Below, in pieces: positions 1 to 64,000 of a stretch of 64,000 bases of DNA. Numbering within the stretch: the first letter of the stretch is position 1; each line of letters starts with the position of its first letter. The notes under the pieces were generated by a model. That model was not told the DNA's origin. It did not search any database and saw only the letters and a program-made list of their open reading frames with translations. Origin of the DNA: Sneathiella glossodoripedis JCM 23214. GTDB taxonomy: Bacteria; Pseudomonadota; Alphaproteobacteria; Sneathiellales; Sneathiellaceae. Both the position numbers and the translations under genes were made by a program. The DNA is taken from positions 1 to 64,000 of the forward strand of contig NZ_BAMS01000008.1 of assembly GCF_000616095.1 (NCBI RefSeq), in the 5' to 3' direction.

Positions 1-1
1 T

Positions 2-39
2 GAAAAAAAGCTCATCCGCCTAGGATGGCCTTTTTTGTT
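2..39. terminator. Probable bidirectional terminator
   Basis: A short hairpin (CATCC, 5-base loop, GGATG) lies between a run of seven A and a run of six T, so it could end transcription from either side. It probably closes the gene left of the window, since the first gene here starts about 270 bases later. Confidence 0.5.
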
Positions 40-301
40 GACTGCTCAGTCGGTGAAATTGATACCTCAAGGAAAACCCTCAAGCCTTCCCAAGGTTCCC
101 AGCCACAGCGAAGCGCCCCAGACGCCACCAAGCAAAGGGACGCTAAATCTTAAAATGAACTAATAACCCATGTACTCATTAAATTACGTGGGTTACACGC
201 TAACAGATTTGCCAGCAGTATGCCGTTGTTGTCAATTCATAAGGAGCACGGTATAACAATCAGAACTAATAATAGAGTGACTTTGTATAAGACATAACTA
301 G
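40..301. other. Leading intergenic region
   Basis: No open reading frame with coding character, no tRNA and no clear riboswitch is visible here. The stretch must carry the promoter of the radical SAM gene that follows, but I could not pick a convincing -35/-10 pair. Confidence 0.4.
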
Positions 302-310
302 TTGGATAAG

Positions 311-2332
311 ATGGATAAGAAGAGCATCTACTTAGCAGATTTGACGCATAATGGCTTAATTTTGTCGTCAAATGTATTCCCTCTTTCCATAGGTCTCGTC
401 GGGGCTTATTTACTAGAGAAGAAACCAGAGTTATATGAAGTTGATTTATTTAAATACCCTGAAGACTTGAGCAACGCGCTTGAGCAAAATGTTCCACAAG
501 TTGTTGGTTTCGCGAACTATTCATGGAACTATGATATTTCCAGACAATATGCAAAGATCATCAAAAAACTTTGGCCAGGTACAATTGTTGTCTTTGGTGG
601 TCCGAATTATGGCCTCACTGAGCAGGAAATTGAGCAATTTTGGCAGTGTAATCCGAATATTGATTTTCATGTAGTTCAAGAAGGGGAAGAGGCCTTTTTA
701 ACCTTGCTCGAACGCCTGCGTGAGGTAGAGTTTGACGTTGGGCGCTTGAAATCCACTCGAATGAAGATAGGGAACGTACACTATAGCGTGGGCGAAGAGA
801 TTATTAAAGGAGACGCGTTACCGAGGTTAAAATTGGAGGATATTCCATCTCCGTATTTGATGGGTTTGATGGATAAATTTTTTGATGAAAACCTTGGTCC
901 AATGATACATACGACAAGGGGGTGCCCATTCTCTTGCGCATTTTGTACTGAAGGAAGCAAATATTACAATATTGTGAGCCAGAGAGAAAGTCAGTTGGAG
1001 AAGGAAATGCATTACATTTCCCAGCGGGTTAAGGGGCCACGTGACCTGTTCATTTCTGACGCTAATTTTGGGATGTTCAAGCAAGACTACGAAAAGGCGA
1101 GAATAATTGCAGAATGTCAGGAAAAATATGACTACCCGAAATATGTACATGTTTCGACCGGAAAAAATCAGAAAGAACGCGTAGTCGATATTGTAAAGAA
1201 GTTAAATGGGGCTGTAAGCATGGCGGCTTCGTTGCAGTCAACAGACCCTGATGTGCTAGCGAATGTTGCACGATCTAATATCTCTGTGGATAAGCTGTCT
1301 GAAGCAGGTCAAATAGCGAATACTAACGATACAGGTACCTATTCAGAGTTAATCTTGGGCTTACCGGGTGACTCAATTGCTGCACATAAACAGTCTTTGC
1401 GTGACACAGTAGAAATGGATTTTGACAACATCCGTATGTATCAGCTGATTATGCTGCCACAGACCGTTTTGAATACACCCGACAATCGATTGAAATATAA
1501 TATGAAAACAAAGCATCGTATCATGCCAAGGTCTTTTGGGAGGTATCGAGTTGCTGGTGAAGAGTTCGTGTCGGTTGAGTCAGAAGAGATTCTAATTTCC
1601 AATTCAACATTGCCGTTTGAAGATTACATAGTTTGCCGGGAAATGGATTTAACTGTTGAAATATTGCATAATGGTAAAGTTTTTGCGGAAATCCAAGGAC
1701 TTTGTAAGGCGATGAATTTGTCTTGGTTTGACTTCATCATGCTTTTCTTTGAACAGCGTAGGAATTTATCTCCAGATATTACAAAAATGTATGATGATTT
1801 CCGTACAGGTACCTCTGATCGGCTTTGGGACAGCGCTGAGGAATTAGCTGAGGTTGTTGGTAAAGATATTGAAAATATGCTTAAGGACGAGCGCGGTACC
1901 AATGAAATGTCAACCGGTAAGGCTACAGCCTTTTTTGTCTTATTTCAGCAAATCAATGACGCATTGTTTTCTCTGATGGAAAACTGGTTGGCAAAGTTGG
2001 GAAAGCTGGATCCGATTACAAAGGATTATCTGGTTGAATTGAAGCAGTTCAGCTTGATGAGAAAACGCAAACTTTTAAGTATGGAAACGAGTGAAAATGA
2101 ATCATATTCATTTGATATGACAAGGGCAGAGCAACATTCATTTAAGATTTTACCCAGAGAACTTAAAACACAATCGGTACAAAAGTACCATTTGGTTTAT
2201 GATACGAAGCAAATAAAATTGCTATCTGCTTATTCTGAAGAATTTGGAGGCAGCTTTGATGGGTTGGGTAAAATGTTGATGCGATATCCTCATATCCATA
2301 GGTTGTTTAGAAAACCGGTTTTGGCAGCGTAA
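311..2332 (+). CDS. B12-binding radical SAM protein
   Basis: This is a cobalamin-binding-type radical SAM enzyme of about 673 residues. The N-terminal third has the Rossmann-like B12-binding fold pattern (hydrophobic strand ending VVFGGPNYG near residue 100). A canonical CxxxCxxC iron-sulfur motif follows near residues 205-212 within TTRGCPFSCAFC. The C-terminal 300 residues are not recognisable and may hold the substrate site. An in-frame TTG nine bases upstream is an alternative start; neither start has a strong ribosome site. The gene is followed after 8 bases by two SDR genes, which suggests one operon. B12 radical SAM enzymes catalyse methylations, ring contractions or rearrangements; here the likely substrate is a sugar or lipid of the glycan locus, but that is inference. 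Confidence 0.85.
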   Translation: MDKKSIYLADLTHNGLILSSNVFPLSIGLVGAYLLEKKPELYEVDLFKYPEDLSNALEQNVPQVVGFANYSWNYDISRQYAKIIKKLWPGTIVVFGGPNYGLTEQEIEQFWQCNPNIDFHVVQEGEEAFLTLLERLREVEFDVGRLKSTRMKIGNVHYSVGEEIIKGDALPRLKLEDIPSPYLMGLMDKFFDENLGPMIHTTRGCPFSCAFCTEGSKYYNIVSQRESQLEKEMHYISQRVKGPRDLFISDANFGMFKQDYEKARIIAECQEKYDYPKYVHVSTGKNQKERVVDIVKKLNGAVSMAASLQSTDPDVLANVARSNISVDKLSEAGQIANTNDTGTYSELILGLPGDSIAAHKQSLRDTVEMDFDNIRMYQLIMLPQTVLNTPDNRLKYNMKTKHRIMPRSFGRYRVAGEEFVSVESEEILISNSTLPFEDYIVCREMDLTVEILHNGKVFAEIQGLCKAMNLSWFDFIMLFFEQRRNLSPDITKMYDDFRTGTSDRLWDSAEELAEVVGKDIENMLKDERGTNEMSTGKATAFFVLFQQINDALFSLMENWLAKLGKLDPITKDYLVELKQFSLMRKRKLLSMETSENESYSFDMTRAEQHSFKILPRELKTQSVQKYHLVYDTKQIKLLSAYSEEFGGSFDGLGKMLMRYPHIHRLFRKPVLAA

Positions 2333-2340
2333 ACACAAGA

Positions 2341-3072
2341 ATGCGTAGTTCGAATAGCACAGCATATAATATTGTTATTACGGGTGGGTCAGCTGGAATA
2401 GGATATGCAACGGCCAAACGGTTATTGAGAGATGGACATAAAATTTTCCTGTGTGCCCGCAATTTAGGAAACTTGAAAAGGGCTCTCACAAAACTTGAGG
2501 AGTGTGTTGGTAGCTCTGGACTAGTTAGTGGTATGCAATGCGACATTGGTGACCCGGAGCAAGCTCAGCTTATGATAAATTCGGCAGCAGAGTTCCTAGG
2601 GGGCATTGATGTACTTATCAATAACGCAGGTGTGGGCAAGATTGCTTCAATAGAAGATATCACCATTGCAGAATGGCAAAATATGATACGAACAAATGTA
2701 TCGGGCGTATTTTATTGCTGTAAAGCTGCAATACCTTATTTAATTAATTCGGAAAACGCTCAGATCGTTAATCTGGGTAGTAGAGCTGGTCGCTACGCGT
2801 TTGCCGGGGGAACGGCATATTGCGCCACCAAGTCTGCTATGCAAGGCTTTACAGAGGCTTTGTTCCTAGATTTGGAGCCGTATAGTGTAGGTGTTACATT
2901 GATCGCCCCTGGCACTGTAGCTACTAATTTTGCGGATGTAGAAAAACAGGAATGGCAGATCCAACCCGATGACGTTGCAAAGGTGATTTCTGACACTCTT
3001 GCTTCCCATAAGCGAGCTAACATTAATTGGGTGGAAATTCGGCCAAGGACAAAACAAATTAGAAAGATCTAA
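2341..3072 (+). CDS. SDR family oxidoreductase
   Basis: A classical short-chain dehydrogenase/reductase of 243 residues. The N-terminus has the nucleotide-binding glycine motif (TGGSAGIG), followed by the NNAG motif near residue 97, a catalytic Ser in NLGSRAG and the YCATK active-site Tyr/Lys pair. The family reduces or oxidises keto and hydroxyl groups with NAD(P)H. The gene sits 8 bases after the radical SAM gene and 1 base before a second SDR, so the three are very likely cotranscribed. The substrate is unknown; a sugar or polyketide-like intermediate of the glycan locus is plausible. Confidence 0.85.
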   Translation: MRSSNSTAYNIVITGGSAGIGYATAKRLLRDGHKIFLCARNLGNLKRALTKLEECVGSSGLVSGMQCDIGDPEQAQLMINSAAEFLGGIDVLINNAGVGKIASIEDITIAEWQNMIRTNVSGVFYCCKAAIPYLINSENAQIVNLGSRAGRYAFAGGTAYCATKSAMQGFTEALFLDLEPYSVGVTLIAPGTVATNFADVEKQEWQIQPDDVAKVISDTLASHKRANINWVEIRPRTKQIRKI

Positions 3073-3073
3073 C

Positions 3074-3883
3074 ATGCGGCATCAAGGGCATATTGCAGTT
3101 GTCACGGGAGGGGCGCAAGGTATTGGTGCCGGTATTGTTGAAGTACTCCATAAAAATGGTGCCAAAGTTGCGATTATAGATCGGCAAAGAGATAAAGCGC
3201 TTAAACTTTCCTGTGATATCTCTGGTGATGATGGGGCCATTACTGTTATAGAGGCTGACATATCCGATAAACCTGGTTGTGAATATGCACTACAGCAAGT
3301 AATTGATAGGTTTGGAGCAGTTGATATTTTGGTTAATAATGCTGCACTTGCAAGAAATAAGGATTACATTGGCAAACTTTCGGATTCCGATTGGGCAGAT
3401 CAGAGTAAATTGACTATCGAAGCGGTAACCAACCTGAGCGAAATAGCGCTTCCGTACCTACAAAGGTCAAAATGTCCAGCTATTGTAAATGTCTCTTCAG
3501 TGACTGCCACTAAAATTGCGCAAAATCAAGCGAGTTGGCCTTATCACGTTTCCAAAGCCGGTCTGGAACAACTCACACGTTACCTTGCGGTAAAGCTTGG
3601 ACAGAGCAACATTCGGGTTAATGCGGTTGCACCTGGGTTAGTAGATCGCAGTGAAGGGGTAAAGCTTACCGATTTTAAATCAAATCAGCAGGTGATAAGT
3701 CATGTTGTGCCTCTCAATAGAGTGGCGACAGCATCGGATATAGGTGAAGCCGTATCTTTTTTAAGTTCACAAGAGGCTTCGTTTATTACTGGGCAAGTTT
3801 TGGTTGTTGACGGTGGGATGGGGATTGCTGAAGTTTTCGGAGCAGGATTGTCGATCTTGGAGTCTCTTGATTTTTCCAACTAA
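3074..3883 (+). CDS. SDR family oxidoreductase, FabG-like
   Basis: A second classical SDR of 269 residues: TGGAQGIG cofactor motif at the N-terminus, NNAA motif, Ser in NVSSVTA, YHVSK catalytic Tyr/Lys and the C-terminal GQVLVVDGG typical of FabG-like reductases. A longer reading frame opens upstream inside the preceding gene, but the ATG at 3074, one base after the previous stop, matches the family N-terminus. Its 3' end overlaps the convergent membrane-protein gene by four bases. It probably acts with the preceding SDR on the product of the radical SAM enzyme. Confidence 0.85.
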   Translation: MRHQGHIAVVTGGAQGIGAGIVEVLHKNGAKVAIIDRQRDKALKLSCDISGDDGAITVIEADISDKPGCEYALQQVIDRFGAVDILVNNAALARNKDYIGKLSDSDWADQSKLTIEAVTNLSEIALPYLQRSKCPAIVNVSSVTATKIAQNQASWPYHVSKAGLEQLTRYLAVKLGQSNIRVNAVAPGLVDRSEGVKLTDFKSNQQVISHVVPLNRVATASDIGEAVSFLSSQEASFITGQVLVVDGGMGIAEVFGAGLSILESLDFSN

Positions 3884-5958
3884 TTATTTGCTGACTTTTT
3901 GTATGCATATCGCCAATAAGGTGATGATTTCATGATTTGATAATCTGCTTCTAACAGTATTCTCTCCTGCCAGCGAATAAGTGGAGCAGGTAATTTTGGG
4001 TTGTGTAATCCCTCAATTTGGTCAACGAGAATTACACTGGGTGATTTGCTTTTAATTTCTTTGACAATCGAGGCGAATGCAGAGGGAGTTCTGCTGTAGG
4101 CAAATGAATCCAAGTGTGAGAGCGAGGGTGAAACATGCCCTAAAGTGATCATACTTAGAGGTAAAGCGCTTAACCATAAAGCCTGTTTTTTCTCACTCAC
4201 GACTCTTAGCTCATTTGCCTTTAAGTCGATATGTTGACAGAAGTTTTCGGGTAACCTGACCTCTAATGAGCAATCGGGTTTGTGGACGGACCATCTTGTA
4301 TTCAGATTTGCCAGATGATCCATGGCATCATCTATCTGGTTTGGAAGTACTAAAAATAGAACCAAGGCCAAAATACCGAGAAACTGTTTGGGGTGCTTAT
4401 TTCTGAAGTTTCCAGCGATTAGCAGTATGTAGAGTAAAAATGGAATCCACATATTTAACGGGTCGAACCGGTTCGCCACATAAGGTGTGAATCCCACGAC
4501 CAGTCCAATTATGACGACAGATTGAAATTCCAGAGGTTCAAGCTTGTTCGAAGTTTTAATATTCTGCAAATATCCACAGAATAAATATAAAACATGCAGC
4601 ATTATTGCAAAGTATGAGAAATGTAAGAATATAGGCCGACCGCCATATCCATTTGCAAAGAGTGCAATTAGGCTAGAGTCGTTTGGTGGAGTTTCTTTAA
4701 TATTCGGATAACCGAATGGTTTAAGAGTATCAATATTTAAGGTGAGTAAATAAAGAGTACAAATTAGTAACGTTATAGACAGTAATCCCCCTGCCATGGA
4801 TTTGACTAGACTAGATTTCGTATGCTGAATGAATAATGCGAAGCCAAGCCCCAAAGTACAGACCAAGCCAGTTTCCAAATTATAAAGCATGGCAAAAGCG
4901 TTTATCAGGGCTGCAATTCCCCAAGAATAATAAATATTCTTCTGAATAATAAGCGGAGCTAAAATAATGATCACTGGCAGAAAAATGAATCTAATCGGAG
5001 ATTGATTGGGGGTTACGATTGAAGACGCAAATCCGCCGATAAATGGGGCAAATATAAAAAGCGTGAGTAAATATAAAAATAAGATTTTATTGATATTGTT
5101 TTGGCCAAGGCGTTGAAAAAATATAACGAATAGCAAAAGGCTAAATGCAATATGGATGAATTGAATTATTTTTACTGCCTCACCAATATTGGAATATTTG
5201 AATAAAGACATTAACCAACCGAATGCAATATTTAACAATGAACCATATTCGGGCGGTGAGATTTGTTTATGGCTTAGATCTAGAGGGGTGATGTATCCGT
5301 GACCGATAATACCGGACCAATGGTGATCGAGCGACCAAAGCGTGGAGTTTGGTAAAATTAAAGTGAAATTTAGGGGATTAATGTAAAGGTACCATATCGC
5401 CCAAATAGTAAAGATGCAAAAAATCGTTGTAATGGTTTTTTGTGACTTAGATCTCGTAAAAATAAAAGCAGTAACTAGAGTAAAAATTGCAAATATAAAA
5501 ACAAAATCGTCAAAAATAGATTTTAAAACCTTAAAGAATACTTCCGCAGTGAAATAGAATATTATTAAAGCGGAGATGGTTTCTAAAATTAGTCGTTTGC
5601 TTCCAGAAGTTGAAGAGATGCTTAATAATTTGGGCCGTTTTTCAAAATATCCGATATAGAAAAATGCGGCAAACAAGGCGAAAATGTAGGAAACGTTTAA
5701 TAGACGTTGAAATTGTGTGTTTGCAAGGGAATATAGTTGAGAGTGTTCGGTTGTGTAGTTGTTGTAATCAGGTGTTAGCAGAGAGACCGCAAAAGAGAGT
5801 AAAGCAGCTAATAGTAGCAAATTATGCATTAGCTGGATGCGATAGGCATCATATGGCCGAATTGCAGCATCAAAGCCATGAAATATGGGCTGTATTAAGC
5901 CCATATATAATGTGGAGCTTTCGTAGGATTTTATGTATTTTCGAATTGCAATTACCAT
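3880..5958 (-). CDS. Large polytopic membrane protein, GT-C-like
   Basis: A 692-residue protein with about a dozen hydrophobic helices through roughly residue 540 and a soluble C-terminal domain of about 150 residues. The acidic/aromatic loop after the first helices (around LWSLDHHWSGI) resembles the periplasmic active-site loops of GT-C glycosyltransferases that use lipid-linked sugars, but I see no diagnostic motif. The gene follows the GT2 gene by nine bases on the same strand. A role in glycan assembly at the membrane is inferred from context, and it could equally be an O-antigen ligase or polymerase type protein. Confidence 0.7.
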   Translation of the reverse strand: MVIAIRKYIKSYESSTLYMGLIQPIFHGFDAAIRPYDAYRIQLMHNLLLLAALLSFAVSLLTPDYNNYTTEHSQLYSLANTQFQRLLNVSYIFALFAAFFYIGYFEKRPKLLSISSTSGSKRLILETISALIIFYFTAEVFFKVLKSIFDDFVFIFAIFTLVTAFIFTRSKSQKTITTIFCIFTIWAIWYLYINPLNFTLILPNSTLWSLDHHWSGIIGHGYITPLDLSHKQISPPEYGSLLNIAFGWLMSLFKYSNIGEAVKIIQFIHIAFSLLLFVIFFQRLGQNNINKILFLYLLTLFIFAPFIGGFASSIVTPNQSPIRFIFLPVIIILAPLIIQKNIYYSWGIAALINAFAMLYNLETGLVCTLGLGFALFIQHTKSSLVKSMAGGLLSITLLICTLYLLTLNIDTLKPFGYPNIKETPPNDSSLIALFANGYGGRPIFLHFSYFAIMLHVLYLFCGYLQNIKTSNKLEPLEFQSVVIIGLVVGFTPYVANRFDPLNMWIPFLLYILLIAGNFRNKHPKQFLGILALVLFLVLPNQIDDAMDHLANLNTRWSVHKPDCSLEVRLPENFCQHIDLKANELRVVSEKKQALWLSALPLSMITLGHVSPSLSHLDSFAYSRTPSAFASIVKEIKSKSPSVILVDQIEGLHNPKLPAPLIRWQERILLEADYQIMKSSPYWRYAYKKSANN

Positions 5959-5967
5959 TTAGCCGAA

Positions 5968-6717
5968 TTATGTGCTTGGGTTCGCGAAATCTATTTTTAT
6001 CCGATTGAGTGGTGCGCTCTCAGGGCGGTTTCGCTTTAGTTTCAAGTCAACAACTAGCATCATGAAAATTTTTATGACTTCCAACATATTCTGCAAGTTC
6101 ACGGTGGACCTCGTAGGTTCCCCCGCTTGAAGATATATGGGAACTTCTGCAAATTTAGTGCCTGAGGTCAAAAGTTTGATGTTCATTTCAGAGATTATGG
6201 AAAAACGATTTGAGCGCAGATTGAGTGATTGTGTTTTCTTTGTTGGCCATATTCCTGGTCCATTGAGATAACCCACCGATGTCCCAAAAACGATCACAAA
6301 TATTATTTGATAAATTGCTGAAATTAACTGACGCATTTTTGAACGAGCCTCTTTGTTAATTGGCAAAGTCATGATCATTTCAGCGGAATGTCTGTATTTT
6401 AAAATAATCCCCAAGGATGTTGGGCTAACATCGTTGTCGCCCGGAACAATGAGGAATCTTTCTTTTGAGGCTTTTTGAATGCCATCGATAATGGATCTAC
6501 CTAGGCCCATGTTTGTTTCATGATAGACGGGCCGTATATAATCGTGTTTTGCTTCAAGCTCTTGAATTATTTCCTTTGAATTATCCGAACTACCATCATC
6601 AATTGGGATAATTTCGAAATCCGTGACTTTGTGATTTTTCGTAACTTCCTCAATTGTCTTGATGGTGTCCAAAATTGCTTCACCCTCATTGAAAGCAGGG
6701 ACGATAAAGGTAATCAT
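5968..6717 (-). CDS. Glycosyltransferase family 2
   Basis: A 249-residue GT-A fold glycosyltransferase. The N-terminus reads FIVPAFNEG with the nucleotide-binding acidic pair in PIDDGSSDNS near residues 39-48, as in polyprenyl-phosphate mannose or glucose synthase-like enzymes. It is compact and lacks the C-terminal membrane helices of DPMS/GtrB proteins, although residues 125-150 are hydrophobic. It lies between the SIS isomerase gene and the polytopic protein gene, in one operon with tiny gaps, so it may load a lipid carrier for the GT-C-like protein. Confidence 0.85.
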   Translation of the reverse strand: MITFIVPAFNEGEAILDTIKTIEEVTKNHKVTDFEIIPIDDGSSDNSKEIIQELEAKHDYIRPVYHETNMGLGRSIIDGIQKASKERFLIVPGDNDVSPTSLGIILKYRHSAEMIMTLPINKEARSKMRQLISAIYQIIFVIVFGTSVGYLNGPGIWPTKKTQSLNLRSNRFSIISEMNIKLLTSGTKFAEVPIYLQAGEPTRSTVNLQNMLEVIKIFMMLVVDLKLKRNRPESAPLNRIKIDFANPST

Positions 6718-6720
6718 ATT

Positions 6721-7326
6721 TTAAGCTGATCCGTGTTGAGTAATTTTGTTTTTAGATTTGGAGGAGGGTGTGTCGTGACACAACTTTTGCATAATGTGAT
6801 GCATCACCATCAATTGCAGGTCTTCAGATATTTGCATGTCATTAACTTTAAAATGGATGGGGTGTTTGGCAAGTTCCAAAGCAGCACCTCCGCCAAATCC
6901 TAATATGGCGAAGCTATCCATACCAATATTGTTAGCATATTCAAGCGCTTTGATTACGTTGGGAGAGTTTCCGCTACCGGATAATACGAGTAACACATCA
7001 CTGGGGTTTGCGTACACGCCAAGTTGTTTTGCAAATATTTGATCATAGCCTTCGTCATTTGCAAGACAAGTAACGATCGATACGTTTCCAGTTAATGCAT
7101 GCGCTTTTAAGCCTTTGCCAGTTTTTCTATCTATCCCATAGATAAAATCATTGGCAAGATGAGAGGCATTTCCCGCGCTACCGCCATTTCCACATAAGAA
7201 AAGCTGGTCTCCATCTCTCCAAACCTTAAGCAGACGATCGTATAATCTATCGATATTTGCCAAATCTGTTTTGGTGGAAGTCTCAAATAACCTTTGTGCG
7301 TATTCAGCGAATGACTGATCAGACAT
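6721..7326 (-). CDS. SIS-domain sugar isomerase, GmhA-like
   Basis: A 201-residue single SIS-domain protein. It carries the phosphosugar-binding motif CGNGGSAGNASHLANDF, the hallmark of sedoheptulose-7-phosphate isomerase (GmhA), and the second phosphate-binding loop SGSGNSPNV. GmhA converts sedoheptulose 7-phosphate to D-glycero-D-manno-heptose 7-phosphate, the first step to ADP- or GDP-heptose. The stop overlaps no neighbour; the start overlaps the epimerase stop by one base. A heptose-like precursor for this locus is suggested, supported by the kinase/cytidylyltransferase fusion at 18.7-20.2 kb, but no GmhB phosphatase is present in the window. Confidence 0.8.
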   Translation of the reverse strand: MSDQSFAEYAQRLFETSTKTDLANIDRLYDRLLKVWRDGDQLFLCGNGGSAGNASHLANDFIYGIDRKTGKGLKAHALTGNVSIVTCLANDEGYDQIFAKQLGVYANPSDVLLVLSGSGNSPNVIKALEYANNIGMDSFAILGFGGGAALELAKHPIHFKVNDMQISEDLQLMVMHHIMQKLCHDTPSSKSKNKITQHGSA

Positions 7327-8288
7327 TAGCTTGATCCCTCGAGCTCACCCGCCTTTTGCATGTTACGCTCCATCCAGCGTAGGTTATACCATCGATCTTC
7401 GTCCATTAGATCACGTCGTTGGTAAGAAGCAATGATTTCTGTGATCGCGTCATCAACAGATTTCATCGGTGAAAAACCCGCAGATAAAATTTTGTCCGAG
7501 TTTATCCGATAAGAGCGTGGATCATTGGATGGAGTAATTTCAATTTCACAAGGGATTTTACTGGCTATACGATTAGCAATCTCTATGATTTTGAGGTTTT
7601 CAAAGCCAGCATTATACACACCGGTTACTTGGGGATTGTCCAAAAGAAACATATAAAGGCGCGCAATGTCATCGATGTGGATATTCGGGCGGACTTGCTC
7701 ACCTCCAAAGACAGTGATTTTCCCGTTTTTCAACGCCTGCATTGTCAACATGTTGACCGATACGTCCAGCCGCATTCTTGGAGATATACCACAAACAGTA
7801 GCAGGTCTAACAATTTGGACGGTCATTTGGTCGGCATAACTCAACAATACTCTTTCTGCGACCATTTTAGTTTTATTGTATTCGGAAATTGGTAATAGCG
7901 TTAGATCTTCAGTTACCTGCTCCTCTTCCTTTACTCCATAGACACTACCGGAAGATGCGTAAATAAATCTCTTAATACCTTTTCGAGCACATAGGTCGGC
8001 GAGTTGCATTGTGGCTAATGCGCTGATTTCCCAAGTCAATTTAGGGTCTAAATCGCCGCAAGGATCATTGGCAACAGAAGCAAGGTGAATAACAGCGTCA
8101 ATTTCGTTTAGCAGATTAGCATCAAATTCTCTGACATCTCCTTGAATGATTTTAAGGTTTTCATTTTCAGGTAAAAATTGTCCAAACCATTGAATATCGA
8201 GCGCTAATACTTGGTGGCCATTTTCCAGCAGTTTAGGGACAATTACTGAGCCTTTATATCCGCAAGCGCCAGTTACAAGTATTCGCAT
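7326..8288 (-). CDS. NAD-dependent epimerase/dehydratase
   Basis: An extended SDR of 320 residues with the N-terminal VTGACGYKGS cofactor loop, a catalytic Thr/Ser region (SSGSVYG) and the YNKTK Tyr/Lys motif. Such enzymes epimerise, dehydrate or reduce nucleotide sugars. It is the first gene of a minus-strand operon (epimerase, SIS isomerase, GT2, polytopic protein) and faces the plus-strand SDR operon across a 187-base divergent promoter region. Its exact reaction cannot be read from sequence. Confidence 0.85.
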   Translation of the reverse strand: MRILVTGACGYKGSVIVPKLLENGHQVLALDIQWFGQFLPENENLKIIQGDVREFDANLLNEIDAVIHLASVANDPCGDLDPKLTWEISALATMQLADLCARKGIKRFIYASSGSVYGVKEEEQVTEDLTLLPISEYNKTKMVAERVLLSYADQMTVQIVRPATVCGISPRMRLDVSVNMLTMQALKNGKITVFGGEQVRPNIHIDDIARLYMFLLDNPQVTGVYNAGFENLKIIEIANRIASKIPCEIEITPSNDPRSYRINSDKILSAGFSPMKSVDDAITEIIASYQRRDLMDEDRWYNLRWMERNMQKAGELEGSS

Positions 8289-8357
8289 TGTATATCCTTA
8301 TTTCACCGAAGAAGATTTATCTTCTGTTTCATTGTGGAACTAAGCTGAACCACCTTG

Positions 8358-8403
8358 TTTTATAATCGCAAACTGTGTAACACAAGTGCAGGTGATTATA
8401 AAA
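8358..8403. promoter_or_regulatory. Divergent promoter region with paired TATAAT-like arms
   Basis: A 10-base arm TTTTATAATC at 8358-8367 is exactly repeated in inverted orientation at 8394-8403, around a centre containing GTGTAACAC. Each arm supplies a -10-like element pointing outward, toward the epimerase operon on one side and the SDR operon on the other. On the plus strand TGTGTA, then 17 bases, then TATAAA can be read. The symmetry could also bind a dimeric regulator. No promoter has been tested. Confidence 0.4.
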
Positions 8404-8475
8404 CGCAATTTGAATATTGATGTTGTCGACTTCTAACGGAAAGCTTAGTAGTCACTGCGGGTTCTGGGGGATTTA

Positions 8476-9319
8476 GTGTTTCGCGCGAAGACTGTTTTTA
8501 TCGCTGCAATTTCAAGTGATATTGGGCGCCAATTGGCTGAAATTTATAGTGATAAAGGATATCAAGTTGTCGGCACTTTTCGCAACTTAGAGCATGTAAA
8601 ACCCCTCGTTGGAAAAGACTATATTCACCTAATTGAATGTGATTTGAACAGTGCTGCGGACATCGCCGCAGTAGGAGGCTATCTAGAGAAGCATCAGTTA
8701 GAGTGGGACATCTTTATTTCGGCTGTTGGGTTGTTGAGTCCTATTGGTAAGTTTTCTGAAATATCAATTGGTGATTGGGTGCATTCTGTTTCTGTGAACT
8801 CCCTTCAACAATTAGAACTGTTTCACCAGATTTGCCCTTATAAGAAACAGGGGGAAATCGGGAGGGCTGCTTTTCTCGTTGGTGGCGCTATCAATAGAGC
8901 ATTTGCAAACTATTCCGCATATTCACTTGGCAAGGTTATGCTGGTGAAATTTTGTGAGTTATTTAGTGATGAAAATCCGGATTTTCATTGTGTTGCTATT
9001 GGAACTGGGTGGGTCGCAAGCAAAATTCATCAGCAAACGATAGAAGCTGGTGAGAATGCGGGAGAAAATTTTGGTGTGACGAAAGAATTTATGCAAACCG
9101 AGCAGCAAGGTACACCAATCATTGACATTTTTGAGATCATTGATTGGTGTTTTGAGAACTGAAACTGCGGGAAGAAATTTTTCTGTCGTACATGATGACT
9201 GGAGAAATGGTGGGCTTGACCTACTGAACTCACTTAGATTGGACCAGGATATGTTTCGTTTGCGAAGACATGGGAATCAGCACAAAAGTCTTTCTGAAGG
9301 TAATGAGAAAGAAAATTAA
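8476..9319 (+). pseudogene. SDR family protein, frameshifted near its 3' end
   Basis: The gene starts at a GTG behind a GGGGGA ribosome site. It encodes an SDR-like Rossmann protein (IAAISSDIGRQLAE at the N-terminus, YSAYSLGK active-site pair). The first frame stops at 9162, but another frame continues from about 9152 with GRNFSVVHDDWRN and DMFRLRRHGN, a C-terminus I associate with glycan-locus SDRs. The switch maps to the T run at 9150-9153, where one T too many would explain it. The continued frame ends in TAATG, overlapping the start of the next gene, which supports a single full-length gene of about 280 residues. It is probably intact in the living cell. Confidence 0.65.
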
Positions 9320-11097
9320 TGAAACTCTCAAGTTATGTAATCCGATTTCTAGTTGAGCGTGGTGTGTCTCATGTTTTCGGTATGTCAGGAGGAGCTGCTG
9401 TACATCTTCTAGACTCTGTCTCTAAGGAAGATGGAATTGATTTCATTTGCTCTCAACATGAACAAAGTGCGGCGATTTCTGCAGATGGATATGCAAGAAC
9501 CACGGGAAAATTGGGGGTTGCGATCACGACAAGTGGCCCCGGAGCAACTAACCTTCTGACAGGAACTTGTTGTTCATACTATGATTCTGTACCAACCTTA
9601 ATGCTAACCGGTCAAGTTGCGTCCCACCGCCTGAAGGGGGATCGTGATATTCGTCAGCTTGGATTTCAGGAAACGGATGTTGTTTCGATATTTGGGACAG
9701 TTACCAAGTATGCAATACAGTTGGAACGCCCTGAACATATCCGGTATTGCCTTGAAAAAGCATACCATATGGCGTTTGAAGGGCGCCCTGGTTCCGTTCT
9801 GATTGACATTCCGGACGATTTTCAGCGTGCGGAGATCAACCCAAATGATTTGATTGGTTTTGAGCCCGTAACTGAGGAGCCTGTGCAGATCAACGGCAAA
9901 TTGGAAGCTATGTTGGGTGCATTGGCTGAGGCAAAAAGACCTGTTCTCGTGTTGGGTGGTGGGCTCAAAACACCGGATATAGGCTTGGAAGTAGCAGAAC
10001 TGGTAGAATTGCTAGATATACCAGTTGTGACGAGTTGGGCAGGTGTGGATTTGCTCCCTCATGACCATTCGTTAAATTATGGTAGTTTTGGAGTGTATGG
10101 AAGACGAGTAGGTAACTATATTATTCAGAATGCGGATTTCATTCTTTGTCTAGGGACTCGCCTTTCGCAAAATTTAACAGGTGGAATTCTTGCCTCATTT
10201 GCTCGTCAAGCAACTATTGCAATGATAGACGCAAGTATTGGTGAGATGAACAAATTCGATGGTAAGGGAATAGAGATCGCCCATCGAATTAATTGTCGCC
10301 TGGATAGAGCTGTACCAGAATTGGTTAGGTTAGTACAACCGATGGGCACGGCACCTGAAAATTCTTGGAAGTCAAAAATTAGTCAGTGGGTTTCGAATTT
10401 TAGCTCGGAGAATTATGATCCAGAGCCGTCTGAAAGTTATGTCAACGCATACGCTTTTGTCGACGCACTGTCGAATGTGGTTCCCGAAAACGAAAATATT
10501 TTTGTGGATACCGGAGGCAACCTCACATGGACGTGTAATGGTTTCAAGTTTAAATCTGGCCAGAGGCTGTATTCTGCTTGGAATAACACGCCTATGGGCT
10601 ATGCCTTGCCTGCAGCCATCGGCGCGGCGGCGGCGGCACCAGAGAAGTCAGTGTCCTGCATCATAGGTGATGGTGGATTGATGATTTGCTTGGCTGAGTT
10701 GGCAACTGTTGTTAAGCACAATTTTAATATAAAAGTTTTCCTTTTTAATAATCATGGCCATGGCATACAAAAACAAACCTTGGAAACTTGGCTCGAATCA
10801 AATTATGTCGGAGTTCATGAGCCTTCCGGTCTAGCGTTTACAGACTTTTTTGCCGTTGCTAAGGCGATGGGTTTGGACGCTGTTACAATAGACGGGTCCT
10901 CTGATTTATCGGCAGAGTTGGAAAAAGTATATCTGAGCGATGGTCCCATTTTCGTTAACGTAGAAATAAATCCGGACCAAAGGTTGTTTCCTGTTTTGAA
11001 ATTTGGTGCTGCGCTGGAAAATCAATTGCCAGCACTCTCTACAGAAGTTATCAACGAAAATATGATTGTCGAACCTTTCTTGCCCACAGAAAAATAA
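9319..11097 (+). CDS. ThDP-dependent enzyme, acetolactate-synthase-like
   Basis: A 592-residue thiamine-diphosphate enzyme of the acetolactate synthase/pyruvate decarboxylase family. The catalytic Glu (residue 48) sits in SQHEQSAA, the glycine-rich SGPGATNLL follows, and the C-terminal cofactor motif begins GDGGLMI and ends in an Asn pair. It has no regulatory-subunit gene beside it and sits in a glycan locus, so anabolic acetolactate synthesis is unlikely. A known parallel is YerE-type enzymes that add a two-carbon acetyl branch to a ketosugar; this role is inferred from context. Its ATG overlaps the upstream SDR stop. Confidence 0.8.
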   Translation: MKLSSYVIRFLVERGVSHVFGMSGGAAVHLLDSVSKEDGIDFICSQHEQSAAISADGYARTTGKLGVAITTSGPGATNLLTGTCCSYYDSVPTLMLTGQVASHRLKGDRDIRQLGFQETDVVSIFGTVTKYAIQLERPEHIRYCLEKAYHMAFEGRPGSVLIDIPDDFQRAEINPNDLIGFEPVTEEPVQINGKLEAMLGALAEAKRPVLVLGGGLKTPDIGLEVAELVELLDIPVVTSWAGVDLLPHDHSLNYGSFGVYGRRVGNYIIQNADFILCLGTRLSQNLTGGILASFARQATIAMIDASIGEMNKFDGKGIEIAHRINCRLDRAVPELVRLVQPMGTAPENSWKSKISQWVSNFSSENYDPEPSESYVNAYAFVDALSNVVPENENIFVDTGGNLTWTCNGFKFKSGQRLYSAWNNTPMGYALPAAIGAAAAAPEKSVSCIIGDGGLMICLAELATVVKHNFNIKVFLFNNHGHGIQKQTLETWLESNYVGVHEPSGLAFTDFFAVAKAMGLDAVTIDGSSDLSAELEKVYLSDGPIFVNVEINPDQRLFPVLKFGAALENQLPALSTEVINENMIVEPFLPTEK

Positions 11098-11128
11098 TTT
11101 GAGCTATCCAAACTAGGAAATATGTCTG

Positions 11129-11995
11129 ATGAATATAATTGATAACGGCCTGTTTGAGGTGCTCAAGTCTCTTCCAGATCAACACGCACGCAGCACAGAT
11201 TTTTATAAGTTTATGGAAGCAGTATGTTTACAGGAACTTTCAGGTTCAAATTTTTCTAGTGAAGTAGCTAAACCGGAGTCCTTTGGGCCGTTTGGGGATT
11301 TGTTTATGCCTCTCCATCAAATGGGTGCGATTAATTCGTTAGATCTATTCGGCCTAGATGAGTTGGTCTTGTTTAGTTTCTATTTAGCTAATAGAAATCG
11401 ATATAAAAATGTTGTCGATATAGGAGCAAATCTCGGTTTGCATTCAATATTATTAGCTCGTGCAGGTTTTTTTGTTACTGCATATGAGCCTGATAACTTA
11501 CATTGTGATTTGTTGAAGGAGAGAATTCAACTCAATGGTGTTCAGTCGTCAGTAAAGGTTGTCAAAGCAGCAGTTTCCAACGAAAATGGCGAAAGTGAGT
11601 TTGTGCGTGTGGAAGGAAACACCACTGGTAGTCATCTTGCTGGGGCTAAAAGTAATCCGTATGGGGAATTAACGAGATACACTGTAAAAGTGGTCGCCGC
11701 TGCGGATGTCTTTGAAAACGTTGATTTTGCGAAAATTGATGCTGAAGGCCATGAAGTTGCAATTATTAAGTCGATCCCGAGAAATTTCTGGGAAAACTTA
11801 GATGTGGTTCTAGAGGTTGGGACATCTGAGAATGCCAATGATCTCTTTAGGTATTTTTCCAGCGTAGGTGTAAACATGTTTTCACAAAAACTAGGCTGGA
11901 GGCAAGTGAAAAAGCTGGAAGATGTACCAACCTCCTACAAGGAAGGTAGCTTGTTCGCGTCTTGTAAGTTGGCGATGCGTGGTAAAAAGTATTAG
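11129..11995 (+). CDS. FkbM family methyltransferase
   Basis: A 288-residue SAM-dependent methyltransferase. VVDIGANLGLHSI near residue 92 is the SAM-binding loop of FkbM enzymes, VTAYEPD the acidic ribose-binding strand, and FAKIDAEGHE the family hallmark near residue 205. FkbM proteins O-methylate sugars or polyketides. It closes the short plus-strand operon with the SDR and ThDP genes and overlaps the convergent membrane-protein gene by four bases. It most likely methylates the sugar made by this locus. Confidence 0.85.
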   Translation: MNIIDNGLFEVLKSLPDQHARSTDFYKFMEAVCLQELSGSNFSSEVAKPESFGPFGDLFMPLHQMGAINSLDLFGLDELVLFSFYLANRNRYKNVVDIGANLGLHSILLARAGFFVTAYEPDNLHCDLLKERIQLNGVQSSVKVVKAAVSNENGESEFVRVEGNTTGSHLAGAKSNPYGELTRYTVKVVAAADVFENVDFAKIDAEGHEVAIIKSIPRNFWENLDVVLEVGTSENANDLFRYFSSVGVNMFSQKLGWRQVKKLEDVPTSYKEGSLFASCKLAMRGKKY

Positions 11996-12489
11996 TTATC
12001 GAACTGCGAGCTTTGTCGTAGTATCGCTTGTTTTAGAAACAGAAAAAAGCTGGCAGCAATTTTTAATTTTGTAGAGGATAAAAATAATTTTCCATCAAAA
12101 CTATGGATGGCTTTATGCTTTTTCAATCTATCAATTCTGATATTTATCAAGCGCGTGTCATTATATATTTCCTTTAATTCATTAACTTTCATACGGCCGC
12201 CACGCTCGAAAATTTCGAAAAGAATTTTAATGCGTAAAGAGGATTCGAGAGACTGTGCGATGTTTAAGTAAATAAACCACCACATCAACGCTATTCCGAG
12301 TGTAATGAGGAAATAATAGAGGTCAGCGTCTTCAGATAGCCAAAGAGTTAAGCCGGCGGAAATTAGAGGGGTCAAACAAAGGCTCGCTTTGAAACCAGTG
12401 ACACGGTTCTGCGTGATACGAGCCACCAACACATCGACACTCGTTATGAGTACCATGGTCAACGCCCAAGTTAGGAGAAACTGCAACAT
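11992..12489 (-). CDS. Small membrane protein with winged-helix-like tail
   Basis: A 165-residue protein I do not recognise. The first 80 residues form about three membrane helices; the rest is charged and reads like a winged helix (ILFEIFERGGRMKVNELK, then RIDRLKKHKAI), followed by one more hydrophobic stretch. It is the last gene of the long minus-strand glycan operon and lies one base after a gene with the same architecture at 12491-12997, probably a paralogue. A cytoplasmic DNA- or protein-binding tail on a membrane anchor is inferred. Confidence 0.6.
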   Translation of the reverse strand: MLQFLLTWALTMVLITSVDVLVARITQNRVTGFKASLCLTPLISAGLTLWLSEDADLYYFLITLGIALMWWFIYLNIAQSLESSLRIKILFEIFERGGRMKVNELKEIYNDTRLINIRIDRLKKHKAIHSFDGKLFLSSTKLKIAASFFLFLKQAILRQSSQFDN

Positions 12490-12490
12490 G

Positions 12491-12997
12491 CTAACCAGTC
12501 TCTCTTTCTATCTTGATAATAGAACGATATAAATTCAGAAGTTTGAGGAGTACATGAATTCTCTTGGATAGAATGAATGTATCGTCTTGTCTGATAACGT
12601 CTCCCGTTTCCACTAATGCATCAATCCTGGATCCTACAAATGGATGTGAATCGATTAATTGCTGTATACCCGTTTTATCAAGACCTTTTTCTTCTCTGAT
12701 GAGGATGGCTTTTACAATCGCAAGGGTAGGAGAGTCGCTCACTACACCTACTAATATAAAACAGTACAACAAACAGAAACTATTAGTAAAAATTATTGCG
12801 ATACCAATGTTGTCTAAACTGAAGTTCGTTCCTTTAAATGCAATTGCGATAAAAATACAAGCAAACAAGAGCAAATTAAAAATTATAAATACGTTTAGGT
12901 GTAGAGTTTTCGTGGTCACAAACCTCGAAACAATTATGTGTAGGATAACACCAAGAACAATAGTAATTGCCAAGAGTAGGAATAAATGAAAGTACAT
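12491..12997 (-). CDS. Small membrane protein with winged-helix-like tail
   Basis: A 168-residue protein with about three membrane helices in the first 95 residues and a C-terminal region (VKAILIREEKGLDKTGIQQL, then RIDALVETGDVI) that fits the helix-helix-wing pattern. The order, length and RIDxL signature match the adjacent gene, so the two probably arose by duplication. It overlaps the flippase-like gene by one base (TAATG type), implying translational coupling. Function is unknown; regulation or partnering of the flippase-like protein is a guess. Confidence 0.6.
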   Translation of the reverse strand: MYFHLFLLLAITIVLGVILHIIVSRFVTTKTLHLNVFIIFNLLLFACIFIAIAFKGTNFSLDNIGIAIIFTNSFCLLYCFILVGVVSDSPTLAIVKAILIREEKGLDKTGIQQLIDSHPFVGSRIDALVETGDVIRQDDTFILSKRIHVLLKLLNLYRSIIKIERETG

Positions 12998-14016
12998 TAA
13001 TTTTTCTGCTCCGCAGCTTCCATTTCATTTTTTTCTGTTAATACTTTTACTTCATCCCGCATAATAATAAAGGGAACCAAACCAATGACGGCTACACATA
13101 GCGTAAGCGATCTCAGGAAAAGAAAGACTGAGCTATAAGCGATTTCATTAGTATGAGTTTCAAAAAAACGGGCGATTTGTCCGAATGCTGCCTCACCTAA
13201 TCCTAGTCCTCCGGGGGAAACGGGGATAGCATTTGCAAATAGACCTGCGACACCAGATACGGCGAAACCAGTCCAGGTTAGACTATCGATATCCATCGCT
13301 TGACCTATTAGGAACAATGCTTGCAGGATTATTACATATTGAATAATGGATAAAAATACCGCGAAAATCAGAGATCTTTTATGGTCAACAAAATGCTCTA
13401 AATTCACCACTACTGCATTAAATATGCGCATCAGGATGCCAGAGATTGCATTTGGGAAACAGTTAATGATCTGGCGGAATAGATTCTGAAATCTTATAAG
13501 AATAAAAAATGAAAGTGAAAATATAACAATTCCAGTACCCGCCACAACTGCTACGCCTTGTTGAAACTGAGTTGGTAAGAAAAGCACAACGACCAGTGAA
13601 ATCAGGATTAACCCTAACAAACCAGTCAATCGATCAACAAGGCTACTTACAGCTATTTGGGTAAGCTTGGTTTTGTCTTGGCGATACGCTAGCCCACCAC
13701 GTATAAAATCTCCTCCATATGCTCCAGGTAGAAACACGTTAAAGAACTGACCGATAAATGTGTAGTTAAACGCCTGTATGAAACTCAGTCGAACGCGAAG
13801 TGAGCGCAGGAGAAGTTTCCAGCGGTATGCGCCAATAAAAACAGTACTAATCAACAATACAAATGATAAAGCTACTAAGCTGGGGTGTTTGGAGGCTTTT
13901 TCAAAGAGTGCCAAGTCGATAAGGTTGAAATGAGCCAGGAGTGCGATTGCTGTAATTCCGATGGCGAATTTCAGCAAAGTTATGATCCTGCGATTTGCAA
14001 TTGACTGAGATGGCAT
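12997..14016 (-). CDS. Flippase-like membrane protein (LPG synthase TM family)
   Basis: About 339 residues with eight or so membrane helices. It belongs to the lysylphosphatidylglycerol-synthase TM-region/UPF0104 family, shown by GAYGGDFIRGGLAY near the third helix and the PVSPGGLGLGEAAF motif near residue 250. A longer frame reaches 14049, but that start lies inside the upstream gene; the ATG at 14016 is preceded by an AGAGAG ribosome site. Members transport or flip lipids, or accompany glycolipid synthesis. Here it is a candidate for flipping the lipid-linked product of the locus. Confidence 0.75.
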   Translation of the reverse strand: MPSQSIANRRIITLLKFAIGITAIALLAHFNLIDLALFEKASKHPSLVALSFVLLISTVFIGAYRWKLLLRSLRVRLSFIQAFNYTFIGQFFNVFLPGAYGGDFIRGGLAYRQDKTKLTQIAVSSLVDRLTGLLGLILISLVVVLFLPTQFQQGVAVVAGTGIVIFSLSFFILIRFQNLFRQIINCFPNAISGILMRIFNAVVVNLEHFVDHKRSLIFAVFLSIIQYVIILQALFLIGQAMDIDSLTWTGFAVSGVAGLFANAIPVSPGGLGLGEAAFGQIARFFETHTNEIAYSSVFLFLRSLTLCVAVIGLVPFIIMRDEVKVLTEKNEMEAAEQKN

Positions 14017-14027
14017 GAACGTCTCTC

Positions 14028-15086
14028 TTAAAAGGGGCCTGTAAACCAATCTCCAGGAACATCATGTAAGGAAGAACGTTGATCAATCAGTTGCTGACAA
14101 TTGAGTTCTTTGTCAATTATTTCACCAACTTTGGTAACAATGTCATCAGCTCGCACGTGATAGTTTTGGGTGAGTGCGGGACTCGTTGATTCTGAATAGT
14201 TAGGGGCAGTTAGTCTTACCGGTTGGCTTTTTAGGTGCTGCCATGAGGTCTCGATGATATGGGTAATGATTTCACCTGCGATACTCACTTGTTTAAAGCC
14301 AGTATCCAGAACAAGTAATCGACCAGTTTTTTCAACTGACTTCTCAATCTTTGTCCAGTCAATCGGGCTAACAGTCCGAAGGTCAATGAGGTCGATCTCT
14401 ACGCCTTGTTCTTTTAGGCACGAGACAGCATGTAACGCCTCAATTGTCATGTAGGACATTGAAACAATTGTAACCGCATCTCCGCGGCTGAGAAGTTTTG
14501 CTTCACCAAGCTTAGCGGGCGCCATAACAGTTGAAACATCTGTTTGCATATTATGTAACCAGCGATGCTCAAGGAAGATAACAGGGTTTGGGTCAAAGAT
14601 ACTCGCTAGTAACAAACTCTTTACGTCGGAGGCCAGTGCTGGCATTACTACCTTTAGTCCAGGAATATGGGCAAACCATGATTGGAGATTTTGTGAATGA
14701 GTTGGGCCTTGTCCCCAGCCCCGTCCCAAGATCATCCGAATTGTAACAGGTACATTCCTCTTGCCGCCGAACATAAAATGCCACTTTGCAGCGTTATTTA
14801 CCAACTGATCCATGGAAAGTAATGCGAAGTCCAAGCGCTGATGCGTTAAAATTGGCTTAAAGCCCCCTAGTGCAGCGCCAATTGCAATTCCTGTCATCGC
14901 ATTCTCTGATGTAGGCATATCAAATACGCGGTCTTCGCCGTGTATTGTCTGTAAATCTGTTGTGGTACCAAATACCCCCTTGGGGTCTGGAACACCTAGG
15001 CCAAATACCAGTACACTGGGATCAGACGAAAGTGCATGGTGAAGTGCGTCGCGTACTTCTTGGGCGAATGTTGTTTTTTCACTCAT
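14028..15086 (-). CDS. 2-oxoacid dehydrogenase E1-beta-like subunit
   Basis: A 352-residue protein with the pyrimidine-binding and C-terminal transketolase domains of E1-beta subunits. Visible features are MPTSENAMTGIAIGAALGG, with the cofactor-contacting Glu, and GRGWGQGPTHSQ. It follows the E1-alpha gene by three bases. No E2 acyltransferase or E3 gene is present in the window, so the pair probably does not feed a normal dehydrogenase complex. Such orphan alpha/beta ThDP enzymes in sugar loci can transfer two-carbon units; this is an inference. Confidence 0.8.
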   Translation of the reverse strand: MSEKTTFAQEVRDALHHALSSDPSVLVFGLGVPDPKGVFGTTTDLQTIHGEDRVFDMPTSENAMTGIAIGAALGGFKPILTHQRLDFALLSMDQLVNNAAKWHFMFGGKRNVPVTIRMILGRGWGQGPTHSQNLQSWFAHIPGLKVVMPALASDVKSLLLASIFDPNPVIFLEHRWLHNMQTDVSTVMAPAKLGEAKLLSRGDAVTIVSMSYMTIEALHAVSCLKEQGVEIDLIDLRTVSPIDWTKIEKSVEKTGRLLVLDTGFKQVSIAGEIITHIIETSWQHLKSQPVRLTAPNYSESTSPALTQNYHVRADDIVTKVGEIIDKELNCQQLIDQRSSLHDVPGDWFTGPF

Positions 15087-15089
15087 GCT

Positions 15090-16073
15090 CTATCCCTTAA
15101 TATGCTGTTCAGCAAACACGTGCTTGGACGCTTCGTCCGCATGTGGGAAGGGTGAGTTGACTGCAAATTCGAAAGCGGCGTTCACTTCGGCTTCAATCTC
15201 TATTTGATTAGTTTGTATTTCCGTTTCTTTAAGAAGACCTGTATCGATCGCGTATTTTTCAAATCGAGCAATGGGTTCATCGGAGCGCCATTTTTCAATG
15301 AAAGAGGTTTCACGATAATTCAAGTCATCATCGTAATTAGGGCCACAATGTTCTCGCCAACGAAAAGTATCAAATTGTAAAAATGCTGGCCCGCCACCAG
15401 AGCGTATTTTCTCGGTCATGTTTTTGGTTTTGTTGTAGACCTCCACTACATCATTACCGTTTCCATATTCAGTCATTACACCCAGTCCAGCGACACGCTC
15501 ATATATGTCAAGAGTTGTGGATTGCCTCTGCTCTAAAGGGGTATAAACTGAAAACTGATTGTTTTCGCAAACAAACAGAACTGGCAGGTTTTTAAGCAGA
15601 GCGAAATTTATGGATTCATAAAAAACGCCGGTTTCAACCACCGCATCGCCAAGAAAAATAACTGCAATATTTTGTTCGCCTTTTAGCTTAAGGCCATATC
15701 CAAGACCGACACCCACAGGGACTGTCCCTCCGACAATTGCTGTAGATCCCATGAACCCAACGCTTTCATCAATGAGATGCATTGAGCCACCTTTGCCTCG
15801 TGCGCAGCCGGTAACCCGCCCATATATCTCAGCGATCATTGCGTTCAAATTGCCACCTTTCGCTAGATAATGCGCGTGGGCTCGGTGGCCGCTTACAGCT
15901 AGGTCTGTTTTACGAAGTATCTCACCTACTGCAGCGGAAACGGCTTCCTGTCCAGTTGATAAATGCGTTGGGCAACGCATCTGTTGCTCTGAGTAACGTT
16001 CTGCGATCGTCTCTTCTACAGTGCGTATTCGACGCATAGAATGACTTAACTTTTGAGCAAGCAGTTTGTTCAT
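15090..16073 (-). CDS. 2-oxoacid dehydrogenase E1-alpha-like subunit
   Basis: A 327-residue E1-alpha homologue. It shows CPTHLSTGQEAV near the N-terminus, the GHRAHAHYLAKGG loop, GKGGSMHL, and the ThDP/magnesium motif starting GDAVVETG and ending in ENNQFS. It overlaps the upstream methyltransferase stop by four bases and lies just before the E1-beta gene, so the two subunits are coexpressed. The split alpha/beta arrangement is that of pyruvate and acetoin dehydrogenases, but the glycan-locus setting suggests a carboligase role. Confidence 0.8.
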   Translation of the reverse strand: MNKLLAQKLSHSMRRIRTVEETIAERYSEQQMRCPTHLSTGQEAVSAAVGEILRKTDLAVSGHRAHAHYLAKGGNLNAMIAEIYGRVTGCARGKGGSMHLIDESVGFMGSTAIVGGTVPVGVGLGYGLKLKGEQNIAVIFLGDAVVETGVFYESINFALLKNLPVLFVCENNQFSVYTPLEQRQSTTLDIYERVAGLGVMTEYGNGNDVVEVYNKTKNMTEKIRSGGGPAFLQFDTFRWREHCGPNYDDDLNYRETSFIEKWRSDEPIARFEKYAIDTGLLKETEIQTNQIEIEAEVNAAFEFAVNSPFPHADEASKHVFAEQHIKG

Positions 16074-16729
16074 GGGATGAACCAGTAGTAGTCGCCAGTG
16101 TAGCCAACTTCGTCAAAAAAAGATTTCCATTCATCGACATGCATAATTGTCTTAGCTGTTAGGTTCCAGTCCCTCATACGTTCAGCTTCTTCGCTCGACC
16201 GATATGCATCCACAGTGATGAAGGACTTCCCTTTCGACACTCTTTCTATCTCTTGAAGTGCTTTACCGCAATCATCTCGTTCAAGGTTATGAATTGTATT
16301 GATCGATATCACGACATCAAAACTGCTGTCGTCAAAAGGTAAATCCATTGCATTGGCTACTGAAACATTTTCACGCATGCTTTCGATTGTGTTTTCGATC
16401 GCATATTCAGAGATATCGACACCACGTAATACCATTCCCGGTATCAGTTCATTAAGGTCGTGAAGCATGAAGCCTTTTGCAGATCCGACATCTAGTAATT
16501 TTGTACCAGCTTTGAGGTCAAAATGTTTCTGTAAGGTTGGTACTACGGGTTGCCAGAAACGCGGCATATATGAAAAACCACCATATCCATGGCGCCGTTC
16601 ACCATCAAAAAATTCTTTTCCAAATTTTCGCGCAATAGCTCTATCTTCAGGAGTTTTCTCTTCCCCGCGTTGTTTTGGATCCCTCTTAGTCTTTGGATAG
16701 TTAACCAAGAGATCTACTTCTCTTCCCAT
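16070..16729 (-). CDS. Class I SAM-dependent methyltransferase
   Basis: A 219-residue methyltransferase with LLDVGSAKGFML as SAM-binding motif I near residue 82, an acidic motif in RGVDISEYA and motif IV-like FDVVISINTIHNL. The N-terminal 60 residues are charged and unusual. It stands between the epimerase gene and the E1-alpha gene, overlapping the latter by four bases. Probable target is the sugar assembled by the locus; N-, C- or O-methylation cannot be told apart by reading. Confidence 0.8.
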   Translation of the reverse strand: MGREVDLLVNYPKTKRDPKQRGEEKTPEDRAIARKFGKEFFDGERRHGYGGFSYMPRFWQPVVPTLQKHFDLKAGTKLLDVGSAKGFMLHDLNELIPGMVLRGVDISEYAIENTIESMRENVSVANAMDLPFDDSSFDVVISINTIHNLERDDCGKALQEIERVSKGKSFITVDAYRSSEEAERMRDWNLTAKTIMHVDEWKSFFDEVGYTGDYYWFIP

Positions 16730-16756
16730 AGGATAGCCTTCAGTGATTTTTACGTC

Positions 16757-17749
16757 TTACGGTTTGTGGATATATGATTGTGGTTGTTTTATCAATTCTT
16801 TCAGATTGTCTTTCACCCAATTGACTGTTTGATGAATTCCTGTATCCAAGTCGATTTCATCATTCCATGAAAGAGTTTTTCTAAGCTTTGTGTCGTTTAG
16901 ACTATAGGTTTGGTCTTTGCCTTGTCTTTCACCTACAACTTCAATCATATCTTCTGGATTAATTGACAGGGTCTGGCAAATCTTTTCAACTAAATTTCGG
17001 ATGCTGATTAAAGAATTAGTTGAAATGTGATAACATTCTCCCACTTCCCCTTCCAGCGCAATCTTAAGTGTTGCATTAGAAACGTCATTAATGTGAATAA
17101 AAGAACGTTCAGAACTGCCTCCGCCATGCAACTGAAGCTTTTGTCCAGTAAGGGCAAAAAGAATAGTCCGTGGGATAATTCGATATAATTGTTGGCCAGG
17201 CCCATAAACATTTGCGGCTCGCGTCATAACAAATGGAAACTTATAGGCTTTGTAAAAACTGATGAGATTCATATCCCCAGCGGCGCGCGAGACAGCGTAA
17301 GGAGTGCTGGGATTAAAAGCGTGCTGTTCATTCACAGAACCAGATGTGTTGCCGTAAACTTCTGGTGTTGAAATATGGACATAGCGCTTTAGAAAATCCA
17401 GTTTACGTAATTCATCGTGAAGTAACACTGTTGACAGAGTATTTGTTCTAAACCAGTCCCCAGGGTTTTGCCAGCTTTCTCCAACCATACTTTGCGAAGC
17501 AAAATTGACTATAAACTCAATCTTTTCAGATTTTATTATATCAATAATCTTGTCTAGATCATTGTTGAGATCAAGTTGATGAAAACTGAAACTACCCCGG
17601 CTTTGTACCCATTTGTAGGGAAGAAATGCATCATGGGGTTCAACTGATCTGCTAATACCTATTACATCGATTCCAGTTTCAATTAAATGAGCGCAGAAGC
17701 TGGCACCTGAAAAAGAATTGCTTCCGAGTACCGCAAATTTCATTGCCAT
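16757..17749 (-). CDS. NDP-sugar epimerase/dehydratase, GMD-like
   Basis: About 330 residues of extended SDR. It has the GSNSFSGASFCAHL cofactor loop, HISTPEVYG, YAVSRAAGD with the catalytic Tyr, and the GPGQQLYRIIPRT region seen in GDP-mannose 4,6-dehydratase and dTDP-glucose 4,6-dehydratase relatives. The frame is open to 17806, but the ATG at 17749 follows an AGGGAATG ribosome site and matches the family N-terminus. It may form the 4-keto sugar on which the ThDP and reductase enzymes act. Confidence 0.8.
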   Translation of the reverse strand: MAMKFAVLGSNSFSGASFCAHLIETGIDVIGISRSVEPHDAFLPYKWVQSRGSFSFHQLDLNNDLDKIIDIIKSEKIEFIVNFASQSMVGESWQNPGDWFRTNTLSTVLLHDELRKLDFLKRYVHISTPEVYGNTSGSVNEQHAFNPSTPYAVSRAAGDMNLISFYKAYKFPFVMTRAANVYGPGQQLYRIIPRTILFALTGQKLQLHGGGSSERSFIHINDVSNATLKIALEGEVGECYHISTNSLISIRNLVEKICQTLSINPEDMIEVVGERQGKDQTYSLNDTKLRKTLSWNDEIDLDTGIHQTVNWVKDNLKELIKQPQSYIHKP

Positions 17750-17812
17750 GAGTATTTCATTCCCTTTTTGATTTAGGTGTGATGCATATTGAGCGCAATA
17801 TATCAAAAGTCG

Positions 17813-18658
17813 CTAATCGCGCAGAGTTATTTTAGACTTTTGCGAAGGTTCCACTTCCAGTACTGACAACAAATATTCGATCGATTCAAGTGTCGATTGT
17901 CGACTTTGATCTGCTGTCCAGTAAACGGGAGTCCGTTTTATAATACTACGAGCTTCTAGGACAGCCTCAATATCAATTTGGGCATTTGCTAACGCCGAAA
18001 TATTTCCAATGTCTTGATGATAAACACTATTATGGAAACAATTCATTCTATTGACAAAATGAGGAAGAACTTCAGTACTTAAATCAGATGCCGTAGGGCG
18101 CTGGTCTAAGAATTCCAATATGGTGGGCAAGTGCATTATATATACAGCACCATTCGCTAGGTTGCCTATAAACTGTTTAGGTTTTTCGATAAATTTTATA
18201 ACTCTGCCAGAAGAGTCACGTTCAATGATGCCACAGCTTTCCGGCGTTTCGGTCGTAAAAGTCATCATTGTGATGTCAACATCTTTTGCTCGCTTTAAAT
18301 AGGTGTTTTGAAAATTTTCCAGAGAGAAGATTGATAAATTATCCGCATGAGCGACAAGAAGATCCTCGCTATTAAATGCAGATCTAAAGCGAGAAATGGT
18401 ACCTGCGGTTCCCAACAATAGAGGTTCATCTAAAAAATAAACCATATCTTTGTAAGGACTACTTTCTATGTATTCACGTACCATAGGTGCAAGATGGTGT
18501 AGATTGATGAAGACTGTTTTGACGGTTGTGCGTCTCAACATTTCTAGCCAAATGCCAATTATTGGCCGTCCCCATATCGGCATCAGGCATTTCGGTAATT
18601 TGTCTGTTAAAGGGCGCAGTCTGGTTCCAAGACCCGCCGAGAGTAGTAATGCTTCCAC
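17813..18658 (-). CDS. Sugar-1-phosphate nucleotidyltransferase
   Basis: A 281-residue NTP_transferase family enzyme. The N-terminus LLSAGLGTRLRPLTDKLPK is the activated-nucleotide binding loop, and VAHADNLS is the metal-binding Asp region. It resembles HddC-type heptose-1-phosphate guanylyltransferases and glucose-1-phosphate nucleotidyltransferases. The base and sugar specificity are not readable. It follows the cytidylyltransferase-kinase fusion by ten bases on the same strand and probably activates the phosphorylated sugar. Confidence 0.8.
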   Translation of the reverse strand: MEALLLSAGLGTRLRPLTDKLPKCLMPIWGRPIIGIWLEMLRRTTVKTVFINLHHLAPMVREYIESSPYKDMVYFLDEPLLLGTAGTISRFRSAFNSEDLLVAHADNLSIFSLENFQNTYLKRAKDVDITMMTFTTETPESCGIIERDSSGRVIKFIEKPKQFIGNLANGAVYIMHLPTILEFLDQRPTASDLSTEVLPHFVNRMNCFHNSVYHQDIGNISALANAQIDIEAVLEARSIIKRTPVYWTADQSRQSTLESIEYLLSVLEVEPSQKSKITLRD

Positions 18659-18668
18659 TGAAAAGCCT

Positions 18669-20168
18669 TTATATAGTGTTGATTTCTTGTATTAGATCTT
18701 CAGCTGTGAGCGGTGTATTGCCAACAGTTGCTACTTGGCACCCAGACGCAATGGAGCCAATATATGCGGCTTCCCAAATTGAAGCACCACAGGCGAGCGC
18801 GAGTGAAGCGGACACCAGCATTGCATCTCCTGCTCCCGCCGGGTCTCTTGGAGAGTTACAAAAGGCTGGCAATCTATCAGTTATCCATTTAGACAATTCG
18901 GGGTGCCGAGACTGGATCAAAACGCCTTCTGGTCCAAGCGTTAGCAAAATATGATCTGGTTCGGATTTTTTAGCTAGTGCGTCCGCAATGCCGACGAGTC
19001 CACTATCATGGTCTTGAACAGCAAGTCTTGCTTCAATTTCAGTTGGTTTTATCAGCTGCATGTTATGAAAGCGAGCAATGTTGCCAATTTGAGACGAAGA
19101 CTGACTGTCCGCAACCATAGGTATATTTTTAGATTTGCAAACATTGATTATTCGATCTACAAGACTTTGCGGCAGAGCACCATAGTTGAAGTCTGAAAAA
19201 ACCAGTAGATCCAAGCTTTCGTGCAGCGCAATAAATCGATCAAACAATTGATCTTGAATGGCTGCATCAATTGCATGCTGTTTAAGCTTTGAAACACGCA
19301 ATAGTGTCTTTCCAGATGACCTGAAACGTTGTTTTAAGGTTGTAGGGCGACTTTGATCAGTTACCAGGAAAATATCTACACCGTAATCACTGATTTTTTT
19401 TATTGCATGTTTTGCTTCCTGGTCATCTCCAGCCACGGTCAAATATGATGTGTTCGCACCCAATCCTCTCGCGTGGCTGGCAACAATACCAGCACCGCCA
19501 ATGAATTTTTGTTCGTGTACAGGGGTAACAACAACAGTTGGGTCTTCCCGAGAAACTCCGAGAACGTCACAGGTCACATACTCATCAATTATTAAATCTC
19601 CAATCACGAGTACATTAAGTTTGCTAATTTGTGTGACCAGCTCTACGAGACGTTCTTTGTAAATTCCATGTCTATTGAGATATTTATGTGAAAAGTTAAG
19701 GTCAAACTTGGAAATTGATGGTCGGCTTTCTTCACGAATGAGGTCTATTGAAGAAAAGACGGCGTCGCCAGAACTGAAAAGTAGTTTTCCGCCAATTTTC
19801 TCAAGTGGTTCAGCTTCAATATTATGAAGTGTTTGGTGTTCTTTTCCTTTGACCACAAGGTTTGGTTTGAGTGTTTCAATGACAGTGGGTATGTCTTGCT
19901 CTACGATAAATGCGTGGGAGACAAAACTAATATCTTTTACATTATCTAATCGCAGCTCCGCTGGAATAAGAACACCTGGGTTGCCATCTGCGAGTACAGC
20001 TACCACGAGAATGTCACTGCAGTCTGCGGCAAATTTTAATAAGCGAAGATGCCCTGGATGAACTACGTTAAAATTGCCGGACACAAGCGCAATTTTGGTT
20101 TCTTTACCATGTTGTTCGCTTAAAGATTTTACAATGTCTAGATGCGCTTGAAGAGAGTTATTGGTCAT
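18669..20168 (-). CDS. Cytidylyltransferase-PfkB kinase fusion, HldE-like, reversed order
   Basis: A 499-residue two-domain protein. Residues 1-150 are a cytidylyltransferase-like domain with the HxGH motif in NVVHPGHLRLL and VVKGKEH. Residues 170-499 are a PfkB/ribokinase-fold kinase with FIGGAGIVASHARGLG and the catalytic Asp in DPAGAGDAML. HldE, which phosphorylates heptose 7-phosphate and adenylylates heptose 1-phosphate, has the kinase first; here the domains are swapped. With the SIS isomerase at 6.7 kb this suggests a heptose or related sugar. The start overlaps the alcohol dehydrogenase stop by eleven bases. Confidence 0.8.
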   Translation of the reverse strand: MTNNSLQAHLDIVKSLSEQHGKETKIALVSGNFNVVHPGHLRLLKFAADCSDILVVAVLADGNPGVLIPAELRLDNVKDISFVSHAFIVEQDIPTVIETLKPNLVVKGKEHQTLHNIEAEPLEKIGGKLLFSSGDAVFSSIDLIREESRPSISKFDLNFSHKYLNRHGIYKERLVELVTQISKLNVLVIGDLIIDEYVTCDVLGVSREDPTVVVTPVHEQKFIGGAGIVASHARGLGANTSYLTVAGDDQEAKHAIKKISDYGVDIFLVTDQSRPTTLKQRFRSSGKTLLRVSKLKQHAIDAAIQDQLFDRFIALHESLDLLVFSDFNYGALPQSLVDRIINVCKSKNIPMVADSQSSSQIGNIARFHNMQLIKPTEIEARLAVQDHDSGLVGIADALAKKSEPDHILLTLGPEGVLIQSRHPELSKWITDRLPAFCNSPRDPAGAGDAMLVSASLALACGASIWEAAYIGSIASGCQVATVGNTPLTAEDLIQEINTI

Positions 20169-21216
20169 TGTTTTCTAGTTCAGGGTTAATAGATAAAATC
20201 GGGCGCATTACCCTTCCCATTTCCAGGTCATCAAGGGCCGAATTAACGTTTTCAAGCGTATATTCCTTTGAAACCATTTTGTTTAATGGCAAGTCATGCT
20301 TTAATGACATTTGATGAAACAGTGGAATATGTGAGTCCGGTTTCGTCGCGCCTCCCCAGCTACCTCTAATTTGTTTGCCGTTAATAAGTTCAAAAGGGTC
20401 TAGAGAAATCTGTTCTCCAATTTCAGGATGTGATGCAAAAACACATAAACCACCTTTTCTTTTTACTGCATTGAAGGCAAGTTCAATCGTATTGCTTTTT
20501 CCTGCTGCATCTATTGCAATGTCAGCAAGCTGCCCTTCTGTTATTGATTGAATTTCATCTAAGGGAGTACTGCCTGATGCCAATATCGTATGTGTTGCCC
20601 CTATGGTTTTGGCAAAGTCAAGTTTGTCCTGTAGAGTGTCAATCGCGATTAATTTGCCAGGACTCTGACAACTTGCATACATTAGAGATAATGCACCTAT
20701 CCCTCCAATTCCGATTACAATTACAGTATCCCCAGGTTTAATGTTGACTTCGTTTATTGCAAGCCCTGCTCCGGTAGGAATAGCGCATCCATACAAAACC
20801 CCCAGTTTCATCGATAGGCCTTTAGGTAGTGGGGTAACTCTGTTCTCCGAAACGATTGACTTTTGACTGAAGGTTGTCACGCCTCCTGAGTTGAGGGGTT
20901 TTGAATTCCAACTGTAGATAGCGCCAGGTGCTTCTAACCCTTCACCTCTGATCCAACCAAGTATTACTTTGTCACCGGGTGCAACTTTAGTAACGCCAGC
21001 TCCGCATTTTCTCACGATAGCAGTTGCCTCATGCCCAAGCAAATGAGGCAGAAAGCGATCTTCACCTCGTTTACCACGGACTTCCATAAGTTGGCTATGG
21101 CAGACGCCGCTATAAGCAATTTCGACTTCAACTTGGCCTTTTTGCAGAGCAGGCAATTCAACGTCATCAACAACTTTTAAGGGTTGACCTGTTTCAAATA
21201 ATACGGCGGCTTTCAT
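20158..21216 (-). CDS. Medium-chain alcohol dehydrogenase, no structural-zinc site
   Basis: A 352-residue MDR-superfamily oxidoreductase. The catalytic-zinc ligands are seen in SGVCHSQ (Cys), HLLGHEA (His/Glu) and a later residue, and the NAD-binding loop is GIGGIGALSLMYA. The four-cysteine structural-zinc lobe usual after GDKV is absent and replaced by a Gly/Ser-rich stretch. It is the first gene of the long minus-strand operon that runs to 11992. Oxidation of a sugar alcohol or reduction of a ketosugar would fit the locus. Confidence 0.8.
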   Translation of the reverse strand: MKAAVLFETGQPLKVVDDVELPALQKGQVEVEIAYSGVCHSQLMEVRGKRGEDRFLPHLLGHEATAIVRKCGAGVTKVAPGDKVILGWIRGEGLEAPGAIYSWNSKPLNSGGVTTFSQKSIVSENRVTPLPKGLSMKLGVLYGCAIPTGAGLAINEVNIKPGDTVIVIGIGGIGALSLMYASCQSPGKLIAIDTLQDKLDFAKTIGATHTILASGSTPLDEIQSITEGQLADIAIDAAGKSNTIELAFNAVKRKGGLCVFASHPEIGEQISLDPFELINGKQIRGSWGGATKPDSHIPLFHQMSLKHDLPLNKMVSKEYTLENVNSALDDLEMGRVMRPILSINPELENNDQ

Positions 21217-21808
21217 TTATATCGTGCGCTGTTTGTTAATTATAAAATCAATTTGAACATATCAGGAAATAGCTTCATTTAAAGCGCAAATTAATTATTT
21301 ATTTACGCTCATTGAAGTGCCTTTAAAGGTCTAAATAGAACCCATTAATACACGCTAGAGTTTTCGGTGTTTCGTTAAAAATGTACTATTCGTTTCTTTG
21401 GATAAGCTGTTCGATTTATGTTGGTGCTATTATCTATCCACATCTGTTTCATTCTTGAAGTAGGTACAAACAGTCTAGTAGCCCGTTGGTTCCAGGTGGA
21501 AGGTGTGTCCACTCGACCAATGAAACGGAAACAGGTGATAACAGATGCGCAAGATATAGTTAGGGTACCTCGTGCAGATTGGTTTGCTTAGTCAATAGTT
21601 TGACCACTCTGTGTTTTAGTGAGTTCGCGTACATTGAAGTAGTCTTGTGAAAAGCAGGACAAAAGATCCTTTGTTTCTCTGTATTTTATCATACGAGTAA
21701 GCGGGTAATGCTATTGAAGAGCCAGATAGTGTGTCTTTCCTGTTCATTTTCTGTATCCGGTGGTATGAACTTGGTTTCGACAATACAGGCAATAAAAAGG
21801 AAAAGAAG
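21217..21808. other. Intergenic region with one short unrecognised ORF
   Basis: A 590-base AT-rich divergent region between the glycan operon and thiolase. The only ORF of note runs on the plus strand from an ATG at 21418 to a TAG at 21589-21591 (57 residues). Its second half (SLVARWFQVEGVSTRPMKRK and onward) reads like real protein, but its start has no ribosome site. It may be a remnant of a gene at the cluster edge. No tRNA or transposase was found. Confidence 0.35.
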
Positions 21809-23020
21809 ATGCTGGAAGATGTTGTGATTTGCGAACCCGTTCGGACTCCGGTCGGGCGATTTGGGGGACAGTTTAAAGATTTGCAGGCGCATGAGCTGGG
21901 TAAAACCGTTGTTAAAGGGCTGCTTGAGAGATGCGAAGGTATTGCAGATCAGGTTGATGATGTGATTTTTGCGCAATGTTATCCGTCTATGGATGCGCCA
22001 GCAGTAGGGCGGGTCGTTGCCCTTGACGCGGGGCTTCCGATTACGACAGGCGGCTATCAGATTGATCGACGTTGCGGGTCAGGTCTGCAAGCTGTAATTA
22101 ACGCTGTTATGCAGGTCGCGACAGGTGGGTCAACGTTGGTGATTGCAGGCGGCGCGGAATCCATGTCCAACGCCCCCTTTTATTCGACTGCGGGGAGATG
22201 GGGGGTGAAGGGAACGGCTATGACATTCCATGACGCACTAGCCCGTGGGCGCGTTACAGCGGGTGGTATTAATTTCCCGGTGCCAGGGGGTATGTTGGAA
22301 ACCGCTGAAAATCTTCGTAAAAGCCATGCTATCTCACGTGAAGAGCAAGATCGTTTTTCGGTAGAGTCCCATCGCCGGGCTGTAGCGGCTCAAAACTCCG
22401 GTCGTTTTGATGAAGAAATCATACCAGTGACGGTTTCGGGTCGTAAGGGGGATACCGTTTACTCAAAGGATGAACATCCGCGTGCTGATGTTTCGATGGA
22501 GGCTATGGGAAAACTACGTCCAATCCGTGGAAGAGAAGATCCTGATGCTACAGTGACAGCCGGTAACGCAAGCGGGCAAAATGACGGAGCTTCAGCCTGT
22601 ATCGTGACCACTCGAAAAGTTGCCGATGAACTAGGACTGAACGCTTTTGCGACTATGGTAAGTTGGGCTGTCGCAGGGGTCGGGCCGGAAGTCATGGGAA
22701 TTGGCCCTGTACCTGCGACAGAAAAGGCGTTGGCGAGAGCTGAGCTGTCATTGAGTGACATTGATCTGATTGAACTGAATGAAGCGTTTGCAGCTCAAGC
22801 ACTTGCCGTTACCAAGGACTGGAATTTGTCAAATTCGGATTATGACCGTTTGAATGTTAACGGGTCTGGAATTTCTCTAGGGCATCCGGTTGGAGCAACG
22901 GGAGGCCGTATTTTGGCGAGCTTGCTGCGTGAGATGAATAGACGTGAAGTTGATTATGGGTTGGAAACTATGTGCATTGGCGGTGGTCAGGGATTGGCTG
23001 CTATTTTCAAGCGGATTTAG
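21809..23020 (+). CDS. Acetyl-CoA acyltransferase (thiolase)
   Basis: A 403-residue thiolase II. The nucleophilic Cys lies in DRRCGSGLQA, the conserved His in LGHPVGATGGR and the second Cys in CIGGGQG near the C-terminus. The frame is open further upstream, but the ATG at 21809 follows AAAAGGAAAAGAAG and gives the family N-terminus (VICEPVRTPVGRFGG). It cleaves 3-ketoacyl-CoA in beta-oxidation or condenses two acetyl-CoA. It stands alone and is closed by a strong terminator; PhaA/AtoB versus FadA roles cannot be separated here. Confidence 0.9.
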   Translation: MLEDVVICEPVRTPVGRFGGQFKDLQAHELGKTVVKGLLERCEGIADQVDDVIFAQCYPSMDAPAVGRVVALDAGLPITTGGYQIDRRCGSGLQAVINAVMQVATGGSTLVIAGGAESMSNAPFYSTAGRWGVKGTAMTFHDALARGRVTAGGINFPVPGGMLETAENLRKSHAISREEQDRFSVESHRRAVAAQNSGRFDEEIIPVTVSGRKGDTVYSKDEHPRADVSMEAMGKLRPIRGREDPDATVTAGNASGQNDGASACIVTTRKVADELGLNAFATMVSWAVAGVGPEVMGIGPVPATEKALARAELSLSDIDLIELNEAFAAQALAVTKDWNLSNSDYDRLNVNGSGISLGHPVGATGGRILASLLREMNRREVDYGLETMCIGGGQGLAAIFKRI

Positions 23021-23031
23021 AACGCCCCAAA

Positions 23032-23067
23032 TTAAAGAGGCGCGGCATCGGCACCGCGCCTCTTTAA
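23032..23067 (+). terminator. Rho-independent terminator after thiolase
   Basis: A 14-base-pair stem, TTAAAGAGGCGCGG with its exact complement, around an 8-base loop begins 12 bases after the thiolase stop. It is very stable and roughly symmetric in A/T flanks. Confidence 0.85.
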
Positions 23068-23290
23068 TAGAATAAGCATGATATCTTCTGAAAAGTGATC
23101 AGTTTCAAGTAACGATACGTACTCAAAAAGACCGGCTTGCTTGAGGCGTAGTATGCGGGCCTCTTGTCTTGTTTATTGTCAAAATATATTTGTAAATAAA
23201 TTATTAAATAACAAATCTATATTGATAATATCAGCGTATTGAAGTGCAATCCACCAAATGGGAGTGGGTAAACTTAACGGAGAGCACTCA

Positions 23291-23851
23291 ATGAAAATGC
23301 ATAAATCACTGATTGTGGCAATTTCTGCCACAGCCCTGCTAACAACTGCCTGCGCTGCAGTATCAGATAATCCTGAAGTTGGCGGCGCACCAATGTATGA
23401 AGATAAAACCATTGTAGAAAATGCGCTCAATTCCAATGATCATACGACGTTGGTCGCAGCTGTAAAGGCGGCCGGATTGGTAGATACTCTGCAGAGTGAC
23501 GGTCCGTTTACCGTGTTTGCCCCCACCAATGCTGCTTTTGACAAATTGCCAAGTGGTACAGTCGAGACATTGTTGAAGCCGGAAAATAAAGCAACTTTAC
23601 AAAAGATTCTGACCTGTCACGTTATCGCTGCAAAAGCCCTTTCAGAACCAATTAAAAAGATGATTGATCAGGATAAAGGGGCACTACCGGTCAAAACAGT
23701 CGGTGGATGTGAATTCACGGCAATGTATAGCGGTGACAAAATCATGCTCAAAGATGGTCAGGGAAATATTGCAAACGTCACAATTAAAGATGTGAAGCAA
23801 TCCAACGGTGTTATTCACGTAATTGACACAGTTTTATTGCCTGAATCCTGA
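23291..23851 (+). CDS. Fasciclin (FAS1) domain lipoprotein
   Basis: About 186 residues. The N-terminus is a lipoprotein signal (LLTTAC lipobox, Cys near residue 21). It is followed by one FAS1 domain with the H1 motif FTVFAPTNAAFDKLP and the H2-like IHVIDTVLLP at the end. The ATG at 23291 follows GGAGAG; an upstream in-frame start lacks one. FAS1 lipoproteins are exported, often stress- or biofilm-linked, and mediate adhesion. Monocistronic, with its own terminator. Confidence 0.85.
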   Translation: MKMHKSLIVAISATALLTTACAAVSDNPEVGGAPMYEDKTIVENALNSNDHTTLVAAVKAAGLVDTLQSDGPFTVFAPTNAAFDKLPSGTVETLLKPENKATLQKILTCHVIAAKALSEPIKKMIDQDKGALPVKTVGGCEFTAMYSGDKIMLKDGQGNIANVTIKDVKQSNGVIHVIDTVLLPES

Positions 23852-23871
23852 TATCGGTCATAATCGGTTCA

Positions 23872-23907
23872 AGAGGCTGCATTTACACAAAAGCAGCCTC
23901 TTTTTTT
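23872..23907 (+). terminator. Rho-independent terminator after FAS1 gene
   Basis: AGAGGCTGC pairs with GCAGCCTCT across a 12-base loop and is followed by a T run. It ends the fasciclin transcript just before the convergent hutF gene. Confidence 0.85.
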
Positions 23908-23926
23908 GAAAAACTGTTGTCGGAAA

Positions 23927-25302
23927 TTAAATCAAATTCCTCAGTTCGCGGATGGTTTTGTGGAACAATTGGCGAAAATCATTCCGTTTTACATGCTGTC
24001 CGTCTTTAACCATATGGCGTCCTGCGGAAATCACATCTTTTATTAGTTCATCCTTTGACGCAAATATCCAACTATCAAGAATGTAATCATTCTCAAGGGA
24101 CAGCAGGTCGATGTGGGCGTTATCCAGAGAAATAAAATCAGCCAAATAGCCTGTGGCAATCTTTCCTGTTTTTCGCCCCACGGCTTGGGCACCCCCTGTT
24201 ATTGCAGCATCAAAGAGTGTTCGCCCAGTCGATTGGTTGTTGGTGCTTAGCATTGCACGTTGTCTATGATGTAGTCGCTGTGAATATTCGAGCATTCTTA
24301 ATTCATGAACAAAACTGACGGAAATATTGGAATCCGTACCAACCCCAATAGCGCCACCTTTGGATAGAAAATCGACACAGGGAAAAATCCCATCTCCCAG
24401 ATTGGCTTCAGTAACTGGGCATAAACCTGCAATGGCCCCGCTTTGTGCTAAGGCATCAACCTCGAACTCACTCAGGTGTGTTGCGTGGACGAGGCACCAT
24501 CTAGAGTCCACATCGGTTTGTTCCATGAGCCATTCGACCGGTCTGGCACCGAAAGCGTTTTCAATTTCTTCTATCTCTGCGATCTGCTCGGCTATATGAA
24601 TGTGAACCGGAACGTTTGTGTAGTTTTTTACCAAGTGACCGAGGCTGCTTAATGAGGTCGCACGCAAAGAATGTGGCGCAATACCCAGGTGGAAGTCGCT
24701 AATTGCAGAGTCACCATAATTGCGGGCCTGTTCCCATAGTTTGTCATAGGTATCCGTAGTATTTCCAAACCTTAATTGACCATCCGTCAGCGGACGTCCA
24801 TCCACGCCACCTTGTTCATAAAATACTGGAAGGAGCGTCAGGCCTATTCCAGATTGGCAGGCTGCGTCAGTAACAGTGTTGGCCATCTCGGCAACGTTGG
24901 AATAATGGGATCCATCGGTCTGATGGTGAATATAGTGAAACTCACCAAGACTGGCGTAACCTGCTTCCATCATTTCCATTTGCACAAAGCAGTTAATCGC
25001 ATACATGTGCTCTGGCGTCAGATGTTCCAAAAAGGCATACATCAATTTTCGCCATGTCCAGAAGCTGTCGTTTCCCTGTCCGCTTCGAAATTCGGTCAAT
25101 CCTGCCAGTGCTCTTTGAAAGCCATGGTATGTAGATTGGCAGGGGCAGACAGTAAGGACACGTTACCCAGGTTTATATCCGACTTGGCCGCTTTGGTATC
25201 AGAAGTAACATTTTCTATGACGCCGGTTTCGGAGACCTGGATACGGACATTTTGCGACCAGCCTTCGGGTAGAAGTGCAGATTTTGTGAAAAAGTTGGTC
25301 AT
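23927..25302 (-). pseudogene. hutF: Formimidoylglutamate deiminase HutF, frameshifted
   Basis: HutF hydrolyses N-formimino-glutamate to N-formylglutamate and ammonia in histidine breakdown. The first 68 residues lie in one frame (25302 back to 25096) and the amidohydrolase body in another (23927-25099). Adding one G to the GG at 25126-25127 (a C on the coding strand) restores NLHTHGFQRALAGLTEF, including the metal-binding HxH motif that the shifted frame loses. The rest is intact, with HIAEQIAEIEE, LVHATHLS and VGTDSNIS. A single-base sequencing deletion is the simplest explanation. Divergent from hutG. Confidence 0.85.
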
Positions 25303-25333
25303 TTGGCAGTAGCTTCTTGAAAAATGCGTCTAA

Positions 25334-25347
25334 TATGTACATACATA
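25334..25347. promoter_or_regulatory. HutC/GntR-type operator palindrome
   Basis: TATGTA and TACATA form a perfect inverted repeat with a 2-base centre in the 108-base divergent region between hutF and hutG. HutC, a GntR-family repressor induced by urocanate, binds TGTATA-type palindromes of this size, so this is a plausible hut operator. No hutC gene is in the window. Confidence 0.5.
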
Positions 25348-25410
25348 ATTGAGTTTCCAGATTGAGGCAATACCGCTTTGGTGAGAGCAGAGGCGTGAGG
25401 AGAGTAAATT

Positions 25411-26211
25411 ATGCAGGCAGTTTCCATAAAAGAAGGCAATTCACCCGTTATTCTCGCTTTCCCTCATGTAGGATTGCATGTCCCTGCTGAGATTTTTGGT
25501 CGGCTGAACGAAGTGGGGAAAAGACTGGCAGATACTGACTGGCATGTCGATAAACTGTATGACGGCTTGCTACCGAGCGCTACATCTGTGGTGGCAAACT
25601 TCCACAGATATGTTGTAGATGCGAATAGAGCGCCAGATGGCGCTAGTTTGTATCCAGGGCAAAATACAACTGAATTGTGTCCAACCACTGATTTTGAGGG
25701 GGCAAAAATCTGGAGAGATGGATGTGAGCCTACGAATGTAGAAATTGAAGAACGCAGAGTTAATTTCCATCAAAAATATCATGAGGGAGTGAAGGCGCAG
25801 ATTGAACGAGTATACAATCAGTTTGGATGCGTAATTCTGTACGATTGTCATTCGATACGATCACAAATTCCTTATCTGTTCGACGGAAATCTTCCAGATT
25901 TTAACATTGGCACTAATCAAGGAGTGACATGTGCTTCTATATTGGAGGAGCATGTCGTTGACGTTTGTGGTCAGGCAAGTGGGTTTACACATGTGGTGAA
26001 CGGACGCTTTAAGGGAGGTTGGACAACACGGCATTATGCTCGGCCCGAGCAAAATATTCATGTTATCCAGATGGAACTGTCACAAGCTACCTACATGCTC
26101 GAGCAGGAACCATGGACATATATGGAAGATAAAGCGAAGAAAATAAGGCCAGTTTTACAGACCATTTTAACGGGGCTCGAAAAACTGGCTCATCAAGAAT
26201 TGATCAAATAA
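25411..26211 (+). CDS. hutG: N-formylglutamate amidohydrolase HutG
   Basis: A 266-residue member of the N-formylglutamate amidohydrolase family, which releases formate and glutamate as the last step of the five-step histidine pathway. Family signs are FPHVGLHVP at the N-terminus, DANRAPDGASLYPGQNTT, ILYDCHSIRS (His/Asp metal site) and RFKGGWTTRHYARP. It is divergent from hutF, which makes its substrate. The other hut genes (hutH, hutU, hutI) are not in the window. Confidence 0.9.
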   Translation: MQAVSIKEGNSPVILAFPHVGLHVPAEIFGRLNEVGKRLADTDWHVDKLYDGLLPSATSVVANFHRYVVDANRAPDGASLYPGQNTTELCPTTDFEGAKIWRDGCEPTNVEIEERRVNFHQKYHEGVKAQIERVYNQFGCVILYDCHSIRSQIPYLFDGNLPDFNIGTNQGVTCASILEEHVVDVCGQASGFTHVVNGRFKGGWTTRHYARPEQNIHVIQMELSQATYMLEQEPWTYMEDKAKKIRPVLQTILTGLEKLAHQELIK

Positions 26212-26218
26212 ACGATTA

Positions 26219-26893
26219 TTATATCCCGATCAACGGCTGAAGCAAACGACTGAAAAAGCCTTTAAATTTCAGCGGAGAATCTGTGGCTATCAAGCAAATG
26301 CAATCCTGATCTGTGTCTGCAACGGGTTGATGATGAAGGTTGTCATCAAGGTCTGCCAAGTCGCCTTGCGCAAAGCGTCCTACCTCATCTATGTAGGAGC
26401 CGCGCAAAATTAACGTAAGCTCTTGCCCAGAGTGGCTATGTTCCACCATTACCATACCCGGTGAAATTTTGAGTAGTCTCAAGGCTCCTTTACCATCTGG
26501 ATTGGCAAAACCTTTCAAAGGATAATGGCTTATGCCAGGTACCAATCTTTTCCAAGGGATGTCGTCAAGCTCGCATGGAAGAATGTTTCTAAGTGGCTTT
26601 GGTACCTGCTTTTCATCGGTTGTTTGCAGGGTAAGATTTTCCGGCTTTATAGACGAGGCCTCTTGCGGAAGTTGAGTAATTTCGTCAATAATCGAGAGGT
26701 CTAAGCCGGAACCGAAATCTGGCTCTAAGACCTCTAGTTCCGCGGCACCTGCGGCGAAAATAAACTCCAACTGGTTTCGGCATTTCGGACAAATCGCGAG
26801 ATGAGTAGCTGCGACAACGGAAAGAGTACTTGCAAGGGTTCCGTTTGCATAAGCAAGTAGGGTGTCATCACTTAGGTGGTGGCGAATTGTCAT
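26219..26893 (-). CDS. chrR: ChrR-type zinc-binding anti-sigma factor
   Basis: A 224-residue anti-sigma factor. The zinc ligands of the N-terminal domain are His6, His31, Cys35 and Cys38, in exactly the spacing known for Rhodobacter sphaeroides ChrR. The C-terminal half is a cupin domain with the metal-binding EHSHSGQELTLIL motif. ChrR holds RpoE inactive until singlet oxygen or organic hydroperoxide triggers its turnover. The gene overlaps rpoE by four bases (ATGA), so the two are made together. Confidence 0.92.
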   Translation of the reverse strand: MTIRHHLSDDTLLAYANGTLASTLSVVAATHLAICPKCRNQLEFIFAAGAAELEVLEPDFGSGLDLSIIDEITQLPQEASSIKPENLTLQTTDEKQVPKPLRNILPCELDDIPWKRLVPGISHYPLKGFANPDGKGALRLLKISPGMVMVEHSHSGQELTLILRGSYIDEVGRFAQGDLADLDDNLHHQPVADTDQDCICLIATDSPLKFKGFFSRLLQPLIGI

Positions 26894-27483
26894 GACAGCT
26901 TCTCCACTTCGTTACGAATTTTACCAAATGCCAGTCGAATACGCGACTTTACAGTACCGAGTGGCAAATCCAGTTCAGCTGAAATTTCAGCGTGGGATTT
27001 ATCTTCAAAAAATGACATCTTAATAATCTGAGCCTGATCACTTGATAATACTTGCATTGCTGCCCGGATGAGCCGCTCATCCTGTATACGATTTACTGAG
27101 TCCTCTCCTGTCTCTGGAGGATCCGGGACGAAACTGGGATCTTCTGGGTCTGGTTTCGGGCGCGTTTCTTTTCTAATACGGTCAATTCTGGCGTTTTTCG
27201 CAACAGAATATATCCAGGTATTCGCTGATGACTTTGCCGGGTTGAATAAAGAAGCTTTTCTCCAGACTTTAATTAAAGTCTCTTGCAAAATTTCATCCGC
27301 TTCGCTTTGACTCTGGCCTGTTTTCACCAGATATGCTTTCAACTTTGGACCCATTTCCAAATAAATCCGCTTAAAAGCTTCCTTATCAGCGGACGAGCCA
27401 ACAGCGAACAGGTCCTTGTCCAGTTCACTCCTCAAGTTACTCGGACAGCCGTGATGGTTTTCAAAACCATTGGATGACGCCAT
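26890..27483 (-). CDS. rpoE: ECF11-type RNA polymerase sigma factor RpoE
   Basis: About 197 residues of extracytoplasmic-function sigma factor. Region 2 contains ADEILQETLIKVWRKASLF and TWIYSVAKNARID; region 4 ends with EISAELDLPLGTVKSRIRL. Pairing with ChrR marks it as the singlet-oxygen sigma factor group. An in-frame TTG at 27501 is possible, but the ATG at 27483 is favoured. A TGATCC-N18-TATATC promoter upstream implies that it drives its own transcription. Confidence 0.92.
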   Translation of the reverse strand: MASSNGFENHHGCPSNLRSELDKDLFAVGSSADKEAFKRIYLEMGPKLKAYLVKTGQSQSEADEILQETLIKVWRKASLFNPAKSSANTWIYSVAKNARIDRIRKETRPKPDPEDPSFVPDPPETGEDSVNRIQDERLIRAAMQVLSSDQAQIIKMSFFEDKSHAEISAELDLPLGTVKSRIRLAFGKIRNEVEKLS

Positions 27484-27533
27484 TTTCAAGACCGCTTTCA
27501 ATTAGAACTACCTTCTGCAGAGTTCATGATACA

Positions 27534-27563
27534 GATATACGGTGAGAATATAAGTGTGGATCA
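27534..27563 (-). promoter_or_regulatory. RpoE-dependent autoregulatory promoter
   Basis: On the minus strand, TGATCC (27563-27558), an 18-base spacer and TATATC (27539-27534) match the known ECF11 promoter form TGATCC-N18-TA-rich. It lies about 50 bases before the rpoE ATG and back-to-back with a second such promoter facing the other way. Confidence 0.75.
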
Positions 27564-27577
27564 CATATAAAAACTGA

Positions 27578-27607
27578 TGATCCAAAGTCTGGGGTGCAGC
27601 GTAATAG
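27578..27607 (+). promoter_or_regulatory. RpoE-dependent promoter of the flavoprotein operon
   Basis: TGATCC at 27578-27583, exactly 18 bases, then TAATAG at 27602-27607, the same pattern as the rpoE promoter on the other strand. It drives the flavoprotein/DUF1365/cyclopropane-synthase operon. Its position also excludes the upstream start at 27577 for the flavoprotein gene. Confidence 0.75.
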
Positions 27608-27636
27608 TGAATAAGTTAAATCAGTCGGGGACACGG

Positions 27637-28965
27637 ATGAAAAATATTGCTGTGATTGGGAGTGGAATTTCCGGCCTTTCGGCTGCGTGGCTTTTATCTC
27701 AAAAGCATAACGTCACAATTTTCGAAAAAGATGACCGACTTGGAGGGCATAGCAACACCTGCTCCGTCGATGGTCATTTCATCGACACTGGTTTTATTGT
27801 CTACAACATTGCAAGTTATCCGAATTTTATTGCCTTTCTGGAACACCTGAAAGTGTCAACCCAAGACACTGATATGTCGTTCAGTGTCTCGAAAGATGAT
27901 GGCCGACTTGAATATAGCGGTGAAAGCCCGTCCAAAATGTTCGTCCAGAAGCGAAACTTATTTAAGCCGCGTTATTGGCAGATGGTTCGAGATATCCTGC
28001 GTTTTTACAAAGAGGCACCAAACGCTCTGCGGAGCCCTGATACCAGTGAGCTTACGTTGGGAGAATATCTCGCCAAAACTGATTATGGGGCTGAGTTTAT
28101 TGAAGATCATTTGATTCCAATGGGCGCCGCGATTTGGTCAACTCCTGCTAGTGAAATGATGGACTATCCTTTGAGGGCATTCGTTCGCTTTTGTGAAAAT
28201 CACGGATTACTTCAACTAAAGGATCGTCCGCAATGGAGGACAATTACAGGTGGGAGCCTTAGCTACGTTCGGAAAGTCGAGCAAGCTTTTTCTGGCCGGA
28301 TCTTGTTTAATGCAGCGGTGCGTTCTGTCGTCAGAGGGCAGGACGGCATCTCAGTGGAGTGCCGTGACGGACGCGTAGAACGTTTTGATGAAGTTGTTTT
28401 TGCGACCCATGCCGACCAGGCTTTGCGGTTATTGGCCCATCCAACAAACTTGCAAAGCCAGCTATTGGGGAAGTTTAGATATTCAAAAAATCTGGCGGTC
28501 TTGCACACTGATAGCTCATTTATGCCAAAGCGGAAGAGGGCGTGGGCCAGTTGGAATTATTTGGCGGACGGAACAACAGGTCATCAGCAAAAAGCTTTAA
28601 GCTTGACTTATTGGATGAACCGTTTGCACAGGCTTGATGCGAGTAAAGATTATTTTGTAACGCTCAATCCAGCATCTCCTCCGGCAGAGGGGAGTGTCGT
28701 CAGAAGCTTTCCATACGAGCACCCTTTGTTCGATCGGGATGCCATTGCCGCGCAACAAGATCTGTGGAAGTTGCAGGGGCAGGAAAATATGTGGTTCTGT
28801 GGCAGTTATTTCGGATACGGGTTTCACGAAGATGGTATTCAATCAGGTTTGGCTGTGGCCGAATTACTTGGGGATTTGAAGAGGCCATGGGAGTTTGATT
28901 TCAAGCGGTCAAGAATTTGCTTACCAGATAATACTGTGAAGCTTCGATATTCTAATGTAGCGTGA
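27637..28965 (+). CDS. FAD-dependent amine-oxidase-like protein
   Basis: About 442 residues with an N-terminal FAD-binding Rossmann loop (AVIGSGISGLSAAWLL) and EKDDRLGGHSNT. The C-terminal GYGFHEDGIQSGLAVAE closes the FAD site. The start at 27637 follows GGGGACACGG and lies after the RpoE promoter. Relatives sit in RpoE/ChrR regulons beside DUF1365 and cyclopropane-synthase-like genes. In Rhodobacter such genes take part in making furan-containing membrane fatty acids that scavenge singlet oxygen, so a fatty-acyl oxidase or desaturase role is likely but not proven here. Confidence 0.85.
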   Translation: MKNIAVIGSGISGLSAAWLLSQKHNVTIFEKDDRLGGHSNTCSVDGHFIDTGFIVYNIASYPNFIAFLEHLKVSTQDTDMSFSVSKDDGRLEYSGESPSKMFVQKRNLFKPRYWQMVRDILRFYKEAPNALRSPDTSELTLGEYLAKTDYGAEFIEDHLIPMGAAIWSTPASEMMDYPLRAFVRFCENHGLLQLKDRPQWRTITGGSLSYVRKVEQAFSGRILFNAAVRSVVRGQDGISVECRDGRVERFDEVVFATHADQALRLLAHPTNLQSQLLGKFRYSKNLAVLHTDSSFMPKRKRAWASWNYLADGTTGHQQKALSLTYWMNRLHRLDASKDYFVTLNPASPPAEGSVVRSFPYEHPLFDRDAIAAQQDLWKLQGQENMWFCGSYFGYGFHEDGIQSGLAVAELLGDLKRPWEFDFKRSRICLPDNTVKLRYSNVA

Positions 28966-28969
28966 AAAT

Positions 28970-29770
28970 ATGAGATCAGCATTTTACAAGGGTATTGTTA
29001 CCCACCGAAGGCTTCGACCCAAAGCGCATTTGTTGAAATATAGCATTTTTTATTTATTGCTTGATCTGGACGAATGCGATCTGGTCAACAAAAAATCCAT
29101 TTTCCTAACAATTGGTGGTTTGAACCTATTATCTTTCAGTGAAGCAGATTTCGGGGATGAAACCAGAAACGGTTTAAAAGGGTATATCTGTCAATTGGTT
29201 GATGATGAGTTGGGTATCGAAAATATTCATGCGGTACGATTGCTCTGCATTCCAAGACACTTTGGCTTCGCCTTTAATCCGATATCGACATTCTTTTGTT
29301 ATGACAAACAAGACTGCTTACTTGCCACTGTGTATGAGGTGAGAAACACCTTTGGAGAGAAAATCCATTATGTGCTGAAAGCTCACGCGGCTGATGTGAA
29401 AAAAAACGTTATAGAACAGAGTTGTCGTAAGAAGATGTATGTTTCTCCATTCATTGGGATGGATTGCAGATACGACTTCAAAATCGCCTCACCATCTGAA
29501 AAAGCGATACTTTCAATCCAACAGTTGGAAAATAATCAGCCGGTACTGAATGCTTCTTTTGTGGGGCGTAGAAAAGCGATTTCTCAGCTCTCCGTGTTGC
29601 AGCAACTTATTCTTTTTCCGATAAACAGTTTTTTAGTTGTCGTCGGAATTCATTATGAAGCGCTGAAACTTTGGATGAAACGTGTGCCGCTGGTGAAAAG
29701 AATAACGAAAGTTCAGTTTGAAGCGCAAGCAAAGGGTCAAACTGAAACCTTGGGAGACATTTATGAGTAG
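28970..29770 (+). CDS. DUF1365 domain protein
   Basis: A 266-residue DUF1365 protein: KGIVTHRRLRPKAH at the N-terminus and CIPRHFGFAFNPISTFFCY in the middle are typical. The biochemical role of the family is not settled, but it almost always travels with the flavoprotein and the cyclopropane-synthase-like methyltransferase seen on either side. It starts four bases after the flavoprotein stop and its own stop overlaps the next start, so the three genes form one tightly coupled operon under the RpoE promoter. Confidence 0.85.
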   Translation: MRSAFYKGIVTHRRLRPKAHLLKYSIFYLLLDLDECDLVNKKSIFLTIGGLNLLSFSEADFGDETRNGLKGYICQLVDDELGIENIHAVRLLCIPRHFGFAFNPISTFFCYDKQDCLLATVYEVRNTFGEKIHYVLKAHAADVKKNVIEQSCRKKMYVSPFIGMDCRYDFKIASPSEKAILSIQQLENNQPVLNASFVGRRKAISQLSVLQQLILFPINSFLVVVGIHYEALKLWMKRVPLVKRITKVQFEAQAKGQTETLGDIYE

Positions 29771-31016
29771 CGCGAGCGCAGCAGAATTTGAACTAGAGAC
29801 AGACTTTTATATAGAAGGAGACCCTAGAGTGTCCGGTTATAAAGACGTCTGGATGCACATCTTGTTCAGGTTGTTGAATAAAATGTCAGCGGGACATCTG
29901 GTTGTGCAATTACCTAATGGTGAAAAACTGACTTTTGCTGGGGAACGCTGCCTGGAGAAGCGAACGATTTTGTATGTCAAAGATCTGCGAATGTTTCGTA
30001 TGATTTTTAAAAACAGTGATGTTGGTCTTGGTGAGAGTTATATGAAAGGCTACTGGAGCTGTGAAAATTTAACAGTCCTAATCGAACTGGCACTTCTCAA
30101 CGAAAGCGCACTCAAGCAAGTTATTGCAGGAAAATGGATTGCAAGAACCGTCGATTTTCTCAAATGTCTGCTTAATGCGAATACAAAAAGAGGCAGTCGC
30201 CGAAATATCTCTCATCATTATGACCTTGGCAACGAATTCTATAAGACGTGGTTGGATAGAAGCATGACGTATTCATCTGCTATTTTTGAAAGTGCGGATG
30301 AGACGCTATTAGATGCGCAAGCAAGAAAATACGAATTCGTGTCAAATGTTGCCAATGTTAAGGAAGGATCATCAATTCTGGAAATTGGTTGCGGCTGGGG
30401 AGGATTTGCTGAGCATATTCTTGAGAAAAAAAACACATCCATTACAGCGTTGACCTTGTCGAAAGAACAGCTCGATTACGCAAGTAATCGTTTACCGCAA
30501 GAGGATATGCATACCCGAGTGGATTTAAGGCTCGAAGATTATCGGGAGCATTCTGGGAATTATGATGCCATCGTTTCCATTGAAATGTTTGAAGCGGTTG
30601 GCATGAAAAACTGGGGCAGTTACTTCAGGGCGATAAGCCGAAATCTCAAACCCGGCGGCAAAGCTGCGATACAGGTTATTACGATTGCAGAAGATCGTTT
30701 TGAGCGGTATCAGAAATTTCCAGATTTTATTCAAAAATACATCTTCCCGGGTGGATTTCTGCCGTCAAAAACCGCGTTCATTAACTCAGCTGAAGAAAAC
30801 GGGTTTCAAGCAGAAATACGCAAGGAGTTTGGGCAAGATTACGCAAGAACGTTAAGTGAGTGGAATATGGCGTTTCAGCAAAACTGGCGGCCATTGTTAG
30901 CGTTAGGCTTTGATGCTCGCTTTAAGAAAATGTGGGAATTTTATCTCCAGTATTGTGAAGCTGGGTTTCGCCAAAAAGCGTTGGATGTTGTCATTTTTGA
31001 GCTCAGTAAAAAATAG
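29763..31016 (+). CDS. Cyclopropane-fatty-acyl-phospholipid synthase family
   Basis: A 417-residue SAM-dependent methyltransferase acting on unsaturated acyl chains of phospholipids. The core has HHYDLGNEFYKTWLD, the SAM loop LEIGCGWGGFAEH and the C-terminal FPGGFLPSK. An upstream in-frame start lies inside DUF1365; the ATG at 29763 gives an 8-base overlap with the DUF1365 stop. Products could be cyclopropane rings or, given its neighbours and RpoE control, methyl groups on furan-fatty-acid precursors. Choosing between these needs chemistry. Confidence 0.88.
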   Translation: MSSASAAEFELETDFYIEGDPRVSGYKDVWMHILFRLLNKMSAGHLVVQLPNGEKLTFAGERCLEKRTILYVKDLRMFRMIFKNSDVGLGESYMKGYWSCENLTVLIELALLNESALKQVIAGKWIARTVDFLKCLLNANTKRGSRRNISHHYDLGNEFYKTWLDRSMTYSSAIFESADETLLDAQARKYEFVSNVANVKEGSSILEIGCGWGGFAEHILEKKNTSITALTLSKEQLDYASNRLPQEDMHTRVDLRLEDYREHSGNYDAIVSIEMFEAVGMKNWGSYFRAISRNLKPGGKAAIQVITIAEDRFERYQKFPDFIQKYIFPGGFLPSKTAFINSAEENGFQAEIRKEFGQDYARTLSEWNMAFQQNWRPLLALGFDARFKKMWEFYLQYCEAGFRQKALDVVIFELSKK

Positions 31017-31021
31017 AGGGC

Positions 31022-31468
31022 CTATTTTATCTGTAATTTGCTTCTTACAAACCTGATGAGCTGCTTGAGAACTGGAATTTTAGGATAGAAATAACTTCCA
31101 GAATCCCAGTAATCAACGTGTGAGATTACTTTTCCTTCTTCATTTATTGACACTTCGGACAGGCCATCGAAGTCAAGGTCCCCTAATTTGGGGAGGGTCG
31201 CTTTAAAGGTCCATTTTAATATAAAGCTATCTGGATTGGCGTTGTAATAGATTGAGTGAACATCGAAACTGTAATTTTCGCATTTTTCAAACATATCCAG
31301 AAAAACGCGTTTTAACAGTTTTCGAGACCTGAGTTCATTGAACGGATCTTTGAAAAATACGTCCTCTGCACAAAGGGTATCCAACTCATCCAAATTGGCA
31401 GGAGACAGGTTCTCATAGAAAGCTGAATAGTTTTCAATAGCGGTTTCGATTGCGAGTGTTTCATTCAT
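31022..31468 (-). CDS. NTF2-like (SnoaL) small protein
   Basis: A 148-residue NTF2-like fold protein: LDELDTLCAEDVFFKDPFNE near the N-terminus and HVDYWDSGSYFY near the end are typical of the SnoaL/ketosteroid-isomerase class. It overlaps the upstream SDR by four bases and converges on the cyclopropane-synthase gene. Homologues occur in the same RpoE/ChrR-linked neighbourhood. The role is unknown; an isomerase or binding protein for modified acyl chains is possible. Confidence 0.75.
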   Translation of the reverse strand: MNETLAIETAIENYSAFYENLSPANLDELDTLCAEDVFFKDPFNELRSRKLLKRVFLDMFEKCENYSFDVHSIYYNANPDSFILKWTFKATLPKLGDLDFDGLSEVSINEEGKVISHVDYWDSGSYFYPKIPVLKQLIRFVRSKLQIK

Positions 31469-32235
31469 TTTGTTGTCATCCTTCTGATGAGAGAAAGCGA
31501 CAGGCGATAGGGAAGTAACCTGATTGTTTTGAGGATCAAGACGAATGGAAGTGGAAACGCGATTTCAAACCGATCGGACTGTATCCCTTTGCGGATGAGT
31601 GAAGCTGCTTTTTCCACATCCAGGAGAAAGGGCATCGGAAACCTATTTTGTTGGGTCAAAGGTGTTTTTACGAAACCCGGATTAACCACCTGCACATGAA
31701 TGCCTTTGTCTTTAAGCTCCATATGCAACCCTTCTGCTAAATTTATCAAAGCGGCTTTGCTTGGCCCGTAAGATAATGATTTTGGCAGGCCCTGATAGCC
31801 GGCCACAGACGCAACAATTACTATTTTTCCTTTTTTTCTTCTCAGCAAATGAGGAAGGAGTTGGTCAAGTATTCTGCACACACCTAAATAGTTTGTATTC
31901 ATTGTATCGAATGAATTCTGGAAAAGGTATTTGTCCACAGATTGAGGTGTGTAGATGCCCGCGTTGATCACAATTGTGTGGGGGAGGTTGTTTTTGGAAA
32001 CGAGTTGCTCGACAGCGCGCTGCACAGATACATTGTCGTTTATGTCCAGAACAAGCGGAGCAATATTTTCGTTATAGCGACTGACCAGTTCGTTCAGACG
32101 AGTTTCTCTTCGGGCACTTGCGACTACTTTGTAGCCTGCCAATGCATATTGAGCTGAAAGCTCTTCACCAATGCCGGAGCTTGCACCAATAATCCATATT
32201 GTTTCATTACCCAATTTTTGAATGGATCTAGTCAT
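31465..32235 (-). CDS. SDR family oxidoreductase of the RpoE regulon
   Basis: A 256-residue SDR with IIGASSGIGEELSA, INAGIY in place of NNAG, a catalytic Ser in VASVAG and YGPSKAA. It is the first gene of a two-gene operon with the NTF2-like protein. A TAATCC-N18-TATGTT element upstream differs from the two RpoE promoters at one -35 base, so control by RpoE is likely. The enzyme may reduce an oxidised lipid intermediate. Confidence 0.85.
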   Translation of the reverse strand: MTRSIQKLGNETIWIIGASSGIGEELSAQYALAGYKVVASARRETRLNELVSRYNENIAPLVLDINDNVSVQRAVEQLVSKNNLPHTIVINAGIYTPQSVDKYLFQNSFDTMNTNYLGVCRILDQLLPHLLRRKKGKIVIVASVAGYQGLPKSLSYGPSKAALINLAEGLHMELKDKGIHVQVVNPGFVKTPLTQQNRFPMPFLLDVEKAASLIRKGIQSDRFEIAFPLPFVLILKTIRLLPYRLSLSLIRRMTTK

Positions 32236-32280
32236 TTGAGTTTAGCTCTCGTAATTACCGCGTTTAAATATCCTTATCCT

Positions 32281-32310
32281 AACATACGGCTCCAACTTAA
32301 AGTCGGATTA
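32281..32310 (-). promoter_or_regulatory. Probable third RpoE promoter
   Basis: Reading the minus strand, TAATCC (32310-32305), 18 bases, then TATGTT (32286-32281), 45 bases before the SDR start. The spacer length equals that of the two clear RpoE promoters nearby and only one -35 base differs. Confidence 0.55.
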
Positions 32311-32490
32311 AAAATTACTGATCTGAAGCTTAAATGATGGCGTATAAAGGTCAGGAATATCATGCGCTCACTTCGCTAATTATTCCACTGCCACCCGTCT
32401 TCCATTGAAGGGTGGCAGAGGGTGCCTGCACGTCCCCCCAAGAACTTGTGGCAGGTGCTTTGTTGGGGGGAGGGGTGTTGGGAGGTCACG

Positions 32491-32928
32491 ATGAGTGCCA
32501 GACTTAAATTTCGTTTCATATTTTATTTGATATTTGCGTCGTTAATCAGCTGGGGAGCATCTGTCGCCACTGCGAAAGCGCAAAGCAGTTCAATTTACGA
32601 AGACATTATCGCATCCCAGATAAAAGCTTTTCAGGACAATGATGCTTCAAAAGCGTTTTCATTCGCCTCGAAAAATATTCAATTGATCTTTAGGGAACCT
32701 GAAAATTTTATGCTGATGGTTAAGCACCAATACGCTCCTATATACAGACAAGCGTGGTACAAGTTTGATCGTTTCAGGATGCATAATGAGGTTCCCACAC
32801 AATCCATACTCATTCAGGATGAGGCTGGGCAGATTTGGGTTGCGCTGTATCAATTTGAGCGCCAAAGTTCTGGAGACTGGAAAATAAGTGGTGTGGTACT
32901 ACGACAGCTCATTGACGGAGCAGCCTAA
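32491..32928 (+). CDS. DUF4864 exported protein
   Basis: About 145 residues. A signal peptide (hydrophobic run, cleavage near ATAKAQ) precedes the conserved part, which contains ASQIKAFQDNDASKAFSFAS and ends WKISGVVLRQ, typical of DUF4864. The frame opens earlier, but the ATG at 32491 has a GGGAGGT ribosome site. This family is common in alphaproteobacteria and its function is unknown. It is followed by an IalB-family gene on the same strand. Confidence 0.8.
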   Translation: MSARLKFRFIFYLIFASLISWGASVATAKAQSSSIYEDIIASQIKAFQDNDASKAFSFASKNIQLIFREPENFMLMVKHQYAPIYRQAWYKFDRFRMHNEVPTQSILIQDEAGQIWVALYQFERQSSGDWKISGVVLRQLIDGAA

Positions 32929-32990
32929 CTCTAAACGGTCTCTAACAAACCTTTAATTGGATTTGCTTCCGTCTCCTATTATAGTTGCCT

Positions 32991-33497
32991 ATGAAAATAA
33001 CTTCATTATTACTGGTTTTGATTATTGCGCTGGTTCTTGGCCCGCTTAAATTGCTGGAAGCGGCAAGTAATGACAATTGGAAGCTCGTTTGTAAAAAAGA
33101 CGATGACCCACGGTCTTGCCATATTGAACAACGCATTTTCCTGAATAAAAAAGTTGATGGTGAACAGAAACAGGTGGGACGGCTTTTAAATATCAGTGTG
33201 TTCTACACTGGTAAGGACGAGCGTAAGCCCTTTATCATTTTCCAGCTTCCTCTTGGTGTCGATTTACAGGCAGGGATGGCATTGCAGATCGATAAATCGG
33301 CAGAGCTGAAAGCCCCGTTTGCCAAATGTACCAATGATGGCTGTGAAGTTCGCTCCTTAATGACAAGGGAGCTGTTAGATCAGCTGAAAAAAGGGACAAC
33401 ATTAAAAGTTGGCTTCCGCCCTCATGGTGTTGAGAGAACAATGGTGGTAAATGTGGATCTGATGGGATTTACCCGCGCTTTTTCGTGGTTGGATTAA
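32991..33497 (+). CDS. IalB-family (invasion-associated locus B) protein
   Basis: About 168 residues with a signal peptide ending near LLEAAS, then the IalB domain: WKLVCKKDDDPRSCHIEQ with paired cysteines and FAKCTNDGCEVRS. These are periplasmic proteins widespread in alphaproteobacteria, and the name does not imply invasion. An in-frame TTG six bases upstream is a less likely start. The gene converges on a lipoprotein hydrolase gene. Confidence 0.85.
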   Translation: MKITSLLLVLIIALVLGPLKLLEAASNDNWKLVCKKDDDPRSCHIEQRIFLNKKVDGEQKQVGRLLNISVFYTGKDERKPFIIFQLPLGVDLQAGMALQIDKSAELKAPFAKCTNDGCEVRSLMTRELLDQLKKGTTLKVGFRPHGVERTMVVNVDLMGFTRAFSWLD

Positions 33498-33506
33498 AAT
33501 CAAAAA

Positions 33507-34376
33507 CTACCCACAAGAGGGAATGTTTTCCCACTCAGTTTTCCAATATTTCATCCAACCTTCCAGATGACTTGCTTTAGGTACTTCAATCCTTGTAGAG
33601 CAATTTCGCTTCCCTAACTGTCTTACGTATGTATCGGAAACCCAGCCCGGAATGACAGTGTCTTTCGCTCCGTAATAATGTGCTTGGGGTATTGATCTGG
33701 TTTGCTGTGCATATTTGATTGCATCCAGTGATCCATGTAATGCCGAGACATTCTCGCGTTTGTTAAGTTCTGTATGATTGAGATTTCCAGCTACTGTTCT
33801 AAGGGAAGCTATATCATCACGGCTTGCTGTAAGCAGCGCGGTGATTGCAGCTCCTCCTGAGAAGCCGACAAGGTGAAACTTGTTGATTTTGTATGTGCGC
33901 CGAATTTTATTTAGAATCAAATGATAGTTGCTGAGGACGAGGTTGGAGTAGCGGTGACTGGACCAGAGATCTGGGGTGCATTTTGGCTGGGTTTTAATGT
34001 CAACATACTGGCAGGGCCTTGCAAGGTATATGATGTTCCGTGATTTATCGATCGCAGCCAACTTTAACCCGATTGGGTCAATGGGAGTGGGGTTGGAGGA
34101 GAGCGTTGTTCTATTGATCCAGGAGTAGCCATCACCTTCTATGTATATAGTCGCTATTTGATCGGGTTTGTTGATACGTAGAAAAGACACAATGGAAAGG
34201 TCTGGGGGCATAAATATATGACGTTGTAAATCGTGACTTGCTGCAATTCTATTCGCGTTTTCAACCCGTTTAGAAACCGAAAAGCTGGCGCAGGAAGTAA
34301 GTAGTAAGCTTAAACAGGTAGCCAAAAGAAGCCCTCCGCAGTACTGCAAAGGGCATGTTTTGGTGGTGGATAGCAT
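33507..34376 (-). CDS. Alpha/beta-hydrolase lipoprotein
   Basis: A 289-residue protein with a lipoprotein signal (LLTSC, Cys near residue 29) and an alpha/beta-hydrolase core. The nucleophile elbow is GFSGGAA, a possible acid is in GAKDTVIPG, and a His lies in ASHLEGW near the C-terminus. It is anchored in a membrane facing the periplasm. It follows the autotransporter gene by one base on the same strand, suggesting cotranscription. Substrate unknown; esterase or peptidase activity is possible. Confidence 0.75.
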   Translation of the reverse strand: MLSTTKTCPLQYCGGLLLATCLSLLLTSCASFSVSKRVENANRIAASHDLQRHIFMPPDLSIVSFLRINKPDQIATIYIEGDGYSWINRTTLSSNPTPIDPIGLKLAAIDKSRNIIYLARPCQYVDIKTQPKCTPDLWSSHRYSNLVLSNYHLILNKIRRTYKINKFHLVGFSGGAAITALLTASRDDIASLRTVAGNLNHTELNKRENVSALHGSLDAIKYAQQTRSIPQAHYYGAKDTVIPGWVSDTYVRQLGKRNCSTRIEVPKASHLEGWMKYWKTEWENIPSCG

Positions 34377-34377
34377 T

Positions 34378-37300
34378 CTAGAATCTCAAAGTTGCTTTTA
34401 ACTTGGCAGAGTGTGATAGATAACTGCTCTTGATGTCAGCATCATAACTACCACCCAATAACCAGCTACCGCTATCATATGTTAGCCCTAATCCGATATT
34501 GGCGCCAAATTGATCGGGGTCCTGACTTTCCACTTTATAGGCTGATCCGCCACCTGTGTAGGTGGCTGTCGCAACTGCGCTATCACCAATAAAGTCATAG
34601 CTTACACCGCCGCGGATTTCTGGAACCAGAAAGCCGCGTGCCGTTTTAATGTGGGTATGGAATCTGCCTCCCAATGTTCCCAAGAGAACATGCATGTCAT
34701 CAATATCAACTCTTTGGTTCAAGCCACCTGCACCTGTCTCAGTATAACTATCTGTGCTCAGATACGTCCATGCAAGACCTGCCGTTGGTGTAAAGTAAGC
34801 AACGCTATTCAGTTTGATGGGAAAGCCTGTTTGCATACTTGCAGTAAATTGATAGCTATCATAATCGGCACTAGCCGTTGTATCCGTGCCAAGAAAATCA
34901 ATTACGCGGGACGCTTCGTGAGAGTTATAAGCAAATCCAATCGCTGCTTCTGCGTAATAGTTTTTACTGGTAAAGTCGCCGTAAATTGTACCTTGATAGC
35001 TGGAAATATCGTTTTTGGATTCACCTGCTCCGTTACCATCTACGTCAGTGGCTGAATATGTAAATGAGGCTCCTAAGCGATATTCGTCGGCAATCCGTTT
35101 GTCGTATCCGAATGAGACGCCATAAGTTGTCGCGTCATATCCATCTACAGAGCTTTCATCATCCTGTTCACCATAACTACCAAAAGTCTTGATCCAAGCG
35201 TTTTTATTGGCTGGATTTGAACCCGCGGAAAAACCACGTGCCATTTCACTTTGAACAGGCCCACTGTCTCTTTGCGAAGAGAGCCGTTCGGATGAGATCC
35301 CAATAGCTCGATTTCCAAGACTTATGGTAATATTCGTCGAAGCTCCTAACGTATCTGGTTGTGTGCCTGCGCTTTGAGCAGCTTTTTTAGCTGCGGCACC
35401 ACCTGCATTTAATGCTGCAGAGAAATTTGTTAGCAGCGCGTCATTTCCAGATGCAATTGCTAACTCTGCATTTACCAGCGATCTAGCTTCTTGCATAGAA
35501 ATACCAAGTTCAGCTGCGGTAGAGGTTAGTGATTTTGCAACAGCACTCAATTCTATGTCATTACCATTGGCGCTCAACGAATAGTCAACTAGGGCGGTGT
35601 CTTGAACAGTAAGATTAGCGAGATCGCTTGATGCGTCTGCTGCACTATCAAACACAACTATTGTTCCACTAGTAAATGAACGTGAAACACGAATAGTAGA
35701 GGTTCCACTTGAAGTTACGTCTGCAACCACAAATGCTGTATCTGAATTCCCAATATCTGTACCGAGCGTTATTGTGGCATTATTAATATCAATGTTCCCA
35801 GATAACGTTACAGTGTCATTAACTTCAATTTCACCATCAAGATCAATTGACGCGGCACTGACCGTGCTTTCAAAGTTACCTAGCGAGCCAGATCCGATGG
35901 TGATTGCTCCAAGAGCAGTGGTTGAACCAGCAGCATCTTCAAAGGTAACTCCTGATGCGTGAGCGTTTGAAATGGTTAGTGCGTTCGTTCCGTCAACTTC
36001 ACCAGAAATGGTTTGGGCCGCAGTGCCGTCAAAATCCAATCCACCAGCACCCGCCAACAATGATCCGCCGGTAATTGTGACATCGCCGCCAATATTTAAA
36101 ACGCTTGCACCAGATGAAAAATCACCACTCGCTGTAATATTTTCAATGTTACCACCATTACCAAGAACAGTGGTTCCTGTGCCAGTCGCCGTAATATTTG
36201 TTGCGTTCACAGCACCCGAGAAAGTTGCCGCCCCTCCGGTTGTATCAACCGTTACCTGAGCAAGGCTGTTGGTTGCGCCAATAGTTCCACTAACAACGGT
36301 CAAATTTCCACCGATTGCACCAGCAGTAAACGTTCCGGATCCATCAGATCCGGATGTGTTGTCAATATTGCCGGTTAGTGTCTTGGTTGCAGCCAGCGCC
36401 ATTATACCGCCTGCCGAAAGTTCGAGATCACCTGTGACATCACCACTTAATCCCAATGTGCCAAGTCCGTTATTTCTAACGGTGTCAGCATTTACATCGC
36501 CTGCTAAAGTCGCTGTAATACCGGTCGCAACGGATGTTCTGACCTCGCTCAACGCATTGGTTCCGCCAACATCACCGCTTACCAGTACCGTTGCTTCAGT
36601 GGTTGGTGAAAAAATAAGAGTTCCTTGGTTCGCAGTCGCGTCAACATTGCCAATAACTTTTTTGTTGGCAGTGAACGTAACTGAGGCATCGCCGCCAAAA
36701 CTGACGCCGGTCGAGGCGGTGACATCATCTGTAAACGCGACCACGCCTGTACCGTTTATTGTCACTGCATTAGCGTCTACTGTGCTACCGAATGTGGAAG
36801 TTACACCAACGCCGGAATTAACGATCACTTCTTTGAGGGCATTTCCTCCGCTGGTGCCAACTGCGCCACTTACAAGAGTGGTGTCAGTGGTCGCCGTCTC
36901 AAACTCAACGAGACCTTGCCCGTCTGTGTTGGTTGTTATGCTGCCTACAAGTTTTTTGTCGGCTTCAAATGTTGCCAGTCCTGTAGTATTTATGACGATC
37001 GCACCGGTTACATCGTCTTGGAAAATTGTTTCATCGGTATCGGCAGCACCGGTTAAGTTAATCGTAGCAGCATTTACGGTGCCCCCGAAAGTAACCGCAT
37101 TGGAGGTACTGTTCACATTCACTTCTTTAAGTGAATTTGTTGCACCAATGTTGCCGCTAACAGCTGTGATTGCTCCTGTTACCTGATCTTCAACGCTAAG
37201 TGTTCCAACGCCGTCGGTTCCGGAGGTATTATCGATATTACCTGTAACGGCTGCTGTATCCTCAAGTGTAATGGTCCCATCAGCAGTAATGTTTATATTT

Positions 37301-38115
37301 CCTGTTACTGTATCGTTGAAAGTTGTCTCGCCCGTGCTTTGATGGGAAATGGTTCCGGCCAGCACAGTGCCATTAAATGTTGCGTTTGCACCTGTAGCTA
37401 TCTGGATATTATCAATTGTTGTGGTTGAGGTGACACCTCCTACATTTTGTTCAAAAACAATTTCATTCGTTGCTGTGCCATCAGTATTTGAGATTTGCAA
37501 CATAACTATGTCGCCAGCTGCATTCGCGTTGATTGTTGCATCAATTGAATTGGATCCAGCCGTTGCTGTATCAAATGTAGTTGTGAGGTTGGAGGAACCG
37601 TTACCGATAGTAATGGTTGTGCTTCCTGTTGAGACTTGAACGTCACCTTGAAAGATTGTCGTAGTGTTTGTAACGTTTATTTCAATGTTTTCATTACCCT
37701 TTACATGCACATCGCCCGCAAAGGTTACGCTATTATTTGTGCCGGAGGTCGTAACGTTGTAAGTTGCAGTCTGGACACCTGCTTGAGAATTAAATGTGAT
37801 AGCATCTGTTGTCGCCGTAACGCCTAAGGTGATAGCACCTGCAGCACTGTCGATCGTAATAATATGATCAATGGCATCATCGTTTAAGAGGCCATTGGTG
37901 TCTGTGGATGTAACTGTGGCACCATTATTTGTGTCTGTAGATGCGTCGGCGTCGTTTACGGCTGCGTGAGCAAACTGAAGATTTCCAATAGCAACAACAA
38001 AGGCTATGACTGAAATCCCCCCAAGCAAGGATTTCTTTAGATTTTTAGATCTCGCAATCGATCTCAACTGGTTGCCCCCACAACTTGACGATATAGCTTC
38101 CGTAGAAATTTTCAC
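34378..38115 (-). CDS. Autotransporter with repetitive passenger
   Basis: A 1245-residue type Va autotransporter. Residues 1-51 form an extended signal peptide (basic stretch, hydrophobic run, FAHA). Residues 52 to about 940 are a Thr/Asn/Gly/Val-rich passenger predicted to be a beta-helix, including a repeat of about 96 residues. Residues about 970-1245 are the outer-membrane beta-barrel, ending in the terminal Phe (KATLRF) expected for BAM recognition. It probably acts as a surface adhesin or biofilm protein. The antisense strand has long open frames that are by-products of its codon bias. It heads a likely operon with the lipoprotein hydrolase. Confidence 0.9.
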   Translation of the reverse strand: MKISTEAISSSCGGNQLRSIARSKNLKKSLLGGISVIAFVVAIGNLQFAHAAVNDADASTDTNNGATVTSTDTNGLLNDDAIDHIITIDSAAGAITLGVTATTDAITFNSQAGVQTATYNVTTSGTNNSVTFAGDVHVKGNENIEINVTNTTTIFQGDVQVSTGSTTITIGNGSSNLTTTFDTATAGSNSIDATINANAAGDIVMLQISNTDGTATNEIVFEQNVGGVTSTTTIDNIQIATGANATFNGTVLAGTISHQSTGETTFNDTVTGNINITADGTITLEDTAAVTGNIDNTSGTDGVGTLSVEDQVTGAITAVSGNIGATNSLKEVNVNSTSNAVTFGGTVNAATINLTGAADTDETIFQDDVTGAIVINTTGLATFEADKKLVGSITTNTDGQGLVEFETATTDTTLVSGAVGTSGGNALKEVIVNSGVGVTSTFGSTVDANAVTINGTGVVAFTDDVTASTGVSFGGDASVTFTANKKVIGNVDATANQGTLIFSPTTEATVLVSGDVGGTNALSEVRTSVATGITATLAGDVNADTVRNNGLGTLGLSGDVTGDLELSAGGIMALAATKTLTGNIDNTSGSDGSGTFTAGAIGGNLTVVSGTIGATNSLAQVTVDTTGGAATFSGAVNATNITATGTGTTVLGNGGNIENITASGDFSSGASVLNIGGDVTITGGSLLAGAGGLDFDGTAAQTISGEVDGTNALTISNAHASGVTFEDAAGSTTALGAITIGSGSLGNFESTVSAASIDLDGEIEVNDTVTLSGNIDINNATITLGTDIGNSDTAFVVADVTSSGTSTIRVSRSFTSGTIVVFDSAADASSDLANLTVQDTALVDYSLSANGNDIELSAVAKSLTSTAAELGISMQEARSLVNAELAIASGNDALLTNFSAALNAGGAAAKKAAQSAGTQPDTLGASTNITISLGNRAIGISSERLSSQRDSGPVQSEMARGFSAGSNPANKNAWIKTFGSYGEQDDESSVDGYDATTYGVSFGYDKRIADEYRLGASFTYSATDVDGNGAGESKNDISSYQGTIYGDFTSKNYYAEAAIGFAYNSHEASRVIDFLGTDTTASADYDSYQFTASMQTGFPIKLNSVAYFTPTAGLAWTYLSTDSYTETGAGGLNQRVDIDDMHVLLGTLGGRFHTHIKTARGFLVPEIRGGVSYDFIGDSAVATATYTGGGSAYKVESQDPDQFGANIGLGLTYDSGSWLLGGSYDADIKSSYLSHSAKLKATLRF
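36006..37161 (-). repeat. Four 96-residue repeats in the autotransporter passenger
   Basis: A motif VSGxxG..NxLxEV starts at residues 319, 415, 512 and 608, giving a period of 96-97 residues (about 290 bases). The intervening part also follows a common pattern of a GxVNA or GDVxA turn and then TGxxD. The copies have diverged at DNA level, so they should not recombine easily. Confidence 0.7.
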
Positions 38116-38219
38116 GACCTTAACACACTATGTCTATTGAATTTTAGGTAAAATTTTTGAATGCCTTAAAAAACAATATTATTCGTATTTGATTTGCGCT
38201 TTCTTTAAAGAAACTGGTT

Positions 38220-39089
38220 TCAAAATTTTCTGAAAAATTTTGTCTGATCGAACAAATTTTCCAGTTCCTCAACCCGGTTTTTGGTTGAGTCCCAAGTGCT
38301 TTTCTGGGTTTTGGCAACAATCGCTTCCAAAAGTAATAGGGTAACAACAGATGAATCCCATGCTGACGGAACAGAAATTCGTGAACATAATGTAAGATCT
38401 GCGAGCTTGGAAACTGGTGAACGCCATTGATCCGTGAATAGAATAATTTTCAGTTTTTGGTTTTTTGCAAGCTCGGCAAGTTTAATTGAGCTGTTTTCAT
38501 AGCGGCGGACATCGAACATTACCAATACATCGCCAGCGTTCATGTCCAAAATATAGTGCGGCCAAGAGGATGAACGGCTTTCCATATTATGAACATGCTT
38601 TCGGATCATCTGTAAGTGCATAAAGAAATAATCCGCAAGTGCGCGGGTGATGCGACCTCCCGTAATATAAATGGATCGTTTCTGATCGGATAGAAGCTGG
38701 CATGCCTGATCAAAAACGGTTGGATCAATTTGCGAAAGAGACTGCTGAATATTGTCGACGACGACACCAGTGAATTCGTTGAGGATATGTGTATCTGGTG
38801 CATTTCCCGCCCATTTTTCATGTCTGGTAATCGGGGTTGTAATTGTCGCTTCCAGTTCTTTTCGAAGTTCCGCCTGAAACTGCGGGTATCCTTCAAATCC
38901 CAGCTTTCGCACCATCCGAATAACGGTCGGTGTGGAAACCTCAGCATGTTCGGCAACAGCAGTTATGCTGCTGAGCCCCGACATTGGATAGTTGGCAAGA
39001 AGTGAGGATGCAAGTTGTCGCTCTGCTCTCGTCAGTTCATTTTGGATGTCTTGCAAGCGCTCGGCTATGGTTTTTTGTACTTTGGCCAT
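38220..39089 (-). CDS. RpiR/MurR family transcriptional regulator
   Basis: A 289-residue regulator. The N-terminal 80 residues are an RpiR helix-turn-helix (LTRAERQLASSLLANYP and VAEHAEVSTPTVIRMVRKLG). The C-terminal part is a SIS domain that would bind a phosphosugar or similar ligand (YITGGRITRALADYF). It is divergent from the amidohydrolase-TRAP operon at 39.2 kb and is the natural candidate for its regulator. Confidence 0.88.
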   Translation of the reverse strand: MAKVQKTIAERLQDIQNELTRAERQLASSLLANYPMSGLSSITAVAEHAEVSTPTVIRMVRKLGFEGYPQFQAELRKELEATITTPITRHEKWAGNAPDTHILNEFTGVVVDNIQQSLSQIDPTVFDQACQLLSDQKRSIYITGGRITRALADYFFMHLQMIRKHVHNMESRSSSWPHYILDMNAGDVLVMFDVRRYENSSIKLAELAKNQKLKIILFTDQWRSPVSKLADLTLCSRISVPSAWDSSVVTLLLLEAIVAKTQKSTWDSTKNRVEELENLFDQTKFFRKF

Positions 39090-39215
39090 CCGTCCCTCAG
39101 TTTTTGTAAAGATAACAACAGTACTGCTGCTGGTGAAGTAAATATTTCAGAATAAAACTTGACAGTGGCAAAGCATTTGTAATGATTTGTACAGTTTTTG
39201 ATGCAGAGAAGTAAT

Positions 39216-40004
39216 ATGTCAGTTAGTACAGAACAGAAAACTGCCACTGAGCCTACGTACTTGCCGCAACTAATTAATGCGGGTGGGAGTGCACCAGTGT
39301 TGCTAATCTGCGAACATGCAACCAATTACATTCCTGACGAATTTTCGGATTTGGGGTTAACGCGAGATGTATTGGAAAGTCATGTAGCCTGGGATCCCGG
39401 TGCGTTGGATGTTGCCTGCCAAATGGCACAAAAGTTGGATGCACCGCTTATATCTGCCAGTGTGTCTCGATTGTTATATGACTGTAACCGCCCTCCTCAT
39501 GCCCGCGATGCGATCCCGGAAAAAAGTGAAATCTATGAAATACCCGGAAACGCTGATTTAAATTATGAGCAGCGACAAGAACGAATAAACAGGATTTATA
39601 ATCCGTTTACTGAGTTCGTGAAGGGTTATTTAGATCAGAAGCCTGATATTCAGGCGATTGTCACGATCCACAGTTTCACGCCTGTATATAATGGAAAAAA
39701 GCGGAGCGTGGATATTGGGTTGCTGCATGACGAGGATACGACGTTAGCGAATGCGTTTTTGAACGCAGCTGTGTGCCATACGGACCTGGAAGTTCGGCTA
39801 AATGAACCTTACAGTTCTCACGATGGCGTCACGCACTCGCTAAAGGAATATGGAACGAAACGCGATTTGCATTCCGTGATGATTGAAATCAAGAATAGTT
39901 TGATCAACAATGCTGCGACGGTCGAAACTGTTGCCTGCCAATTAACGCAGTGGAGCAAAGACGCATTGACCGCAGTAAATGTGCGAGTGGCGAGGGGAAT
40001 GTAA
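39216..40004 (+). CDS. N-formylglutamate amidohydrolase family
   Basis: About 262 residues, a second member of the amidohydrolase family but distant from HutG at 25.4 kb. Visible motifs are LLICEHATNYIP, HVAWDPGALDVA, LLYDCNRPPHARDA and ATIVTIHSFTP-like IVTIHSFTPVY. The ATG at 39216 follows AGAGAAG and is preferred over two upstream starts. The next gene starts one base after its stop. Linked to an RpiR regulator and a TRAP transporter, it probably deacylates an imported N-acyl or N-formyl compound rather than serving histidine breakdown. Confidence 0.82.
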   Translation: MSVSTEQKTATEPTYLPQLINAGGSAPVLLICEHATNYIPDEFSDLGLTRDVLESHVAWDPGALDVACQMAQKLDAPLISASVSRLLYDCNRPPHARDAIPEKSEIYEIPGNADLNYEQRQERINRIYNPFTEFVKGYLDQKPDIQAIVTIHSFTPVYNGKKRSVDIGLLHDEDTTLANAFLNAAVCHTDLEVRLNEPYSSHDGVTHSLKEYGTKRDLHSVMIEIKNSLINNAATVETVACQLTQWSKDALTAVNVRVARGM

Positions 40005-40005
40005 G

Positions 40006-40512
40006 ATGCCTGAACTCATAAGGCAGTATGTAAAGATAGTTGATGGTTTCAATAGGCGTCTTGGTCGCTTCATAATGTATTTTATTTTCGTAATGGCGGG
40101 TATCCTGTTGTGGTCTTCCATTTCGAAAACTTTCTTCCTGCCCTCCCTATGGACGTTGGAAATGGCTCAGTTTGCTATGGTCGCCTATTATATTCTCGGT
40201 GGACCATATTCGATACAAATGGGTTCAAATGTACGTATGGATCTATTTTATGGTGGCTGGTCCGACAAAACCAAAGCCTGGATGGATGCCTTCACTGTTT
40301 TATTTCTGATCTTCTTCCTTGGCGTGCTGTTATACGGAGGAATATCCAGTACATCCTATGCCATTGAGTATGGTGAAAGAAGTTATTCCGCTTGGCGGCC
40401 TTATATGTGGCCGATTAAGGTTGTTATGTGCTTCGGGATTTTAATGATGATCCTGCAATCAATTGCAGAGTTTTTTAAGGATATTGCACGTATCCGCGGA
40501 GTAGAGTTGTAA
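40006..40512 (+). CDS. TRAP transporter small permease (DctQ)
   Basis: About 168 residues with four membrane helices, the DctQ pattern. The ATG at 40006 follows GAGGGGAATG and the earlier frame start is inside the amidohydrolase gene. The stop overlaps the DctM start by one base. DctQ pairs with DctM to form the sodium-driven TRAP membrane domain. Confidence 0.88.
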   Translation: MPELIRQYVKIVDGFNRRLGRFIMYFIFVMAGILLWSSISKTFFLPSLWTLEMAQFAMVAYYILGGPYSIQMGSNVRMDLFYGGWSDKTKAWMDAFTVLFLIFFLGVLLYGGISSTSYAIEYGERSYSAWRPYMWPIKVVMCFGILMMILQSIAEFFKDIARIRGVEL

Positions 40513-41834
40513 TGTCCTACGAGTTGATTGCCATATTAATGTTCTCGACCATGATGCTCATGTTGATGACGGGGCAACGGGTGTTCGGTGCGATCGGTTT
40601 TGTTGGGGTTGCTGCGGCATTGTTATTGTGGGGAACCGGGGGATCAGACCTTGGGTTTTCTGCCGCAATGAAATTGATGAAGTGGTATCCGCTTTTGACC
40701 CTGCCGATGTTTATTTTTATGGGGTATGTGCTTTCGGAATCCAAAATCGCTGATGACCTGTATAAAATGTTCCATGTCTGGATGGGGCCGGTAAGAGGGG
40801 GCTTGGCGATTGGAACAATCTTGCTGATGGTACTTGTTTCCGCCATGAATGGTCTGTCTGTTGCGGGGATGGCAATCGGTGCAACCATAGCATTACCTGA
40901 GTTGCTGCGTCGCGGATATGACAAACGAATGGTTACCGGGGTCGTACAGGCAGGGTCTTCGCTTGGAATTTTGGTGCCGCCTTCAGTCGTATTGGTCCTT
41001 TATGCCATGATTGCCCGTCAACCTGTAGGACAGCTTTGGCTGGCCGGTGTTCTTCCGGGTCTAATGATGGCGGCGTTGTTTATCCTGTATGTGGTTATTC
41101 GATGCCGGGTTCAACCTGAGCTGGGACCAGTTTTACCCAAAGAAGACAGAAATATTCCGCTAGCTGAAAAACTGGCGTTATTGAAAGCAGGTCTGCTGCC
41201 GATTTTCATTTTCGCAGCGATGATGGTTCCTTTTGTGAATGGGTGGACAAGTCTTGTCGAAAGCTCAGCCATTGGTGCTCTTACCGCATTTGTCGCAGCC
41301 ATTCTTAAAGGGCGAATGACCCGCGAAGTTTTTGAAAATTCAGTGCGAAATACGCTGGGCATTTCCTGTATGTTCATGTGGATCATTTTGGCGGCTCTTG
41401 GTTTTGGTGCTGTTTTTGATGGTTTGGGCGCTGTGAGAGCCATCGAAGGCTTATTTACCGAACAGTTAGGGTTGTCGCCTTGGACAATTCTGATTTTGAT
41501 GCAGCTGTCCTTCATCGTTATGGGAACTTTTTTGGACGATACGGCTATGCTTGTGATCGTCGCACCGCTTTACGTTCCCTTGGTCGCCGCGCTAGGTTTC
41601 GATCTGATCTGGTATGGCGTTTTATATACGATCACAACGCAAATAGCCTATATGACGCCACCTTTCGGTTATAACCTATTCTTAATGAGAGCAATGGCTC
41701 CTCCGGAAATTGGCCTTAAAGATATTTATGGATCAATTCTGCCATTTGTTTTTGTTATGGTATTTGCATTGGCAATTGTCATGCTGTTTCCGCAAATCGC
41801 GCTATGGCTGCCAGATTATGTATATTCGAAATAA
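40512..41834 (+). CDS. TRAP transporter large permease (DctM)
   Basis: A 440-residue DctM with about a dozen membrane segments. Conserved parts include GLSVAGMAIGATIALPELLRRGYD, SLGILVPPSVVL and MGTFLDDTAMLVI, matching the two transport motifs. It is the ion-coupled translocation subunit of the system encoded with DctQ and DctP. Confidence 0.92.
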   Translation: MSYELIAILMFSTMMLMLMTGQRVFGAIGFVGVAAALLLWGTGGSDLGFSAAMKLMKWYPLLTLPMFIFMGYVLSESKIADDLYKMFHVWMGPVRGGLAIGTILLMVLVSAMNGLSVAGMAIGATIALPELLRRGYDKRMVTGVVQAGSSLGILVPPSVVLVLYAMIARQPVGQLWLAGVLPGLMMAALFILYVVIRCRVQPELGPVLPKEDRNIPLAEKLALLKAGLLPIFIFAAMMVPFVNGWTSLVESSAIGALTAFVAAILKGRMTREVFENSVRNTLGISCMFMWIILAALGFGAVFDGLGAVRAIEGLFTEQLGLSPWTILILMQLSFIVMGTFLDDTAMLVIVAPLYVPLVAALGFDLIWYGVLYTITTQIAYMTPPFGYNLFLMRAMAPPEIGLKDIYGSILPFVFVMVFALAIVMLFPQIALWLPDYVYSK

Positions 41835-41911
41835 AAAGTAAAATGTATGGGGTTTCATGAAAATGAAGCTTTTCTAACAGGGTAGAGAGTCTAACAGAAG
41901 GAGAGATAGTC

Positions 41912-42955
41912 ATGACTAATAGACGTAAGTTTCTAACGGGGGTCGGTGCAGCGGGTGTTGTCAGTGCCTCAAGTTTTGCGGCGCCAGCTGTACACGCTAA
42001 CAAGAAGATTGTTTGGCGGATGCAGACTTATGCAGGTCCAGCGCTTGCAGAGCATGTTGTCAAACCAGCAATTGACAGTTTTAACAAGGTTGCTGGTGAC
42101 GAAATGGAAATCCAGCTGTTTTTCGCAGATCAGTTGGTCCCAACAGGCGAGTTGTTCCGTGCGATGCAGAAGGGAACAATTGATGCCGTTCAATCTGACG
42201 ATGATTCAATGGCATCGCCAACCGAGGTAACAGTTTTCGGTGGGTATTTCCCATTTGCAAGTAGATATTCATTGGATGTGCCAGTTCTGTTTAATCAATA
42301 CGGACTTGGTGAGATCTGGGATCAGGAATATTCAAAAGTTGGTGTTAAGCACTTGTCCGCGGGTGCTTGGGATCCTTGCCATTTTGCAACGAAAGATCCA
42401 ATACGCTCATTAGAAGATCTTAAGGGTAAACGCGTATTCACATTCCCAACTGCGGGACGTTTCTTAAGCCAGTTTGGTGTCGTGCCTGTAACACTGCCTT
42501 GGGAAGATATTGAAGTGGCGGTACAGACGGGTGAGCTTGATGGAATTGCGTGGTCCGGCATTACCGAAGACTATACTGTGGGTTGGGCAGACGTGACCAA
42601 CTACTTCCTGACAAATAACATTTCAGGTGCATGGGCTGGATCATTCTTCGCTAACATGGACCGGTATCAGGAGTTGCCAGACCATCTTAAAGAGTTGTTG
42701 AAGCTGACAATGGACAGCTCTCACTATTATCGTCAATGGTGGTATTGGGGTGGTGAAGCTCATCTGCGGACACAAGGCACAAAGATGGAACTGACTTCCA
42801 TTCCTGATGAAGAATGGGCACAGGTTGAAAAAGCCGCAGTCAAATTCTGGGATGAAATTGCTGCTGAATCTGAAACTAAGGCAAAAGTCGTTCAAATCTT
42901 TAAAGATTACAACGCGGCTATGGAAAAAGCTGGGCGGCCATATCGGTACAGCTAA
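41912..42955 (+). CDS. TRAP transporter substrate-binding protein (DctP)
   Basis: A 347-residue periplasmic binding protein. The N-terminus has a Tat signal (NRRKFLTGVGAAG) with cleavage near VHANKK. The mature part follows the TakP/DctP type that recognises carboxylates (TFPTAGRFLSQFGV carries the region of the usual ligand-binding Arg). It follows DctM after 77 bases and ends at a strong terminator. The ligand is unknown; the linked amidohydrolase suggests an N-acylated amino acid or related carboxylate. Confidence 0.9.
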   Translation: MTNRRKFLTGVGAAGVVSASSFAAPAVHANKKIVWRMQTYAGPALAEHVVKPAIDSFNKVAGDEMEIQLFFADQLVPTGELFRAMQKGTIDAVQSDDDSMASPTEVTVFGGYFPFASRYSLDVPVLFNQYGLGEIWDQEYSKVGVKHLSAGAWDPCHFATKDPIRSLEDLKGKRVFTFPTAGRFLSQFGVVPVTLPWEDIEVAVQTGELDGIAWSGITEDYTVGWADVTNYFLTNNISGAWAGSFFANMDRYQELPDHLKELLKLTMDSSHYYRQWWYWGGEAHLRTQGTKMELTSIPDEEWAQVEKAAVKFWDEIAAESETKAKVVQIFKDYNAAMEKAGRPYRYS

Positions 42956-42978
42956 TCGGGACACTTTCTCGAAGCAGG

Positions 42979-43008
42979 AGCATGCCCTTAACGGGGCATG
43001 CTTTTTTT
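42979..43008 (+). terminator. Rho-independent terminator of the TRAP operon
   Basis: AGCATGCCC pairs with GGGCATGCT across a 6-base loop, followed by a run of seven T, 24 bases after the DctP stop. Confidence 0.88.
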
Positions 43009-43064
43009 ATGCGCCTTTACCTAGTAACGGACGCGCAGTATCGTATTGGTAAATGGAGTATAAA

Positions 43065-43928
43065 ATGGCTGAAAAACATATACAGTTGGAACAAAAAAAT
43101 AATCTTCTCCTCATCCGCCTTAACCGGCCGGATCAAATGAATGCCTTTACTGTTCAGATGGCCCATGAACTTATTGAAGCGCTGGATAATGCAGATAATG
43201 ATGATAGCATTCGGGCAATTATTTTTACTGGAAATGGTAAGGCTTTCTGCGCGGGAATGGATTTGTCTTCGGATGGAAACGTTTTTGGTCTGGACGAAAC
43301 CATTGACCCGGACTCTTCTGAAATGGAACGCAACAGGGATGTTGGTGGCATTCTAACGCTTCGTATGTTTCGCATGAAAAAGCCGTTGGTTGGTGCGATA
43401 AATGGGGCGTCGGTTGGTGTCGGCACAACCATGCAGTTACCTATGGATGTTCGCATCGCATCTGATCGCGCCAGATTTGGTTTCGTATTTTCCAAACGAG
43501 GGGTCTCGCTTGAAAGTTGTGCGAGTTGGTTTTTGCCAAGATTGGTAGGGTTGCCTAAAGCTTTACAGTGGTCGATATCCGGCAAGGTTTTTGGTGCTAA
43601 TGAAGCGCTGGACGGTGGGTTGGTAAGTGAAATTGTACCCGCCGAGGCGTTAATTGAGAGAGCTGAAGAATTAGCCACTGAAATGATTACTGATACGAGC
43701 CCCATGTCCGTTGCCATAAACCGTCAGCTCCTCTGGCGAATGATGGGGGCTTCTCATCCAATGATAGCTCATCAAGCCGAAAGCAGGACCATGCTTCATT
43801 CCAGTATGCGGGATGGCAAGGAAGGTGTTCAATCCTTTTTGGAAAAGCGCGAAGCAGAGTTTAATGATCCTGTCTCAGGTGGTGCGCCTGCAGGTCTGGA
43901 TTGGAATTGGGAGCCTGAGTGGAGGTAA
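43065..43928 (+). CDS. Enoyl-CoA hydratase/isomerase (crotonase) family
   Basis: About 287 residues. The crotonase oxyanion-hole parts are seen in AFCAGMDLSS and GASVGVGTTMQLPMDVRIA, and RFGFVFSKRGVSLESCASWF carries the catalytic-acid region. The start at 43065 follows GGAGTATAAA; the in-frame ATG at 43053 gives four extra residues. It probably hydrates enoyl-CoA in fatty-acid or amino-acid breakdown. It converges on arsJ and has no operon partner. Confidence 0.88.
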   Translation: MAEKHIQLEQKNNLLLIRLNRPDQMNAFTVQMAHELIEALDNADNDDSIRAIIFTGNGKAFCAGMDLSSDGNVFGLDETIDPDSSEMERNRDVGGILTLRMFRMKKPLVGAINGASVGVGTTMQLPMDVRIASDRARFGFVFSKRGVSLESCASWFLPRLVGLPKALQWSISGKVFGANEALDGGLVSEIVPAEALIERAEELATEMITDTSPMSVAINRQLLWRMMGASHPMIAHQAESRTMLHSSMRDGKEGVQSFLEKREAEFNDPVSGGAPAGLDWNWEPEWR

Positions 43929-43945
43929 GGCAAGGGTAGTCAAAG

Positions 43946-45166
43946 CTACGAATTTTGCGTTTCCAGGCGCGGCAGTTTTAAAGAAATTGCCGCCGCTAAA
44001 ATTAGAAAAACGCTGGAGCCAATCAGGCACACTTCAAGACCGTAAACTTGAAACAGAAGGCCTGAAAGGACCGTGCCAGTTAAACGGCCAATCGCGTTGG
44101 CCATGTAATAAAACCCCACATCCATGGATACGCCATCCTCTTTTGCGTAATCAACAATCAAGAAACTGTGCACCGCGGAATTGAGAGCAAAGATAACACC
44201 AAAGAGTAATAATCCGATGACGAGTACGAGTTCTATCTGCAACTGATAGTATATTAATGCCGCAAGAGATATTGGGAGAGCTGCTAACGGTACTACAAGT
44301 TTAAAGGCTGTGTGGCCGTCAGGTTTTGTGGCATTCCCCTGCGTAACAAGAGCAGGCGCGCTCGATTGAATGATCCCATAGCCGATGATCCAAATGGCAA
44401 AAAAACTGCCAATTGAACTGTGCGACCAACCCAGTTGGCTGGTAAAATACACTGGTAGTGCAATAACAAACCAGATATCACGCGCTCCAAACAAAAAAAG
44501 GCGAGCTGCGGATAGAATATTTACCGGAATGCTTTTTGAAAATATCTCTGTAAATTTCGGTTTGTTTCTGGCTTTGCCAAGATCACCGCGGAGTAACAAA
44601 ATGCTGATAAGAAAAATCGCACTTAACGCTACAGCCATACTGAATATGGCTCCTTGAAAATCGATGGTTGCGAGTAAAATGCCGCCCATAAAAAAACCGA
44701 CACCTTTTAGCGCATTCTTTGATCCAGTGAGTAAGGCAACCCATTTGAACAGGGTACTGTCTGTGTTGTTCGGAACCAGTGATTTAATCGCACTTTTGGC
44801 GCTCATTTTATTGAGATCTTTTGCGATTCCTGAAATCGCTTGTGCTGCCATCACCCACATTACAGTCAGGAATTCATTTGGAACCAACAACATGGCTAGC
44901 GCGCCAATCTGAAGGAGAAGCCCAAAATTCATTGTTTTGTTAAGCCCGAGCCTGGCGCCTAACCAACCACCGAGTAGGTTTGTAACCACGCCAAAAACTT
45001 CGTAGAAAACAAATAACAGCGCCAGTTCCAAGGCTGTGTATCCAAGTTGGTGGAAATACAGGATGATCAACATACGCAAGGCGCCATCCGTCAGGGTAAA
45101 GGCCCAGTAATTGGCAGTTATGATTGTATATTGCCCGACGGCACTATTTAGCGAGACAGATGGCAT
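43946..45166 (-). CDS. arsJ: Organoarsenical efflux MFS transporter ArsJ
   Basis: About 406 residues and twelve membrane helices. The N-terminal NYWAFTLTDGALRML and FYEVFGVVTNLLGGWLGARL are the hallmark of ArsJ. ArsJ exports 1-arseno-3-phosphoglycerate, which GAPDH makes from arsenate, so the pair gives arsenate resistance. The GAPDH gene directly upstream is the matching partner. An alternative GTG start at 45187 would overlap it by 14 bases; the ATG at 45166 is preferred. No arsR is next to the pair. Confidence 0.92.
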   Translation of the reverse strand: MPSVSLNSAVGQYTIITANYWAFTLTDGALRMLIILYFHQLGYTALELALLFVFYEVFGVVTNLLGGWLGARLGLNKTMNFGLLLQIGALAMLLVPNEFLTVMWVMAAQAISGIAKDLNKMSAKSAIKSLVPNNTDSTLFKWVALLTGSKNALKGVGFFMGGILLATIDFQGAIFSMAVALSAIFLISILLLRGDLGKARNKPKFTEIFSKSIPVNILSAARLFLFGARDIWFVIALPVYFTSQLGWSHSSIGSFFAIWIIGYGIIQSSAPALVTQGNATKPDGHTAFKLVVPLAALPISLAALIYYQLQIELVLVIGLLLFGVIFALNSAVHSFLIVDYAKEDGVSMDVGFYYMANAIGRLTGTVLSGLLFQVYGLEVCLIGSSVFLILAAAISLKLPRLETQNS

Positions 45167-45173
45167 GTCGATC

Positions 45174-46177
45174 TTATAAGGCTTCACTAGTTAGTTTGGC
45201 GATCTCGGCTACTCTGTTCGAATAACCCCATTCATTATCATACCAGGCGTAGATTTTGACCTGCGTTTCATTGACTACCATGGTGGAAAGTGCATCTACA
45301 ACACTGGAGCGTGGGTCGGTTTGATAATCGACAGAGACAAGAGGTCTTTCCTCGTAGCCCAAAATTCCGGCAAGCTTTGTTTCGCTCGCTGATTTGAGCA
45401 GCGCATTAACTTCACTTACCGTTGTTTTCTGCTTCACCTCAAATACGCAGTCGGTAAGTGAAGCGTTTGTAAGGGGGACACGAATTGCATGCCCATTCAG
45501 ACGGCCTTTCAGCTCCGGGAAGATTTGAGTGATTGCGGTTGCTGAGCCCGTGGTGGTTGGTATGAGGCTCATGTGAGAAGAGCGGGCTCTTCGCAAGTCC
45601 TTGTGGGCTGTGTCCATTATGGATTGCGTATTGGTTAAGTCGTGAATGGTTGTTATGGACCATGTTCTATTCCAAGCGTCTCATGAATGACTTTTACAAC
45701 GGGTGCCAGACAATTTGTGGTGCAGGATGCGGCAGTGACAATTGGATGTTTTCCAGGATCGAATAAATGTTCGTTGACGCCTCTTACGATGTTTAAGATC
45801 CCCTCATCCTTGACAGGAGCTGTAACAACTATGCGTTTGACCCCAATGTCAAGATAGTCCTGTAGTGCCGCTTTGGTTTTAAATTTACCTGACGCTTCGA
45901 TAACGATATCGCAGTTGCTCCAGTCAGTTTCCGATATTTCTGTATTTTGGGTGAAACTGACTTTCTGCTCATCGATGAAGATAGAATTTTTGTCAGTTAC
46001 GATCTGTTTGGGCCAGCGGCCATGGACGGAATCAAACTCCAGTAAGTGCGCGAATGTGAATGCTTCACCTGCGGGGTCGTTAACATGTACGATCGAAAGC
46101 TCCGGATTATCCCACGCGGCGCGTAACGTAAGGCGGCCCATACGACCGAACCCGTTAATTCCTACTTTGATCGTCAT
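45174..46177 (-). pseudogene. gap: ArsJ-associated GAPDH, frameshifted
   Basis: Glyceraldehyde-3-phosphate dehydrogenase of the ArsJ-linked type, which uses arsenate to make 1-arseno-3-phosphoglycerate. The first 174 residues hold NGFGRMGRLTLRA and the catalytic Cys in SCTTNCLAPVVKV; the other frame (from 45617) continues [10 protein letters not shown] to [11 protein letters not shown]. One missing base near 45658 (GGT-CC) breaks the frame; restoring it gives [20 protein letters not shown]. Both halves are highly conserved, so the break is probably a sequencing error. arsJ follows eight bases later. Confidence 0.85.
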
Positions 46178-46401
46178 TTGATCACTCCTGCCTCTACTGA
46201 TTATATCGACTACATAAAGCGGCTATATTACAAATTTTTGACAGCGTGCAATCTGATAAAATGAACTAATGGTTGGTAGCGAGGTAACTTCGAAGCAGAT
46301 AATTCTGAATTGTCCTGTATTACGAACTTTTCTGAAGCGAAAGGCATGATATAAACCACAGAATGGCGTGATTAGCATTGCTCAAAACAAGGACGAATAT
46401 A

Positions 46402-48036
46402 ATGAAAACCGGCGGACAGTTAATCGTAGAATGTTTAGAAGCACAAGGCGTAGATCGGGTTTTTTGTGTGCCGGGAGAGAGTTACCTAGCGGTACTCGAC
46501 GCGTTATATGACAGTCCAATTGAAACCGTTGTTGCCCGGCAGGAAGGCGGCGCAGCATGATGGCCGAAGCCGATGGAAAACTGACAGGCCGGCCGGGTAT
46601 TTGCATGGTCACCCGTGGACCCGGAGCAACCAACGCTGCTTCTGGTATTCATGTTGCAAAACAAGACAGCACTCCCATGATCATGTTCGTGGGGCAGATC
46701 GGCCGTCGCATGAGAGGCCGTGAGGCTTTTCAGGAAGTAGATTATAGGCAGACCTTCGGCGACCTCGCCAAATGGGTGGAGGAAATCGACCATGTTGATC
46801 GTATTCCGGAAGTGATATCGCACGCTTATCATGTTGCGATGAGCGGCCGTCCCGGTCCAGTCGTTCTAGCGTTACCCGAAGATATGTTGCGAGAAACCTG
46901 TGACAAGGTTTGTGGACCACGAGTAGAGGTTGCAGCTCCCGCGCCAGATAAAGACGCGATGCGGCAATTTGAGTATCTTTTAAAATCTGCTGAGAAGCCA
47001 TTTCTATTACTTGGCGGGAGCCGTTGGAACGAAAGCGCAATGAAGGCGGTCCATCAGTTCGCTGAAAATTGGGGGCTACCGGTTGGGTGTTCTTTTCGCA
47101 GACAGCACTTGTTTGACCACCTTCATCAAAATTATGCGGGAGATGTCGGACTTGGTATTAACCCAAAACTCAAGCAACGCATCGAGAATAGCGATCTCGT
47201 GATTTTGCTGGGTGCAAGGTTCTCGGAAAACCCCAGTCAGGGGTTTAGCCTATTCGACATTCCGAATCCGAAGCAAAGGCTTGTGCATGTTCATGTCGGT
47301 GCCGAGGAACTTGGGCGTATTTATGTTCCGGATTTGCCCATTGTTGCAACACCTGAAAATTTTGTTTCTGCCGCACTGGAATTACCGGTGTCGAAAAAAT
47401 TCATTGATTTTGAAAATGCGCATATCGACTATTTGAACTGGTCAGATGACTTGCCTGAAACACCCGGCCAAGCTCAAATGGGGCCGATTGTCAGCACACT
47501 CCGAGGGTGCGCCAAACGCCATTGTTGCAAATGGCGCTGGAAATTATGCAATTTGGGTGCATCGTTTTTGGCGTTTTCGGGAGTTCGGTAGTCAGCTCGC
47601 ACCGACTTCTGGCTCGATGGGGTATGGCTTGCCTGCAGCAATAGCAGGGAAACTCAGGTGTCCTGAAAAGGAAGTTATTTGCTTTGCAGGTGATGGCTGT
47701 TTTCAGATGACCATGCAGGAGTTTGGAACCGCAGTGCAGGCAGGGGCGAAAATAATTGTTTTGCTAATTGATAACGGAGTTTACGGAACTATTCGCATGC
47801 ATCAGGAACGGGATTATCCAGATCGAATTAGTGGGACAGCTTTGAGAAATCCTGATTTCGCTGCAATTGCTCGCGCGTATGGGGCGCATGCAGAGACAGT
47901 AAATGAGACGTCAGAATTTGATGCGGCATATGAGCGTGCTGTTGAGAGTGAAAAAACAGCTCTCATCCATATTAAGACCGATCCTGAGGCAAGCACTCCA
48001 GCTTTGACACTCACAAGTATACGGGGAAAGTCTTAG
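46402..48036 (+). pseudogene. ThDP-binding enzyme, acetolactate-synthase-like, two frame changes
   Basis: A full-length ThDP enzyme of about 545 residues spread over three frames. The first carries the catalytic Glu in ARQEGGAA, the second TRGPGATNAASGIHVAK, and the third the cofactor motif FAGDGCFQM with a following Asn. One missing base at 46557 (an A between GCA and TGATGG) and a net +1 or -2 change near 47500 split it. The ATG at 46402 follows AAGGAC. It is a catabolic or 2-oxoacid decarboxylase/carboligase relative; the substrate cannot be read. Three frames in 1.6 kb without other damage again suggest sequencing indels. Confidence 0.75.
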
Positions 48037-48276
48037 TCTCCTTAAAAGGAATTACTGCTCAAGGATTTTCTGTAACCAATGGTTCCCTACGTTTTGGTTA
48101 ATCACGTAGGGTCCTGCTTATGAATCTCATAAGTATGTGTATATAACGAGGCAGATAATACTGGACATCGCTTGAGAGCGAGGGCTAAAACTCTCTGCAG
48201 AGCATATTGATTAAGTGATCGCTCGGAACGTCTTGAGGGGGGGCAATCCAGCGGTTCGGAAAGTAAGGGAAGTTCC

Positions 48277-48819
48277 ATGAATACGAAAGACGTCGTCTAT
48301 ATTGCCCTCTTCGCTGCTTTACTGGCGGGTTTAGGGGCCGTGCCCCCTCTAACGCTTCCCAATATTGGTGTGCCCATAACTGCCCAGACAATGGGTGTTA
48401 TGTTGGCCGGTGGTATTCTCGGTGCTAAGCGAGGTGCACTTTCAGTTGTATTGTTCCTTGTGTTGGTAGCGGTTGGATTGCCGTTGTTATCGGGTGGCCG
48501 TGGCGGCATGGGTGTATTTGCGGGTGTCAGTGCTGGTTTTCTTTTTAGCTGGGTGATTGGGGCCTATATAGTAGGATTAATTGTTGAGCAGAATTGGGAA
48601 AGGCTGAATTTTGTTTGGGCCATGGCAGCGACAATTGTAGGCGGAATTTTTATTGTGTACCTCATCGGAATTCCTTGGCTCGCAATTGCTGCACAAATGC
48701 CATTTCTCAAAGCGTTCACGGCGTCAATGGCATTTGTTCCTGGTGACATCATTAAAGCCGTTGTTTCGGCATTTGTCGTAATTCAGGTGAAAAAATCATA
48801 CCCGCTTATTAACCGATAA
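48277..48819 (+). CDS. bioY: Biotin transporter substrate-binding subunit BioY
   Basis: A 180-residue integral membrane S-component with about six helices, starting with DVVYIALFAALLAGLGAVPP and containing GGRGGMGVFAGVSAGFL, a BioY signature. BioY binds biotin with high affinity and can work alone, but better with BioM and BioN. The genes bioY, bioM and bioN are adjacent in that order with short gaps. A 240-base leader precedes it; I found no BioR-type palindrome (TTATMKATAA) there. Confidence 0.92.
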   Translation: MNTKDVVYIALFAALLAGLGAVPPLTLPNIGVPITAQTMGVMLAGGILGAKRGALSVVLFLVLVAVGLPLLSGGRGGMGVFAGVSAGFLFSWVIGAYIVGLIVEQNWERLNFVWAMAATIVGGIFIVYLIGIPWLAIAAQMPFLKAFTASMAFVPGDIIKAVVSAFVVIQVKKSYPLINR

Positions 48820-48844
48820 TCACGAAATAGGGTGAAGCCTTTAA

Positions 48845-49522
48845 ATGATTTCAATAGACAACGTGAGTGTTACGCTCGACAGTCGTAGCATTCTGTCCTC
48901 AATTTCATTGAATTTGGAGGAGAATAGAATTGGAATTATCGGGCAAAATGGTTCAGGAAAAAGTACATTTGCGCGACTGCTGAATGGGTTGCAACTGCCA
49001 TCATCCGGCACAGTAGTTGTTGATAATTATGATACTAAGGCTGATGGACGAAAAGTGCGGGCAAGGGTAGGGTTTGTTTTTCAAAACCCTGACAATCAAA
49101 TAGTGTACCCAAATGTGCGCGAGGATCTGGCTTTTGGCCTTAAAAATATTGGCTACTCAAAGACTGAGATAGAGCAGAAGATTGAAGAGACTCTGCTTGA
49201 ATATGATCTGGAGTATTTAGGGGATCGTCTCACTCATCAGCTGAGCGGTGGTGAAAAACAGATGGTTGCATTGCTGGGCGTACTGATTATGCGACCCAAT
49301 TATGTTGTTATGGATGAGCCAACGACTTTACTCGATTTACGCAAAAAACGTGTGTTAATGGAGCATATCAATGAACTATCTCAAAGAGTCATTATGGCAA
49401 CCCATGACCTAGAGCAGATAACACATTTTGATAGAGTTATTTGTATCCATAATGGCAAGGTATATGCGGATGGAAATCCGAAAGAAGTGATATCTGCATA
49501 TCGCAATTTGTGTCAAAAATGA
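48845..49522 (+). CDS. bioM: Biotin ECF transporter ATPase BioM
   Basis: A 225-residue ABC ATPase of the ECF (CbiO/EcfA) type. Visible are Walker A GQNGSGKST, the Q-loop in FVFQNPDNQIVYP, the signature LSGGEKQMVALLGVL, Walker B YVVMDEPTTLLD and the switch His in ATHDL. It energises the biotin transporter with BioN. Its stop overlaps the bioN start (ATGA). Confidence 0.92.
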   Translation: MISIDNVSVTLDSRSILSSISLNLEENRIGIIGQNGSGKSTFARLLNGLQLPSSGTVVVDNYDTKADGRKVRARVGFVFQNPDNQIVYPNVREDLAFGLKNIGYSKTEIEQKIEETLLEYDLEYLGDRLTHQLSGGEKQMVALLGVLIMRPNYVVMDEPTTLLDLRKKRVLMEHINELSQRVIMATHDLEQITHFDRVICIHNGKVYADGNPKEVISAYRNLCQK

Positions 49523-50145
49523 CCAACTTTTATTATCCATCAGGGTCGATTGTTCATCGTTTGTCTGCAGGTGTCAAACTTGCAGCGCTTATTATTTTTG
49601 GCACCTTAATATTCACAGTTGAGGATTTGGCAGGGCTCGGTTTCTGTGGCGTGTTCCTTGTAGCATTTTTTTGCATTGCTCAAATCCCGCTGCGGGTGGC
49701 GTATCGACAATTAAAACCGGCCCTGTTTCTTTTACTTTTAATTTTTATTGCCCAGTATTTCATGGTCGGGTTTGAGATTGCCGTATTTGTTGTTGTTCGG
49801 TTTTCGATTTTGATCTTGGCCGCTGGGCTGGTAACTGTCACCACACGCGTGTCTGAGATGGTGGAGGCAATTGAGGCGGGGTTAAGACCACTTGCCAAGT
49901 GGGTTGCAATTGAAAAGGTCAGCCTCGCAATAACCTTGGCTATTCGATTTATACCAGTGCTTGGGGAGATTGTTCACGAGGTCAGGGACGCCCAAAAGGT
50001 TCGTGGCATGGACCGGAATATAATTGCTGTATTACTCCCAACAATTATCCGTACATTGAAAATGGCGACAGAGGTGGCCGAGGCGCTGGATGCCCGCTCA
50101 TTCGCAACATTGGATAGAACCCGCACAGATAAGCAGAAACTTTAG
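49519..50145 (+). CDS. bioN: Biotin ECF transporter transmembrane subunit BioN
   Basis: About 208 residues with four to five membrane helices and the T-component coupling motif VRDAQKVRGMDR, plus ALDARSFA near the end. The ATGA overlap with bioM fixes the start at 49519; an upstream GTG is in frame but less likely. It connects BioM to BioY. Confidence 0.9.
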   Translation: MTNFYYPSGSIVHRLSAGVKLAALIIFGTLIFTVEDLAGLGFCGVFLVAFFCIAQIPLRVAYRQLKPALFLLLLIFIAQYFMVGFEIAVFVVVRFSILILAAGLVTVTTRVSEMVEAIEAGLRPLAKWVAIEKVSLAITLAIRFIPVLGEIVHEVRDAQKVRGMDRNIIAVLLPTIIRTLKMATEVAEALDARSFATLDRTRTDKQKL

Positions 50146-50209
50146 TCTTGCACTTAATTGTCCTTTTAACAGAAATATTACCGCGCAGAGCTGAGCTTCT
50201 GTTCTGCGA

Positions 50210-50737
50210 TTAGTTTGTAGAATTTCCCGGGCATTTTGGGTGCTGATTGGGTAGAATTAGTATCTGATGTGCAAATGCATCGCCGTCACTGAGGGTTACC
50301 GACTTAAAACCGAGCAAGCCTATAAGGTCGAGAAAAGTGAGCTCTTCCGGCGCGTTAGATTGCGCAAAAATGGGCGTGGTTCGCGCACTTGTCGACAGAT
50401 CAGCGAGTAATGCTCTAGCTCGATATACGGTTCCCAAATAACCATCCTGCTTTGAAATAATAATTAATTTCGTGCTCTCGTTACCTTTAGCAAATACTGC
50501 ATATGGGCTTTCATAAGGTTGTTTGTTCATACCTTCTTTGATGCCAATGATAAAACCGACACGGCGTCTTTTATTAGCATCTTTAAGGTTGGGAACGCGT
50601 GAGCAATACAGCTCAGTCTGGTTTGGAGCTGGATAATAATAACCAATGTATCTATCGTTTAGCGTCGCATGGGCCAGTGATGAAATTCCACTGAACAGCA
50701 TGAATAGTGAAATAATTTGAAACAGTTTTAGATACAT
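50210..50737 (-). CDS. Hypothetical exported protein
   Basis: A 175-residue protein I do not recognise. A signal peptide (hydrophobic run ending SSLAHA) is followed by GYYYPAPNQTELYCSRVPNL. Two cysteines, one near residue 44 and one near the C-terminus, could form a disulfide in the periplasm. It stands alone between bioN and the VOC protein gene. The composition looks coding, with no damage visible. Confidence 0.65.
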   Translation of the reverse strand: MYLKLFQIISLFMLFSGISSLAHATLNDRYIGYYYPAPNQTELYCSRVPNLKDANKRRRVGFIIGIKEGMNKQPYESPYAVFAKGNESTKLIIISKQDGYLGTVYRARALLADLSTSARTTPIFAQSNAPEELTFLDLIGLLGFKSVTLSDGDAFAHQILILPNQHPKCPGNSTN

Positions 50738-50805
50738 AGTTTTTTATCCAGCAAAGGGGTGATGACTATATCTATCAGATCAAGCCGCTGGATATAAGGT
50801 GTTAA

Positions 50806-51279
50806 TCACCCGTGTTTATCAGACCACTTCTTCAATACGTCATGTGCCGATTTTTTCGGATTTATGCTATCACTTTCTTCTACAGGGGCTGTAAGCTCGA
50901 TAACGTATCCATTCGGATCTCTGAAATAAATGGATTTAATAAATCCGTGATCAGCTATCCCTCGTGTCTCAATGCAGGACTGTTTTCCTTTTTCGAACAT
51001 TGCCAGCAAATCATCCATCGTGACTTCCAAGGCGATATGCAAATCATAGTCGTGCTGGGTTTTGAATTCGAAAGGCATATCAGGGACTTCAAAGAACGCG
51101 AGGGCGGAACCATCATCAAGCTGATAAAATGTATGGAGTGCCTCAGTCTCACGGCCGGTTTTGCTTTCTTCGATGCCAAAGGCCCGAACGAGCGGTAGCC
51201 CAAGAAAGTCTTCATAAAATGCCCGCGTTTCTTCAGAGTTTCTGCAACGATAAGCGTTGTGATGGAGGCCTTTGATCAT
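50806..51279 (-). CDS. VOC (glyoxalase/bleomycin) family protein
   Basis: About 157 residues. The VOC fold shows in LHHNAYRCRNSEETRAFYED at the N-terminus and YFRDPNGYVIELTAP near the end, with a His and Glu as likely metal ligands. The frame is open to 51447, but the ATG at 51279 follows AAGTGAGA and matches the family start. Such proteins are dioxygenases, lyases or isomerases. Divergent from speD. Confidence 0.85.
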   Translation of the reverse strand: MIKGLHHNAYRCRNSEETRAFYEDFLGLPLVRAFGIEESKTGRETEALHTFYQLDDGSALAFFEVPDMPFEFKTQHDYDLHIALEVTMDDLLAMFEKGKQSCIETRGIADHGFIKSIYFRDPNGYVIELTAPVEESDSINPKKSAHDVLKKWSDKHG

Positions 51280-51468
51280 ATATCTCACTTTCTTGTTGCG
51301 CGCCCGATACCTTAATGTGAGGTGAGGTGTGAAATTGGTCAAGTGTTCAAAGGAATATTTGATGTGCGCCTTGGTTGGAAGTGAGAGAGTTTTTCCTTGT
51401 ATTCCCGCCGGATTTTCGCGATAACGCGCCATCAAAATTACATCCATCTATAGATGAAGGCATGAATT

Positions 51469-51900
51469 ATGGCCAAAGTGTCGAAAATTACGGATATGGA
51501 CGGTGGAAAAATTCTAAATGAAACCGCCAAACCTGATTATTTTGTCGAACGGGATGGGCTGGTCTTTGCCGGAACTCATTTAATTATTGATCTTTGGGAC
51601 GCCAGCAATCTGAATGACGCTGACCTTATTGAGAAGTCATTAAGGCAATGTGTTCAGGCGGCAGGAGCGACACTGCTTCATTTTCATATTCACGCTTTTG
51701 AGCCTAACGGCCTTTCCGGTGTTGTTGTACTGGCTGAGAGTCATATTACATTTCACAGTTGGCCAGATCAGAATTACATGGCGCTGGATATTTTTATGTG
51801 TGGTAAAGCAGAGCCGCACAAATGTATTCCGATTTTAAAGGAAGCCTTTAAACCACAAACCATACAGGTCAATGACATCAAAAGAGGTGTGATCGCATGA
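51469..51900 (+). CDS. speD: S-adenosylmethionine decarboxylase proenzyme SpeD
   Basis: A 143-residue prokaryotic AdoMet decarboxylase. VVLAESHITFHSWPDQNY holds the Glu-Ser self-cleavage site that makes the pyruvoyl cofactor, followed by ALDIFMCG. It supplies decarboxylated AdoMet for SpeE. The stop overlaps the speE start by four bases, so the two are translationally coupled. Confidence 0.93.
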   Translation: MAKVSKITDMDGGKILNETAKPDYFVERDGLVFAGTHLIIDLWDASNLNDADLIEKSLRQCVQAAGATLLHFHIHAFEPNGLSGVVVLAESHITFHSWPDQNYMALDIFMCGKAEPHKCIPILKEAFKPQTIQVNDIKRGVIA

Positions 51901-52750
51901 TTGAAGTATTCGATGAAGGCTTACATGCGGGAGTTAATCTGGCACTGGAAGTTGGTGAAATACTCTACCGTGATAAAACCGAACACCAAGATCTGATGAT
52001 CTTCGAAAATAACCGCTTTGGCAGGGTTATGTCATTGGATGGGGCTGTCCAAACCACTGAAAAAGACGAATTCATTTATCATGAAATGTTTGCTCATGTA
52101 CCGATCCTCGCGCATGGCAATGTTCAATCCGTTTTAATTATTGGTGGTGGTGACGGTGGTGCCGCCCGGCAGGTGTTGAAGCATGCAGGCATTTCGGCCA
52201 CATTGGTAGATATAGACCGCACTGTTATTGATCTTTCAGCGAAATATATGCCAACCGTCAGCGGAGGTGCGTTTGAGGACCCTCGGCTCGAAATTGTAGT
52301 GGCAGACGGCTGCAGTTTTGTGAAAGCGACAGGTAAGAAATGGGATGTGATTATAATTGACTCAACTGATCCGTATGGCCCTGGGGAAGTGTTATATAGT
52401 CAGGAATTTTACACAGACTGCAAATCCTGTTTGAATGAGGGGGGATAATCGTGACACAAAATGGTGTCCCGTTTGTGCAACCTGAAGAATTACGTAATAG
52501 CTTTGATCGGTTAGGCTCATTATTTACGGATGTGTCTTTCTACATGGCGGCAATTCCCAGTTACGTTGGCGGCTCTCTTGCTTTTGGGTGGGCAACCGAT
52601 AATAAATCCCTTCGCAGTCAGGATCTGGGGCTCTTGGCCGAAAGATATCTGTCATCCGGGATTTCTACGGACTATTACAATCCTGAAGTTCACAAGGCTG
52701 CGTTTGCATTACCTTATTTCGTCCAGAAAATCCTTACTGAGGAAGTCTGA
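51897..52750 (+). pseudogene. speE: Spermidine synthase SpeE, frameshifted
   Basis: SpeE transfers aminopropyl to putrescine. The first 183 residues hold IIGGGDGGAARQ (AdoMet site) and DSTDPYGPGEVLYS. The frame then stops right after a run of six G at 52440-52445, and the C-terminal 99 residues (TQNGVPFVQPEEL onward) continue in another frame. A seventh G restores NEGGIIVTQNG. Single-base loss in a homopolymer is a classic sequencing error. The full-length product would be about 284 residues, normal for the family. Confidence 0.9.
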
Positions 52751-52753
52751 CCC

Positions 52754-54229
52754 TTAACATTCCACAACATTTACTGCCAACCCGCCTTGTGATGTCTCTT
52801 TGTATTTGCTGAGCATATCCATTCCCGTTTGGCGCATGGTTTCAATGACTTCATCAAGGGACACGACATGTGTCCCATCTCCGGCAAGTGCAAGTCGCGC
52901 TGCATTGATTGCTTTCATAGCTCCCATGGTGTTCCGCTCGATGCAGGGGATTTGGACAAGGCCGCCTATAGGATCGCAGGTCAGTCCCAAATTATGTTCC
53001 ATTCCGATTTCCGCGGCATTTTCCACTTGCTCGTTTGAGCCTCCCAAAACAGCGGTCAAGGCTCCTGCGGCCATTGAGCAGGCGACGCCAACTTCACCTT
53101 GACAACCAACCTCTGCTGCAGAAATTGACGCCCTCTTTTTATAAATTGAACCAATGGCAGCCGCCGTAAGCAAAAAGTTTCTTGTCCCCTCGGTTGTAAC
53201 CCCGGGGCAAAAACGCTGATAGTATTTTAATACAGCAGGTATCACCCCAGCTGCTCCATTTGTTGGGGCTGTGACCACCCGCCCACCTGCTGCATTCTCT
53301 TCATTCACTGCAAGAGCATATAAATTAACCCAATCCAATACAGTCAAAGGATCACGAGATGCCCGTTCGGGGTTTGCCATAAGTTCTTTGTATAGCGATG
53401 AAGCCCGTCTTTTTACGTCTAAACCACCGGGAAGCACTCCTTGCGTCTCGCAGCCACGTTGAATGCACTCAATCATAGCGTTCGAGACTTGATCAAGAAA
53501 TGTATCCGTCTCTTGGTTGTCTCGCCAGGCGCTTTCATTCGCACGCATTATTTCGGCAATTGTAAGGCCGGTTTCTTTGCCGATCTTCAGAAGTTCTGCG
53601 GCCGATGTAAATGGATAGGGAAGTTGAATATTGTGACCTCTGCTTTCAGCACGATCACCTTCATCATGTGAAACCACATATCCGCCACCAACAGAGAAAT
53701 AGTCCTTCTCTGCCAGTAATTCTCCGTCTTCAGAGTAGGCAAAAAAACGCATTCCATTTGAATGCTCTTCGAGGATTTTATCTTTTAAAAACAGCAGATG
53801 ATCGTCCTCATAGAAGATGATCCTATGTTTTCCTGCCAGGTTAAGCCTATTATTCGTGCGAATATCTTCTACTTTTTGGTCAATGGTATCCGGATCGATT
53901 TTGGATGGAGACTCTCCCGACAGTCCCATCAAAATGGCTATATCGGTAGCGTGGCCATGACCCGTAAGGGCAAGGGAGCCATACAACTCGACAATAACCC
54001 GCTTGCAGCGGCGCAGTAGTTCATTGGAAGCAAGCAGATCGCAAAATCGTCGGGCGGCGCGCATTGGTCCAACTGTGTGCGATGAAGAAGGGCCAATCCC
54101 TATAGTATATAGGTCAGTAACACTGATATTGACATCAAGCTGTGACGTTGGAACCGGCGCAGGGTCGCGTACTATACTGGCCACAACTGGCCTCACATTA
54201 CCTAAACCCGGTTTGTCAGTTTTTGTCAT
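52754..54229 (-). CDS. sdaA: L-serine ammonia-lyase SdaA
   Basis: A 491-residue single-chain iron-sulfur L-serine dehydratase that deaminates serine to pyruvate. The beta-type N-terminal half has [15 protein letters not shown], the alpha-type half [14 protein letters not shown] and the cluster cysteines in [15 protein letters not shown] and CDPIGG. It lies downstream of a tandem glycine riboswitch, suggesting that excess glycine, after conversion to serine by GlyA, is drained to pyruvate. It converges on speE. Confidence 0.93.
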
Positions 54230-54278
54230 CTTGGCACTCCCTAATGCACTGCGCGATGCGCTGGCAATTGTTCAGTGC

Positions 54279-54446
54279 CCCCTCTGTCCATGAACCTGAA
54301 AGATTACCGGGTTGCCCGGGTACCTCTTCGGTGGAGTCAATTAAACTCGCTCTCCAGAGCCGTCACTTCCTGTCGGTACTTTTGCCTGAGAGTTTCCGGG
54401 GCGGTTGCTCCTTCGGCGCTGACATGAGTCAATCTCTCCCAACAGG
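54279..54446 (-). promoter_or_regulatory. Tandem glycine riboswitch upstream of sdaA
   Basis: Read on the minus strand, aptamer 1 shows GGGAGAG, GCGCCGAAGGAGCAA and CTCTCAGGCAAAAGTACCG. Aptamer 2 follows after a short linker with CTCTGGAGAG, CACCGAAGAGGTA and CTTTCAGGTTCATGGACAG. These are the conserved parts of the gcvT-type glycine aptamer in the usual tandem order. It ends about 50 bases before the sdaA start and should switch its expression with glycine. Confidence 0.9.
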
Positions 54447-54512
54447 AATATTCAGGAGTAATAATATTTTCAAACTCAGGCTAGGGGTCTGCTTCGTATC
54501 AGTCAAGAACTA

Positions 54513-55682
54513 TCAGATTTGCGACGACCATCCGTTGCAGCGACGCCAAAAATCCAAAACCTTTCCTGAAGGATCGGTTACATGGTATCCGCTATAGGCT
54601 GCGCTGGTTATACAGGCATGATTTGGTAGGATACGCACTTTGGATCCAATGGGAAAGTCGTCAAAACTGTATTGAGTGTCTGACAGGCTGATCAGTCCGT
54701 GTTCCTGATTGCAACTGTTTACAAAGAGGTCTGGCAACAATTCACATGTCTTTGCGGTGCAAACCTGACCAAAGTGATGTTGCCCATTTTTGTTAGGCTT
54801 ACCTGGATCGGCGGAAAGGGCGAGGCTGCCAGCGTCAATCAAAATTCGGTTATTGGGCTTGTTGTGGCTGATCACACTCGCCAGCACAGAGAGTGCAATG
54901 TCTGAATGCTCACACACTCCAAGGGATTGCATGACCATATCGTGAAAGACATAAACTCCTGCGCGAACTTCTGTAACCCCTTCGAAAGAGTGCGCATATG
55001 TTGCCGTTGGTGTGGAGCCAACACTGACTGTTTTGCATTCAAAGCCAGCTTCGCGAAGACGGCTCGCTGCGTCACAGACCGCTAAACGTTCTTTTTCGGC
55101 AAATGCTTCAATTTCCTCAACTGTTTGGCAGTAGTAGGACCCGCCCGCATGTGTCATGACGCCAGCAAATTCTGCCCCCTTTGCCTTTTCAAGCATGGAC
55201 GCAATTGTCAGAATTTCTGGATCAGATGCTTTTAATCCAGCTCGTTTGCCATCACAGTCAATTTCAATCAGGCAAGAAAAGGTTGTGTTTAGTCTGCCCC
55301 CTTCTTCGGCCACTGTATTTGCCATTTCCGGGCTGTCCAGCAATATGGTCACTTTGGCTCCAGCCTGATTTAAATCGTAAACCGGCGTCAGTTTTTCCGG
55401 AGTAATCGACACGGCATAGAGAATATCGCGATAACCTGAATTGAAGAAATACTCGGCCTCCAACAACGTAGAAACTGTGATTTTGGCATCGGGATTTGGT
55501 GAAACGATTTTATTTGCGATCTCAGACGACTTACTGGTTTTCAGGTGGGGTCTTATCTGGACGTTGTGGGTGGATAATTTTCGAGCCATTTTTGCAATAT
55601 TTGATTCCATGCGGACAGGGTCGAGTATGAGTGCTGGGGTCATCAAGGCCGAAATATTGGTCATCAAAACAGGCTTTCGCAT
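54513..55682 (-). CDS. D-serine dehydratase/D-threonine aldolase-like enzyme
   Basis: About 389 residues of fold-type III PLP enzyme (alanine-racemase-like barrel, DSD1/D-threonine aldolase group). RPHLKTSKSSEIA holds the PLP Lys and FAGVMTHAGGSYY is typical. Near the C-terminus PNHACITSAAY contributes the His-x-Cys zinc pair of the eukaryote-type D-serine dehydratase family. The ATG at 55682 is chosen over a TTG just before it. It lies upstream of the riboswitch and sdaA on the same strand, so D- and L-serine breakdown may be linked. Confidence 0.85.
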   Translation of the reverse strand: MRKPVLMTNISALMTPALILDPVRMESNIAKMARKLSTHNVQIRPHLKTSKSSEIANKIVSPNPDAKITVSTLLEAEYFFNSGYRDILYAVSITPEKLTPVYDLNQAGAKVTILLDSPEMANTVAEEGGRLNTTFSCLIEIDCDGKRAGLKASDPEILTIASMLEKAKGAEFAGVMTHAGGSYYCQTVEEIEAFAEKERLAVCDAASRLREAGFECKTVSVGSTPTATYAHSFEGVTEVRAGVYVFHDMVMQSLGVCEHSDIALSVLASVISHNKPNNRILIDAGSLALSADPGKPNKNGQHHFGQVCTAKTCELLPDLFVNSCNQEHGLISLSDTQYSFDDFPIGSKVRILPNHACITSAAYSGYHVTDPSGKVLDFWRRCNGWSSQI

Positions 55683-55770
55683 CAAGTGATCTGTGTTTGT
55701 GTAACTTGTTCTTTACCATCATTGATGATTGTATTCATTTGGTAAAGGGTTCACGTTGAGAGGAGGGGAT

Positions 55771-56957
55771 ATGGGCAGGGTTCTGTTCGGGTCTGAATTT
55801 GGTGCCAATTTGGGGCATATTTACCCGATGAAACGTATCGCGGATAGATTACATGCCAATGGGCATGAAATTGTGTTTGCTGTACGCAACTTGATCCAGA
55901 CCAAGCGCGCCTTCAAAGGCACAGACTACAAACTTGTACAGGCTCCTTTTTGGCTGAATTTGCCGGGTAAGGATATCAATCGCATGCCTACGCCAAGTTA
56001 TGCAGATGTAATGACGCGGCAGGGCTTTGGTTTTAAGGAAAATCTCAGTGGATTTTTTGGGGCTTGGGCTGATTTAACTGAACTTGTAAAGCCAGATGTC
56101 GTGATCGCAGATCATAGTCCGGGTTTGAGTGCAGCTATTCGGCGCCGGTACCCGATGATTAATTTTGGAAATGGCTTTACGCTCCCTCCCTCGCATTTAG
56201 AGGAATATCCGCCAGTTATTGCGACGGGAAAGCCTTTGGCTCCACAGTCTAAGCTGCTCGACATCTTTAACGAAGCCCTATCGGGTATTGGTGCCATGCC
56301 GTTGGAATTTTTGCCACAGATATTTGACACTGAAGGGCAGTATGTCTGTACGGTTCCGCAATTGGATCCTTATGCAAGTTATCGAAAGGAACAGCAGATC
56401 GGGCCTATCGAAGACAGCTTGAATTTGCACCTGTGCCAGCTGAAAACCATGTGTTCTTGTATATGGCTTATGAAGCTGGGCCGGACAACATCATCTTGAA
56501 AGCTTTACAGGAAGTAGGCGTTAAAACCACTGCTTTCGTAAGGGATGCTCACAATAATACGATAAAGGCATTTAATCAGGGGAATATTGAAATGCTGACG
56601 CAGCCTGCGGATTTCAGTGAAATTATTCCAAAGGCTTCTCTTGTGATCCATTCCGGCGGCGGGGGAACTTCAACCGCATGCTTAATGACTGGAAGGCCTC
56701 AAATCACATTCCCTACCCATTCCGAAACCGGGCTTAACAGCAAGCTGATGAAGGAGCATGGCTGTGCTGTGCCCGTATCAAATCAGATTGAACTGGAACC
56801 ACTTGTGAAACTGCTAAAGAAAGTTATCAATGAATCCAGGTTGAAATCAAACGCAACCAAAGTGGCGCAACAACTCGCTAAAGGAAGTTGGAAAAATGCA
56901 CTTGATACGATTACCGAGCATGCGGAGCAGTTGATGGATAAAAACCGCTCCGTTTAA
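55771..56957 (+). pseudogene. UDP-glycosyltransferase (GT1-like), frameshifted
   Basis: An MGT/UGT-type glycosyltransferase of about 395 residues. The N-terminal FGSEFGANLGHIYPM is the acceptor-side loop, and the C-terminal part has IHSGGGGTSTACLMTGRPQ, the nucleotide-sugar site of GT1 enzymes. The frame breaks near 56417, where one missing base turns EDSLEFAPVPAEN into a wrong frame. The start at 55771 has a GAGGAGGGG ribosome site; an upstream start is unlikely. The acceptor is unknown. Confidence 0.8.
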
Positions 56958-56972
56958 ATCGTGCGAAGACTT

Positions 56973-57338
56973 CTATCTGGTGCCGTATTTAAGAACCCAA
57001 AAAGGCAGTAACGCTGCTACTTCTTTGCTGGTTCCATCCAGTTCGATAGCAAACTGCTTGTTTTTCAGGTCAATTCGGACAATGCGTCCGCTGAATTTGC
57101 ATAATTCGGCGGACTTATCAGGTCCAAATGTGCCCTGAATTTGCTGGTCCAGTTCGATATCTTCTTTCAGTCCTTTAATCAGCAATCCATTGAGCGACCA
57201 ATTTTCAGTTAAAAAATAGGTGCCATCTATTTCAACCTGAAGAGCAGGGTTTGAAATTCGAAAAGAATCTCTTTGTTCAAATCGATTGGGGACGGACTGA
57301 TTTAGGTGTGGTGTGTGAAGCACGGCAACCTCCAACAT
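56973..57338 (-). CDS. PilZ domain protein
   Basis: A 121-residue single PilZ domain. The c-di-GMP contact motifs are visible: RDSFR for RxxxR near residue 23 and NWSLNG in the position of D/NxSxxG near residue 47. It would sense c-di-GMP and alter motility or exopolysaccharide. It lies between the GT1 gene and the SEL1 gene and has no clear operon partner. Confidence 0.7.
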   Translation of the reverse strand: MLEVAVLHTPHLNQSVPNRFEQRDSFRISNPALQVEIDGTYFLTENWSLNGLLIKGLKEDIELDQQIQGTFGPDKSAELCKFSGRIVRIDLKNKQFAIELDGTSKEVAALLPFWVLKYGTR

Positions 57339-57403
57339 TAAGATAGAATTTTACTCGTGAAACGTAATGCAGTTACCGTGCCAATTTTTCTGCTGCGTCT
57401 AGG

Positions 57404-58003
57404 TCACCGGATCGTTTCTCGTAGTTTTTTCCAGTTTTCAACTCTATCCTTCGCATCTGAAACCTGCTGAGTATCAAGCATGCTAATAAGTTTTTCCTTT
57501 AATCGGATGATGCGTTTGTATGTTGTGGAGTTTTTTGTTCCTGCTTCAGCAAGCAACAACCATTTCAGTGCTTCAACATCGTCCCTTGATGTTAGCTCTT
57601 TGCTCACTAACACTTGAGAAACAGCCAGTTGAGCGTTTGGATCTCCAGCTTCTGCTTTGGGTAGCCACTTTAGCAGAGCTTTTTGACTCTCGCGGTCAAT
57701 TTTTCTGAGAACGTTTGACAGCATTTGTTGAGACATAGGATAATTTTGCCCAGCGGCAAGTTCATACCATTTTGCTGCGGCAAAAAGATCCCGCTTGGTG
57801 CCTTGCGCATTCTCATACATATACGCCAGATTAAATTGGGCTTCGGCTTCACCAGCGTGAGCGGCTCTTTGCCATAGGGTAAAAGCTTTTGCATGATCGC
57901 CGTTCAGATATGCGTCCTTAGCCGCCTCTGCTTGTACCGGTGCTTCACTAAGCAGCGTTACCATGACAATGATTGCTGCTATTTGGCATGGCCAGAAGCG
58001 CAT
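57404..58003 (-). CDS. SEL1-like repeat exported protein
   Basis: A 199-residue protein with a signal peptide (cleavage near VQAEAA) and three to four SEL1-type helical repeats: AAHAGEAEAQFNLAYMYENA, AAGQNYPMSQQMLSNVL and AEAGDPNAQLAVSQVLV. Such repeats mediate protein-protein contacts in the periplasm. No partner is apparent. Confidence 0.78.
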   Translation of the reverse strand: MRFWPCQIAAIIVMVTLLSEAPVQAEAAKDAYLNGDHAKAFTLWQRAAHAGEAEAQFNLAYMYENAQGTKRDLFAAAKWYELAAGQNYPMSQQMLSNVLRKIDRESQKALLKWLPKAEAGDPNAQLAVSQVLVSKELTSRDDVEALKWLLLAEAGTKNSTTYKRIIRLKEKLISMLDTQQVSDAKDRVENWKKLRETIR

Positions 58004-58294
58004 TATATGAACCCATCATTTTGTGAGTAGACGTTAAAAACATTCACGAATGATAGAATCACAGAAAAGCCTAACAATTTCAACGTTTTTCACAAAATAG
58101 ATACTCTTTTGAGGTGATTAGTTCTTGCAAATGCCCCTTTAAGGGGAAAATCCAAAAGTAGAAAATTTAAGCGGATTTTTAGTAAATGAATTTTTTTTGG
58201 TTATTTTTTGTAACTAAAGGTATGAAAAAATTGAATTTTTTAAAATTATAATGCGTGAGGATCTAAAAAATGAATAAATGTCAAAAATGACAAT
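58004..58294. other. AT-rich gap with TGTCA palindromes
   Basis: No gene is visible. The stretch is very AT-rich with several A/T runs and ends in clustered TGTCA/TGACA repeats at 58280-58303 that overlap the promoter of the RNA candidate: TGTCA, four bases, TGACA, three bases, TGTCA. These may be an operator. Confidence 0.4.
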
Positions 58295-58323
58295 TTGTCA
58301 TTTGAGAAAAGCCGTGCTAGTAT
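58295..58323 (+). promoter_or_regulatory. Promoter of the RNA candidate
   Basis: TTGTCA at 58295-58300, a 17-base spacer and TAGTAT at 58318-58323 form a sigma-70-like promoter. The -35 lies inside an inverted repeat (AAATGACA and TGTCATTT with a 3-base centre), so a bound regulator could block it. Confidence 0.5.
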
Positions 58324-58329
58324 TCTTAA

Positions 58330-58612
58330 AGATCAGAGAACTGGACAAAAAGATCCAGGATTGGTCTGAACTGTCTCCTATTTCTCTAGGTTGAGGAAAC
58401 TGTCAGTGAGAAGGAAGGCGCTCCATTTTTGGGGTGAAAGCATTAAGTCCGGTGCTTCCTTCCGGGATGAGATCTGAATGTAGGGGTTCGAAACCATCTT
58501 TGCATATCGGATTTAGGATATAAAAGATGCCAGGGCCAAGGCAGAAATAAAAATAAAATGGCCTGACTATCTGGGAACCCTTGTCCGGCGGACAAGGGTT
58601 TTTCTTTGAGAG
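58330..58612 (+). ncRNA. Candidate structured non-coding RNA
   Basis: About 280 bases between a promoter and a strong terminator, with no ORF of coding quality. The sequence folds by eye into a chain of local hairpins: CTGGA/TCCAG at 58341-58358; a branched domain closed by GGAAGG/CCTTCC around 58413-58470; GGTT/AACC inside GATG/CATC; GCATATC/GATAT with ATGC; and GGCCA/TGGCC just before the terminator. The pieces do not match tmRNA, RNase P RNA, SRP RNA or 6S RNA as I know them. The function is unknown; it could be a regulatory sRNA. Confidence 0.5.
58576..58607 (+). terminator. Strong Rho-independent terminator
   Basis: AACCCTTGTCC pairs perfectly with GGACAAGGGTT across a 3-base loop and is followed by T-rich sequence. 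It ends the RNA candidate, since no plus-strand gene precedes it closely. Confidence 0.9.
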
Positions 58613-58617
58613 CAGAC

Positions 58618-58641
58618 AAAAAATATGGCCCCGAAGGGCCA
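58618..58641 (-). terminator. Terminator of the acyl-CoA dehydrogenase gene
   Basis: On the minus strand TGGCCC, a 4-base loop and GGGCCA are followed by TATTTTTT, 28 bases after the repaired stop codon of the acyl-CoA dehydrogenase. Confidence 0.8.
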
Positions 58642-58669
58642 TAAATGCAGTTAGCGTTTTATTGAAAAA

Positions 58670-59867
58670 TCACCCTGCGTATCGCCTTACAATCTGTTTG
58701 CCCAGTGAGTTCATGTGAACTTGGTCGGGGCCATCTGCAAAACGAACAGTACGCGCATAGGCAAAAGCTTCAGCAAGAAACGTATCTTGCTCAAACCCAT
58801 TGCGCCATGAGCCTGAATTGCGCGATCTATAACCGTTTGCGCCATGGTCGGGGCAACAATCTTAATCATCGCAATTATGTCTTTGGCATCTTTATAAGTA
58901 CCTTCATCCATCTTTTTGGCTGCTGACATTGTTAGCAGACGAGCCTGTTCAATTTCGCAAACTGATTTTGCAATGTCTTCACGGATGGAGCCCTGCTCGC
59001 TTAGTTTTTTTCCAAACGCAACTCTGTTTTCCACGCGTTGACACATCAACTCCAGTGCCGCTGTGCGCATCCGATAAGTCGCATACAATGGTGAATTCTG
59101 CCGGGTCCCAGGCGCCCTTGCGCTATTGCAAAACCACCACCTTCTTCGCCAATAAGGTTACTGACTGGGACACGTACATTTTTAAATTCTATTTCTGCAT
59201 GTCCATGGGGTGCGTCGTCAGAACCAAAGACTTTCATCGGCCGGATTATAGTAACGCCAGGTGTATCTCGGGGCACCAAAATCTGGCTTTGCTGTTGATG
59301 ACGAGGTGCGTCCGGGTTTGTTTTACCCATTAAAATAAAGATTTTACATCTTGGGTCGGGCGCACCACTTATCCACCATTTTCGACCGTTTATTACATAT
59401 TCGTCCCCCTCTCTTTTGATAGAGCACTGAATATTTGTCGCATCAGAGGAGGCAACGGCGGGTTCCGTCATAGCAAAGGCGGACCGGATTTCTCCATTTA
59501 ACAATGGGATCAGCCATTTCTGTTTTTGCTCCTCTGTACCATACCGTGCCAAAACTTCCATGTTGCCGGTATCTGGCGCGCTACAGTTAAAAGGTTCAGC
59601 TCCGATAAGTGAGCGCCCCATTATCTCTGCAAGTGGCGCATATTCGAGATTGGTTAGGCCTGATCCATATTCGTCAAATTCTGCGAGAAAGAGATTCCAA
59701 AGCCCTTGCTCTTTGGCTTTTTTCTTCAATTCTTCCATGATTGGCGGAATGCTCCAGCGATTGCCGGAGTTTTCGATGTGATCGTGGTATTCAGCCTCTG
59801 CAGCGTAGACATATTCATTCATAAATGCTTCCACACGCCGCTTTAAATCTTCTGCTTTCTCAGACAT
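58670..59867 (-). pseudogene. Acyl-CoA dehydrogenase, two frame changes
   Basis: A flavoprotein acyl-CoA dehydrogenase of about 400 residues in three frames. The N-terminal part includes [17 protein letters not shown] and [10 protein letters not shown] (FAD/substrate region). The middle has [17 protein letters not shown] and [10 protein letters not shown]. The last frame gives [16 protein letters not shown] to the stop at 58670. One missing C near 59058 and one missing G near 58788 restore a single frame. The many conserved parts suggest an intact enzyme of fatty-acid breakdown. Divergent from a LysR gene. Confidence 0.85.
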
Positions 59868-59957
59868 TAGTCGCCCTCTTTAAAAGTTGATATGGACCGA
59901 ACTTAAAATGATGCGTAGAATAAACAAAATTTATATTTGTTATGATTAGTCATAAAG

Positions 59958-60872
59958 ATGATGAATGACGTCGCTCTTCAAAATCTCGACCTGAACTTGT
60001 TCCCGGTTTTCGTGATAATTTACGAAACAGGGAATCTAACGCGTGCTGCTAAAAAGCTGAATAAAACGCAACCTGCTGTGAGTAACGCATTGGCGAGAAT
60101 GCGTGGATTGCTGGGGGATCCACTTTTTGTGCATTCGGGAAATCGGATGAACCCAACAGCCAGAGCGGAAGAATTGATCGGGCCGATCAAATTGGCTTTG
60201 GAACAAATCCATGGAACAGTGAATACGCAAGCCCCCTTTGATCCTGCCCAAGCGACTGGCGCGATAAGGATCAGCGCTGGGGATATAGCTGAAACGGTTG
60301 TATTGCCTCAATTCATTCGTCGACTAAGAGGGGAAGCGCCCAATATTTCAGTACAGGTGTTCCAGATACACCGCCGCGAACTATCAGCAAAAATTCTGTC
60401 GAATGAGGTGGACTTTGCGGTTGATATTCCCATGGCTCTTGATGGTGATGTTGAGCAGGCCCGACTTTTATCTGATCAGCAGGTCTGCGCCGTATCCCCA
60501 AAAAACCCACTTGCTCAAAAGGCTGAGATGACTCTTGAAGACTATTTAAACGCAGGACATATCCATGTTTCCTACAGGCGGCGTGGTGGAGGGGTTGCGG
60601 ATTTGGGACTTGGGCAAATCGGGAAACGCCGAAATCATGTTGTCAGATTACAGCATCATCAGGCGGCATTTGCCATGCTCGAAGACAGTGATTTGATTCT
60701 CTCTGCACCCTCTCGGCTGGCGGCATTATATTCATGCAAAGTCTTCCCGCTGCCATTTAAGGCGCCATCTTTGGATCTGCAACTTTATTGGCATGCAACA
60801 TCTGATCGGGTGGCGTTCCATCGCTGGGTGCGTGAGTTATTGAGCGATGTGACTGTTGAAATCATTTCCTGA
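59958..60872 (+). CDS. LysR family transcriptional regulator
   Basis: A 304-residue LysR protein. The N-terminal helix-turn-helix is in LDLNLFPVFVIIYETGNLTR and TQPAVSNALARMRGLLGDPL. The rest is the periplasmic-binding-protein-like effector domain. It is divergent from the acyl-CoA dehydrogenase gene, which it may control. The effector is unknown. Confidence 0.9.
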   Translation: MMNDVALQNLDLNLFPVFVIIYETGNLTRAAKKLNKTQPAVSNALARMRGLLGDPLFVHSGNRMNPTARAEELIGPIKLALEQIHGTVNTQAPFDPAQATGAIRISAGDIAETVVLPQFIRRLRGEAPNISVQVFQIHRRELSAKILSNEVDFAVDIPMALDGDVEQARLLSDQQVCAVSPKNPLAQKAEMTLEDYLNAGHIHVSYRRRGGGVADLGLGQIGKRRNHVVRLQHHQAAFAMLEDSDLILSAPSRLAALYSCKVFPLPFKAPSLDLQLYWHATSDRVAFHRWVRELLSDVTVEIIS

Positions 60873-60885
60873 GATTTGCTTTTCT

Positions 60886-61430
60886 TTAAAAAAGTGAGAA
60901 AGCAGATGCGTATTCAATGTTTCCGTCAGACACAGGCAGAGTATCACTTCCAAGTGCCAGTGCCATCAGGTAATCACTTTGAAAACGGCATTTGAAGCCG
61001 CGGGCAAGCTCCCTTTTAAAGCCAAATCTTCCATAATAGTTCGGATCACCTAGGACGAAAACTCCCTGCCAGCCTCTTTTGTTGCCTTATGGATACCAGT
61101 TTCAATGAGCTTTGCGGCTATACCCCGGCAGCGGTATTCGGGTGTGACCGCGACTGGTGCCAGAGCAAGTGCTCTAAAGGGAGCTTTCATCTGAGAGAAA
61201 AGGACATGGCCGATGAGTGTCTCAGATACAGTTGCAGCTAAAGAAAGGCTGGCATCTCCGTCCAGATGCAATTGTTCAACCAGACGTGCTTCGCTATCAG
61301 TGGGAAAGCATAATCGGTGTAGGGATAGCACCTGTGGGTCTTTTGCTGGATGGTTGTCGTGGACTTTCATTTCTTCAATATACAAGAAACTGCGGACTGG
61401 TGGAAATAGTGCTTTGGTTTTGATTGCCAT
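60886..61430 (-). pseudogene. GNAT N-acetyltransferase, frameshifted
   Basis: A GNAT protein of about 180 residues. The first frame includes LAPVAVTPEYRCRGIAAKLI, the acetyl-CoA pyrophosphate-binding loop, and stops at 61050. The second frame continues VLGDPNYYGRFGFKREL, a family C-terminal motif, to a TAA at 60886. One missing base near 61069 explains the break. It resembles predicted N-acetyltransferases of the YhbS type. Divergent from rsmI. Confidence 0.8.
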
Positions 61431-61458
61431 CTTTGTCGGAATATGTTCTTTGAAAATT

Positions 61459-62211
61459 ATGGATGAAACTGAATTTACTCAAGAGCCGACCCTATTCCTG
61501 ATCCCAACTCCCATTGGAAATTTGGAAGATATCTCGTATCGCACTGTCCGGACATTGCAGTCTGTAGACGCTCTGGCGTGTGAGGATACGCGGCACACGC
61601 GTAAAATTTTTGAGCGGCACGATTTAAAAAGTCCGCAAATTATATTTTCTTGCCATGCACATAATGAAGACAGGTCAGTAGGACGAATTCTTTCACTTCT
61701 ACGGGATGGAATGAATGTCGGTTTAACGTCTGATGCGGGTGCACCCGGCATTAGTGACCCGGGACAACGGGCAGCGACCGCAGCAATAGAAGCAGGGTAT
61801 CGGGTCGAGGCTTTACCAGGGCCCAGTGCAGTGATTACTGCGCTTATGGTTTCAGGGTTGCCTATTCCAACTTTTAGCTTCCTCGGGTTTTTGCCCCGAC
61901 GGCCGGGCCGTCAGCGTAAGATCTTGAAAACATTTGCTGAAACACCCGGCGCAATTGCTTTTTTTGAATCGCCATTTCGAGTTGCCAAAATCTTGAAAAT
62001 TGCCGCAGAAGTTCTGGGAGATAGGCAGGTTGCAGTCTGTGTAGAGCTGACAAAGAAGTTCGAGAAGATCTATCGTGGGCAATTGGTGGATGTAATTTCT
62101 CAATTTGACGGCAAGAAACTCAAAGGTGAAGTTACGATTGTTATTGGACCACCGATACAGGATGCTGAAATAGTAGAGGATGATGCGGATCAAAATCTTC
62201 CTTTTCCTTAA
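61459..62211 (+). CDS. rsmI: 16S rRNA (cytidine1402-2'-O)-methyltransferase RsmI
   Basis: About 250 residues. LFLIPTPIGNLEDISYRTVR at the N-terminus, CEDTRHTRKIF, LTSDAGAPGISDPG and LPGPSAVITAL are the RsmI signatures. It methylates the ribose of C1402 in 16S rRNA. The frame opens much earlier, but the ATG at 61459 fits the family start; the extra part overlaps the divergent GNAT gene. It is not next to the usual lppC/yraN partners. Confidence 0.92.
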   Translation: MDETEFTQEPTLFLIPTPIGNLEDISYRTVRTLQSVDALACEDTRHTRKIFERHDLKSPQIIFSCHAHNEDRSVGRILSLLRDGMNVGLTSDAGAPGISDPGQRAATAAIEAGYRVEALPGPSAVITALMVSGLPIPTFSFLGFLPRRPGRQRKILKTFAETPGAIAFFESPFRVAKILKIAAEVLGDRQVAVCVELTKKFEKIYRGQLVDVISQFDGKKLKGEVTIVIGPPIQDAEIVEDDADQNLPFP

Positions 62212-62307
62212 TATTAAATTAACCAAATATTTGAGTGTTCTCTAATTTGATGGTATCATTTAGCGCAAGGGTTGCGTTTCAATCGTTTGTTATGCTGGAG
62301 GTTAGAG

Positions 62308-62739
62308 ATGAATGTCGCAAGTATTCTGAAGGGCAAAGGGGAAAATATTATCACTGCCGATGCGGATGACAGTATTGCTGCTGTCGCGGCTCAGCTGAAT
62401 GAGCATGGTATCGGGGCCATTCTTGTGACTAACGATGCAAATGAAGTTCTGGGAGTTGTGTCGGAGCGTGACATAGTTCGTGAACTCGCGCGCAGTGGTG
62501 GTGGTTGCCTTGATATGAAAGCGTCAGCTTTAATGACAACTAACGTTATCACGTGTGCACCTTCTGATACGATCGATGACGTCATGTCTTTGATGACAAC
62601 GAAAAGAATCCGGCATCTCCCTGTTATGAAAGGGGGAAAGCTGTGCGGGTTCATATCCATCGGCGACGTTGTGAAGAACAGGATCGATGAGGTTGAGCGT
62701 GAAGCCGCAGCTATGAGAGATTATATCGCAACAGGCTGA
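62308..62739 (+). CDS. CBS-domain-pair protein
   Basis: About 143 residues holding two CBS motifs: ADDSIAAVAAQLNEHGIGAI with VSERDIVREL, and PSDTIDDVMSLMTTKRIRHL with FISIGDVVK. The pair forms a Bateman module that binds adenine nucleotides. The ATG at 62308 follows GGAGGTTAGAG. The partner it regulates is unknown. It converges on the patatin gene. Confidence 0.88.
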   Translation: MNVASILKGKGENIITADADDSIAAVAAQLNEHGIGAILVTNDANEVLGVVSERDIVRELARSGGGCLDMKASALMTTNVITCAPSDTIDDVMSLMTTKRIRHLPVMKGGKLCGFISIGDVVKNRIDEVEREAAAMRDYIATG

Positions 62740-62757
62740 TTCTTGGGTCTGCGTGAT

Positions 62758-63666
62758 TTAGGACAATACTTTTAACGCATGCTGCAGAAAAGGCAGGGAT
62801 CGCTCAACCGCATTTTCACCTTCTTGAATCATTTCAGCAGCCTTATCGAATTCTAAAAGGCCTCTATGGGCTAACCTTGGGGCGATCGTGACATCTGGGG
62901 GATCTCCAGCCAGACGGGAGCGGCTTAATCTATCCTGAACTATATTCAATGAAGACATCATGACGCCAAACATGCTGGGCTCCGAGCCAGCTTTGTCGAA
63001 AAACTTGTGCTTCATCAGGTTTAGCGGGGACATTGGGGTTAGAATGCTGTGATCCATAGGTGGCGCATTTTCCTGGAGCGTTTCCTCATCTTCTCCGACA
63101 TTCGTCATTCCAAAAACATCTGCATTGAGATTGACTGCAATGACCAATCGTGCGCCTAACGCGCGACAAACAGAAACGGGAACAGGGTTGGTCAGCGCTC
63201 CGTCGATCAACCATCTGTTGTCAATTTCCTTGGGCGCAAATAGACCAGGAAGTGCATATGAGGCGTTAATGGCATTTCCCAAATGTCCATGACGGACCCA
63301 GATTTCATGGCCTGTTCCAAGCTCGGTCGTGATCGCGGCAAAGGGAATCGGAAGATCTTCGATCTGTATGTCGCCAATTGCATCATCAATTATTCGAAAT
63401 AATTTACGGCCCGAAATTAGGCTGCCGCCACTCAGGCGAAGGTCCAGAAAGCGGAATAAATTGATTTTACCAAGATTGCGGGCCCAATCTTCGAGGGCGT
63501 CCAACTCTCCTGCGAGATAGATACCTCCCACAACTGCCCCTATTGATGTCCCACAAATGAGGTCCGGCTTGATTCCCTCTTTTTCAAGGCGACGCAGAAC
63601 GCCGATATGGGCCCAACCTCTCGCGACCCCACTTCCAAGGGCAATTCCTATTTTAGGAGCTGGCAT
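62758..63666 (-). CDS. Patatin-like phospholipase (RssA-like)
   Basis: A 302-residue patatin-family hydrolase. The oxyanion loop is LGSGVARGWAHIG, the catalytic Ser lies in GTSIG near residue 42 and the Asp in DGALTNPVPV, giving the Ser-Asp dyad. It is an intracellular RssA-type enzyme that would release fatty acids from phospholipids; its physiological substrate is unclear. It starts with ATG and no signal peptide. Confidence 0.9.
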   Translation of the reverse strand: MPAPKIGIALGSGVARGWAHIGVLRRLEKEGIKPDLICGTSIGAVVGGIYLAGELDALEDWARNLGKINLFRFLDLRLSGGSLISGRKLFRIIDDAIGDIQIEDLPIPFAAITTELGTGHEIWVRHGHLGNAINASYALPGLFAPKEIDNRWLIDGALTNPVPVSVCRALGARLVIAVNLNADVFGMTNVGEDEETLQENAPPMDHSILTPMSPLNLMKHKFFDKAGSEPSMFGVMMSSLNIVQDRLSRSRLAGDPPDVTIAPRLAHRGLLEFDKAAEMIQEGENAVERSLPFLQHALKVLS

Positions 63667-64000
63667 TGTTTTTGATCTTTCTATCCTGCTTTCCCGTTGA
63701 TTTTTTTGATCTTATTTGAGGACGCGTAAATAAAAAATAAAAAAAACGAAAAATGCGCTTGACTTATGGGTGATTTTTTTAGATTTTGCGCCTCCCGCTT
63801 CGGTGGGGCAAGGAAAAATTATGCGGCAGAAAATTGCTTTTTTGTTGTGTTCATATTTCATTAAAGTTATATTGAGCGTTCCGCATTTTTTTAATTTTTC
63901 CTGTTGACTATGTTGCCGGCCTGATTATATAAGCTTGGCAACGACGCGGTCGAATGGTTCTGGTGTTTCAGGCAGTCCGGCAGCGTTTTTTTTGTCCGGA
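63667..64000. other. Promoter-rich right end of the window
   Basis: No gene is visible in the last 334 bases. Two plus-strand promoter-like pairs occur: TTGACT at 63759 with an AT-rich -10 after 17 bases, and TTGACT at 63904 with TATATA at 63926. The AT-rich upstream part and the double promoter are what one sees before highly expressed genes, such as rRNA or tRNA operons, but the gene lies outside. Confidence 0.4.
63904..63931 (+). promoter_or_regulatory. Strong sigma-70-like promoter
   Basis: TTGACT at 63904-63909, a 16-base spacer and TATATA at 63926-63931. It points off the right end of the window. Confidence 0.5.

Follow-up and report, generated by a model that had tools for sequence, protein, structure and literature searches.

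Does a stretch of DNA that carries a promoter, a strong fold and a terminator but no reading frame give rise to an RNA with a function of its own, and from what would such an RNA have come? The question is raised by a locus in a 64,000-nt stretch of Sneathiella glossodoripedis JCM 23214 (contig NZ_BAMS01000008.1; genome G000 of our set), hereafter referred to as the window. A sequence-only reading of this locus had described a sigma-70-like promoter, a strongly folding stretch without an ORF and a perfect 11-base-pair terminator, and had proposed a structured RNA candidate of unknown family. We followed this proposal through the genus Sneathiella and found, beyond what had been noticed before, an operator over the promoter, conservation concentrated mainly at the two ends of the predicted RNA, and signs of descent from a protein-coding mRNA.

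The predicted RNA and its boundaries

Table 1. Features of the predicted RNA locus, in window coordinates.
Feature	Position	Strand	Description or basis
Operator	58279..58300	+	TGTCAAAAATGACAATTTGTCA; consists of two overlapping palindromes and overlaps the -35 hexamer; 0 or 1 mismatch in 23/23 loci
Sigma-70-type promoter	58295..58323	+	TTGTCA, 17-nt spacer, extended -10 TGCTAGTAT
Predicted noncoding RNA, ~277 nt	58330..58606	+	Start inferred from promoter, end from terminator
Conserved 5' hairpin	58330..58367	+	Variable outer stem, internal loop, YUGGR-C...AAGA-UCCRG inner stem
Variable middle	58368..58525	+	Folds locally; occupies the position of the NMO coding body; unmatched in long forms
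3' element, remnant of NMO C-terminal codons	58526..58566	+	Homology; pair counts; synonymous constraint in coding relatives
Intrinsic terminator	58576..58607	+	11 perfect pairs, 3-nt loop, T-rich tail

The promoter of the window (TTGTCA-17-TAGTAT with an extended -10 TG) is by itself a match near chance level, as 5 promoter-like sites were found in 57400-59600 against a mean of 3.4 in shuffled sequence. It was confirmed by its geometry, in which TTGTCA is followed after 14 nt by TGNTA identically at all 23 loci recovered from the genus; the promoter row of G021, with TGCTAATAG at +14, fits this spacing as well. The terminator was likewise found as described, at 58576-58600 (AACCCTTGTCC-GGC-GGACAAGGGTT, then TTTCTTT), and terminator-like stems, several of them different in sequence, occupy the corresponding place in relatives; a generic terminator scan did not list the window terminator in its output. 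The stretch between promoter and terminator folds more stably than expected (-92.8 kcal/mol vs. -77.9 on average for shuffled sequences; z = -3.09; stability reached by 1 of 200 shuffles) and contains no ORF of at least 40 aa on the plus strand, in agreement with the sequence-only reading. The longest ORF inside the RNA has 29 aa, a 45-aa plus-strand ORF begins in the terminator and leaves the RNA, and a minus-strand ORF of 79 aa overlies it.

We also ran the Rfam covariance search that had been suggested. None of the Rfam 15 families (6S, tmRNA, RNase P, SRP, riboswitches and others) reached its gathering threshold within the RNA, and in a permissive search every match to the RNA stayed below its cut-off (best E = 0.063). 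The same search of eight loci in relatives, four from each of the two forms described below, revealed no family at the corresponding place and only glycine riboswitches elsewhere. Tandem glycine riboswitch aptamers also lie in the window itself (54274-54451, minus strand), upstream of a gene that is presumably L-serine-dehydratase-like, and were present in seven of the eight relative loci scanned. The absence of an Rfam assignment, together with the covariation reported below, supports the candidate as a structured RNA of unknown family.

Two forms of one locus across the genus

A BLAST search with the RNA sequence recovered only 3 of 59 other genomes, all within the genus. Synteny with the neighbouring PilZ gene placed the locus in 22 of the 24 Sneathiella genomes of the genus set, all 22 with the operator at no more than one mismatch, and in G012 a 3.1-kb contig that does not include the PilZ gene bears the operator, the hairpin and a gene for nitronate monooxygenase (NMO). 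Promoter and operator were thus found in 23 of the 24 genomes, the exception being G006 (66% complete), from which the locus was not recovered. In most genomes the other flank has genes for an acyl-CoA dehydrogenase (ACAD), LysR and RsmI; G016 lacks the ACAD gene, and in G017 RsmI alone was seen within the stretch examined. In the window, the ACAD gene beside the RNA (58711-59867, minus strand) is split over at least two frames and is an intact ORF in three relatives; MutS of the window genome is likewise split, and both cases are probably assembly indels.

The locus exists in two forms. In the long form (13 loci: G001, G002, G003, G008, G009, G012, G013, G015, G017, G019, G020, G021 and G022), the operator and promoter are followed by one to four leader hairpins, an ORF for a 323-aa NMO with the 3' element in its last codons, and a terminator; the one long-form protein scanned matched Pfam PF03060 (E = 1.4e-25). 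In the short form (10 loci: G000, G004, G005, G007, G010, G011, G014, G016, G018 and G023), the NMO body is absent; the promoter is retained together with a 5' hairpin that shows covariation and with the 3' element, in RNAs of 237-448 nt as measured from a fixed distance past the operator. At one long-form locus (L121, 3226-3417, plus strand) a small CxC...CxxC protein, which we take to resemble bacterioferritin-associated ferredoxin, is encoded just past the NMO terminator.

When the 10 short RNAs were compared with the 13 long loci by BLAST, seven matched at the 5' end, with matches ending by nt 59, eight matched within the last 93 nt, and no match fell between the two ends. G005 matched at its 3' end only, and G014 and G023 had no BLAST match to any long form, their kinship resting on place, operator, promoter, hairpin and 3' stem. 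A translated NMO search of the short forms (E < 0.1) detected only the C-terminal end of the enzyme, in G016 (E = 0.007, with an internal stop codon) and G007 (E = 0.030). In our view, the locus in the window is probably transcribed into a structured RNA without a protein product, in which the two ends of an enzyme mRNA survive while its protein-coding middle is gone.

The covariance model of the 5' hairpin (R1) matched the window at 58327-58374 (E = 1.0e-9, the window being among the model's own rows), where it occurs once; the copies in NMO-form leaders stand in tandem with a period of ~46 nt (L127 and other long-form loci). Across 27 copies, 87.3% of cells were paired, 11 of 14 pairs had changed on both sides, and the covariation score exceeded that of all 500 shuffles, which ignore relatedness; slid controls were far lower (best 54.2% paired). 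For the 10 short forms alone, 89.2% of cells were paired and the score again surpassed all 500 shuffles, equally blind to relatedness, while the eight of 14 pairs changed on both sides (28 of 500 shuffles as high) and the number of further pair types (144 of 500) were unremarkable. All matches with E < 1e-4 across the order lay at the RNA/NMO locus, with one strong match per short-form genome; weaker matches occurred elsewhere in G004 (E = 0.0025) and, at E of at least 0.15, in others, one of them in G024. Within the class, the model matched 5 of 385 genomes, all Sneathiella, under stricter filters that may miss weak distant matches, and none of the 10 outgroup NMO genes examined showed the leader hairpin upstream.

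The 3' element has two GGCC segments (58534-58537 and 58560-58563) that can pair to enclose an A-rich loop; in short forms this stem is 96% paired with little variation. A pseudoknot through UGCC/GGCA is possible and partly supported, the extra stem that it needs being 74% paired in short forms. For the structure as a whole, 7 of 500 shuffles reached the covariation score and 104 of 500 reached the count of doubly changed pairs, and we regard the structure as plausible rather than established. The covariation check proposed in the sequence-only reading accordingly gave a strong signal in the 5' hairpin and a weak to moderate one in the 3' element.

Evidence of another kind comes from the 13 long-form NMO genes, in which 7.4% of same-residue codon pairs differ synonymously at codons 308-322, compared with 53.4% at codons 1-307. 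No 15-codon set was as low among 100000 random and 20000 residue-matched sets, and the lowest 15 of 311 windows of 13 codons each all start at codon 297 or later. Synonymous change within codons 308-322 is confined to codons 316 and 318, which belong to the unpaired part, and to codon 310 in one genome. Because the synonymous sites of the 3' element hardly vary in 13 coding species, the RNA itself is constrained. An overlapping +1 frame was rejected as the cause of this constraint, as variable sites place stops in that frame in G009, G020 and G022.

The operator and a proposed mode of action

The operator core, TGACAAWTTGTCA, occurs at one to five sites in each of the 24 genus genomes (0 for the backwards control), and the operator pattern was found in 5 of 385 genomes of the class, all Sneathiella. 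The genus total is 63 sites, comprising 23 at the RNA/NMO locus and 40 elsewhere, and 20 of these 40 were examined (18 plus two of G006). Among the 18, five are flanked by a TetR-type gene and an acyl-CoA synthetase gene, six lie at ACAD genes, one between an ACAD gene and another TetR-like gene, one upstream of an acetyl-CoA-synthetase-like gene, and five (L162, L164, L169, L176 and L178) at genes for which no lipid role is apparent, including one site within a reading frame. The two sites of G006 lie at a TetR/synthetase pair and between an SDR-like gene and mutS. Three TetR proteins encoded at operator sites match TetR_N, and one compared with NCBIfam matched several equivalogs, fatty-acid regulators included, all below cut-off. 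Because the operator core recurs at the TetR/acyl-CoA synthetase pair and at ACAD genes, a TetR-type fatty-acid regulator probably controls the RNA/NMO promoter; this link is drawn solely from the operator core, and the 5 of 18 and 1 of 2 sites without an obvious lipid gene speak against it. At L162 (1417; G000:C12:1572416), near a presumably MoxR-like gene, the core sits within a longer near-perfect palindrome, AAGTCATTTGACAAATTGTCAAATGACTT, which is perhaps a terminator or another site.

End homology, synteny, covariation, sub-codon constraint, an Hfq gene and a shared operator core were all observed by computation, and with moderate confidence we propose that the RNA descends from the mRNA of the long-form enzyme (NMO type B), is under TetR control, is loaded onto Hfq and acts on other RNAs. 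The sister clade still carries the complete NMO gene, and the window's clade would have lost the ORF body and retained the promoter, one leader hairpin and the 3' element, followed by a terminator. A TetR-type repressor of fatty-acid metabolism would occupy the operator over the -35 hexamer until an acyl-CoA released it, whereupon the RNA would be made. The 5' hairpin and the terminator would stabilise the transcript, Hfq could be loaded through the A-rich loop and the U-rich end, and the RNA might then act on other RNAs by base pairing or titrate a hairpin-binding partner.

The genome encodes Hfq (PF17209, E = 5.5e-31), and the predicted RNA has features of Hfq-type small RNAs, namely its own promoter and an intrinsic terminator with a U-rich tail. 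The A-rich loop between the GGCC arms (AAUAAAAAUAAAA or AAUAAUAAUAA-like) is of the ARN type, the motif defined for Hfq binding. Given the Hfq gene and the ARN-like loop, we favour a base-pairing small RNA as the leading interpretation, and the RNA is probably Hfq-bound, as judged from its sequence. A duplex scan of the RNA against the starts of five candidate target groups, crude in that it takes no account of accessibility and often returned duplexes of more than 100 nt, revealed no consistent pairing signal: the mean z was -0.19 for NMO type A (9 genomes), -0.69 for ACAD (3), 0.03 for acyl-CoA synthetase (4), 0.22 for TetR (5) and 0.04 for the neighbouring ACAD (3). Single low values were seen in G004 (-2.12) and G000 (-1.88) for NMO type A and in G011 (-2.48) for ACAD.

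Alternatively, the hairpin may be the private binding site of a protein or RNA that controls the NMO mRNA, and the orphan leader would then only titrate this partner as a decoy, with no Hfq-type pairing. The hairpin is indeed the best-supported structure of the locus, is present one to four times per long-form leader, and has its E < 1e-4 matches at one locus only. However, a decoy leaves unexplained both the sub-codon constraint of the 3' element and the retention of this element after ORF loss, and we consider it unlikely.

Origin of the RNA and comparison with known systems

The 3' element encodes QYAQAKAEINNK in the long forms, a natural NMO C-terminus; endings such as QYSAAKARLNLK and EFAQAIAETNAK occur in alphaproteobacterial outgroups (loci L214-L223). 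Since the element encodes an ordinary NMO ending, we take it to have originated as NMO coding sequence, which would make the short form the derived state; this is an argument from sequence, not proof. A MutS tree rooted on G024 (21 labelled rows) placed the two forms on opposite sides of one branch (support 98/97, present in 100% of 200 bootstrap trees), with weaker support for the short side plus the unlabelled G006 as a clade (85/81). Because the root of the genus lies between the two forms, parsimony cannot polarise the change, and its direction rests on the C-terminal homology instead. In the NMO tree, type B (the 13 long forms of the RNA locus) stands apart from type A, which occurs elsewhere in 9 of the 10 short-form genomes (not in the 56%-complete G016) and is closer to the G024 enzyme (69.8-74.4% vs. 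61.2-63.4% for type B). A TetR-like frame adjoins NMO type A in all nine of these genomes, and the one scanned scored just under the Pfam cut-off. Upstream of type A (L144-L152), GGACATATGTCC-like palindromes beside the TetR-like gene differ from the operator of the RNA locus.

The opposite history, in which a noncoding RNA came first and took up an NMO gene in the sister clade, would accord with the position of the tree root and with the outgroup G024, whose closest NMO is of type A and has neither operator nor hairpin beside the gene in the stretch examined. Yet a pre-existing RNA would then have spelled an ordinary NMO C-terminus by chance, and we hold this history to be quite unlikely. It is very unlikely that the short form is a transcribed relic, that is, a dead NMO gene whose functionless promoter and terminator linger. 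Type B could have become redundant given the NMO type A found elsewhere in nine of the 10 short-form genomes, and the middle of the RNA evolves freely, but the operator has at most one mismatch in all 10 short forms, the promoter spacing is constant and the changes in the hairpin are compensatory, although the MutS proteins of these genomes are only 75.5-89.6% identical. A small conserved protein is extremely improbable, because no ORF of at least 15 aa is common to the 10 short forms and the MPRPR.K or MPGPR.K reading that recurs at the 3' element hits a stop within 5-7 codons in G000, G005, G009, G020 and G022 (MPRPR.K frame), even though start codons with fair ribosome sites occur in some species (G014 and G007).

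Our results suggest that the RNA itself has a job that has outlived the enzyme gene. We put at roughly even chances the fuller account in which the ends of the mRNA already carried RNA functions, one of them inside the last codons, and in which, once one clade had lost the ORF, these functions by themselves preserved the gene, so that a dual-function mRNA became a small RNA, with the dual state still extant in the sister species.

Small RNAs from mRNA 3' ends are well known, including FarS, SdhX, CpxQ and MicL, and FarS ties such an RNA to fatty-acid control through FadR and fadE (PMC9438474). The Sneathiella RNA resembles them in that a coding gene is constrained as RNA near its 3' end (codons 308-322 of the 13 NMO genes of the sister clade), in its terminator and in its predicted Hfq-type features. 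It differs in that the parental coding gene shares the transcript in the sister clade only, being absent from the window and the nine other short forms: the short-form clade has lost the parental ORF and retains, behind the parental promoter, the 5' leader hairpin and the 3' element. This element, moreover, is situated within the last codons. Dual-function RNAs, exemplified by VcdRP (PMC8672173), are a second point of comparison, as the long form would combine coding and RNA-level roles in one transcript. The differences are that the protein of the long form is a complete enzyme of 323 aa and that the window's clade no longer has the coding role.

A further comparison is Xist, a noncoding RNA that owes part of its origin to the protein-coding gene Lnx3 (PMC2430539). 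Both are noncoding RNAs from a protein-coding gene whose coding role was lost, whereas the Sneathiella RNA is bacterial and has kept its promoter and transcript ends at the same place. Xist is eukaryotic, long and chromatin-acting. The long-form leaders also recall tandem glycine riboswitches in having repeated structured elements upstream of a metabolic gene, but the Sneathiella hairpin is small and has no Rfam family. A riboswitch was rejected as the leading reading: instead of an aptamer upstream of several genes or in many taxa, we found strong hairpin matches at the RNA/NMO locus only, one locus per genome in a single genus. Set against these known kinds, the Sneathiella locus differs in that the coding and the ORF-less states are both extant, with the 3' element inside codons.

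Among the papers listed in the literature searches we saw no earlier case of a bacterial dual-function mRNA losing its ORF, which does not prove that none has been published, and nothing that joins Sneathiella and small RNA; judged by titles, none of the work on nitronate monooxygenase and small RNA treats such a locus. To our knowledge, the birth of a bacterial small RNA has seldom been observed with the earlier and the later state available for direct comparison. Here, the coding and noncoding states of one locus occur within two groups of one genus, and the constraint on the RNA can be measured inside the coding gene of the sister species. If confirmed, these findings would show that selection can act on the RNA ends of an mRNA while its protein can be dispensed with, and the transition from mRNA to small RNA would become directly testable.
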